Shown: piece after piece, positions 1 to 41,343 of the stretch
Layout: each line of letters begins with the position of its first letter
Numbering within the stretch: the stretch's first letter is position 1
NCBI GenBank assembly: GCA_003278445.1
Contig: QCFD01000006.1
Location: 1 to 41,343 of the forward strand
Direction: 5' to 3'
From: Prochlorococcus sp. AG-363-B05
GTDB taxonomy: Bacteria > Cyanobacteriota > Cyanobacteriia > PCC-6307 > Cyanobiaceae
DNA length: 41,343 bases
Notes under the pieces: model-generated
Databases searched by the model: none
Told to the model about the DNA's origin: nothing
The model's input: only the letters and a program-made list of their open reading frames with translations
Program-made: the position numbers and the translations under genes

Positions 1-1
1 A

Positions 2-76
2 ATCAATTCAGATAACGAATTGGAAAGCACTAACGAAGATTCAATAAATAACAAAAACACGGATACAAAAATTTGA
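2..76 (+). CDS. C-terminal end of an unidentified protein (partial)
   Basis: The first 76 bases contain an open plus-strand frame entering from outside the window and ending at TGA 74-76. It encodes 24 residues rich in Asn, Ser, Asp, Glu and Thr, with no motif. A strong hairpin terminator follows 28 bases later, which supports this being the true end of a plus-strand gene. The residues are low-complexity, so no function can be given. Confidence 0.45.
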   Translation: MNSDNELESTNEDSINNKNTDTKI

Positions 77-103
77 TAGATTTAATTGCATGTTTCAAAA
101 AAG

Positions 104-143
104 AAAAAAAAAGCCTCATCAAATTTGATGAGGCTTTTTTTTT
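104..143. terminator. Bidirectional rho-independent terminator
   Basis: A perfect 40-nt palindrome has GCCTCATC paired with GATGAGGC, flanked by an A-run on the left and a T-run on the right. It can terminate the plus-strand gene entering from the left and the first pcb gene on the minus strand, which ends at 164. Confidence 0.9.
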
Positions 144-163
144 GAGACTTGCAATTAAATCTA

Positions 164-1219
164 CTAACTCTCAGTTGTAGCTAAAGATGCTACTGATCCA
201 ACTACACGACGGAAATCAAAGCCCATAGCTCTTAGAGCATGCCAAATATGACCTTGGATAAAGAAGAAACCAAAGTAATAATGCACATTAGACAATGCTG
301 CTCTAGTTGTATGACCTAAAAACGCTGTGCTATCAGAAACATCTCCAGTGTCTACCCAATAAGGAGAGATCCCAAATTTCAAAGCCAATGGTTCTCCATA
401 CCAATCAATAGGATAAACAGTTGTATTTTGTGCACACCAGAATGCAGCAACAATTGCCATCCAGCCGATACCAGCGAGTGACCATGAAAGGACTGCCTCA
501 GCAGATAGTAATCCTTTACCTTTGAATTCAGTGTATTCACCAAGCTGTTTGGTAGCGATGTGCCATGCACCACCACTGATTTGAACGAATGCCAAGAATG
601 CATGTCCGCTCATTACTTCTTCAAGGCTATCGATGGTTAGGAAATCGAACTGATGGCCATAAACCATTCCAAAATCACCATATCCAGGGAAAATTGTTCT
701 AATTTCACCTATTGCTGGGTCATAAATCCCATGCCATCTTGCCCACTCAACAAACCAAATATTTGCCACCCCAAAGAAAATCAAATGATGTCCAAGGATG
801 AAGGTCAAATTGTCTGGGTTGTCCCATTCTAATTTGAATTTTTTAGTGGTAGGGATCGGACCATCTTTCAAGTCCGGATCAAATAAAAGTGAATGAGCTA
901 ATCCAGCCGTTCCATATACAGCTGAAAAAATCAAATGAAAAATAGCAATTGTGGCTACGCCAGCACCAGTCCATACTCCAGCTTCATCAAAACCAATTCC
1001 AAGAGAGGCTAGATGGGCAAGAAAAATGGAACTTTGATGTCCCATTGGAATTTCTGGGTTGTAGCGAGCAAGCTCCCAAAGGGTGCTTCCACCAGCCGCA
1101 AAGCAAATCAAGCCAGTATGGCCGATATGTGACCCTATGAATCGACCTGCGCGATTGGTCACCACAGAATTGCCAACCCACCACCCGTAGGTGACGTCTG
1201 GATTTCCGTAGGTCTGCAT
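164..1219 (-). CDS. pcb: Divinyl-chlorophyll a/b antenna protein Pcb (copy 1)
   Basis: This is a 351-residue member of the CP43/IsiA six-helix antenna family. In Prochlorococcus these proteins bind divinyl chlorophyll a and b and surround the photosystems in the thylakoid membrane. The start MQTYGNPDVTYGWW is shared by most copies here. Family marks include the GSTLWELARYNPEIPMGHQ segment, repeated His residues in predicted helices (GHH, GGAWH, GHTTRAALSNVHYY) and the C-terminal FIQGHIWHALRAMGFDF. It differs from the other copies around residues 172-190, where the usual VRQVEYNLNLTNIWN loop is replaced by IRTIFPGYGDFGMVYG, and it has EEVMSGH instead of EDVMGGH. It is the most downstream of five tandem minus-strand pcb genes. 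Family assignment is certain; the letter (A-H) and the photosystem served cannot be decided from sequence alone. Confidence 0.96.
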   Translation of the reverse strand: MQTYGNPDVTYGWWVGNSVVTNRAGRFIGSHIGHTGLICFAAGGSTLWELARYNPEIPMGHQSSIFLAHLASLGIGFDEAGVWTGAGVATIAIFHLIFSAVYGTAGLAHSLLFDPDLKDGPIPTTKKFKLEWDNPDNLTFILGHHLIFFGVANIWFVEWARWHGIYDPAIGEIRTIFPGYGDFGMVYGHQFDFLTIDSLEEVMSGHAFLAFVQISGGAWHIATKQLGEYTEFKGKGLLSAEAVLSWSLAGIGWMAIVAAFWCAQNTTVYPIDWYGEPLALKFGISPYWVDTGDVSDSTAFLGHTTRAALSNVHYYFGFFFIQGHIWHALRAMGFDFRRVVGSVASLATTES

Positions 1220-1284
1220 AATTAAGGAATTAAAGTCGAAATTTTGGATACATTACACTTATAAGATTTGTTTTTACCAGAATA

Positions 1285-1300
1285 GTTAGAGGTCTTTATA
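1285..1300 (-). promoter_or_regulatory. Conserved GACCT promoter element upstream of pcb copy 1
   Basis: On the minus strand this reads TATAAAGACCTCTAAC. The GACC starts 37 nt before TGTAAT, a -10-like hexamer. The element lies 72 nt before the start codon. The same layout is found upstream of pcb copies 2, 3 and 4. Its role as an activator site or -35-region element is inferred from conservation and position. Confidence 0.5.
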
Positions 1301-1350
1301 GGTATCTCTATTTTTTTACCTAAAAAGGTCGATTTACTGAAAAAAACACA

Positions 1351-1375
1351 AAAAAAATACCCCCCAAGGGAGGCA
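1351..1375 (-). terminator. Terminator of pcb copy 2
   Basis: On the minus strand CCTCCC pairs with GGGGGG, allowing one G-T pair, across a two-base loop. A run of T follows. It lies 22 nt beyond the stop codon of pcb copy 2. Confidence 0.6.
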
Positions 1376-1396
1376 TTTTTTGATTTTTTATTAAAT

Positions 1397-2509
1397 TTAT
1401 CTTGGTGCTCTTCCGTTGAAGCCTGCTCCCTCAACTCTAATAGTCGCTGCTTGTTGGTTACCAAAGGAATCTTTAACCTTAGCAAAGTCAAATCCCAAAG
1501 CACGAAGAGCATGCCAGAAATGACCTTGTAGGAAGAAAAATCCTAAATAATAATGAACATTAACTAAAGCAGCTCTAGTTGAGTGACCAAAGAAGGCTGT
1601 GCCATCAGATAAATCTCCAGTATCTATCCAGTAGGGAGAAACTGCAAATTGTAACTTCAAAGGCTCACCAAACCATTCAATTGGATAAACAGTTGTATTA
1701 GTAGCAGCCCAGAAAGCAGCAACTATAGCCATCCAGCCAATTCCTGCTAAAGACCAAGAAAGTACAGCTTCTGCTGATAACAATTCAGCACCTTTAAACT
1801 TACTCCATTCGCCTAATCGCTTATTTTCCCACTGAGTTGAACCAGCAACCATATGAAGTGTAGCTCCTGTTAATTCAGCGAAGGCTAGGAAAGCATGACC
1901 ACCCATAACATCTTCAAGGCTATCAATTTCAATGAAATCAAATTGACGATTCCAAATCATTGTTAGATCCAAGTTGTAATTAACTTGCCTCACTGCTCCA
2001 ATAGCAGGATCGTATATGCCATGAATCCTTGCCCATTCAACAAACCATATACATGCAACACCAAAGAAAAATAGATGGTGTCCAAGTATAAACGTTTGAT
2101 TATCAGGGTTTTCCCATTCAAGTTTAAATTTTCTAGCGCGAGGGACTTCGCTTTCTTCCAAATCAGCATCAAAATAAACGGCATGCAGAAGAGCTCCTCC
2201 TCCATAAACCATTGACAAGACTAAGTGGACAATAGCTATTGCAGCTACACCTACTCCTGTCCAAGCACCAGCTTCATCAAAGCCAATACCAATAGAAGCT
2301 AAATGAGCCAAAAACAAGGAACTCTGATGTCCCATTGGGATCTCAGGGTTATAGCGGGCAAGTTCCCAAAGAGTGCTTCCACCAGCCGCAAATGCGATTA
2401 ATCCTGTATGCCCAATATGGGAGGAAATAAATCGGCCTGAGCGGTTGGTGACCACAGAATTACCAGCCCACCAATCATAGGTAACATCTGGATTTCCATA
2501 GCTCTGCAT
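1397..2509 (-). CDS. pcb: Divinyl-chlorophyll a/b antenna protein Pcb (copy 2)
   Basis: This is a 370-residue Pcb of the CP43/IsiA family, the longest of the five. It starts MQSYGNPDVTYDWWAG, where the other copies have MQTYGNPDVTYGWW. It carries the same helices and chlorophyll-ligand His positions. Two features set it apart. Near residue 220 the sequence LHMVAGSTQWENKRLGEW replaces the shorter FHIATKQVGEY of other copies. The C-terminus is extended by about 15 residues, ending EGAGFNGRAPR. It has its own promoter element and terminator, so it can be transcribed alone. It may be a Pcb subtype specialised for one photosystem, but that is inference. Confidence 0.96.
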   Translation of the reverse strand: MQSYGNPDVTYDWWAGNSVVTNRSGRFISSHIGHTGLIAFAAGGSTLWELARYNPEIPMGHQSSLFLAHLASIGIGFDEAGAWTGVGVAAIAIVHLVLSMVYGGGALLHAVYFDADLEESEVPRARKFKLEWENPDNQTFILGHHLFFFGVACIWFVEWARIHGIYDPAIGAVRQVNYNLDLTMIWNRQFDFIEIDSLEDVMGGHAFLAFAELTGATLHMVAGSTQWENKRLGEWSKFKGAELLSAEAVLSWSLAGIGWMAIVAAFWAATNTTVYPIEWFGEPLKLQFAVSPYWIDTGDLSDGTAFFGHSTRAALVNVHYYLGFFFLQGHFWHALRALGFDFAKVKDSFGNQQAATIRVEGAGFNGRAPR

Positions 2510-2578
2510 AATTTTTTAAGCGATACAGGCGAAATATGCGTGCAGATTACACGCTGCTGAAATGATATGTGCAAAATA

Positions 2579-2595
2579 GTTAGAGGTCGTTATTT
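2579..2595 (-). promoter_or_regulatory. Conserved GACCT promoter element upstream of pcb copy 2
   Basis: On the minus strand the core reads AACGACCTCTAACTATT, nearly identical to that of pcb copy 1. TGTAAT follows 37 nt after the start of GACC. The GACC lies 75 nt upstream of the start codon. Confidence 0.5.
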
Positions 2596-2843
2596 AGTTT
2601 GACTATTTTTGCCCATTTCAATAATAAAAACGATTTTTTTTAAGCTGAGATATTATCTCGAGGAAATAGCAAGCATCTTTCAAAATCTAGTTATAGCTTA
2701 ATTCATATACGAAAATTCCTCGAAAAGTCATGCAAACAAGCTAAATACACAAGATCTAAACAATCTTTGAGAAAAAATTTTCAATTTTGTAAATCCAATT
2801 AATATTTTGAAAACCATTCAAAATTAGAAGATAAAAAATTTGC

Positions 2844-2874
2844 AAAAAAAAAAGAGAGGATTAAATCCTCTCTT
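2844..2874 (-). terminator. Terminator of pcb copy 3
   Basis: AAGAGAGGA pairs perfectly with TCCTCTCTT across a five-base loop. On the minus strand the stem is followed by about ten T residues. It lies about 20 nt beyond the stop codon of pcb copy 3. Confidence 0.85.
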
Positions 2875-2894
2875 AAAAATCAACTTTTTTTTAA

Positions 2895-3941
2895 TCAATA
2901 GAGCTGAGCTGGAAGTGGTTCTTTAAGAATTTTCTTAAAGTCAAATCCCATAGCCCTCAGGGCGTGCCATAAATGACCTTGGATGAAAAAGAATCCAAAG
3001 TAATAATGAACGTTTGCCAAAGCAGCTCTTGTTGTATGACCAAAGAAAGCTGGACCTCCTGAAAGATCAACACTATCAATCCAATATGGAGCGACCCCAA
3101 ATTTCAGGATCAATGCTTCTCCATACCAAGCTTCAGGGTAAACAGTTGTATTCTGTGCGCACCAGAAAGCTGCAACTACAGCCATCCAGCCAATACCTGC
3201 TAGAGAGAAAGAAAGAATTGATTCTGCTGAAAGAAGACCCGCTCCTTTAAATTTGGTGTATTCACCAACTTGCTTAGTAGCGATATGGAAAGCTCCACCT
3301 GTTATCTCAACAAATGCTAAGAATGCATGACCGCCTAGAACATCTTCAAGACTATCAATAGCCAAGAAGTCAAACTGATGATTCCAGATATTGGTCAAGT
3401 TTAGGTTGTATTCAACTTGTCTAATAGCGCCTAATGCAGGGTCATAAATTCCATGCCATTTCGCCCATTCAACAAACCAGATGCATGCAACACCAAAGAA
3501 AATTAAATGGTGGCCAAGGATGAATGTCTGATTATCAGGGTTATCCCACTCAAGCTTGAACTTTCTAGCTTGAGGGACTTCTGAATCTTGCATATCGCCA
3601 ACGAATAGGACTGAATGCAATAATCCACCCGCTCCATAAACCATGGAAAGAACCAGATGCACGATGGCAATAGATGCGACACCTGCGCCTGTCCAAGCAC
3701 CTGCCTCATCAAAGCCGATACCAATTGAAGCTAAATGAGCAAGAAAGATAGAACTCTGATGTCCCATTGGGATCTCAGGGTTATATCTTGCTAGTTCCCA
3801 AAGAGTGCTTCCTCCTGCTGCAAAGGCTATTAGCCCAGTATGCGCGATGTGAGCAGCAATGAATTTACCAGATTTGTTAGTAACCCCAGCGTTTCCAGCC
3901 CACCAACCATAGGTGACATCCGGGTTTCCGTAGGTCTGCAT
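2895..3941 (-). CDS. pcb: Divinyl-chlorophyll a/b antenna protein Pcb (copy 3)
   Basis: This 348-residue Pcb antenna protein is the most compact of the five. It starts MQTYGNPDVTYGWWAG and has all six helices of the CP43/IsiA fold, with FILGHHLIFFGV, GGAFHIATKQ and FFIQGHLWHALRAMG among the family segments. It contains the typical VRQVEYNLNLTNIWN-type lumenal loop (here IRQVEYNLNLTNIWNHQFD). A DNA block inside it (3340-3413) is identical to pcb copy 4, including synonymous positions, which points to gene conversion. It has EDVLGGH where most copies have EDVMGGH, and a short C-terminus ending PLPAQLY. It is divergent from the small plus-strand gene at 4120. Confidence 0.96.
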   Translation of the reverse strand: MQTYGNPDVTYGWWAGNAGVTNKSGKFIAAHIAHTGLIAFAAGGSTLWELARYNPEIPMGHQSSIFLAHLASIGIGFDEAGAWTGAGVASIAIVHLVLSMVYGAGGLLHSVLFVGDMQDSEVPQARKFKLEWDNPDNQTFILGHHLIFFGVACIWFVEWAKWHGIYDPALGAIRQVEYNLNLTNIWNHQFDFLAIDSLEDVLGGHAFLAFVEITGGAFHIATKQVGEYTKFKGAGLLSAESILSFSLAGIGWMAVVAAFWCAQNTTVYPEAWYGEALILKFGVAPYWIDSVDLSGGPAFFGHTTRAALANVHYYFGFFFIQGHLWHALRAMGFDFKKILKEPLPAQLY

Positions 3942-4010
3942 GATTTAAGATTTTTGGCGTAATACGGTGAGCACACCATACAGGCAGCTCAATTCAAAAA
4001 CTACTATTAG

Positions 4011-4026
4011 TAATAAGGTCTTATAC
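4011..4026 (-). promoter_or_regulatory. Conserved GACCT promoter element upstream of pcb copy 3
   Basis: On the minus strand this reads TATAAGACCTTATTA. TGTATG follows 38 nt after the start of GACC. The GACC lies 76 nt upstream of the start codon. It is the most diverged of the four copies but keeps the spacing. Confidence 0.45.
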
Positions 4027-4119
4027 AGAAGTAGTAAAGTTTTTTTTCTTAAAATTGGCTTAACCCGCGACTAAACTAGGTTTTCATGGAAATACCAAAG
4101 AAAAATTTAAATATCAAAA

Positions 4120-4314
4120 ATGAAATCTGCTTTACAACTTGAACTGCAAGATCTTCATGGACTTGCCTATAACGCAACAATAATTTGGTTTGTTCTTCTT
4201 GGAGTTTCTCTTTTAGCAGTAGTCTTTTATCTTTTTCAAAAAAATTACAGGCCCAAAGCAATAATTGATAATGGTGTCACTCCTGAGAAAAAATCTCGAC
4301 CCAAAGGGTTTTAA
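4120..4314 (+). CDS. Small single-pass membrane protein of unknown function
   Basis: This is a 64-residue protein that I do not recognise. A hydrophilic N-terminus of about 17 residues is followed by one clear membrane helix (about residues 18-39, ATIIWFVLLGVSLLAVVFYL). A basic C-terminal tail with several Lys and Arg and a final RPKGF suggests the tail stays in the cytoplasm. It lies on the plus strand inside the minus-strand pcb array, with the similarly small gene at 4429 behind it. The size and single helix resemble low-molecular-weight photosystem subunits, but it matches none that I know, so that idea is positional inference only. Confidence 0.7.
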   Translation: MKSALQLELQDLHGLAYNATIIWFVLLGVSLLAVVFYLFQKNYRPKAIIDNGVTPEKKSRPKGF

Positions 4315-4428
4315 ATGACTAAGAAAAATTTGTATCTCTCTCTTAGTTCTCAAATTAATGTAATATCTTCAAACACGGGTTTGGCATAGTGGCCACCTGG
4401 GTTATCAATAAAAACATTTTTTTACTCA

Positions 4429-4635
4429 ATGATTGATTTTTCTCACCTTCTTGATTTTGCCACTCAACTTCCACACCCATCAGATATTGGTTTAATCAAA
4501 CCATCAGGTGGTTTTAATGTAATAGCTGCTCTATGTGGATTAGGAGCAGTTTTTGGAGCATCTCAATTCTTTTATTATTCCGATGACTCAAAAAGAATCG
4601 ATCCTTGGGCAAAACCTGAAAACTACAAAAACTAA
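4429..4635 (+). CDS. Small membrane-associated protein of unknown function
   Basis: This is a 68-residue protein without a family I recognise. It has a moderately polar N-terminus (DFSHLLDFATQLPHPSD), one hydrophobic segment at about residues 30-50 (VIAALCGLGAVFGASQFFYY) and a charged C-terminus ending DPWAKPENYKN. It ends just before a strong bidirectional terminator shared with the convergent pcb copy 4. It sits 114 nt after the small gene at 4120, on the same strand. Its place inside the antenna cluster hints at a thylakoid role, which is inference. Confidence 0.65.
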   Translation: MIDFSHLLDFATQLPHPSDIGLIKPSGGFNVIAALCGLGAVFGASQFFYYSDDSKRIDPWAKPENYKN

Positions 4636-4673
4636 ATAAAATTAAAAAAAAATTTTTAATTTTATTAGTTATC

Positions 4674-4714
4674 AAAAAAAAAGAGTCTCGTCTTTCGACG
4701 AGACTCTTTTTTTT
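4674..4714. terminator. Bidirectional terminator between the small gene and pcb copy 4
   Basis: AAGAGTCTCGTC pairs perfectly with GACGAGACTCTT around a four-base loop, with A-runs before and T-runs after. It serves the plus-strand gene ending at 4635 and the minus-strand pcb ending at 4730. Confidence 0.9.
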
Positions 4715-4729
4715 ATTAAAAGCGAAGAA

Positions 4730-5818
4730 TTAATCGGAAAGAGTAACCCTGGCGCTATCAAGATTACTAATTGAATCAGTAACCTTCTTGAAATCAAAGC
4801 CTAAAGCACGTATTGCATGCCAAAGGTGACCTTGAATAAAGAAGAAACCAAGATAGTAATGAACATTTGTAAGCCAAGCTCTTGAAGTATGGCCACTAAC
4901 AACTCCAGTCATATCAGCAGTATCAATCCAGTAAGGAGAGATGCCAAATTTAAGAGCTAATGTTTCTCCATACCAAGCCTCCGGATAAACAGTCGTATTA
5001 GTTGCGCACCAGAAAGCTGCAATAATTGCCATCCAACCAATTCCGGCCAAAGACCAAGAGAGGACTGCCTCAGCAGAAAGAATATTCTTTCCTTTGAATT
5101 CGGTGTATTCACCAACTTGCTTAGTAGCAATATGGAAAGCCCCACCAGTGATCTCAACAAATGCTAAGAATGCGTGACCACCCATGACATCTTCAAGACT
5201 ATCAATAGCCAAGAAGTCAAACTGATGATTCCAGATATTGGTCAAGTTTAGGTTGTATTCGACTTGTCGAACAGCTCCTATAGCTGGGTCATAAATTCCA
5301 TGAATTCTGGCCCATTCAACAAACCATATACATGCAACACCAAAGAAAATCAAATGGTGACCAAGAATAAAAGTCTGATTATCAGGGTTATCCCACTCAA
5401 GCTTATATCTAGCTGCTTGACGATGCTCAGGACGATCATCAGCAAACAAACCTGAACTGTTTTGAGTGTCTTCGCTAAAAATCAAAGAGTGTAAAAGGCC
5501 TGCTCCCGCATAAACCATTGAACAAATCAGATGGAATACTCCGATAAAAGCAATTGATGTTCCATCGAAGACTGTTCCCGTTGGATCAAAACCAATACCG
5601 ATAGAGGCAAGATGAGGAATACTTACCATTCCTTGGTGACCCATTGGAATATCTGGGTTGTATCTAGCGAGCTCCCAAAGTGTGTTTGCACCCGCTGCGA
5701 AACAAATCAATCCTGTATGAGCAACATGCGAGCCAATAAATCGGCTTGACTTATTTGTTACAACAGAATTACCAACCCACCACCCGTAGGTGACGTCTGG
5801 GTTTCCGTAGGTCTGCAT
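4730..5818 (-). CDS. pcb: Divinyl-chlorophyll a/b antenna protein Pcb (copy 4)
   Basis: This is a 362-residue Pcb starting at MQTYGNPDVTYGWWVG. The frame stays open for 30 codons further upstream, but the start at 5818 matches the other copies and has the same leader as copy 1. It is an outlier in its first half: MGHQGMVSIPHLASIG replaces the usual SSIFLAHLASIG, GFDPTGTVFDGTS replaces the GFDEAGAWTG type, and a loop insertion SSGLFADDRPEHRQAARY (about residues 123-140) has no counterpart in the other four. From about residue 140 it becomes nearly identical to copies 3 and 5, so the gene looks mosaic. The variant first half recalls iron-stress-type antenna proteins, but that assignment is only a guess. 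Confidence 0.96.
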   Translation of the reverse strand: MQTYGNPDVTYGWWVGNSVVTNKSSRFIGSHVAHTGLICFAAGANTLWELARYNPDIPMGHQGMVSIPHLASIGIGFDPTGTVFDGTSIAFIGVFHLICSMVYAGAGLLHSLIFSEDTQNSSGLFADDRPEHRQAARYKLEWDNPDNQTFILGHHLIFFGVACIWFVEWARIHGIYDPAIGAVRQVEYNLNLTNIWNHQFDFLAIDSLEDVMGGHAFLAFVEITGGAFHIATKQVGEYTEFKGKNILSAEAVLSWSLAGIGWMAIIAAFWCATNTTVYPEAWYGETLALKFGISPYWIDTADMTGVVSGHTSRAWLTNVHYYLGFFFIQGHLWHAIRALGFDFKKVTDSISNLDSARVTLSD

Positions 5819-5885
5819 AATTAAGGAAATTGAAGTCGAAATTCGACCTACCTTACATTTAGTGCAATAAATTTGCTTGAAATCG

Positions 5886-5900
5886 TAAAAGGTCTTTATT
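5886..5900 (-). promoter_or_regulatory. Conserved GACCT promoter element upstream of pcb copy 4
   Basis: On the minus strand this reads AATAAAGACCTTTTAC. TGTAAG follows 37 nt after the start of GACC. The GACC lies 73 nt upstream of the start codon. Confidence 0.5.
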
Positions 5901-6038
5901 AAATACAAAAATCAAATTCATTTAAAAGCTATGATTTAACTTAAACTTTTCTTAGCAACCCTTTGTCTGAAAGGATTTTTGAGAGTTTTGGTAAAAAATC
6001 ACAAAAAAATTTCTTAAATCTTAAATAATTAAATCAAT

Positions 6039-6068
6039 AAAAAACCCTGCAAAAATTGCAGGGTTTTT
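6039..6068 (-). terminator. Terminator of pcb copy 5
   Basis: AAAACCCTGCAA pairs perfectly with TTGCAGGGTTTT around a three-base loop. It lies 31 nt beyond the stop codon of pcb copy 5. A and T runs on both sides make it usable in either direction. Confidence 0.85.
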
Positions 6069-6098
6069 AAACAAAAATCTATTTCAATCAATCATCTA

Positions 6099-7160
6099 TT
6101 AATTAAGAGTGATTTTTGCACTATCCAAATTCGCGACAGCATTTGTAACTCGTCTAAAATCAAAGCCTAAAGCACGGATTGCGTGCCATAAATGACCTTG
6201 TAAAAAGAAAAATCCGAAATAATAATGGACGTTAGTCAAGGCGGCTCGCGTGGTGTGACCTAAAAATGCTGTGCTGTCCCTTACATCAACCGTATCAATC
6301 CAATAAGGAGAGATGCCAAATTTAAGAGCTAAAGGCTCTCCATACCAGGCTTCTGGATAAACAGTCGTATTTGTTGCACACCAAAACGCTGCGACAATGG
6401 CCATCCAACCAATTCCTGCCAAGGACCAAGAAAGGACTGCCTCAGCAGAAAGAATTTTCTTTCCTTTAAATTCGGTGTATTCACCAACTTGCTTAGTAGC
6501 GATATGGAATGCTCCACCAGTTATCTCAGCAAATGCTAAGAATGCATGACCGCCCATGACATCTTCAAGACTATCAATAGCCAAGAAGTCAAACTGATGA
6601 TTCCAGATATTGGTCAAATTCAGGTTGTATTCAACTTGTCGAACAGCTCCTATAGCTGGGTCATAAATTCCGTGAGTTCTTGCCCACTCAACGAAAGCAA
6701 TACATGCGACACCAAAGAAAAGTAAATGGTGACCAAGAATAAAGGTCAAATTATCAGGGTTGTCCCATTCAAGTTTAAATTTCTTAGTTGTCGGAATTGG
6801 TCCGTCAGCTAAATCCCCATCAAAGAGTAAGGAGTGAGAAAGAGCTCCTCCTGCGTATACAAGCGAAGCAATAATATGGACAATTGCCACTGAAGCAACA
6901 TTCGCTCCAGTCCAAGCACCTGTTTCATCAAAGCCAATTCCAATAGAAGCTAAATGGGCGAGGAAAATAGAACTTTGATGACCCATCGCAATTGAGGGAT
7001 CAAATCTAGCTAGCTCCCATAGGGTACTTGCTCCTGCAGCAAAAGATATTAGGCCTGTGTGACCAGCATGAGCTGCAATGAACTTTCCAGCACGGTTAGT
7101 AACCCTTGAATTGCCAGCCCACCAGCCATAGGTGACGTCTGGGTTTCCATAGGTCTGCAT
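6099..7160 (-). CDS. pcb: Divinyl-chlorophyll a/b antenna protein Pcb (copy 5)
   Basis: This is a 353-residue Pcb of the CP43/IsiA family and the most upstream of the five. It starts MQTYGNPDVTYGWWAG and has the full set of helices and His ligands. It differs from the other copies at LARFDPSIAMGHQ (others have LARYNPEIPMGHQ) and at CIAFVEWARTHG (others CIWFVEWA). The loop DGDLADGPIPTTKKFKLEW is shared with copy 1, while the middle part (about residues 170-230) matches copies 3 and 4. It is the only copy without the GACCT promoter element, so it is likely to be controlled differently. A TATAAA about 35 nt upstream of the start may be its -10 hexamer. Confidence 0.96.
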   Translation of the reverse strand: MQTYGNPDVTYGWWAGNSRVTNRAGKFIAAHAGHTGLISFAAGASTLWELARFDPSIAMGHQSSIFLAHLASIGIGFDETGAWTGANVASVAIVHIIASLVYAGGALSHSLLFDGDLADGPIPTTKKFKLEWDNPDNLTFILGHHLLFFGVACIAFVEWARTHGIYDPAIGAVRQVEYNLNLTNIWNHQFDFLAIDSLEDVMGGHAFLAFAEITGGAFHIATKQVGEYTEFKGKKILSAEAVLSWSLAGIGWMAIVAAFWCATNTTVYPEAWYGEPLALKFGISPYWIDTVDVRDSTAFLGHTTRAALTNVHYYFGFFFLQGHLWHAIRALGFDFRRVTNAVANLDSAKITLN

Positions 7161-7408
7161 ATCAGATCAGGGAGGGGTGAATATATATTTTATAGAGTAC
7201 AAGTTGGCTGACTATTTAACTGCCAAAAAATCAAATAAATACCATATGATTAATAATCAAATATAATTTTATACATATACATAAGTTCAACTAAACATTC
7301 CAATTTGTATCTTTAGATACTTATGACAGAGGTGAAAATATAAGCAAATTTATTCAATAGAAAAGCCAAGATAAGCAAAGCTTAACTTAAGTTTAAAATA
7401 TAGATTTA

Positions 7409-7436
7409 AAAGGAAGAGTGCAAACACTCTTCCTTT
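7409..7436 (-). terminator. 12-bp perfect hairpin, possible minus-strand terminator
   Basis: AAAGGAAGAGTG pairs perfectly with CACTCTTCCTTT around a four-base loop. On the minus strand the stem runs into TTTTAAAT, so it could end a leftward transcript. No minus-strand gene was found to its right before 8128, so it may end an undescribed small RNA or be left over from a lost gene. Confidence 0.5.
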
Positions 7437-7637
7437 GCTGATAAAGGAACGAACTTCGACTTCAATTCCCATCAACGTAAACTGTCATAACAAAAAACAA
7501 ACCTTAGCGTGAGAATAGAATGAATCATTTAGTCCATCAAAAACAAATTGATAGACCAAATCGATTTCAAGAATAAAAAGCTAGGGATATACTTACAGAA
7601 ACAATTACTTATTCCTAATAGGATATTTAATAGTTGA

Positions 7638-7898
7638 TTCAAAATCATACTCAAAAATTTAAATTCAACAGATACCGATCGCGTAATAGAAATAGCTTGG
7701 GAGGATAGAACACCTTTCGAGGCAATTCAATTTCAATTTGATCTTAAAGAAAAGGAAGTAATTCAAATAATGAGATCAAAATTAAAATTATCTTTATTTA
7801 AGATGTCGAGAAGAAGGTTTACTGGAAGGAAGTTAAAAAATGGCTTTTCGAAGAAACATTTAAGGGTTTTAAGTCTCCAAACCAAAAATAAAACTTAG
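7638..7898 (+). pseudogene. DUF2805 (TIGR03643) family remnant
   Basis: An open frame encodes DRVIEIAWEDRTPFEAIQFQ, followed by KEVIQIMRSKLK and then RRRFTGRK. This matches the helix-turn-helix-like DUF2805/TIGR03643 family, whose usual core is IIEMAWEDRTPFEAI, then EVIKLMR, then WRKRVTGRKTKH. No ATG, GTG or TTG start is present between the upstream stop (7635-7637) and the conserved core. The C-terminal signature is eroded (FKMSRRRFTGRKLKN instead of the LWRKRVTGRKTKH type). A gene using a rare start cannot be fully excluded. The DUF2256-like remnant directly behind it is also broken. Confidence 0.6.
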
Positions 7899-7980
7899 TA
7901 AAAATTGTCCAAAATGTAAAAGAGATTTTGACTGGAGGAAAAATGGATCGAAGTAAAAAATTTCTTATAGAGAAAAAGCT
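7873..7980 (+). pseudogene. DUF2256 zinc-ribbon-like remnant, frameshifted
   Basis: The frame through 7903 reads KNCPKCKRDFDWRK and then NGSK followed by a stop at 7954. DUF2256 proteins have the pattern CPxCxRxFxWRKKW, then VKYCSxRC. Shifting one base after WRK restores WIEVKNF, matching the expected W-EVKYC position, but the second Cys pair is missing and TAG follows. The reading frame is therefore broken and the metal-binding half lost. DUF2805 and DUF2256 genes are often neighbours in cyanobacteria, which supports both identifications. Confidence 0.55.
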
Positions 7981-8128
7981 AATTAATTCCTATCTGATCT
8001 AACTTAAACAACCTTCTAAATTATTAATTAAAATATAGAAGAATTAACTTAGTCTAGATATCGCTTTTAATAAATGAGAAAACTCTCAAAAAGTTTCAAA
8101 CTAAGTATAATGAATTTTTAATTTAAGG

Positions 8129-8584
8129 GTGAAGTTGAAAATTGGTGATAAAATTCCTTCATTTTCCTTACAAGATCAAAATGGAAAAATTAGAAAATCT
8201 GATGAAATCAATAAGCCATTAGTATTGTTCTTCTACCCAAAAGATGATACACCTGGTTGTACCATTGAGGCTTGTGGATTTAGGGATAAGTATGATCTAT
8301 TTAAAATTTTGGGAGCCGAGGTATGGGGAATAAGTAATGGGGATAGCCAAACTCATCTTAATTTTGCAAACAAAAATAATTTGCAGTATCCGTTACTTTG
8401 TGATCTCAATAATATACTTAGAAGAAAATTCGGAGTACCAAAAACCCTAGGTCTTATAGAAGGAAGAGTAACTTATATAATAAATCAGAAAGGAATAATC
8501 ATACATATATTTCAAGATCTACTCAATGGTCCAGCACACATAAAGGAAGCTATAAGAGCATTGAAAAAGCTTCAAAATAGCTAA
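8129..8584 (+). CDS. bcp: Peroxiredoxin Q / bacterioferritin comigratory protein
   Basis: This 151-residue thiol peroxidase of the PrxQ/BCP group reduces hydrogen peroxide and organic peroxides using thioredoxin. The motif FFYPKDDTPGCTIEAC carries the peroxidatic Cys44 and, five residues on, the resolving Cys49, as in atypical two-Cys PrxQ. The conserved Pro, Thr and later Arg of the active site fit. The length is usual for the family (about 150). It starts at GTG 8129; TTG 8135 is the only nearby alternative. No signal peptide is seen, so it is cytoplasmic. It follows a region of gene decay and precedes a short-chain dehydrogenase on the same strand. Confidence 0.93.
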   Translation: MKLKIGDKIPSFSLQDQNGKIRKSDEINKPLVLFFYPKDDTPGCTIEACGFRDKYDLFKILGAEVWGISNGDSQTHLNFANKNNLQYPLLCDLNNILRRKFGVPKTLGLIEGRVTYIINQKGIIIHIFQDLLNGPAHIKEAIRALKKLQNS

Positions 8585-8787
8585 AATCATACATAATACA
8601 TAAGAAGACCTTATTATTTAGAGTTATGCAATCTCAGTATTTTATAAGTTTAAATCCTTATGTAATAAAAGGAATTAGATACAATAAGAATTTTATATAT
8701 GATAAAGACTTTAAAGTAAATCAACATACTAAAACAACATATAAACTAAATAACAATTAGAATTTCATTTGCAAATTTAAATCAATT

Positions 8788-9711
8788 ATGATTAGGTTTA
8801 ATGAAATCGGAAGGCAGGACAAAAGAGTTTTTTTAGTCACAGGAGCCAATAGTGGTCTTGGTTATGAAACATCTAAATTTCTTCTTGAAAAGGGGGCAAC
8901 TGTAATCATGTGTTGTAGAGACTTGGTCAAAGGAGAGAAAGCCAAACAAAAACTATTAAAATTGAGTTTTCCTGGAATTATAGAATTAGTTGACCTAGAT
9001 TTATCCGATTTAAGAAAAGTACGAAGTAGTGCTGAGTTAATCAAAAATAAATTCAATTTCTTAGATGTTGTAATTAATAATGCTGGAATAATGGCTCCTC
9101 CAAAAACTCTTAGTAAGCAAGGATTTGAAATACAGTTCGCTGTTAATCATCTTGCTCATATGTTATTGACATTAGAATTGTTACCAATGCTCAAGGAAAA
9201 AAATAATTCTAGAGTTGTCACTGTTACTTCAGGTGTTCAATATTTTGGAAAAATTCATTGGGACGACCTCCAAGGAGAAATTAAATACGACCGCTGGGCT
9301 TCATATGCGCAAAGCAAGCTTGCGAACGTAATGTTTGGATTGGAACTAAATTTCAAACTTAAAGAAGATAATTCAAAAACATCTTCACTCCTTGCTCATC
9401 CAGGTTTTGCACGCACTAATTTACAACCAAAGTCAGTTGAAGAAAATCAATCATGGCAAGAAGAGCTTGCTTATAAATTGATGGGTCCTATGTTTCAAAG
9501 TGCCAAAATGGGTGCATTGCCACAAATTGCAGCAGCTGCATTACCAAGCGCAAAGGGAGGAGAGCAATATGGACCGAAATTCAACTTCAGAGGCTTCCCA
9601 AAAAGATGCAAGAATGCTCCAAAAGCATTAAATCAAAATTCAAGGAGAAGATTATGGGATATCAGTGAACAACTTATAAACAGCATTTCAGAAAACTCAA
9701 ATCAGGGGTAG
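8788..9711 (+). CDS. Short-chain dehydrogenase/reductase (retinol dehydrogenase-like)
   Basis: This is a 307-residue classical SDR oxidoreductase. It has the cofactor motif TGANSGLG near residues 19-26, NNAGIM, the active-site Ser in VTVTSG, and the catalytic YAQSK. The arrangement and the CCRDLVKGEKAK segment after the first strand resemble the retinol dehydrogenase / WW-domain oxidoreductase / protochlorophyllide reductase-like group; the Arg in CCRD favours NADP(H). The substrate cannot be predicted. It lies 203 nt after the peroxiredoxin gene on the same strand. Its end overlaps the convergent unknown gene by 15 nt. Confidence 0.9.
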   Translation: MIRFNEIGRQDKRVFLVTGANSGLGYETSKFLLEKGATVIMCCRDLVKGEKAKQKLLKLSFPGIIELVDLDLSDLRKVRSSAELIKNKFNFLDVVINNAGIMAPPKTLSKQGFEIQFAVNHLAHMLLTLELLPMLKEKNNSRVVTVTSGVQYFGKIHWDDLQGEIKYDRWASYAQSKLANVMFGLELNFKLKEDNSKTSSLLAHPGFARTNLQPKSVEENQSWQEELAYKLMGPMFQSAKMGALPQIAAAALPSAKGGEQYGPKFNFRGFPKRCKNAPKALNQNSRRRLWDISEQLINSISENSNQG

Positions 9712-10296
9712 CAATTCATCTCCTTTATCACATATTTCCTGTTGCGAAGGAAGATCTGTTAGCCCAGTCCAATTAATTAAACCTTTTCTAATTGGACAAT
9801 TACATTTATTCGAATCTGTTAATTCATTAAGTTCTTTTCCTGTCAGGGAGTTAAGTTTATCGCTAAGGATTACTTCTTTTAATCGATCATAAAAAAACTC
9901 ATTTAATTGCTCAAAATATTCTATATTCTCAAATAATTCATTAAAAGCATCATTGTTATCATCGATGTTTCTTTTTTTTACTTCTTCACGAAAGAGACCT
10001 CTCATGAATTTTGTACAATTTACTGCCTCATAATTAGTAAAAGGTTTAATCCCTTTACTTAGATATTCTCTATTACTTACAATTGATTCAATATTAATCA
10101 ACCTCTTGTTTAGACATTTTAAATCATTTGAATCTAAAAGGCCAGTATTTTTTATATTATTCTCTTCTAGGGACTGAGTTACTAAATCAGTTATATGCTC
10201 AGTAAGGCTTTTACCTAACATGGTAGCTTGTCTTTTAACCTGGATTAACAAGTCTTTTGAGATTTTTATATTGAATTGACTTTTTAAAGGCATCAT
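9697..10296 (-). CDS. Unknown protein with ribbon-helix-helix-like N-terminus
   Basis: This 199-residue protein is of unknown function. The first 45 residues (SQFNIKISKDLLIQVKRQ, then ATMLGKSLTEHITDLVTQSL) look like a ribbon-helix-helix DNA-binding fold: a short strand followed by two helices. The rest is polar and mostly helical, with a long acidic/Asn-rich stretch near 120-140 and a Cys pair (NKCNCP) near 169-173. It converges on the SDR gene with a 15-nt overlap and is divergent from psbA, sharing a 336-nt space with it. A regulatory role is possible, but the fold call is by eye only. Confidence 0.75.
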   Translation of the reverse strand: MMPLKSQFNIKISKDLLIQVKRQATMLGKSLTEHITDLVTQSLEENNIKNTGLLDSNDLKCLNKRLINIESIVSNREYLSKGIKPFTNYEAVNCTKFMRGLFREEVKKRNIDDNNDAFNELFENIEYFEQLNEFFYDRLKEVILSDKLNSLTGKELNELTDSNKCNCPIRKGLINWTGLTDLPSQQEICDKGDELLPLI

Positions 10297-10632
10297 TAAA
10301 ATATTCTTGTTAGCTATGATAAATTCTTTTTAATAACAATACTAAATTATCAAAAAAGAATTAATAATAACAAAGAGAATCCACAACTATGCTAGAAAAC
10401 ATAGAAAAGCTAGGGGGTGGGTTTGCTGATTATTGATTAGCAATAAGGTGTTCAGAAAACCAAGTCAAATAAGAAAGAATCTTATACCTGACTATATTTT
10501 TACTGATTTCCATTAGCAAAATTTTAGTGTATTTCCCGATCCTAAATATCACTAAATCTCTCTAAATTGAGTCTGTCAGATTCTACTGATCTTACTTATG
10601 CCTTTATGGGCAAAACTTAAACGTTCTTATTC
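10297..10632. other. Divergent region upstream of psbA
   Basis: This 336-nt space lies between the minus-strand RHH-like gene and psbA and should hold both promoters. A weak hairpin (TTGCTGAT with ATTAGCAA, 10423-10443, one G-T pair) is visible. I see no open frame, and no copy of the GACCT element found upstream of the pcb genes. Confidence 0.5.
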
Positions 10633-11175
10633 ATGACCACCATTCAGCAGCAGCGTTCTTCGTTGCTCAAAGGTTGGCCACAATTTTGCGAGTGGGTTAC
10701 ATCCACTAACAACCGTATTTATGTCGGTTGGTTTGGTGTATTGATGATCCCTTGCCTTCTTGCGGCAACAACATGTTTCATCGTTGCATTTATCGCTGCT
10801 CCTCCAGTTGATATCGACGGTATCCGTGAGCCAGTAGCTGGTTCATTTATGTATGGAAACAACATCATTTCTGGTGCTGTTGTTCCTTCAAGTAACGCTA
10901 TCGGCCTTCACTTCTTCTTGGCTTCATGGCCTGTAATTTGTGTTTGGTTGACATCTATGGGCATCTGCACCATGGCTTTCAACTTGAATGGATTCAACTT
11001 CAACCAGTCTGTAATTGATAGTTCAGGCAAGGTTGTACCAACCTGGGGTGATGTACTTAACCGTGCAAACCTTGGAATGGAAGTTATGCACGAGCGTAAT
11101 GCTCACAACTTCCCACTTGACCTAGCATCTGCTGAGTCTACTTCTGTAGCTCTTGTAGCACCTGCAATCGGTTAA
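10633..11175 (+). pseudogene. psbA: psbA (photosystem II D1) with in-frame internal deletion
   Basis: This open frame has the true beginning and true end of D1 but only 180 residues instead of about 360. It runs normally through helix A to SNAIGLHF, then jumps directly to [16 protein letters not shown] in helix E and continues to the normal C-terminus [12 protein letters not shown] and final APAIG. The missing part corresponds to about canonical residues 93-272. It includes helices B-D and most of the QB pocket: Tyr161, Asp170, Glu189, His190, His198, His215 and Ser264. The two edges share a short sequence (CTTCACTTC), a typical deletion or mis-assembly point. Start, stop and downstream terminator are normal. 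The product could not act as D1. Either another psbA copy exists, or this is an assembly artefact. Confidence 0.9.
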
Positions 11176-11193
11176 GTCTTTAACTTGATTTTT

Positions 11194-11223
11194 AAAAGCC
11201 CTCCATGTGAGGGCTTTTTTTTT
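11194..11223 (+). terminator. Terminator of psbA
   Basis: AAAAGCCCTC pairs perfectly with GAGGGCTTTT around a five-base loop, followed by a T-run. It lies 19 nt beyond the psbA stop codon. Confidence 0.9.
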
Positions 11224-11376
11224 GCTTGTTTTTAGTTTCTATGAAAAAGTCGAAATTGACTTGTCCATTTTTTAGGCTTTAGAGTTAATTACTTCATTTA
11301 ATGCTTAATATTTGTTGCCTCTAGGTTGAAGGCCAGCTAGAAACAGTATCAGAAAATACAATTTTGGCTTCGACCC

Positions 11377-11514
11377 ATGATTAATGAAAATCTTGTAGAG
11401 ATCCTTCTCGCTGCAATTCTTGTTTCAAATACCTTTGACAAGGATCAAGCTGTAATTAAATGGGGTGGAATAGTTATAGCCGTAGCTGGTGTAGCTTCAG
11501 CTCTATTTGGTTAA
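11377..11514 (+). CDS. 45-residue small membrane protein of unknown function
   Basis: This short gene starts at ATG 11377 and ends at TAA 11512-11514. The product has an N-terminal amphipathic part (MINENLVEILLAAILVSN), a polar turn (TFDKDQAVIKW) and a hydrophobic C-terminal segment (GGIVIAVAGVASALFG). A strong terminator 41 nt after the stop supports a real transcription unit. It lies directly behind psbA but has its own space of about 150 nt after the psbA terminator. I do not recognise the family. One or two short membrane helices are likely. Confidence 0.6.
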   Translation: MINENLVEILLAAILVSNTFDKDQAVIKWGGIVIAVAGVASALFG

Positions 11515-11555
11515 AATTTAAATCAAATGATTTAAAAAAAATCAAATCATTTTCT

Positions 11556-11587
11556 AAAAAAAGCTGCACATAATTTGCAGCTTTTTT
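11556..11587 (+). terminator. Terminator of the 45-residue protein gene
   Basis: AAAAAGCTGCA pairs perfectly with TGCAGCTTTTT around a seven-base loop, with a T-run. It lies 41 nt beyond the stop codon of the small gene. Confidence 0.85.
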
Positions 11588-11703
11588 AATGTTCGCCTCA
11601 TTAAGTCATTCTAAAAACCAATTTTATAGTCTTGAAAAGTTCAACTAAATTGTCAGACAACAGCGTATTGAGAATACTGATGGCAATTCATATAAAAAGG
11701 CTG

Positions 11704-12795
11704 CTATACGTTGAATAGAAACTCCATAACATCTCCCTCATTCACCACATAGTCTTTACCTTCACTTCTTAGCCAACCTTTGTTTCGAGCCTCAGATAAA
11801 GATCCAGCTTCTAGTAATTTTTGATATGAAATTGTTTGAGCGCGAATAAAACCCTTTTCAAAATCTGTATGAATTACCCCAGCGGCCTGAGGAGCTGTCA
11901 TTCCATCAGAAATAGTCCAAGCTTTTGTTTCTTTTTCTCCAGTAGTGAAATATGTACTTAAACCCAGCAATCGATATGTAGCTTTGATAAGACTAATCAA
12001 ACCTCCTTCTTCAACTCCTAATCCATTTAAATAATCATCTCTTTCCTCCTCACCCAATTCAATTAATTCTGCTTCAACTTGTGCTGAAATTTTCACACAT
12101 TCAGAACCTTCTTTAGTTGCCAGATTATTTACTTCTTGTGAAAAGTTATTACCCTTTGAAAGTTCATCTTCACCTAGATTAGTTGCATAAATAATAGGTT
12201 TTTGAGTTAATAATCCTAATGGTTTAATTAATTTTCTTTCTTCCACACTTAATAAAACATTCCTAACTGGATTTTCATTCTCCAAAGCTAAACTTAACTT
12301 TTCTAAAATTTCATCCTCTGACTTTGCTTCTTTATTAGTAGTTAATTGTTTCTTTAATCTTGTTCTTCGCTTTTCTATTTGATTCAAATCAGACAAAGCT
12401 AATTCTAGATTTATTATTTCAATATCTCTTGAAGGGTCTACTGATCCTGATACATGAACAACATCATCATCCTGAAAGCATCTAATAACATGAACTATTG
12501 CATCTACCTCTCTTATATTTGCTAAGAATTTGTTTCCAAGCCCTTCTCCTTTACTTGCTCCCTTAACAAGACCAGCAATGTCAACAAACTCAATTCTAGT
12601 AGGAATTATTTGTTTGCTTTTACTAAGTTCACCAAGCAGATCTAAACGCTGGTCAGGCACTGAAACAGAGCCTACATTCGGTTCAATCGTACAAAAAGGG
12701 AAATTTGCTGCTTGAGCTTGCGCATTGGCGACAAGAGCATTGAACAAAGTCGACTTGCCAACATTAGGGAGTCCAACAATTCCGGCCTTAAGCAT
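11704..12795 (-). CDS. ychF: Redox-regulated P-loop ATPase/GTPase YchF
   Basis: This is a 363-residue member of the Obg-related YchF family, a ribosome-associated nucleotidase that prefers ATP. It has the P-loop GLPNVGKSTLFNAL at residues 8-21, switch segment DIAGLVKGASKGEGLGNKFL, NLGEDE in place of the usual NKxD, and the C-terminal TGS-like domain ending GDVMEFLFNV. Length matches the family (about 363). It is divergent from the HlyD-type gene. The role in translation or stress response is known from other bacteria, not from this sequence. Confidence 0.96.
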   Translation of the reverse strand: MLKAGIVGLPNVGKSTLFNALVANAQAQAANFPFCTIEPNVGSVSVPDQRLDLLGELSKSKQIIPTRIEFVDIAGLVKGASKGEGLGNKFLANIREVDAIVHVIRCFQDDDVVHVSGSVDPSRDIEIINLELALSDLNQIEKRRTRLKKQLTTNKEAKSEDEILEKLSLALENENPVRNVLLSVEERKLIKPLGLLTQKPIIYATNLGEDELSKGNNFSQEVNNLATKEGSECVKISAQVEAELIELGEEERDDYLNGLGVEEGGLISLIKATYRLLGLSTYFTTGEKETKAWTISDGMTAPQAAGVIHTDFEKGFIRAQTISYQKLLEAGSLSEARNKGWLRSEGKDYVVNEGDVMEFLFNV

Positions 12796-12962
12796 TTAAA
12801 TGGATCTTAAAAGGACCCCAGTTGATTAATTTGACCAAATTAGCCCCAATAGTGCCCTTTAACAGCGAAAATATATTTATAAATCTCCAAAGGAAAGTTT
12901 TTTAAACTTTTTCTTCAAAACATCAAAACTTCTAAACCACTTGAGAACTTAATTAAACCAAA

Positions 12963-14036
12963 ATGATTTGGAACAATTTAAAAAAGAAAAAAGTTATAAG
13001 CCTCATCGCACTTTCGCTTTTAACTTTTGGTGGAATTAGTTTTAAACTTTCACAAGGAAACAGATCTAATAAAGACATAACTGAATTTACTATTGCAGCT
13101 GAGAGCGGAAGTTTGCCAGGCTTGATAACAGCAAGTGGTGAATTAAAAGCAAATAAAAGTGTAAATGTAAGTCCTAAAAGGCAGGGAATACTGAATGAGA
13201 TTTTCGTAGAAGAAGGAGACCAGGTAAAGAAAGGAGATCTCATTGCAAAAATGGATTTTGGAGACTTGAAATACAGAATTGACGAGCTTAAAGCTAATTA
13301 CGAAACTCAAAAAGCCAGCTATCTGAGAAGGCAAATGCTTTTTAATGAAGGGGCTATCAGTGCCGAAGAATATGAAGAATATAAAAATAAATTTTCAAGA
13401 AGTGAGGCTAAATTCAAACAAATAGAAACCGAAGAAAATGAGACAAATATTAGAGCACCATTTAAAGGAGTCATAACAAGTAGATACGCGGTTCCTGGAG
13501 CATTTGTAACTCCTACAACATCTGCCTCCTCCTCTCGAGAAGGAGGCGCGACAAGCTCATCAATAGTTGAACTCTCTCAAGGTCTTGAAATAGTTGCGAA
13601 AGTTCCCGAAAGTGATATTGGACGAATAAAAACTAATCAAGATGCAACTATTAGAGTGGATGCTTTCCCTGATAGACGCTTCAAAGCTGTTGTCTCCAAA
13701 ATCTCTCCAAGTGCAATAAAAAGCAACAATGTTACTTCATTTGAAGTAACATTGTTGCTAAACAAAAAGCCTAAAGGTTTAAGGCTAGGCATGACTTCTG
13801 ATATCAACTTTGAAACAGGAGCAACCAAAATAAGTACGCTTATTCCTACAGTTGCAATTGTCACGGAAGAGGGGAAAGCCGGGGTTCTAGTAGTAGGAAA
13901 TAACAATCAACCAAAATTTAAAAAAGTTGAACTAGGTACAAGCAGTGGTAGCAAGACTGCAATAATATCAGGATTACAACCAGGCGAGAGGGTTTTTATT
14001 GATCTTCCTCCTTGGGCTAAAAAAAGAAAAAGTTAA
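12963..14036 (+). CDS. HlyD/MacA-type periplasmic adaptor protein
   Basis: This 357-residue membrane-fusion protein has an N-terminal signal anchor (about residues 13-28, VISLIALSLLTFGGISF), then a biotinyl/lipoyl-like hairpin domain (ASGELKANKSVNVSPK and GILNEIFVEEGDQVKKGDLI), a coiled-coil hairpin (about 90-140, rich in Glu, Lys and Arg), and a beta-barrel domain. Such proteins link an inner-membrane exporter (ABC or RND) to an outer-membrane channel. No exporter gene is adjacent: polA follows on the same strand with a 26-nt gap. A low-complexity loop (TTSASSSREGGATSSS) interrupts the second lipoyl half. The gene contains a perfect 18-bp inverted repeat at 13722-13759. Confidence 0.9.
   Translation: MIWNNLKKKKVISLIALSLLTFGGISFKLSQGNRSNKDITEFTIAAESGSLPGLITASGELKANKSVNVSPKRQGILNEIFVEEGDQVKKGDLIAKMDFGDLKYRIDELKANYETQKASYLRRQMLFNEGAISAEEYEEYKNKFSRSEAKFKQIETEENETNIRAPFKGVITSRYAVPGAFVTPTTSASSSREGGATSSSIVELSQGLEIVAKVPESDIGRIKTNQDATIRVDAFPDRRFKAVVSKISPSAIKSNNVTSFEVTLLLNKKPKGLRLGMTSDINFETGATKISTLIPTVAIVTEEGKAGVLVVGNNNQPKFKKVELGTSSGSKTAIISGLQPGERVFIDLPPWAKKRKS
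13722..13759. repeat. Perfect 18-bp inverted repeat inside the HlyD-type gene
   Basis: AGCAACAATGTTACTTCA is followed by TT and then by its exact reverse complement. It encodes SNNVTSFEVTLLL of the adaptor protein, so the coding frame reads through a near-perfect palindrome. There is no T-run behind it, so it is not a simple terminator. It may form a strong mRNA hairpin. Confidence 0.9.
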
Positions 14037-14062
14037 TAAATCAATTTCACACTGAATGTTTT

Positions 14063-17023
14063 ATGAAAGAAATAAAAAAACCAACTTTATTATTGATCGA
14101 TGGACATTCTTTAGCTTTTAGAAGTTTCTATGCTTTTAGCAAAGGTGGAGAAGGTGGGCTTTCGACAAAAGACGGTTTCCCTACAAGTGTTACTTACGGT
14201 TTTTTAAAAAGTCTTCTAGATAATTGCAAGTCAATAGAGCCAAAAGGTATCACAATTGCTTTTGATACTCCCGAACCAACATTTCGTCACAAGGAAGATC
14301 CAAACTACAAAGCGAATAGAGATGTAGCACCAGATATATTTTTTCAGGATTTAGATCAACTTGAGAAGATTCTTAGAGAAAGCCTTAATCTTTCCATCTG
14401 CAAAGCCCCAGGATATGAAGCTGATGATGTATTAGGAACCCTCGCGAATGAAGCCGCTGAAGAAGGTTGGAGCGTGAGAATACTTTCTGGTGATAGAGAC
14501 CTATTCCAATTAGTTGATGACGAAAGAGATATAGCAGTCCTTTACATGGGTGGAGGTCCTTATGCGAAAAGCGGAAGTCCTAAAATTATTGATGAGAATG
14601 GAGTAAAGGAAAAACTCGGAGTAAATCCAAACAAAGTTATTGATCTGAAAGCCTTAACTGGAGACAGCTCAGATAACATTCCAGGAGTCAAAGGAGTTGG
14701 GCCTAAAACAGCAATAAATCTTTTAAAAGAAAACAACGATCTTGATGGAGTTTATAAATCACTCCAAGAGCTTGAGCAAGAAGGAGAAAAAGCCAAACGA
14801 GGATCAATAAAAGGGGCTGTAAGACTAAAACTAAAAGCTGATAAAGATAACGCCTATCTCTCAAGAAAACTTGCGGAAATATTAATTAGTATCCCTATAA
14901 ATCCAAAAACAAACCATAACTTAGAAGGTATTAATGAATCTAAACTAGCTGAAGATCTAGAGAAGCTTGAACTACATAGTTTATTAAGACAAGTTTCAAC
15001 TTTTAAATCTCTATTTTCGAAAGAAGGATTATCTCAAAAAGTGACTAGTCCTTTATCAATAGAAAATAATATAGTGACTAATAAGATTGAGAACAGTGAA
15101 ATAAGTACTCTTAATCAAGATAATATTTTACCTCAGATAGAGCCCAAGATAATAAATGATATAGAAGAACTTAATATTTTCATTGAAAGACTAATGAAAT
15201 ATAAAGATGAGAAAGAACCAATAGCTATTGATACCGAAACAACGAATTTAAATCCCTTTAAAGCTGAACTTGTTGGTTTAGGATTTTGTTTTGGAAAAGA
15301 ATTAAATGATATAGTTTATATTCCTATTGGACATAGAAAAAAAGAAGAAGATTTTTTAGAAAATAATAATATTAATCAATTAAAAATTGAAGAGGTTATC
15401 TATGTACTTCAAAATTGGTTTTCCAGCAAAGAACACCCTAAAACCCTTCAGAATGCAAAATACGATAGACTAATTTTATTAAGACATGGAGTAGTTTTAA
15501 GTGGTGTTATAATAGATACTTTGCTAGCAGATTACGTATTAGATGCAACACTAAAACATAGTTTAGATGAAATCTCATTTAGAGAATTTGGATTCAAGCC
15601 CAAAAGTTTTTCTGATATTGTCAAAAAGGGAGAAGACTTCTCTTATGTGGACATAAAAACTGCAAGTATGTACTGCGGTATGGACGTTTATTTAACAAGA
15701 AAAATAGCAATTATTTATATTAAAAGATTTAAAGATAAGAGTGAAAAATTAATGAATCTACTTACATTAATAGAACAACCGCTTGAGGAAGTACTAGCAG
15801 AAATTGAATCAACCGGAATCATTATTGATACACCTTACTTAAAAGATTTATCATTAGAGTTAACAAAAAAATTAAATACTATTGAGGAAGAAGTTTATAA
15901 AATCTCAGGGGGAGAATTCAACCTTTCTTCACCAAAACAATTAGGTGAATTACTTTTTGAGAATCTAAACTTAAATAGAAAAAAATCTAGAAAAACAAAA
16001 ACAGGCTGGAGTACAGATGCAGGCGTTTTAGAAAGACTCGAATCAGATCATCCAATAATAAAAATGATCATTGATCACCGCACTATAAGTAAATTACTTA
16101 ACACTTATGTAGATGCCTTACCTCAACTTATTGAAAAAGAAACTGGAAGAGTACATACTGATTTCAATCAAGCCGTTACAGCTACGGGGAGATTAAGTAG
16201 CAGTAATCCCAATCTCCAAAATATCCCTATCAGAACTGAATTTAGTAGGAGAATAAGAAAAGCTTTTCTTCCCCAAAAAGGTTGGAAACTTCTAAGTGCA
16301 GATTATTCACAAATTGAACTACGTATACTCACTCATCTTTCAGGTGAAGCAGTACTAAAAAATGCTTACTTAAAAAACGAAGATGTCCACTCTTTAACAG
16401 CAAAAATATTATTTGAAAAAGATGATATTGACGTCGATGAAAGAAGAATAGGAAAAACAATTAATTTCGGAGTTATTTATGGTATGGGAGCTCAAAGGTT
16501 TGCAAGATCAACTGATGTTTCATTAATAGAAGCAAAATATTTTTTAAGTAAATTCAAAGAACGTTATCCAGCAGTTTTTAAATTTTTAGAACATCAAGAA
16601 AGACTTGCCTTAAGCCAAGGATTTGTTGAGACATTGCTTGGGAGAAGACGATATTTCCATTTCAATAAAAATGGGCTTGGAAGACTTCTTGGAACTCCAC
16701 CAAATGAAATTGATTTAAATACCGCTAGAAGAGCAGGTATGGAAGCACAACAATTAAGGGCCGCGGCAAACGCGCCTATTCAAGGCTCAAGTGCAGACAT
16801 AATAAAGCTTGCAATGATTCAATTGCATTCCGCTTTAAGCAAGACTGGACTAGCAGCAAAAATTCTACTTCAAGTACATGATGAACTCGTGCTAGAAGTT
16901 GATCCCAAAGATCTGGAGGAAACAAAACTACTTGTCAAAAACACTATGGAAAATGCTGTAAAACTTAGCATCCCTCTTATAGTTGAAACTGGCGTTGGAG
17001 TAAATTGGATGGAGGCAAAATAG
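14063..17023 (+). CDS. polA: DNA polymerase I
   Basis: This is a 986-residue, three-domain DNA polymerase I used in Okazaki fragment processing and repair. The 5'-3' exonuclease domain (about 1-310) contains LLIDGHSLAFRSFYAF, GYEADDVLGTLA and GDSSDNIPGVKGVGPKTA. A 3'-5' exonuclease domain follows, with IAIDTETTNLNP near 386-397 and its intact Asp/Glu pair, and NAKYDRLILLRHG. The polymerase domain has motif A LSADYSQIELR (about 743-753), motif B RRIGKTINFGVIYG and motif C VHDELVLEV (about 938-946). The proofreading residues are present, unlike in Taq-type enzymes. A charged, Asn-rich linker lies between the first two domains. Confidence 0.98.
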   Translation: MKEIKKPTLLLIDGHSLAFRSFYAFSKGGEGGLSTKDGFPTSVTYGFLKSLLDNCKSIEPKGITIAFDTPEPTFRHKEDPNYKANRDVAPDIFFQDLDQLEKILRESLNLSICKAPGYEADDVLGTLANEAAEEGWSVRILSGDRDLFQLVDDERDIAVLYMGGGPYAKSGSPKIIDENGVKEKLGVNPNKVIDLKALTGDSSDNIPGVKGVGPKTAINLLKENNDLDGVYKSLQELEQEGEKAKRGSIKGAVRLKLKADKDNAYLSRKLAEILISIPINPKTNHNLEGINESKLAEDLEKLELHSLLRQVSTFKSLFSKEGLSQKVTSPLSIENNIVTNKIENSEISTLNQDNILPQIEPKIINDIEELNIFIERLMKYKDEKEPIAIDTETTNLNPFKAELVGLGFCFGKELNDIVYIPIGHRKKEEDFLENNNINQLKIEEVIYVLQNWFSSKEHPKTLQNAKYDRLILLRHGVVLSGVIIDTLLADYVLDATLKHSLDEISFREFGFKPKSFSDIVKKGEDFSYVDIKTASMYCGMDVYLTRKIAIIYIKRFKDKSEKLMNLLTLIEQPLEEVLAEIESTGIIIDTPYLKDLSLELTKKLNTIEEEVYKISGGEFNLSSPKQLGELLFENLNLNRKKSRKTKTGWSTDAGVLERLESDHPIIKMIIDHRTISKLLNTYVDALPQLIEKETGRVHTDFNQAVTATGRLSSSNPNLQNIPIRTEFSRRIRKAFLPQKGWKLLSADYSQIELRILTHLSGEAVLKNAYLKNEDVHSLTAKILFEKDDIDVDERRIGKTINFGVIYGMGAQRFARSTDVSLIEAKYFLSKFKERYPAVFKFLEHQERLALSQGFVETLLGRRRYFHFNKNGLGRLLGTPPNEIDLNTARRAGMEAQQLRAAANAPIQGSSADIIKLAMIQLHSALSKTGLAAKILLQVHDELVLEVDPKDLEETKLLVKNTMENAVKLSIPLIVETGVGVNWMEAK

Positions 17024-17066
17024 TTGCTGACAAATTCAATAATTCCTCACATTTTTATCTAAGAAA

Positions 17067-18569
17067 TTGTCCTTAAAATTCACAAACACCTTATCAAAAA
17101 AGAAAGAGGATTTTATTAGTATAAAACCTAATCAAGTTAAAATATATTGTTGCGGTGTTACTGTTTATGATCTTTGTCATATTGGTCACGCAAGAAGTTA
17201 TCTTAATTGGGATGTATTAAGACGATTTTTAATTTGGAAAGGATTTGAAGTTAAATTTGTGCAGAACTTCACTGATATTGATGACAAAATTATTAATCGA
17301 GCAAAGAAAGAAGGATGTTCTACTGATGAATTAAGTGAAAGAAATATTCATGAATTTCATAAAGATATGGATACGCTTTCAATTCTCAGGCCAAGTAGTA
17401 TGCCAAGAGCAACAAAATGCCTACATCAAATTATTAATTTTATAGAAGAATTAGAAGAAAAGAAAGTAGCTTACTCATCAAATGGTGATGTTTATTTTTC
17501 AGTAGAAAAACATAAAAATTATGGAAAACTTAGTGGTAGAGAAATTGAGAATCAGATAGATAATGCAGCAGGACGTTTAAAAATCAATCAAGAAGAAAGT
17601 AAAAAGAATTCACTTGATTTTGCTCTCTGGAAAAAGTCCAAATCAGGTGAGGTTAGTTACTCCTCTCCTTGGGGGCATGGCAGACCTGGCTGGCATATAG
17701 AGTGTTCAGCCATGGTTAAACAAGAGTTAGGAGAAAGTATTGATATTCACCTTGGTGGATCAGACCTGATATTTCCTCACCATGAGAATGAAATAGCTCA
17801 ATCTGAAGCCTGCAATGGGAAAGAGTTAGCAAAATACTGGCTTCACAATGGAATGGTTAATGTTGGTGGTGAAAAGATGAGTAAATCACTAGGGAATTTT
17901 ACAACCATTAGATCTTTATTAAAGGAAGGTATTTCACCTATGACTTTGAGATTTTTTGTCTTACAAACTAACTATCGAAAGCCCCTTGATTTTACTGAAG
18001 AAGCACTAAAAGCTGCTTCAAAAGGATGGATAAGACTAAATAGCTCTCTTTCTTTTGGTCATATTTATAAAATAAAAGATCAAGATATGAATGAAATCAA
18101 GATAGATAAAGCTATAAAAAAATCTATAAATAGAGAGCTTGATGAAAACTCATTTAAATTATTATCAGATTTTGAAAAATATATGGATGATGATCTAAAT
18201 ACATCTGGAGCTTTATCAATTCTTTTTGAACTATCTCATCCAATTAGGAAGTTTATAAATCTCTTAAAAGAAAAAGATATTAATGAAGTTGACAAAGATA
18301 AATTAAATCAAATTTTTAATAAATGGAAACTACTTTCTGAGTTAGCAGGAGTTCTAGGATTAAAAGTAAGTTTAAAGCAAGACTCTCAAAAAAATAAACT
18401 AGAAATTGACTCTAATAAAATTGAAGAACTTATCAAAAACAGAACCTTAGCAAAAGCTAATAAAGACTTTTTACTAGCTGATAAAATAAGAACTAATTTG
18501 AGAAATATTGGGATTAAATTAATCGATAAACCTGATGGTATAACTGAATGGAAACAAATTTCAGATTAA
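17067..18569 (+). CDS. cysS: Cysteinyl-tRNA synthetase
   Basis: This is a 500-residue class I aminoacyl-tRNA synthetase that charges tRNA-Cys. It has the [19 protein letters not shown] segment with a zinc Cys and the HIGH signature, further zinc ligands in WHIECSAM and [13 protein letters not shown], and KMSKSLGN as the KMSKS loop. The start is TTG at 17067, giving [16 protein letters not shown]; no ATG lies near the conserved N-terminus. It follows polA by 43 nt and is probably cotranscribed. Its stop overlaps the end of the convergent transporter gene by 4 nt. Confidence 0.97.
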
Positions 18570-19891
18570 GCAAATGTTTCTATTGTCGATAACACTGTTA
18601 AATAAAGGCCTATAGCAATAACGGGCGGAGATACCCAGCGAAGCATAAACTTTAGATACCTTCTAACTCTTAAATTTGAATTTGAATTTGAGAGGTCCTC
18701 ATCATAACGACTAGGAACTATCCAACCTAAAAGAATCGAAATTAGTAGACCACCTAATATCAAAAGAGTATTACAAATGGCATCCGACTTACCTAAGAAG
18801 TCGGTAGAAATAGCTGAAGGAATTCCAATTAGGAAAATTAAAAGAGTTGAAATCCAAACTGATTTCTTTCTGCTCCAATTCAACCTATCCATAAAAGAGG
18901 ATACAGGTACTTCTAACAAGGAAACAGAAGAAGTAATTGCAGCTATAAAAGCCAATCCAAAGAAAACAGCTGCGATCAATCTCCCAAATAATCCAAGATT
19001 TGCAAAACCAGTTGGGAGAGCAATAAATAATGTCCCGACAGTTGACTCACTTACAACATCTTTTAAGCCAAAACTCATAACGACTGGAAATGTAATTAAT
19101 CCAGCTAATAAGCCCACAGCAGTATCCAAAGATGCAACTCTTAAAGCTTCTTTCGGAAGATGATTTTTACGATTTAAATATGAAGAATAAGCTACCATGA
19201 TCCCTATACCCAAACTCAAAGAAAAGAAAGCCTGTTTAAATGCATTACTAATTGTATTTTTATCAAAAAGTTGAGATGAATCCCATTTAAGCAAGAATGA
19301 AGTATATCCTTCCCATGCACCAGATAAAGTTGCAGCCCATATAGCTAATATTAAAAGCAATCCAAATAAAAATGGCATAGCCCATTTAGTTAGTTTTTCT
19401 ATGCCGCTACGAACACCTGCAATAACAACCAAAGCTGTTAATAATAAGCTTATTATTTGACCGACAAAAACACTATTACCACTACTAATTTTACCAAAGA
19501 ATTCTCCAGCTTCATTCATATCGGAGGGTAAGCCGATTAACAAAGAATGGAAGAAAGTATCAATTGTCCATCCCATAATCACTGCGTAATACGAGAGGAT
19601 CCCACAAGAAGCTATTGCAAACAACCAGCCTAAAGGTTTCCAATTTTCTCCAGCAGCTTTAATTGGAGCAAGGAAAGGACTACTTGCAGTGCTTCTTCCT
19701 AAGACCATTTCTGCGACCAAGACAGGAAGACAAACCACTAAAACGATAAGGACATAAAGGATAAGAAACGCAAGCCCGCCTCCTTGAGAAGACCTATAAG
19801 CGAAGCCCCAAAGGTTTCCGAGGCCTACTGCGCTGCCAGCCGCGGCAAGTGCAAATCCCAGTCCTGATCTCCATTGTTCCCTTTCTTTCAT
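18566..19891 (-). CDS. Sodium-dependent transporter, NSS/SNF family
   Basis: This 441-residue integral membrane protein belongs to the neurotransmitter:sodium symporter family, like LeuT and MhsT. The first helix carries the sodium and substrate-site signature [20 protein letters not shown], followed by [15 protein letters not shown]. About eleven hydrophobic segments are visible, including [19 protein letters not shown] (helix 6-7 region), typical of the shorter bacterial members. The likely substrate is an amino acid, but which one cannot be told. It is convergent with cysS and divergent from dxr. Confidence 0.93.
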
Positions 19892-19983
19892 AATAAATCT
19901 CTATTAAAATCCAGAAGATACTGGTTAATACATAACTGGGTTATACCTTTAAATGGGAGACTGGTCATACTTGCCTTCACAAT

Positions 19984-21228
19984 GTGAAAGCCATAAGCGT
20001 TTTAGGCTCAACAGGATCAATAGGGACTCAAACCCTTCAAATCGCAGAAGAGTTTCCTAATCAATTCAAAATTGTTGCATTAACTGCTGGAAGAAACCTT
20101 GATTTACTAATCAAACAAATTCAAGTACATCAACCTGAAGTTGTTTCACTAGCAGATGAATCGCTGCTACCAGAACTAACTACAAGAGTACATAATCTCA
20201 CTGAAGATAAAAAAATCATCAAAAAGCCTTTATTAATGGCAGGAACCGAAGGTCTTAATCATGCAGCAGCATGGGCAAGTGCAGATCTTGTCGTAACTGG
20301 AATAGTTGGTTGCGCTGGTCTTTTGCCAACACTTTCAGCTATTGAAGCTGGGAAGGACCTAGCGCTAGCCAATAAAGAGACTCTTATCGCAGCAGGACCA
20401 GTTGTCATTCCAGCTTTAAAAAAAAGTGGAAGTAGACTCTTACCAGCAGATTCTGAACACTCAGCGATATTTCAATGTCTCCAAGGGACGCCATGGGCTG
20501 ACAATGCAAGGCTCTCAACTGGAGTGCCTACTCCTGGATTTAAATCCATACAATTAACTGCATCAGGTGGAGCTTTTAGAGATTGGAAAGCAGAAGATTT
20601 AGCTAAAGCAACTGTCAAGGATGCAACTAGCCATCCGAATTGGAGCATGGGAAAGAAAATAACTGTAGATTCTGCAACCCTTATGAATAAGGGACTCGAG
20701 GTAATTGAAGCGCATTATCTTTTCGGTCTTTCATATGATCAAATCGAAATCATTATCCATCCACAAAGCATCATTCATTCGATGGTTGAATTGAATGATT
20801 CATCAGTTTTAGCTCAATTGGGATGGCCAGATATGAAGCTTCCTATTTTATATTGCTTAAGTTGGCCTGCTCGACTTGAAACGCCATGGCCAAAATTAAA
20901 GCTTACTGAAGTAGGTAGTTTAACTTTTAAGGAGCCAGATACTAAAAAATATCCATGCATGGAACTTGCTTACAGCGCAGGCAGATTAGGAGGCACAATG
21001 CCAGCAGTGCTTAATGCCGCTAATGAAAAAGTAGTAGAGCTATTTCTAGAAGAAAGATTTAAATTTATAGATATTCCAAAAGTAATTGAGGCTATTTGTG
21101 AGAAACATAAATGTGACCTTAATCTAAATCCAAGCCTCAATGAAATTCTTGCAATTGACAGCTGGGCAAGAAAAGAAGTTTTAGATTATTCAGAAAAAAA
21201 TATTACAAAAATTTTTATTTCAGATTAG
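19984..21228 (+). CDS. dxr: 1-deoxy-D-xylulose 5-phosphate reductoisomerase
   Basis: This 414-residue enzyme catalyses the second step of the MEP isoprenoid pathway, making 2-C-methyl-D-erythritol 4-phosphate from DXP with NADPH. It shows the nucleotide motif [11 protein letters not shown] at residues 7-17, [12 protein letters not shown], the metal-binding [16 protein letters not shown], the substrate-loop ASGGAFRDW, and [20 protein letters not shown] with the conserved flexible-loop Trp. The start is GTG at 19984, directly at the conserved N-terminus ([12 protein letters not shown]). In cyanobacteria the product feeds carotenoids and the phytyl tail of chlorophyll. It converges on the YheT-like hydrolase gene with a 4-nt overlap. 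Confidence 0.97.
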
Positions 21229-22328
21229 ATAGTTTTAAATGATAAAAACCATTTAATAACAACTTGATCCCCCCAGCATCCTTCAACTCCATGAAATCCA
21301 TTGTGTCCACCTTTCTCAGTAAAAATAAATTTATTAGATTTTTGATTATTAGAAAATTTCATTTTTCCCTTTAGTTTTTCAGCAGCCCGAAAAGGCACCC
21401 AAGGATCATCTTTAGATTGAATAAATAATGTTTTAGGAATAGGTTTTTCATTTTTCATAAGCGAGTAGAAGGGAGAGGCTTTTGCATAATATTCCTCAAC
21501 ATTTTCATATCCCCATCTTGGAGCAGTTATTAAGTTATCAAAAGATCTAATATTATTTATTTCTCTTTTTTTATATTTATTTCTTACTAATACATTTTTT
21601 TCTCTTTCTTCTATCCCAAAAGGGTCTTCTAAAGTTTGCCTAATCAAGCGATTTAGCAACCATTTTTGATAAATGAAATTTCTCGCTCTTTCAATAGAAG
21701 AACTGCATTCATTTAAATCCAAAGGACTACTAATACATACCAATCCATCTAATAAAGTCTCATCACTCATGCAAGCATTTAAAAGAATAGTTCCACCCAA
21801 AGAGATCCCGGCTCCAAAAAGAGGAATATTTTTTGAAGATTGATAGTCATCAGTTAATTGATATGAAATCTCTCTTGCTCGTCTTAATACAGGAATCAAA
21901 TCACTGTTGCATTCAGCAGCATAGGTACCATCAACAAATTCCCTACAAGGATCTGAACCTCTCAGATTAAGTTTCAAAACAGCAAAGTTTGATTGCACCA
22001 AAGCATTCGCCATTCTGGTCAAGCCTCTTCTGCGAGTAGAACCACCAAGTCCATGCAGAAGTAGAACTAAACCATTTATCCGCAAGGAACTTGATGGTTT
22101 ATCCAAATAGGCAACTAATGATCCTCCTCCTGTTTTTCTACTTTTAAGAGGTGGAACAGTTATACGAATTTCTGATGTGTTGACATCAGGCAATTCATCT
22201 GAAGCAAATGTATCTCTTAGTGTCTGAAGGTCAGGACCAATCCAGGGGATTCGCTCTTTAAAAGGGCTTATTCCTAAATCTGAAAGTAAATCTTCTCTTT
22301 TAAAATTATCCTTTACTCCCAACTCCAA
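21225..22328 (-). CDS. YheT-family alpha/beta hydrolase
   Basis: This is a 367-residue alpha/beta-fold hydrolase of the YheT group. It has [18 protein letters not shown], the NLRGSDPC segment with the oxyanion region, the nucleophile elbow GAGISLGGT with Ser in GxSxG, an acid residue in [12 protein letters not shown], and the final His in [10 protein letters not shown]. No signal peptide is seen, so it is cytoplasmic. The substrate is unknown for this family. The gene starts inside the last codons of pntB (23-nt overlap), so it is probably the last gene of the pnt operon. Confidence 0.9.
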
Positions 22329-23745
22329 GCTCCTTTAATTCCAATAAAAGATCTCCAAGAACCTTTTTTGCATCTCCAAAAACCATAGAAGTATTTTGCA
22401 AATCAAAAAGATCATTTTTTATTCCTGAATATCCAGCATTCATTCCTCTCTTAACAACAAATACGGTTCTAGCTTCTTGAACATCTAAAACTGGCATTCC
22501 ATACAAAGGTGAAGTCTGATCATTCTTGGCCTGAGGGTTAACAACATCATTCGCTCCTAAAACTAATACAACATCCGTCGCAGGAAATTCAGGATTAATT
22601 ACATCCATTTCTTTTAATTGCTCATAAGGAACATCTGCTTCAGCTAACAGAACATTCATATGACCAGGCATTCTTCCTGCAACTGGGTGAATAGCATATG
22701 TGACTTCAATGTCGGCATTTTCTAAAACTCTGGTGACCTCTCTTAGCGTGTGCTGAGCCTGAGCTACAGCAAGACCATAACCTGGAACAATTATGACTCT
22801 CTCTGCAGCCTCAAGAGTGAGTGCACATTCTTCTGGACTGCAACTAGTTATATTTGTATACTCTCCCCCTCCACCTCCTGAAGCAACAGAACTAGCTCCA
22901 AGAGCACCACCAAACAATACAGAAACTAAAGATCTATTCATGCCATCGCACATCACTTGAGTAAGTATCAATCCAGCAGCTCCAACCATTGCACCGGCGA
23001 CAATCAATAGTTGGCTACCAACAACAAATCCTGCCGCTGCTGCTGCAACTCCTGAGTAGCTATTTAGCAAGGATATAACTACCGGCATATCGGCTCCACC
23101 AATAGGAAGAGTCACTCCAATACCCAGCAAAGATGAAGCAACTACAATAAGAATGAGACCATTTTGTCCATCGATTGAAAGATAAATTCCACCTATCAAA
23201 GCAATAACTGCACAAAGAATATTAAAGAAATGCCTAGCTTTGCTTTGGGTCCAAGAAGGGGTAGACAGCCAACCTTGAAGCTTGGCCATTGCAACCATTG
23301 ATCCAGAAAATGTAATGGCTCCAACAAAAAGTGAAACGACTATTGAGAAATTTCTAACAAGTTCAATGACTACACTATTCTGTCCTTCTGCAGGTGGGAA
23401 CAAAGCTACACCAAGTGCCACCAATAGCGATGACATCCCTCCACAACCGTTAAACAAAGCTACTATCTCAGGCATCGCAGTCATTGGGACCCTTTTAGCA
23501 GTTAAGGCGCCTAAAAGGCCCCCGATCAAAGTTCCACAAATTATCCAAATCCAAGAGTTAATAGAAATACCTATGGTTCCCTGAGAGTGAAGCAAAACTC
23601 CAAAAGCAGCCAATATCATTGCAATGGAGGCAAGCCTATTTGCCTCTCTTGCTGATCTAACTTTTGAGAGGCCTTTAATACCTAAAGCAAGCAATAAAAC
23701 TGCCAGTAGATCAATAGCAAACTTAACGGGAGCAATAAAAGTCAT
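22306..23745 (-). CDS. pntB: NAD(P) transhydrogenase beta subunit
   Basis: This 479-residue proton-pumping transhydrogenase subunit has about nine membrane helices in its first 280 residues and a C-terminal NADP(H)-binding domain III (VIIVPGYGLAVAQAQH near 319-334, then HPVAGRMPGHMNVLLAEADV and LGANDVVNPQA). It transfers hydride between NAD(H) and NADP(H), coupled to proton movement across the membrane. It is cotranscribed with pntA2 and pntA1, which lie just upstream on the same strand. The gap to pntA2 is 11 nt. Confidence 0.97.
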   Translation of the reverse strand: MTFIAPVKFAIDLLAVLLLALGIKGLSKVRSAREANRLASIAMILAAFGVLLHSQGTIGISINSWIWIICGTLIGGLLGALTAKRVPMTAMPEIVALFNGCGGMSSLLVALGVALFPPAEGQNSVVIELVRNFSIVVSLFVGAITFSGSMVAMAKLQGWLSTPSWTQSKARHFFNILCAVIALIGGIYLSIDGQNGLILIVVASSLLGIGVTLPIGGADMPVVISLLNSYSGVAAAAAGFVVGSQLLIVAGAMVGAAGLILTQVMCDGMNRSLVSVLFGGALGASSVASGGGGGEYTNITSCSPEECALTLEAAERVIIVPGYGLAVAQAQHTLREVTRVLENADIEVTYAIHPVAGRMPGHMNVLLAEADVPYEQLKEMDVINPEFPATDVVLVLGANDVVNPQAKNDQTSPLYGMPVLDVQEARTVFVVKRGMNAGYSGIKNDLFDLQNTSMVFGDAKKVLGDLLLELKELGVGSKG

Positions 23746-23756
23746 AAGAGATAATC

Positions 23757-24050
23757 CTATTTACGAGTTTTTTTACGACTAAACATTGCAAGCATCCTGT
23801 CTGTAACAAGGAAGCCGCCAATCACATTAAACAAAGCAAATCCAAGAGATATTGATCCAATTATTAGCAAAGGTAAATTGTCTCCAGATTTTATTATCAA
23901 TGTTAAAGCGGCAAGCATCGTGATGCCTGAAATTGCATTGGCCCCACTCATTAGTGGAGTGTGCAAAGTTGGTGGGACCTTACCTATGAGCTCCAACCCC
24001 AAAAGGCTTCCAAGGAGAAGCACCCAAAGAGCTTCACTAAAAAAACTCAT
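23757..24050 (-). CDS. pntA2: NAD(P) transhydrogenase alpha subunit, membrane part
   Basis: This 97-residue protein corresponds to the membrane (domain II) part at the C-terminus of E. coli PntA, encoded separately here as in many alphaproteobacteria and cyanobacteria. It has three hydrophobic segments (ALWVLLLGSLLGLELIG, ISGITMLAALTLII and LPLLIIGSISLGFALFNVIGG), with HTPLMSGANAISGI between them, and a basic tail. It overlaps the end of pntA1 by 4 nt, showing translational coupling. Confidence 0.94.
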   Translation of the reverse strand: MSFFSEALWVLLLGSLLGLELIGKVPPTLHTPLMSGANAISGITMLAALTLIIKSGDNLPLLIIGSISLGFALFNVIGGFLVTDRMLAMFSRKKTRK

Positions 24051-25192
24051 GATCTAGTTCCTCCATTCTCAATAATCTCTGATTTGAGTATTACTCCATC
24101 CTTACTAATCAAAGAACCAGCAATAAGCTCATCATCGTTATCAATTAAAAACTTACCCTGTTTAAACATTGGTTGAAGAAGAGACAATAAATTTCTTGAA
24201 TATAATGAACTGGCATGATTCGGTATTGAACAAGGCAAATTAGAAGCACCAACAATCTTGACCCCTTTTCTAACAATAGTTTCTCCTGGTCTTGAACATT
24301 CACAATTACCACCACTAAGCACAGCAAGATCAACCACTACCGAACCAGGACGCATATCATCCAACATATTCTCATCAATAAGCTTGGGAGCTTTTTTACC
24401 AGGCACCTGAGCAGTACAAATTGCTACGTCAGCTTCAGATAACTGTTTTGCTAATTCTTTTCTTTGTTCAATAAGAAATTCATCAGAAACTTGTTTTGCA
24501 TACCCTCCAGACTCTGATGGGGTTTCAGTAATCTTTGGAAGATCAATAAATCTTGCTCCTAGTGATTCAATTTGCTCTTTTACAGCCTCTCGAATATCAC
24601 TCACATAAACAACAGCCCCTAATCTTTTAGCTGTTGCTATTGCTTGCAGCCCTGCGACTCCTGCACCTAAAACAACAACTTTTGAAGGTTGAATAGTACC
24701 AGCAGCTGTCATTAACATTGGGAAATATCTATCTAAAGCACTAGCAGCTAAAAGTACAGATTTATATCCAGCTATACTTGCCTGAGAAGACAAAGCATCT
24801 GAAGATTGAGCTCTACTAATTCGAGGAAGTAACTCCAATGATATTGCCGAAATTTTATGGGATTTTAATATCTCCGATAATGATTTATTTCCATAAGGAT
24901 CCAACAAACCAACAAGGCAACAGCCTGATTTTAAATTTGAAAGAAATTTTTCATTAGGGCACTGAACGCACAAAACAATATCAACAATTTTTTTTACTTC
25001 ATTAGTTTCTTTTTCAACTAATTCAGCACCAACAGTTAAATAGTCATTATCTAAAAAACCTGCAGCCTCTCCTGCACCTTTTTCAAGAAATACTTTACAA
25101 CCCAAGTCCAAAAACTTTTTAACAGTTTCTGGAGTAGCTGAAACGCGCGTTTCTCCTAAAGCTGATTCGAAAGGAATTAAGAAACTAACCAA
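24047..25192 (-). CDS. pntA1: NAD(P) transhydrogenase alpha subunit, NAD-binding part
   Basis: This is the NAD(H)-binding domain I subunit, 381 residues from the chosen start. It shows ALGETRVSATPETVKK near the N-terminus, the NAD motif VVLGAGVAGLQAIATAKRLGA, and the CTAQVPGKKAPKLI and VVDLAVLSGGNCE segments typical of PntA/alanine dehydrogenase-like folds. The frame stays open to TTG 25216, but TTG 25192 gives MVSFLIPFESALGETRVS, which fits the usual distance of about 12 residues before ETRV; an AGGA lies upstream of it. It is first in the pnt operon. Confidence 0.94.
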   Translation of the reverse strand: MVSFLIPFESALGETRVSATPETVKKFLDLGCKVFLEKGAGEAAGFLDNDYLTVGAELVEKETNEVKKIVDIVLCVQCPNEKFLSNLKSGCCLVGLLDPYGNKSLSEILKSHKISAISLELLPRISRAQSSDALSSQASIAGYKSVLLAASALDRYFPMLMTAAGTIQPSKVVVLGAGVAGLQAIATAKRLGAVVYVSDIREAVKEQIESLGARFIDLPKITETPSESGGYAKQVSDEFLIEQRKELAKQLSEADVAICTAQVPGKKAPKLIDENMLDDMRPGSVVVDLAVLSGGNCECSRPGETIVRKGVKIVGASNLPCSIPNHASSLYSRNLLSLLQPMFKQGKFLIDNDDELIAGSLISKDGVILKSEIIENGGTRS

Positions 25193-25325
25193 AGTAAAAA
25201 AAATTATCCTACTCAAGGTTAGAAGAGTAAACGTTTGAATACCAGCATTTTTAGTTAAGAAAGGTTTTCCTAATAGTTTTTCTTGGCTATGAAGGAAATG
25301 AGAAAATGTTATCGATCAAGAAAAA

Positions 25326-25904
25326 ATGAGCCTCACCGCGATCGAATGTCCAGATGGTGTTTGTCATAGCCATCACGGTGGGCATGCTGTCCCAAGAACA
25401 GCCATGCAAAAAAATCTACAAAGTCATGGGAAAGAATGGTGCGAGCGCTTAGCAGAAAGAATATATGAAATGTCTGTTGATACCTTTTCTCAGACAGTTA
25501 TGCCAAGTCTTCATTCATCTGGATGGCAAAGAAAGCATCTTGACTGGGAATTCAAGCTTGCGAATAAAGAATCTGAACCAGATGAAGCTTTAGTTGAGGG
25601 AATTATTAACGCTACTGAAAGTTTTTTAAGAAGCAGTGAAGTTCATCGTTTATTCATACAAGAACTTGTTCAAGGGACATTCGCTGAAGCAAAAGATAAT
25701 AAACTACCATCTAAAGCTGTTAGGAAAGTAATAGAAAATGAACTAATAGTAATGATCGAAGAAAAAAAAGAAGCCTTAACAAATAAAATCGCAAAAGCAC
25801 TAGAGGATGAAGCTAATGGTGATTTTGAATTAGCCAAAAATGCAGCTATAGAAGGCATAAACGATGTTGAAAAGCTTCTAATAAATCATACAGAAGCAGT
25901 TTAA
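25326..25904 (+). CDS. Unknown protein with Cys/His-rich N-terminus
   Basis: This is a 192-residue soluble protein of unknown function. The start contains ECPDGVCHSHHGGHAVP, with two Cys and four His within 13 residues, a possible metal-binding site. The remainder is helical and strongly charged, rich in Glu and Lys, with a long amphipathic C-terminal part (about 130-190). No membrane segment is seen. It is divergent from pntA1, 133 nt away. The long regular frame supports a real gene. Confidence 0.8.
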   Translation: MSLTAIECPDGVCHSHHGGHAVPRTAMQKNLQSHGKEWCERLAERIYEMSVDTFSQTVMPSLHSSGWQRKHLDWEFKLANKESEPDEALVEGIINATESFLRSSEVHRLFIQELVQGTFAEAKDNKLPSKAVRKVIENELIVMIEEKKEALTNKIAKALEDEANGDFELAKNAAIEGINDVEKLLINHTEAV

Positions 25905-26097
25905 TTAATTAGATTTAGTTGATACTCTTTTATTGACTATAATTAAACACCAGTTCAAAAAAAATTAACTTCAAGAGTCAATCAAATAAATACTTTCCTG
26001 TTAAATATTAAGAGAATCTAAAATCTTAAGTGATAATTTCGTTTTCCAGACAAAACGATAATTTGTACCAAAAAACACAAGTTAACCTCCCATCGGC

Positions 26098-26358
26098 GTG
26101 TCAATGTACCCTCGTTGGGGATTAATCATGAATGCTTCTTTTAACAAAAGAATCAGTATTGCAAGCTGTTGGGCTGCAAGCAGAATAGCTTTACTTGATA
26201 ACGTAGAAAGATATGAAGATAGTTACGCTATTAGCCAAGAATTCTGCGAATGGATTACCTGTATAAATACTTACCCGGAAGGCATAAAAGCATCAACTTT
26301 AAAAGTTCCTAATTTTCAGAGAGAGAATTTTGATGCCGATGAACTTCTAGAACTCTGA
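26098..26358 (+). CDS. Small unknown protein
   Basis: This frame gives 86 residues from GTG 26098; ATG 26104 or ATG 26128 (MNASFNKRISIASCWAASRI) are also possible starts, and none has a clear ribosome-binding site. The body has FNKRISIASCWAASRI, VERYEDSYAISQEFCEWITC and an acidic C-terminus. Three Cys are present. No family was recognised. It lies 103 nt before the NTRC gene on the same strand. Confidence 0.65.
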   Translation: MSMYPRWGLIMNASFNKRISIASCWAASRIALLDNVERYEDSYAISQEFCEWITCINTYPEGIKASTLKVPNFQRENFDADELLEL

Positions 26359-26461
26359 TTTAAATGAAGTTTGTGATTTGCAAACAACTCACATTTTCTA
26401 CTTTAAATACAATTTAATGTTTTTTTCTTATATGGTGTAAGTCAGTCTGATTTGTCATGGC

Positions 26462-27838
26462 ATGGCAGCTGAGCGTCAAGAATTAAAAACTGAAAATCTA
26501 GTCATTATAGGTTCAGGGCCTGCTGGATTTACTGCTGCTATTTATGCGGCAAGAGCAAATCTCCAACCACTTCTTATTACTGGCTTTAAAGAAGGAGGAA
26601 TACCTGGCGGTCAATTAATGACAACAACTTTTGTAGAAAACTTCCCAGGATTCCCAAATGGAGTGCAAGGACCAGAATTGATGGATTTAATAAAAGCTCA
26701 AGCAGTAAGATGGGGTACAAAGTTAATTGAAGAAGATGCCACATCAATCGATCTAAGCAAAAAACCATTCATTATTAATACAACCAGCCAAATAGTTAAA
26801 GCCAATTCCTTAATTGTTTCCACTGGAGCAAGTGCTAATAGACTAGGTATTGCAAACGAGAACTTATTCTGGAGCAAAGGTATTAGCGCCTGTGCTATTT
26901 GTGATGGAGCGACTCCTCAATTCAGGAATGAAGAACTTGCCGTTGTCGGGGGAGGTGACTCAGCTTGTGAAGAAGCTGAATATCTAACAAAATATGGAAG
27001 CCATGTACATTTATTAGTTAGATCAAGCTCGTTAAGAGCTTCTGCCGCAATGTCAGATAGAGTAAAAGCAAATCCCAACATTACTATTCATTGGGAAACT
27101 GAGCTTATAGATGTTTTAGGGAATGATTGGCTTGAAAAATTAAAGGTTAGAAGAAAAAACACTCAACAAGAAGATGAAATCTTTGCAAAAGGTCTTTTTT
27201 ACGCAATAGGGCATACTCCCAACACATCTTTATTCTTTAATCAATTAAATACTGACTCAAAAGGTTACTTAATAACGGCTCCTGGAAGGCCAGAAACCTC
27301 ATTAGAAGGAGTGTACGCAGCAGGAGATGTCGCCGATCCGGAATGGCGCCAAGGAGTTACAGCGGCAGGCAGCGGTTGCAAAGCAGCTCTTGCTGCTGAA
27401 AGATGGCTCACAAAAAATAACCTAGCAACACTTATTAAACGCGAGGTACTTGAACCCTCTCAAGCCGAAACATCAAAAACCTTAGAGGTTAGTAATGAGG
27501 AAAACTTTAACCCAGATAAAACATGGCAAAAAGGAAGTTATGCATTAAGAAAGCTTTACCATGAAACGAAGAAGCCTCTTTTCGTAATTTATACATCTAG
27601 CAGCTGTGGACCCTGTCATATACTTAAGCCTCAACTTCAAAGGGTTCTTAACGAATCAAACGGGAAAGCTTTAGGAGTTGAAATTGATATCGAAAATGAC
27701 CAAGCCATAGCAAAACAAGCTGAGGTTAGTGGAACTCCAACTGTTCATCTTTTTAAAAATAAGGAGTTAAAGAAACAATGGAAAGGAGTTAAAGCAAGAA
27801 GTGAATATAAATTGGCACTAGATACACTAATTGATTAA
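26462..27838 (+). CDS. trxB: NADPH thioredoxin reductase with fused thioredoxin (NTRC)
   Basis: This 458-residue fusion has a flavoprotein thioredoxin reductase followed by a thioredoxin domain. The reductase part contains FAD motif [17 protein letters not shown] (about 15-31), the redox pair CAIC at Cys144 and Cys147, the NADPH motif [15 protein letters not shown], and the late FAD motif [15 protein letters not shown]. The thioredoxin part (from about 355) carries CGPC at Cys382 and Cys385; a Ser replaces the usual Trp before the first Cys, as in other NTRC proteins. In cyanobacteria and plastids NTRC passes electrons from NADPH to 2-Cys peroxiredoxins, which would fit with the PrxQ gene elsewhere in the window. 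Confidence 0.95.
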
Positions 27839-27849
27839 AAAGTAAGGAT

Positions 27850-28119
27850 TTATCTTTTTCGAGGACCGCCAGGCCTATTACCACCTTGTCTTCCGCCTCC
27901 TGGTCCTAAGTTTCTTTCTCTATATGTAATGCGTCCGCGAGTTAAATCGTAAGGACTTATTTCAACAAGAACTTTATCGCCTGCAAGTAATTTAATTCTA
28001 AATTTTGTTAATTTTCCTGCTGCCCTACACAAGCATTGATGACCAGCGGGCTGTTCAAGAGTTACAAGATAGAATCCATTGCCTTGCTCTTTCTCTATAA
28101 CGCCGGATGTTTCAATCAT
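27850..28119 (-). CDS. infA: Translation initiation factor IF-1-like protein
   Basis: This 89-residue OB-fold protein resembles IF-1. The signature SPYDLTRGRITYRER near residues 56-70 is very close to the conserved IF-1 sequence, and GKLTKFRIKLLAGDKVLVEI matches the strand before it. The N-terminal half is divergent (QPAGHQCLCRAAG instead of the usual FDVLAHISG type). A Gly/Arg-rich tail of about 20 residues (GPGGGRQGG, then NRPGGPRKR) extends beyond the normal IF-1 length of about 72. It could be a second, RNA-binding IF-1 paralogue. It is convergent with the NTRC gene. Confidence 0.8.
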   Translation of the reverse strand: MIETSGVIEKEQGNGFYLVTLEQPAGHQCLCRAAGKLTKFRIKLLAGDKVLVEISPYDLTRGRITYRERNLGPGGGRQGGNRPGGPRKR

Positions 28120-28193
28120 GTGATTTTTGGTACCACTAAATAACCAAGACGATTGTATTCTAAAAAGCCTTTAATTAAACAATAAATGTATAT

Positions 28194-28409
28194 TTAACTA
28201 AAAATGTCTTGTAACTCTCGAGCAGTTTGAAATTGTCCATAATAATAATTCGCAGAAGCTCTTAAATCAGAATCATCCAAACCATCAAAAGCATCAAATC
28301 CAATACTTTTCCATAATTCATTACCACATAACTTATCTAGCTCTGAAGAAGCTTCCTTAGATAGGTTTTCCAATCTTCTATTAAGGTTTTTAATTTGACT
28401 AATCGACAT
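28194..28409 (-). CDS. Small unknown helical protein
   Basis: This 71-residue protein has a helical, charged N-terminus (ISQIKNLNRRLENLSKEASS) and a C-terminal part containing DGLDDSDLRASANYYYGQFQ. No membrane segment and no recognised family. It sits between the IF-1-like gene and ycf39 on the same strand, 52 nt after ycf39 ends. Its regular composition supports a real gene. Confidence 0.65.
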   Translation of the reverse strand: MSISQIKNLNRRLENLSKEASSELDKLCGNELWKSIGFDAFDGLDDSDLRASANYYYGQFQTARELQDIFS

Positions 28410-28461
28410 CGCAAAAGTGATTTCCCTTAATAGTACATATTAACTATGTTTTTGCAATGGA

Positions 28462-29424
28462 TTAAATTGGAAATTTCTTTTTCTCTTCAAGATCAAGATC
28501 AACTCCTATATCTTTAAGCCTTTTCAAAATAACCCCGTAATACTCTTTTATGTAACCCTCCATCGTTGTCGAATCAGCCTGACTCAAGCCAAAAGCAGTA
28601 TAGGTATCTTCCATAGGAGCATTCAATTCCCCTCCACTGCCGCTTAGTTCGGAAAAAGAAAGCCTCTCTGCAACATTTAGAGTTGGCTCAAAAAACGATA
28701 CAACTGATTGAGCAATTGAAATTACTGTGGGAGAAACTTTTAGTACCCTCGCTCTTTTATCACTGAATTTCTCACATAGATTAACCAATTCTTTGGCGCT
28801 CCATGCTTTCGGACCAACTATTGGGAATTTGCCTTTTATAGTTTGTGGCCTATCTAAAGCTGCAACAGCAAATCGAGCAATATCCTGAGTATTCATATAT
28901 GCAATATCAGTAGGATTTCCGCTGATCCAAACTGGTTCGTTATTTAAAATCGGAATAGCGAATTGACCTATTACGCCTTGCATGAAAGCAACACCCTGCA
29001 AAATGGTGTAGTCCAAAGATGAATTAACTAATAACTCTTCAGTACAATATTTGATATCCATCAAAGGAATCTTTCTGTAATTTTCAGCTCCAAGTAAAGA
29101 TAAAAAAACAACTCTTTTCACATTTTTTTCGTCACAAGCATTATAAAGATTTAATTTTCCCTCCCAGTCTATTTCGTAAACACTAAGTGGATCATCAGGA
29201 CGACTCGTTGCAGAGTCAATAACAGCATCCACTCCTTCAAGAGCATATTCAATATCTTCTTTATTTATTAAATTTCCACGTGTTAATTCACAGCCCCACT
29301 CTTGAAGGAATGAAGCAGCTTTAGGTTTTCTAACCATGCAGCGGACTTTGTGCCCAGCATCTATGGCATTTTTGGCTATTTGGCGACCTAGGGTTCCTGT
29401 GGCACCAATCACCAGAACTTGCAT
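28462..29424 (-). CDS. ycf39: Ycf39-like NAD(P)-binding photosystem II assembly factor
   Basis: This is a 320-residue atypical SDR. It has the N-terminal nucleotide motif MQVLVIGATGTLGRQIAKNA, VDAVIDSATSRPDDPLS, DIKYCTEELLVNSSLDYTIL and KGKFPIVGPKAWSAKEL. In Synechocystis, Ycf39 with Hlip proteins delivers chlorophyll to newly made D1 during photosystem II assembly. The frame also opens four codons upstream (29436, MNST before MQVLV); the inner ATG fits the family start. It lies 55 nt after petM on the same strand, a likely operon. Length matches the family (about 320). Confidence 0.92.
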   Translation of the reverse strand: MQVLVIGATGTLGRQIAKNAIDAGHKVRCMVRKPKAASFLQEWGCELTRGNLINKEDIEYALEGVDAVIDSATSRPDDPLSVYEIDWEGKLNLYNACDEKNVKRVVFLSLLGAENYRKIPLMDIKYCTEELLVNSSLDYTILQGVAFMQGVIGQFAIPILNNEPVWISGNPTDIAYMNTQDIARFAVAALDRPQTIKGKFPIVGPKAWSAKELVNLCEKFSDKRARVLKVSPTVISIAQSVVSFFEPTLNVAERLSFSELSGSGGELNAPMEDTYTAFGLSQADSTTMEGYIKEYYGVILKRLKDIGVDLDLEEKKKFPI

Positions 29425-29479
29425 AGTTGAATTCATTACAAGAGAGGAGCCTAAATGGGCAAACTATAGATTGTTGAAA

Positions 29480-29578
29480 TTAATCACCTTGAAGTTTCAA
29501 AAGAAGAACTCCTCCTAATAGTCCAACTGGGATTAAAACCCAAAAGACTGCAGCGATTCCAAAAATTTCTGATGCCAT
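29480..29578 (-). CDS. petM: Cytochrome b6f complex subunit PetM
   Basis: This 32-residue gene was found by reading the minus strand: [20 protein letters not shown] followed by [12 protein letters not shown]. It is a single-helix subunit of the cytochrome b6f complex in the thylakoid, with the family's usual length. It lies 55 nt upstream of ycf39, on the same strand. Confidence 0.95.
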
Positions 29579-29713
29579 TCAGATAATTTAACTCATTTAC
29601 TATTAAAACCTAAAGCCCTGACATTCAGATAACAATCAAAACTTAAAAAAGTAGATTTTTAAAATAAACTTAAATTCAATTGAAAACCGTTCGAATCCAA
29701 GCTGGGGTTTGTT

Positions 29714-30694
29714 TTGAATGAAATCCAGTCAAATATTTCTAATCAAGAACCGTTAATCGGATTCCCTGATTGGGGTGAATCTAAGAATTGGTTCTTCAAA
29801 GATCTCAAAGTGCACTTTAGAGTGACTGGAGATGAATCAAATACTCCTATTGTCCTAGTCCATGGTTTTGGGGCAAGCAGCGATCATTGGAGATGTAACG
29901 CAGAAATATTTGCATCTCAAGGTTATAGAGTTTATGGAATAGATTTAATAGGATTTGGTAGGTCAGAACAAAATCTTCAAGGCAAAATAAAATATCTGGA
30001 CAATAAAATCTGGGCAAAACAATTAGCTTCATTCCTTGATGAAATAGTAGATGTTAAAAGAAACGGAAAAGTTATATTGATTGGGAATTCTTTGGGAGCT
30101 TTAACAGCAATTACAACACTCTCAGAAAGACCAGAATTAATAAAAGCAATAATTGCAGCTCCACTTCCAGAACCAATTTTCGTTAATCCAATTAGGAACC
30201 TCTTTCCAAGTTGTATGTATAAAGTTAAAAGTCTTCTAATAAAAGTTTTCTTTAATTTGTTTCCACTAAAGCCCTTAGTAAATTTAATTTCAAAGACAAA
30301 ATTAATTACTTTAGCTCTTCAAAGTGCCTACTTTCGATCAATTTTAAATGATAACTTTTTAAAAAGGATTGTTACAACTCCTGCAAGAAGACCTAATGCT
30401 TCCAAAGCTCTTAGATCTATGTGCATTGGCATGAGTAGTAGGGAAAATGCGGCAAAAGGTCCATCAATTGTTCAAAAGATTAAAAGCCTGCAGAATCGTC
30501 CTCCCATTTTGTTGATCTGGGGTAAACAAGATAAATTGATACCGGTATTTTTAGCAAAAAAACTAGTAAAGCTACATCCTTGGCTTAAATTGAAAGTAAT
30601 TGATGATGCTGGGCATTGTCTCCATGATGAATTACCAACAGTTTTCAATCAAATTGTTCTGAAATGGCTGAAAAACTTAAACACTTCTAATTAA
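29714..30694 (+). CDS. Alpha/beta hydrolase
   Basis: This 326-residue alpha/beta-fold hydrolase contains [14 protein letters not shown] (oxyanion region), [13 protein letters not shown], the nucleophile elbow [11 protein letters not shown] with Ser in GNSLG, an acid in [11 protein letters not shown] and the catalytic His in [12 protein letters not shown]. This arrangement is typical of cyanobacterial hydrolases with chlorophyllase/pheophytinase-like similarity, but the substrate cannot be fixed. The start is TTG at 29714. It ends 5 nt before ilvH and is probably cotranscribed with it. Confidence 0.9.
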
Positions 30695-30699
30695 CCAAT

Positions 30700-31209
30700 A
30701 TGAAGCACACACTTTCAGTTTTAGTTGAAGATGAGTCTGGGGCACTAAGCAGGATTGCAGGACTATTTGCACGAAGAGGATTCAATATTGATAGTTTGGC
30801 TGTAGGGCCTGCAGAAGCCAAAGGCATATCAAGATTGACAATGGTTGTACAGGGTGACGAATTAACACTCCAGCAAATGACCAAACAACTAAACAAACTA
30901 ATAAATGTTTTAGAGGTTATTGATTTAACAACTTTGCCAGCTGTAGAAAGAGAATTAATGCTTTTGAAAGTCTCAGCATCATCCGAAAACAGAGGAAAAA
31001 TTCTTGACCTAGTTCAAGTTTTTAGAGCTAAAGTTGTAGATGTTTCAGATAATGCACTGACACTTGAAGTAGTTGGAGACCCAGGAAAACTAGTTGCTCT
31101 AGAAAATTTATTAAACCCTTATGGAATTCTAGAAATTTCTAGGACAGGTAAGGTTGCTCTTAAGAGAGCCTCAGGAGTTAACACAGAAATGTTAAAATCT
31201 AAAAAATAA
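30700..31209 (+). CDS. ilvH: Acetolactate synthase small (regulatory) subunit
   Basis: This 169-residue regulatory subunit of acetohydroxyacid synthase serves branched-chain amino acid synthesis. The ACT domain starts at once ([20 protein letters not shown], then [15 protein letters not shown]), and the C-terminal half contains LMLLKVSA and [18 protein letters not shown]. It gives valine feedback control and full activity to the large subunit, which is not in the window. It follows the hydrolase by 5 nt and is convergent with the cyclophilin gene. Confidence 0.96.
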
Positions 31210-31226
31210 TTTTTATCTAGAAAAAA

Positions 31227-31937
31227 TCATAATCTTTTAGCTTCGACTATAAAGTCTTCTTCTTCTATTAATTCAACCACATTCATACCGCTAATCACTT
31301 TGCCAAAGACAGCGAACCTCCCATCAAGTTCTGGCAAAGACTTCAATGATATATAAAACTGAGAACTTGCAGAATCTAATTTTTCAGATCTAGCCATGGA
31401 TAAAAAATATCTTTTATGCTTAAGTTCAAGGCTATTATTTTTGTTAGATATATCTATTTCTTTTCCGTAAGTTGGTAAATTATTTTTCTTTAATTTTATT
31501 TCCAATGGGATAAATCTTATTTTCCCTGTTTCTTCATCTATAAACTTATTCTCACCTTCTATTGAAATATTTTCACCCCCTCTAATAATGAAGGGATAAG
31601 GTTTTCTAATAACTCGATTAAAAATTGTATTATCATATGCACCTTTTTCCACAAAATCAATAAAAGATCCAACTGTTATTGGTGCTGATTTTCCATAAAG
31701 CTCTAATTTTATTTTCCCTTTGTTGGTAATCAACAAAACATATTCAGTCGAAAGCAAGCAAGGTAGACTTGTAGAAGAACATATATTTACATCATCGTTT
31801 TTCTTTAAAGCTGAACATCCAGATATAAAAAATATATTTATAATTAAAAAGATATAAAGTATATAAGATGATCTATAAATTAATGATGAACTATTTAATA
31901 TATTTTTACTTATATTATTTTCTTTAGATACCTTCAA
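31227..31937 (-). CDS. Cyclophilin-type peptidyl-prolyl isomerase, lipoprotein
   Basis: This 236-residue protein has a hydrophobic signal segment with a lipobox ([12 protein letters not shown], Cys at about 41), then a cyclophilin domain: [39 protein letters not shown], a long insertion near 130-170, [19 protein letters not shown] and [16 protein letters not shown]. It would fold proteins in the periplasm or thylakoid lumen, anchored by lipid. It overlaps the end of ycf4 by 14 nt, so the two are cotranscribed. Confidence 0.88.
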
Positions 31938-32499
31938 GATTAACCTCTAAAAATCTTGCAATTTCAGCACCTTCATTCTCTAATTCCAGTAATGGCTTAG
32001 GAGATCCTACTCTTGAGATAGGTAAATCTTTCCTCCCTTTGATTCTCAAAGAAACTCTTCTTCGTGGATTAAAACCTTCTCTTACATCTAACTTCACAGC
32101 TTTAATTTCATTAATAGGAATTTCTATTTCGATATTTTTTAATAGTCCTCTTCTAGATAAAGATAAAACTCCCTTGTTTTTGTCAAACCTATTTACACCA
32201 GAACCATAATCAATGCTAATAAGTCTCCAAAAATAAATAGCTAATAAAAAAGCTGCTACACCATAAAGGCCCATCACCAAACCTTGAGGGACAAAAATCA
32301 ACGTAGATGGATTTCCCAAAGGTAAAAAATCTCTACCGAAATAACTTGAAAAAGAAGCCAATAAAAATCCAACACCACCAATACTGAGCATGGAAGCAAC
32401 TAAATAGTTCGAAACCTTACGCGAACCTTTAATTTCTTGTTCTAGAACCAAATCAGATAATGCTTTTTCTGGTTGATTTAAATTTTCTTCAGTTGTCAT
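31924..32499 (-). CDS. ycf4: Photosystem I assembly protein Ycf4
   Basis: This is a 191-residue Ycf4. It has a soluble N-terminus, two membrane helices (about 31-50 and 68-90, [20 protein letters not shown] and [20 protein letters not shown]), and a soluble C-terminal part containing [19 protein letters not shown]. Ycf4 helps assemble photosystem I in the thylakoid membrane. It is upstream of the cyclophilin gene with a 14-nt overlap and is divergent from psbD, 200 nt away. Confidence 0.95.
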
Positions 32500-32699
32500 A
32501 AGCTCGTAAAATTGGGAGTCGCATACCTTTCAAAACATTATAGAGACTAAGTTTTTGACAATTACAAACTAGCAATAAAAAAGATTTGTTTTATCTCATT
32601 TCAATACAAGGGATTTCATCAAGTTAAACATTTGCCCACAAACCCCGTCATCGTTGTTAAAGTCTCCGACGTATACAAAAGCTCAGCAACGCTCCTCCC

Positions 32700-33776
32700 A
32701 TGACGATCGCTGTTGGAAGCGCAACAGAACGAGGTTGGTTTGACGCCCTCGATGACTGGTTAAAGCGCGACCGATTCGTATTTGTTGGTTGGTCTGGACT
32801 ACTTCTCTTCCCTACTGCTTTCCTAGCTATAGGTGGATGGTTCACAGGTACAACCTTCGTTTCTTCCTGGTACACCCATGGTGTAGCCAGCTCTTATCTT
32901 GAGGGATGTAATTTCCTCACTGCTGCTGTTAGTACTCCTGGCGATGCCATGGGTCATAGCCTTCTTTTCCTTTGGGGACCTGAAGCGCAGGGCGATTTAA
33001 CACGTTGGTTCCAACTTGGTGGCCTATGGAATTTCGTTGCTCTACATGGCGCATTTAGCCTTATCGGCTTCATGCTTCGTCAGTTCGAAATTGCAAGACT
33101 AGTTGGTATCCGTCCTTATAACGCACTTGCTTTCTCAGCAGTTATTGCAGTATTTACTGCTTGCTTCCTTATTTATCCTCTAGGTCAGCACAGTTGGTTC
33201 TTCGCTCCTTCTTTTGGAGTTGCAGCAATATTCCGTTTCATTCTCTTTATTCAAGGATTCCACAACATTACGCTTAATCCATTCCACATGATGGGTGTAG
33301 CAGGGATTCTTGGTGGTGCTCTACTTTGTGCTATTCACGGTGCAACAGTTCAGAACACTCTTTACGAAGATTCAAGTGTTTACTCTGACGGTAAAAATCA
33401 GAGTACAACTTTCAGAGGTTTCGACCCAGTACAAGAAGAAGAGACTTACTCATTTATTACTGCAAACCGCTTCTGGAGTCAGATATTCGGTATTGCATTC
33501 TCAAATAAGCGTTTCCTTCACTTCTTGATGCTTTTCGTACCAGTAACAGGTATGTGGGCTGCATCTATAGGAATTGTCGGTTTGGCTCTAAACCTTCGTG
33601 CTTACGATTTTGTTAGCCAAGAGATCAGAGCTGCCGAAGATCCTGAGTTTGAAACTTTCTACACTAAAAATATCCTTCTTAATGAAGGTATGCGTGCATG
33701 GATGTCTTCTGTAGACCAACCACACGAAAACTTTGTATTCCCTGAGGAGGTACTCCCACGTGGAAACGCCCTTTAA
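32700..33776 (+). CDS. psbD: Photosystem II D2 protein
   Basis: This is a full-length, 358-residue photosystem II reaction-centre D2 protein. It starts [20 protein letters not shown] and shows the five-helix pattern, [18 protein letters not shown] near the special-pair His, [20 protein letters not shown], and the C-terminal [10 protein letters not shown]. It partners D1, and unlike psbA in this window it is intact. Its last 17 nt overlap psbC, so the two are translated from one mRNA. Confidence 0.98.
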
Positions 33777-35142
33777 TAGTTTACTCAAAGCTCCAAATCA
33801 AAGTCTTGAAGAGACTGGTTATGCCTGGTATGTAGGAAATGCAAGGCTAATCAATCTTTCTGGAAGACTTTTGGGAGCTCACATTGCTCATGCAGGACTA
33901 ATGGTGTTCTGGGCAGGAGCAATGATGCTTTTTGAAGTCAGTCATTTCACATTGGACAAGCCAATGTGGGAGCAAGGCTTGATTTGTATGCCTCACGTAG
34001 CCATGTTTGGTTATGGAATTGGTCCAGGAGGAGAAGTCATTGATGTATGGCCTTTCTTCATTGCTGGTGTGATTCACCTTGTTGCATCTGGAATTCTTGG
34101 TTTTGGAGGGGTTTTCCACTCTTTAGCTGGTCCAGAGAAACTTGAAGAAGCTTTCCCATTTTTCTCTACTGATTGGAGAGATAAAAATCAAATGACCAAC
34201 ATTCTTGGTTTCCATTTGGTTGTATTGGGTGTTGGATCATTACTTTTTTCAATTAACTGGATGTACCTAGGTGGTGCATACGACACATGGGCTCCTGGTG
34301 GAGGAGAAGTTCGTCTGATCAACCCAACACTTGATCCAAGAATTATTTTTGGATATCTACTATCAACACCCTGGGGTGGTGGTGGCTGGATGGTTGGAGT
34401 TAACTCCATGGAAGATATTGTCGGAGGACATGTTTACCTGGGTGTGATTGAAATAATTGGTGGTCTTTTCCATATCTTCACTCAGCCTTATGGATGGGCA
34501 AGAAGAGCCTTCATCTGGAATGGTGAAGGACTTCTAAGTTATGCATTAGGTGGAATTTGTGTTGCAAGTTTTGTTGCTTCATGTTTCATCTGGTTCAACA
34601 ATACTGCTTACCCATCTGAGTTCTACGGTCCTACAAACGCTGAAGCCTCTCAGGCCCAGAGTTTTACATTCCTAGTTCGTGACCAACGAATTGGTGCAAA
34701 TGTAGGTTCAACTATGGGACCAACTGGTTTAGGTAAATACCTAATGCGTTCTCCTACTGGTGAAATTATCTTTGGTGGAGAAACAATGCGTTTTTGGGAT
34801 TTCCGAGGACCATGGCTTGAGCCACTTAGAGGACCAAATGGTCTAAGTCTTGAGAAGATTCAAAATGATATTCAGCCTTGGCAAGTTCGCCGTGCTGCTG
34901 AGTACATGACTCATGCTCCTAACGCTTCTATTAACTCTGTTGGTGGAATCATTACTGAGCCTAATGCTGTTAACTTTGTTAACTTGCGTCAATGGCTTGC
35001 TGGAGCTCAGTTCTTCCTTGGTTGGTTTACATTTGTAGGTCATCTTTGGCATGCTGGTCGTGCGAGAGCAGCTGCAGCTGGATTTGAAAAAGGTATCAGT
35101 CGTTCACAAGAGCCTGCTCTTTCAATGCCTGATCTAGATTAG
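33760..35142 (+). CDS. psbC: Photosystem II CP43 core antenna protein
   Basis: This is a 460-residue CP43 with six membrane helices that binds chlorophyll in the photosystem II core. It shows the large lumenal loop between the last two helices with [14 protein letters not shown], including the Arg that contacts the Mn cluster. The start is GTG at 33760 ([14 protein letters not shown]), inside the end of psbD, preceded by GAGGAGG at a normal spacing; the frame also opens 27 nt further up, but this start is the conserved one. Pcb proteins elsewhere in the window are shorter relatives lacking this loop. Confidence 0.97.
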
Positions 35143-35147
35143 ATTCT

Positions 35148-35183
35148 AAAAAAAAAGTCCTCTTTATTGAGGACTTTTTTTTT
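35148..35183 (+). terminator. Terminator of psbD-psbC
   Basis: AAAAAAGTCCTC pairs perfectly with GAGGACTTTTTT around a six-base loop, with a long T-run. It begins 6 nt after the psbC stop codon. Confidence 0.92.
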
Positions 35184-35208
35184 GCCTAAAAATTTTTATT
35201 CTTTTTTA

Positions 35209-35844
35209 TTAGCTTTCTAGAAACAACTCGGATAAGCCAAATTTTTCTAAATTAGTTTTTAACCAAGGCAAACTCAACCCAATAACATTGCTAAAACATC
35301 CATCTATTTTTTTTATAAAGAGTCCACCATTTCCTTCAATTGCAAAACCTCCTGCACAATCATATGGTTCAGGAATTGAAGCATATTTAATCATTTCAAT
35401 ATTGGATAAGGACATAAATTGAATTTTTGTACTCACAACACCTTCAAAAAATTTATTTAGTGAATTACTTTTCATATCGCTTTTAACATTATCCATTGAA
35501 ATTAAATAATGACCCGTATGCAAAAAGCCTGACTTGCCAGACATTCTTTTCCATCTTGATAATAATTGCTGCTTATTAATAGGTTTACCAAAAATTTCTC
35601 CCTCAAACTCAAACAAAGAATCACAACCTAATAAAGCTTGAAAAATATTTGAAGCTTTATTTTCTTTTTTCAACTTTTTAAATACACTATCAGCTTTACC
35701 CTTGGCTAATAATCTGACCTTAAGGAGAGGATCTGATTCCAGAACCTTTGTCTCATCAAAATCACTTACAATGACCTTGTGTTTCAGACATATTTGCTCA
35801 AGTAATTTTTTCCGTGCTTTGGATGCAGAAGCAAGCACTAACAT
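35209..35844 (-). CDS. maf: Maf-family nucleoside triphosphate pyrophosphatase
   Basis: This is a 211-residue Maf protein, a house-cleaning pyrophosphatase for non-canonical or methylated nucleotides. It has LVLASASKARKKLLEQ at the start (family signature LASxSPRR-like, here with Lys-Ala for Pro-Arg), SDFDETKV, LLGCDSLFEFEGEIFGKP with the catalytic Asp, and PEPYDCAGGFAIEGNG, matching the late Maf motif. The first 15 residues diverge a little from the usual RR pattern. It is convergent with psbC. Confidence 0.88.
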   Translation of the reverse strand: MLVLASASKARKKLLEQICLKHKVIVSDFDETKVLESDPLLKVRLLAKGKADSVFKKLKKENKASNIFQALLGCDSLFEFEGEIFGKPINKQQLLSRWKRMSGKSGFLHTGHYLISMDNVKSDMKSNSLNKFFEGVVSTKIQFMSLSNIEMIKYASIPEPYDCAGGFAIEGNGGLFIKKIDGCFSNVIGLSLPWLKTNLEKFGLSELFLES

Positions 35845-35913
35845 AAAAACTAGTTTTTTTAATAAGTAAGATCATGATTGATCTTTAATTTTAAAATAGA
35901 TCCATTTAATTAA

Positions 35914-36288
35914 ATGTTGCTCATTGACAAGAAAATCTTTAAAAGAGCAAAGAAAGGGATAAAAAGCAGTCCCTTTAACTTTTTCCTTTTTCAAAGTCTT
36001 CTAAAGAGTAGCCTTAGTGCTCAAAATGTTTTTCTAAATAAATCAAAATATTTAAAATCAGAATGCATGCTTATCAATAGTGCCTCATTAATAGAAAATG
36101 AATTTATTAAATTAATAAAAATAGGCGTTTTGCGAAGAGAAGTTGATGGCCAAGGCCTAACATCAAAAGTTCGCATTACTCCCATTGGAAGGCAAGTATT
36201 AGAAAATAGTTCAGATTTATTTAATCAAAAAGCAACGCTTATAAAAAAATTAATTACATGCCTAAAATACCAATTATCACCAAGATGA
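35914..36288 (+). CDS. Unknown protein with winged-helix-like C-terminus, coupled to cobQ
   Basis: This 124-residue basic protein has no family I recognise. The C-terminal half (IENEFIKLIKIGVLRREVDG, then SKVRITPIGRQVLEN) has the look of a winged-helix unit, a helix followed by a beta hairpin. The N-terminus is Lys-rich. The stop TGA overlaps the likely cobQ start in an ATGA arrangement at 36285-36288, so translation of the two is coupled. A role linked to cobalamin genes is positional inference. Confidence 0.7.
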   Translation: MLLIDKKIFKRAKKGIKSSPFNFFLFQSLLKSSLSAQNVFLNKSKYLKSECMLINSASLIENEFIKLIKIGVLRREVDGQGLTSKVRITPIGRQVLENSSDLFNQKATLIKKLITCLKYQLSPR

Positions 36289-37805
36289 ACATAAAGCCAA
36301 AACATACGCCCTTAATGGTTTTAGGGACCTCTAGTGGTGCGGGCAAAACACTTATCGCTACGGCTATTTGTCGATATTTAAAAAGAAAAGGGGAAAAGCC
36401 ATTACCTTTTAAAGGCCAAAACATGAGCAATAACGCCTGGGTTGATACTCAGGGAAGAGAGATGGCATATTCTCAAGCCCTTCAAGCTTGGTCTGCAGGA
36501 TTAGAACCAAGTGCTGAAATGAATCCTGTGCTTCTCAAGCCAAAGGGGGATTGCACAAGTGAAGTAATTCATCTTGGGAAAAGTGTAGGAACTACTAACG
36601 CAATAAGTTATTACGATGATTGGTTTAATTCAGGATGGGAAGCTATTAAACAAGGTCTAATATTATTAACAACTAATGAGAAAGATGGAAGGCTTATTAT
36701 TGAGGGGGCGGGAAGTCCTGTAGAAGTAAATTTACAACATAAAGATCTAACAAATTTAAAATTAGCAAAATTTTTAAATGCAAATTGTATTTTAGTAGCA
36801 GATATTGAAAGAGGCGGTGTTTTCGCTCAAATAATTGGGACTCTAGCATTAATGAAACCTGAGGAAAAAAGATTAATCAAAGGCATAATTATTAATAGGT
36901 TTAGAGGTGATAAAGAATTATTTGAAACAGGTGTAACATGGATAGAAAAGGAAACAAGAATTCCAGTATTAGGAGTATTACCTTGGCTAAAAGAGATCTT
37001 TCCACCTGAAGATTCTCTAGATTTACTTGAAAGCAAACAAGTCAATCGCAACGCAGAAATACAAATAGCAATTATAAAACTACCTAGAATTAGTAATTTT
37101 TCTGACCTAGATCCCTTTTGGGGCGACCCTGGTATTCATATAAAATGGATAGAACCTGAAGGAGATCTTGGCACACCAGATGTATTAATAATTCCTGGAA
37201 GTAAGCAAACAATAAAAGATTTAGAGATACTAAACAAAAGTGGGATGATCAATCAAATAAATTACTACGCAAAAAATGGAGGTAGTATTTTTGGAATATG
37301 CGGAGGATTACAAATGCTAGGCAAATCATTAGAAGATCCACATAGACAGGAAAGTATTAATGTTTTAAGTTCTTCTCACTGTAAGGGGATGAACCTTCTT
37401 CCCATAAGAACGATCTTCGGAGAAATCAAACAAATAACACAAAAGGAAGAAATAGTTTCATGGCCCAAAGAAAAAAAAGTAAATGGGTTTGAAATGCATT
37501 ATGGTACAAGTAATTTAATCGATAATAAAAGTTTCGATATTATCTCATTATTTAAAAACTCTTCTTTAGGATGGGTAATTGAAAAAAAAGATAAAAGCTT
37601 TATAGGCGGCACTTATTTGCATGGAATTTTTGAAAATAACGAATGGAGACTTGAATGGATAAATAAAGTAAGACAGAAGAAAGGGCTAAAGGAATTAAGT
37701 CTTAGCCATGAAAACTATAATGAAAGAAGAGAGAGATTGTTAGATTTACTAGCAGATTCCTTCGAGAAGAATATAACTATAGATAAATTAATTGAAAACA
37801 TTTAA
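36285..37805 (+). CDS. cobQ: Cobyric acid synthase
   Basis: This 506-residue glutamine-dependent amidase performs the amidations that convert adenosylcobyrinic acid a,c-diamide to cobyric acid, a late step of the corrin ring pathway. It has the P-loop-like LGTSSGAGKT near residues 13-22, PFKGQNMSNNA, IEGAGSPVE, ERGGVFAQIIGT, PGSKQTIKDLE, and the glutaminase part with nucleophile Cys339 in GICGGLQMLG and His446 in GTYLHGIFEN. ATG 36285 is preferred because of the ATGA overlap with the upstream gene; ATG 36258 is also in frame. It lies 3 nt before the ferredoxin gene. Confidence 0.95.
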   Translation: MNIKPKHTPLMVLGTSSGAGKTLIATAICRYLKRKGEKPLPFKGQNMSNNAWVDTQGREMAYSQALQAWSAGLEPSAEMNPVLLKPKGDCTSEVIHLGKSVGTTNAISYYDDWFNSGWEAIKQGLILLTTNEKDGRLIIEGAGSPVEVNLQHKDLTNLKLAKFLNANCILVADIERGGVFAQIIGTLALMKPEEKRLIKGIIINRFRGDKELFETGVTWIEKETRIPVLGVLPWLKEIFPPEDSLDLLESKQVNRNAEIQIAIIKLPRISNFSDLDPFWGDPGIHIKWIEPEGDLGTPDVLIIPGSKQTIKDLEILNKSGMINQINYYAKNGGSIFGICGGLQMLGKSLEDPHRQESINVLSSSHCKGMNLLPIRTIFGEIKQITQKEEIVSWPKEKKVNGFEMHYGTSNLIDNKSFDIISLFKNSSLGWVIEKKDKSFIGGTYLHGIFENNEWRLEWINKVRQKKGLKELSLSHENYNERRERLLDLLADSFEKNITIDKLIENI

Positions 37806-37808
37806 ACA

Positions 37809-38045
37809 ATGGACAAAGTAAAAATAAGTTGGCCTAACGAGAAATCAAGCAATTGCTCACCTGGAGATGAATGGTTAAAAGCTGCATATGATGCCAATGT
37901 TGAAATCCCTACTGGGTGTCTAGGAGGAAGCTGTGGAGCATGTGAGATAGAAGTAAATGGAGAAGTGATACGCGCATGTATCGAAACTGTTCCAAACAAA
38001 AAGCAACTAAAAGTTGAATTCATTAGTGATCCTTATTGGCTATGA
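37809..38045 (+). CDS. Small 2Fe-2S ferredoxin
   Basis: This 78-residue soluble iron-sulfur protein has four Cys at positions 37, 42, 45 and 57 in GCLGGSCGACEIEVNGEVIRAC. The first three follow the plant-type C-x4-C-x2-C pattern, but the fourth comes only 11 residues later instead of about 29. This spacing is that of SdhB and molybdo-flavoenzyme small subunits rather than photosynthetic ferredoxin. It starts 3 nt after cobQ and is surely cotranscribed with it. It may supply electrons to cobalt reduction or another redox step; that is inference. Confidence 0.85.
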   Translation: MDKVKISWPNEKSSNCSPGDEWLKAAYDANVEIPTGCLGGSCGACEIEVNGEVIRACIETVPNKKQLKVEFISDPYWL

Positions 38046-38069
38046 AGAACATACATTTATATTGCCTAT

Positions 38070-38741
38070 TCAATAATATTTCTCTGCTCTTCTAATAGCC
38101 CTAATAGAAGCTTTGTAATCTCCAAATTTATACTTTGATTCACTTAAAAACTCTAATTTTTTTATAACCTCGTCTTTCCTTTTATTACTAATTACTTTTT
38201 TATAATCTGCAATTAGATCATATTTACTATTTTGAATTCTTGAAGCTTTAATTAATGTTTTATATTTAGGTACTAGATCTATTTCAATAAAAGTACCCAA
38301 TAAAATATTTTTATAATCTATTTTAAAATTATTTGGCTCGGAGAAACGTTCAATTTCTAACAATCTAATCTTTTTAGCATTCCTTTTATCCTCTATTGAT
38401 CCCTTATAGTTTTGATTCTTATACCTAGAATTACTTCTACCGCTATATGCAATATCTTTAGACCTTTGATTTATAATTTCTAATTCATCTTCAAAAGAAA
38501 TTGATTTTGAGAAGTCATCTATAGCAGAAGTATTATCACCCAATTTATCATTTAAAAAACCGCAATTTAGATATGCCAATGCTATATCATCAGGGCTTTT
38601 AAGAGTATTTATATACTTTCTAATAGACTTAATAGCATAATCATAATTATCTAAATCAATCAAATTAACTACTTCATTATAAAAAGCAGAAGAATCATCA
38701 AGAATTTTCATGTTATTTTTTTCTCTTTTCATTGTAATCAT
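38070..38741 (-). CDS. TPR-repeat-like unknown protein
   Basis: This is a 223-residue helical protein with at least three TPR-like units: AYLNCGFLNDKLGDNTSAID near 57-76, YSGRSNSRYKNQNYKGSIED near 99-118, and FLSESKYKFGDYKASIRAIR near 198-217. Each has the A/S-xxxxx-GDY/N-xxAI pattern of TPR. No signal peptide is seen. ATG at 38711 (MKILDDSS) is a second possible start. It lies beside tRNA-Ser and is AT-rich with many Lys, Asn and Ile. TPR proteins bind other proteins; the partner is unknown. Confidence 0.75.
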   Translation of the reverse strand: MITMKREKNNMKILDDSSAFYNEVVNLIDLDNYDYAIKSIRKYINTLKSPDDIALAYLNCGFLNDKLGDNTSAIDDFSKSISFEDELEIINQRSKDIAYSGRSNSRYKNQNYKGSIEDKRNAKKIRLLEIERFSEPNNFKIDYKNILLGTFIEIDLVPKYKTLIKASRIQNSKYDLIADYKKVISNKRKDEVIKKLEFLSESKYKFGDYKASIRAIRRAEKYY

Positions 38742-38789
38742 GACTAAAAAATGTGTTTATAAGCATTCAAGAAAAAATAAAAAAAGGGA

Positions 38790-38876
38790 CGGAGAGGGTG
38801 GGATTCGAACCCACGGATAGTTTTCGCTATCAAACGATTTCGAGTCGTTCGCTTTCGACCACTCAGCCACCTCTCC
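38790..38876 (-). tRNA. trnS: tRNA-Ser (anticodon CGA)
   Basis: An 87-nt tRNA is read on the minus strand. The acceptor stem GGAGAGG pairs with CCTCTCC, and the T-arm contains GGTTCGAATCC. The anticodon loop CTCGAAA gives anticodon CGA (plus-strand TCG at 38840-38842), reading UCG. A long variable arm typical of serine tRNAs lies between the anticodon and T stems. CCA is not encoded. Confidence 0.96.
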
Positions 38877-38948
38877 TTACTTAAAATTTTATAGCAAAAA
38901 ATTATTTTCTCTTGAAAATCATCAAAATTCAAAAACCAATTTTAGCTT

Positions 38949-39974
38949 TTAATCCCAACCTGCATTTCTCATAAGAGTGATTGCTTTTTTATTATTTGCT
39001 CCTAATTGGTCAATAGTGACACTGTCAGGTATGACTTCACCAAATTGAGTAACCTCATTTGTTTTATTAAAACCTACTAAAGGATGCTCATATGTTGGAC
39101 CAGCTAAACCCCTACTCCCGTCGGGGGAAGCAAGATACTCAAGAAGTTGAATAGCTTCTTCTTTATTTTCCGCATATTTAGCAATTCCACCAGCGCTAAC
39201 ATTTACATGTGCAGGATTAGGGGTTATAACCTTTACTTTTTTTGCCAACCTTCTATCTTTTTTACCATTCACACCAGCAAGCATTCTTGAGACATAATAA
39301 TGATTAACTATACCTACTCCGCATTTCCCCTGAGCGACAGCTCTTATTACCCCGATATCTCCAGGGAAAAAAGGTTGCGAAATATTTGAAATCATACCTT
39401 TTAGCCATTCCTTAGTTTTTGCTTCTCCTTTATTGACAATTTGATTAGCTACTAAAGATTGATTATATGGACTGCTTCTTTTTCTCACACATACAAGACC
39501 CTGCAAATCAGGATTAGCAAGATCTGAATAATCTTTGATTGTATTTATATCTACTTTCTTTGGATTAGCCACCATAACCCTAACCCTTCTGGTCAAGGCA
39601 TACCATCTAAATTTAGGATCTCGATATTCAACTGGAACATTTTTATCTAATTCAGAAGATCGGTATGACTGTAAAAGACCACTTTTCGCAGCATTGCTTA
39701 TTCGAGCAGCATCAACAAGAAGAATCACATCAGCTTTAGAATTTGCTCCTTCGCGCTTCAATCTTTCAACTAAAGAAATACCAGTAGCTTCAATTAATCG
39801 TATTTTTATACCAGTCTCTTCGTTAAATTTCTTGTAAATCTTTTTATCAGTGCTGTAATGCCGACCTGAATAAATCCTAACTTCTCTATCAGAGGCTTTT
39901 ACATTATTAAAACTTGAAGAAGCTAATAGAGAACCAACCAATACTGAAGTAAAAAGACGCTTGATTAAATTCAT
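38949..39974 (-). CDS. futA: Ferric iron-binding ABC transporter protein, FutA/IdiA family
   Basis: This 341-residue periplasmic iron-binding protein belongs to the FutA/IdiA family. It has a signal peptide (MNLIKRLFTSVLVGSLLASS, then SFNNVKA), IYSGRHYSTDKKIYKKF, the LVDAARISNAAKSGLLQ segment and PFFPGDIGVIRAVAQGKCGV. Tyrosines in HYY and YEHPLV fit iron ligands known in the family. The frame opens 18 codons further up, but the start at 39974 begins the signal peptide. The transporter membrane and ATPase genes are not in the window. It is divergent from the PiuC-like gene. Expression is iron-limited in relatives. Confidence 0.93.
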   Translation of the reverse strand: MNLIKRLFTSVLVGSLLASSSFNNVKASDREVRIYSGRHYSTDKKIYKKFNEETGIKIRLIEATGISLVERLKREGANSKADVILLVDAARISNAAKSGLLQSYRSSELDKNVPVEYRDPKFRWYALTRRVRVMVANPKKVDINTIKDYSDLANPDLQGLVCVRKRSSPYNQSLVANQIVNKGEAKTKEWLKGMISNISQPFFPGDIGVIRAVAQGKCGVGIVNHYYVSRMLAGVNGKKDRRLAKKVKVITPNPAHVNVSAGGIAKYAENKEEAIQLLEYLASPDGSRGLAGPTYEHPLVGFNKTNEVTQFGEVIPDSVTIDQLGANNKKAITLMRNAGWD

Positions 39975-40121
39975 TAATCTATATAGGGAAGGGATTAATA
40001 TATTTTTACAGACTAGACAAGAAGACAAGGCTAAACCCTTCTTAGAAACTTTTATACGCGATCAAGTATCAATTGATAACTTATTTATGCTTTAAGATAT
40101 AAGCCAACCTGGATATTAAAG

Positions 40122-40787
40122 ATGGAATATTTAACTCATTCTCTAGTTGATAAATCAGATGCACTTGAGATAGTTCAAAAACTAAAAGCAGAAAAATCCT
40201 CCTGGCAAGATGGAAAAAAAACTGCAGGAAGTCATGCTGCAAAAATCAAACATAATCTTCAACTAGACAAAAAATCAAAAACTTCAATTGAAATCAAAGA
40301 TCTAATTATTAACAAAATCACATCAAATTCTCTTCTGAAAAGTTTTACATTGCCTAAATTAATCCATGGCGTAATGTGTACAAAATCTCTTACTGGAGAT
40401 GGCTATGGTAGTCACATTGACAATCCGTATATGCCTACAGGAAGAAGTGATCTATCTTTTACATTATTTTTAAACGAACCAAAAGAATACCAAGGTGGTG
40501 AATTATGCATTCAGACAATTAATAATAATGAAAAAATAAAACTATCTGCAGGAGAAATTATTATTTATCCAAGCACACAACTACATTCAGTTGCTGAAGT
40601 CAAAGAAGGCGAACGCTATGTCTGCGTAGGTTGGATTCAAAGTTATATCCAAAGCAATGAAGAAAGAAATTTCTTATTCGGCCTAGACGCTGGAGCCAAA
40701 GGTTTGCTTGCTAAGCATGGAAGGTCCGATGAATTAGATTTAATTTTCCAGTCTTATAGCAACTTACTAAGAAGGCTAGGAGATTAA
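40122..40787 (+). CDS. piuC: PKHD-type Fe(II)/2-oxoglutarate dioxygenase (PiuC-like)
   Basis: This 221-residue PKHD-type dioxygenase is related to YbiX/PiuC. It carries the iron triad His98 and Asp100 in SHIDNPYM and His155 in PSTQLHSVAEV, and the 2-oxoglutarate Arg in GERYVCVGWIQS. YQGGELCIQ is the conserved strand before it. In many bacteria the gene is controlled by iron, often next to TonB-type or porin genes. Here it is divergent from the iron-binding protein gene and upstream of a porin, which supports an iron role. The substrate is unknown. Confidence 0.92.
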   Translation: MEYLTHSLVDKSDALEIVQKLKAEKSSWQDGKKTAGSHAAKIKHNLQLDKKSKTSIEIKDLIINKITSNSLLKSFTLPKLIHGVMCTKSLTGDGYGSHIDNPYMPTGRSDLSFTLFLNEPKEYQGGELCIQTINNNEKIKLSAGEIIIYPSTQLHSVAEVKEGERYVCVGWIQSYIQSNEERNFLFGLDAGAKGLLAKHGRSDELDLIFQSYSNLLRRLGD

Positions 40788-40861
40788 ATTAATCAATTTA
40801 TACAACAAAGTGTAAGAAAAGAACTTTCATTAGTAATTGCAAACTATCAAAATACAATCAA

Positions 40862-41119
40862 ATGAAATTTGGTATGCCAAGTAAAACACCTATCGGAATA
40901 TTTCTTGCTGCTGCTGCTGCGTTAACAACTAACGCAATTATTCCAGACAATTCAATGGCTGGAGAAAACCATAATGAAATGGGTGGATTAAAGGAATGGA
41001 CGACTGATCAAGAAGCAGATGAAGATGGCAAGCTTGACGAAGCGGCTCAAAAAGCTGCAGATAAGGCTAAAAAAGCTGATATTTGTATTCCAATTGGCGA
41101 AGGTGAAAACTGCTGGTAA
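40862..41119 (+). CDS. Small exported acidic protein of unknown function
   Basis: This is an 85-residue protein with a signal-peptide-like N-terminus (about residues 9-33, TPIGIFLAAAAALTTNAII, cleavage near NSMAGEN). The mature part is acidic and Ala/Lys-rich, with KLDEAAQKAADKAKKADICI, and ends with a Cys pair in CIPIGEGENCW. It would be periplasmic. It lies 74 nt after the PiuC-like gene, and a terminator follows. No family was recognised. Confidence 0.7.
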   Translation: MKFGMPSKTPIGIFLAAAAALTTNAIIPDNSMAGENHNEMGGLKEWTTDQEADEDGKLDEAAQKAADKAKKADICIPIGEGENCW

Positions 41120-41121
41120 AT

Positions 41122-41153
41122 AAAAAGCCGCCCTTAAAAAGGGGCGGCTTTTT
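41122..41153. terminator. Bidirectional terminator of the small exported protein and porin
   Basis: AAAAAGCCGCCC pairs with GGGCGGCTTTTT around an eight-base loop, flanked by A- and T-runs. It lies 2 nt after the stop codon of the plus-strand gene and 15 nt beyond the stop codon of the porin on the minus strand. Confidence 0.9.
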
Positions 41154-41168
41154 ATCAAATTCGAATCA

Positions 41169-41343
41169 TTAAAATTTGAATTCAGTTAAAAGAACTGCAC
41201 CATTAACATCCTTGTCATTGGTCCCGATATCAGAGCCACCAAAAATAGCAGGGGTAACACTTACTCCATCATTAACTTTGAATGTGTAATACGCTTCCCA
41301 GCGTGAATTATCTTCTTCAGGATCATCAGCAGAAGTCCCCTTA
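41169..41343 (-). CDS. Outer-membrane porin, C-terminal part (partial)
   Basis: The minus-strand frame continues past the window edge. The visible 57 residues end NSRWEAYYTFKVNDGVSVTP, then AIFGGSDIGTNDKDVNGA and VLLTEFKF. The alternating beta-strand pattern, the final Phe and the short acidic loop are typical of cyanobacterial SomA-like porins with an N-terminal SLH domain, which is outside the window. It is convergent with the small exported protein gene. Confidence 0.75.
   Translation of the reverse strand, partial: KGTSADDPEEDNSRWEAYYTFKVNDGVSVTPAIFGGSDIGTNDKDVNGAVLLTEFKF

Follow-up and report, generated by a model that had tools for sequence, protein, structure and literature searches.

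What keeps a long, perfect palindrome inside a protein-coding gene? We met this question in a stretch of 41,343 nucleotides from Prochlorococcus sp. AG-363-B05 (contig QCFD01000006.1; hereafter the window), which belongs to an assembly 67% complete and 1.09 Mb in size. The original prediction had placed there a perfect 18-bp inverted repeat within a gene for an HlyD-type protein, and both the repeat and the gene are confirmed. The 5′ arm (13722-13739, plus strand; AGCAACAATGTTACTTCA) is 18 bp long and covers codons 254-259 (S N N V T S). The 3′ arm (13742-13759, plus strand), also of 18 bp, is its exact reverse complement and runs from the third base of codon 260 to the second base of codon 266 (F E V T L L L). 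The arms are 100% complementary, and the 2 nt between them, TT (13740-13741, plus strand), constitute bases 1 and 2 of the Phe-260 codon. The palindrome as a whole encodes the peptide SNNVTSFEVTLLL.

The host gene (12963-14036, plus strand, 357 aa), identified from its ORF and from Pfam and TIGR01730, specifies an RND_mfp/HlyD-type periplasmic adaptor (membrane-fusion protein). It matches HlyD_D23 and HlyD_3 in Pfam and exceeds the curated cut-off of the RND_mfp model TIGR01730. Its neighbours give context only: a YchF-type GTPase gene upstream (11704-12795, minus strand) and a polA-type gene (DNA polymerase family A; 14063-17023, plus strand) next downstream. Beyond the latter lies a gene with tRNA-synt_1e and DALR_2 domains, which we take to be that of cysteinyl-tRNA synthetase. 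Prochlorococcus accounts for 17 of the 18 named loci found with the adaptor protein.

We listed the inverted repeats of the window with arms of at least 14 nt and copies at most 60 apart. Among the six 100%-complementary pairs listed, 13722-13759 is the sole coding one, taking as coding the listed ORFs of at least 90 aa. Perfect inverted repeats of 15-20 bp at 104-143, 4675-4714 and 35148-35183, outside listed ORFs, carry A-runs at their start and T-runs at their end, and are possibly two-way terminators. The palindrome of the adaptor gene is followed by AAACAAAAAGCC; as no T-run comes after the stem, we rejected an intrinsic terminator. Its RNA is predicted to fold at -26.9 kcal/mol (z -6.8), and none of 200 shuffles is equally stable. 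Searching the whole window with Rfam at gathering scores gave two matches, none of them at the palindrome. A match to IsrR, the antisense RNA of isiA (152 bits; 34174-34357, minus strand), runs antisense to a photosystem II protein gene (33733-35142). Since isiA and psbC are paralogues, this match may reflect only their kinship.

How surprising the palindrome is depends on its codon register. Across the two arms, third codon positions face each other, and first positions face second positions. Because of this arrangement almost all of the 12 non-silent pairs are dictated by the peptide NNVTSFEVTLLL, through N-L, V-T and S-E pairings at its first and second codon positions. This leaves six silent pairs free, and the perfection of the stem depends on them. 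When we drew codons for the unchanged peptide by the usage of the adaptor gene in the 26 same-genus orthologues, all 18 pairs formed in 3 of 40,000 draws (P = 7.5e-5). The palindrome is thus far beyond codon chance, though the peptide alone dictates most of the non-silent pairs. A palindrome of this length had been called unexpected in a coding sequence, and at fixed peptide and codon usage it is.

We then ask whether the stem is retained. An orthologue is present in 26 of 41 same-genus genomes; the remaining 15, including G008 (93% complete) and G031 (96%), are without a full-length one. Named records (L033-L049), largely repeats of loci from these genomes, were excluded from the orthologue counts. 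All 26 orthologue genomes contain the core pattern at no more than three mismatches, at one place per genome and always in the adaptor gene. A reading of the pattern as a repeated motif was rejected, as it occurs once per genome, in 26 of the 41 genomes. One orthologue (L028, G017:C32:4897-5965) is broken into two overlapping frames, by a frameshift or an assembly error; its hairpin is perfect despite the split.

The 26 orthologues comprise 14 distinct hairpin sequences, all with the peptide core NNVTSFEVTL and the spacer TT. All six silent pairs are of Watson-Crick type in 18 of them; the others keep five silent pairs (three orthologues), four (one), three (two) or two (two). As a neutral null we resampled columns of identical amino acid from other parts of the adaptor gene. 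The 12 silent sites are all at consensus in 10 of 26 orthologues, where the resampled columns predict 2.3 (P 0.009), and 8 further orthologues have changed silent bases yet keep all six pairs. A total of 18 was never reached in 20,000 resampling draws, under a null that gives no credit to chance compensation. The stem is therefore retained throughout the genus beyond this neutral expectation. Silent diversity within the hairpin is somewhat low (P 0.046 by codon draws, 0.034 by resampled columns). Homogenisation of the arms is nonetheless incomplete, because 8 of the 26 orthologues have 1 to 4 non-Watson-Crick pairs. An alignment of orthologues had been proposed as a means of finding one arm that differs: such one-sided changes are seen, in the orthologues that are not fully paired, but matched changes in both arms are seen as well.

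We next counted these paired changes. Pairing is kept in 97.2% of 468 alignment cells (26 same-genus orthologues). Four pairs changed on both sides, a number matched by 14 of 500 shuffles. The cells changed on both sides number 12, against a shuffled mean of 4.1; none of 500 shuffles reaches 12, and slid partners give 0 to 7. The covariation score is 0.094 against 0.057 for shuffled alignments, and again none of 500 reaches it, while the count of further pair types is ordinary (110 of 500 shuffles). Eleven of the 18 pairs are invariant, hence uninformative on covariation.

The changes can also be placed on a tree of the orthologues, built from the flanks and the adaptor gene minus the hairpin, in which several inner nodes are weakly supported. 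Double changes on the same branch total 6.57, a value reached by 0.5% of 5040 random re-partnerings of the variable sites; compared with distance-matched third-position pairs elsewhere in the gene, which are unmatched in number of changes, they give P = 0.079. Matched doubles hold 0.51 of the changed silent sites, against 0.25 expected (P 0.011), and the bare count of doubly changed cells is ordinary relative to resampled columns (P 0.34). Among single changes, which as cells are not independent events, G-U occurs in 6 cells, C-A in 10 and other mismatches in 3. That G-U is not commoner than C-A speaks against selection at the RNA level.

The window itself carries such paired changes: relative to the commonest state, three pairs of its stem are altered, each of them on both sides. 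One of these is a double transversion, from A-T to T-A.

Outside the genus, we compared 60 homologues, chosen among the matches listed (355 genomes with a match). None of the 60 has all six silent pairs; on average they keep 2.32 of six, against 1.85 expected, with a maximum of 4. Over all 18 positions, 6 to 16 pairs are of Watson-Crick type, the figure of 16 being attained in L056 and L059. Within G+C classes no pair covaries among the 60 (lowest P 0.139). An apparent covariation of pair 256-263 in the pooled homologues (P 0.005) was rejected, not being significant within these classes. If the stem arose by correction of an imperfect inverted repeat, a quasi-palindrome is expected as its precursor, and L056 and L059 are such sequences. 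Among those examined, the perfect stem appears to belong to this genus, with L056 and L059 as a plausible precursor state.

Is the adaptor hairpin singular within its genome? For a complete same-genus genome, G005, we scanned 2.00 of 2.05 Mb for the longest coding repeats. The hairpin of the G005 orthologue is the second-longest perfect inverted repeat (spacer of at most 12) lying wholly within mechanically called ORFs of at least 150 aa. The longest coding palindrome in G005 is a 25-bp perfect inverted repeat with a 2-bp spacer, in a PIN/TRAM-domain gene (L267:9472-9523, i.e. G005:C1:949472-949523). A census of G005 covered 1131 ORFs of at least 200 aa and counted 29 palindromes with arms of at least 12 bp, whereas 25 synonymous shuffles averaged 6.1 (sd 3.1, max 14). 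At arm lengths of 15 or more, with repetitive ORFs included, the shuffles went as high as the 6 observed, a number to which one repetitive ORF contributed. Since repetitive ORFs had inflated the shuffles of this first census, it was repeated without 22 of them: the remaining 1109 ORFs hold 27 palindromes with arms of at least 12 bp, where synonymous shuffles give 3.9 (max 8), and 6 with arms of at least 15, where they give 0.24 (max 2). Taken as a class, coding palindromes are overrepresented in G005.

Four of the six other palindromes were sought across the genus as controls (those of rarA/mgsA, L141, L133 and L131; L118 and L137 fell outside). For the L141 stem a self-match was obtained only in two genomes, and the L133 and L131 palindromes lie in stretches with few matches. 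The 15-bp coding hairpin of a rarA/mgsA-type gene (L152:16452-16484, i.e. G005:C1:1596452-1596484; loci L167-L196) is a second case, conserved over much of the genus, with 15 of 15 pairs in 16 of the 29 loci covered in full. Its 3-bp spacer is AAG or the exact inverse, CTT, which turns DSKVES into DSTFES and so exchanges Lys-Val for Thr-Phe. On a tree of 28 of the 30 loci (the partial L195 and the most distant L196 were left out), CTT appears in L175, sister to the AAG-bearing L169, and in a group made up of L172, L174, L178, L185 and L186, sister to the AAG-bearing L179. As these are two separate groups with AAG sisters, the spacer state changed at least twice. We infer that each such change was a single inversion; CTG, CAG, AAT, AAC and ACG spacers occur in addition, so a stepwise route from AAG to CTT stays open. 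The distant L196 combines a CTT spacer with a broken stem.

Spacer inversion is a common footprint of template switching, not an obligatory one. We looked for it at the adaptor locus, where it is absent from all 26 same-genus orthologues. An inverted TT would replace Phe-260, and selection on the protein would thus eliminate the inversion at this hairpin.

Altogether, we consider it on balance probable that a quasi-palindrome imposed by the peptide was perfected, and has since been kept, by template switching during replication, with no function needed. The peptide NNVTSFEVTLLL would by chance have come to be encoded as a quasi-palindrome with its silent third positions facing each other. In the ancestor of the genus the leftover silent mismatches would have been corrected, probably by a polymerase switching template within the folded strand, to yield the perfect 18-bp stem. 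Later silent changes would have been copied from arm to arm by the same quasi-palindrome correction, selection on the protein meanwhile preserving both the TT spacer and the amino acid sequence. On this view the hairpin is most likely a by-product with no function of its own. A template switch copying one arm onto the other had been suggested in the original prediction. It remains the best-supported cause, given the matched arm changes, the quasi-palindromic relatives, the excess in G005 and the rarA/mgsA spacer, and we infer it in preference to selection on the stem. As a single event in this strain the suggestion does not stand: the process would instead be repeated and genus-wide, the core pattern being present in all 26 orthologue genomes.

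A selected mRNA hairpin, acting in ribosome pausing, in the stability of the mRNA or in tuning polA downstream, would make compensatory evolution of the paired changes, and we regard it as rather unlikely. It would account for the covariation of paired positions, for the fold (z -6.8) and for full pairing in 18 of 26 orthologues; the reduced silent diversity (P 0.046 and 0.034) is also what selection on a stem would give. It fits poorly with the 6 G-U against 10 C-A cells, which are not independent events, with the 8 of 26 orthologues that are not fully Watson-Crick, and with the 60 homologues of other genera, none of which has the six pairs or shows covariation within G+C classes. The stem also has no Rfam match at its locus and no T-run past it, and the mRNA control once proposed for this palindrome finds no support in these results. 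A wider version is unlikely too: that genomes of the genus carry conserved in-gene hairpins selected as structures, whether in mRNA or in single-stranded DNA, that codons as much as a dozen apart are thereby made to co-evolve in pairs, and that small invertible spacers toggle amino acids as in rarA/mgsA. Distinctly improbable in our estimate is codon chance followed by common descent, by which the palindrome arose once and was merely inherited. The 11 pairs of 18 that never vary are what a conserved peptide predicts, several inner branches are short, the consensus state is widespread, and doubly changed cells alone are ordinary relative to resampled columns (P 0.34). Yet, judged by the divergence of silent sites elsewhere in the gene, about 2.3 of 26 orthologues would be unchanged, whereas full pairing is seen in 18, including 8 whose bases have changed (the null ignores chance compensation); changes on both sides exceed all 500 shuffles, and the share of matched doubles is 0.51 rather than 0.25 (P 0.011).

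Could homologous recombination have moved linked changes among strains in short tracts, mimicking repeated covariation? The window and L026 both read AGC/AAT/ACA/CTR though apart on the tree; L026 has two of the three doubly changed pairs of the window, and in the 60-bp block of the hairpin no orthologue surpasses it in closeness to the window. In the blocks adjoining the hairpin it is not close, 22 and 20 of the 25 orthologues being closer to the window there. Moreover, L059, a near relative from another genus, likewise has AGC, AAT, ACA and CT at these places, so the state common to the window and L026 may be ancestral. Recombination spreads matched arms but does not create them, and we judge this explanation very improbable. 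A site for a dimeric DNA-binding protein inside the gene would suit the long dyad symmetry, but seems scarcely credible: the matched pair changes keep the symmetry while altering the bases, which means that the sequence is only partly conserved, and the site occurs at a single place per genome, always in the adaptor gene.

We also considered, and rejected, the idea that the palindrome is due to loss of SbcD, a hairpin nuclease. None of the 41 same-genus genomes has a match, yet this explains nothing specific, because genera devoid of the palindrome are without SbcD too. In the family, SbcD is above cut-off in 20 of 151 genomes, and some match is found in 91 of 151. The ExoI C-terminal domain was detected in none of the 41 same-genus genomes, the control search being positive in E. 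coli only, and XseA in 27 of the 41.

The locus is a clean natural example of a bacterial gene whose silent sites, at two places, seem to co-evolve. If template switching is the true cause, covariation alone is no proof of a functional RNA stem, and codon tests that treat silent sites as independent are biased at loci of this kind. The adaptor locus and rarA/mgsA would also be two loci where template-switch events could be measured in a streamlined marine bacterium.

The mechanism itself is known, and this is a further instance of it, found by comparison in a streamlined marine cyanobacterium; among the Prochlorococcus papers listed in a literature search, none concerns coding hairpins, judged by title or abstract opening. 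In quasi-palindrome correction (PMC7202029), an imperfect inverted repeat is made perfect by one arm templating the other, in E. coli lacZ reporters. By comparison with those systems, ours sets natural orthologues side by side across a genus, concerns changes that are mostly silent in the protein, and is known from sequence alone. For template-switch correction of quasi-palindromes, PMC6649704 and PMC10434271 cite van Noort 2003, and the former says that it accounts for an excess of short inverted repeats. PMC6649704 also describes coding palindromes of Nematomorpha mitochondria in which both arms encode conserved residues, as here; being a perfect inverted repeat with conserved residues from both arms, our palindrome is one in that sense, and its register corresponds to their 'phase 3'. 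Those palindromes reach 284 bp and, beyond 65 bp, are never in phase 3 (PMC6649704), whereas ours is bacterial and of 18 bp. Template switching can also yield multi-base compensatory changes of a stem in one mutation event (PMC8794818); the cases there are RNA genes with selected stems, and ours is a protein gene. In coding genes of yeast, template switching homogenises arms and inverts spacers, with parallel events (PMC8604942), much as it would have done with the arms here and perhaps with the rarA/mgsA spacer. The yeast events mostly altered amino acids, whereas here the third-position register makes most changes silent, and it is this silent-to-silent register that makes the instance clear.
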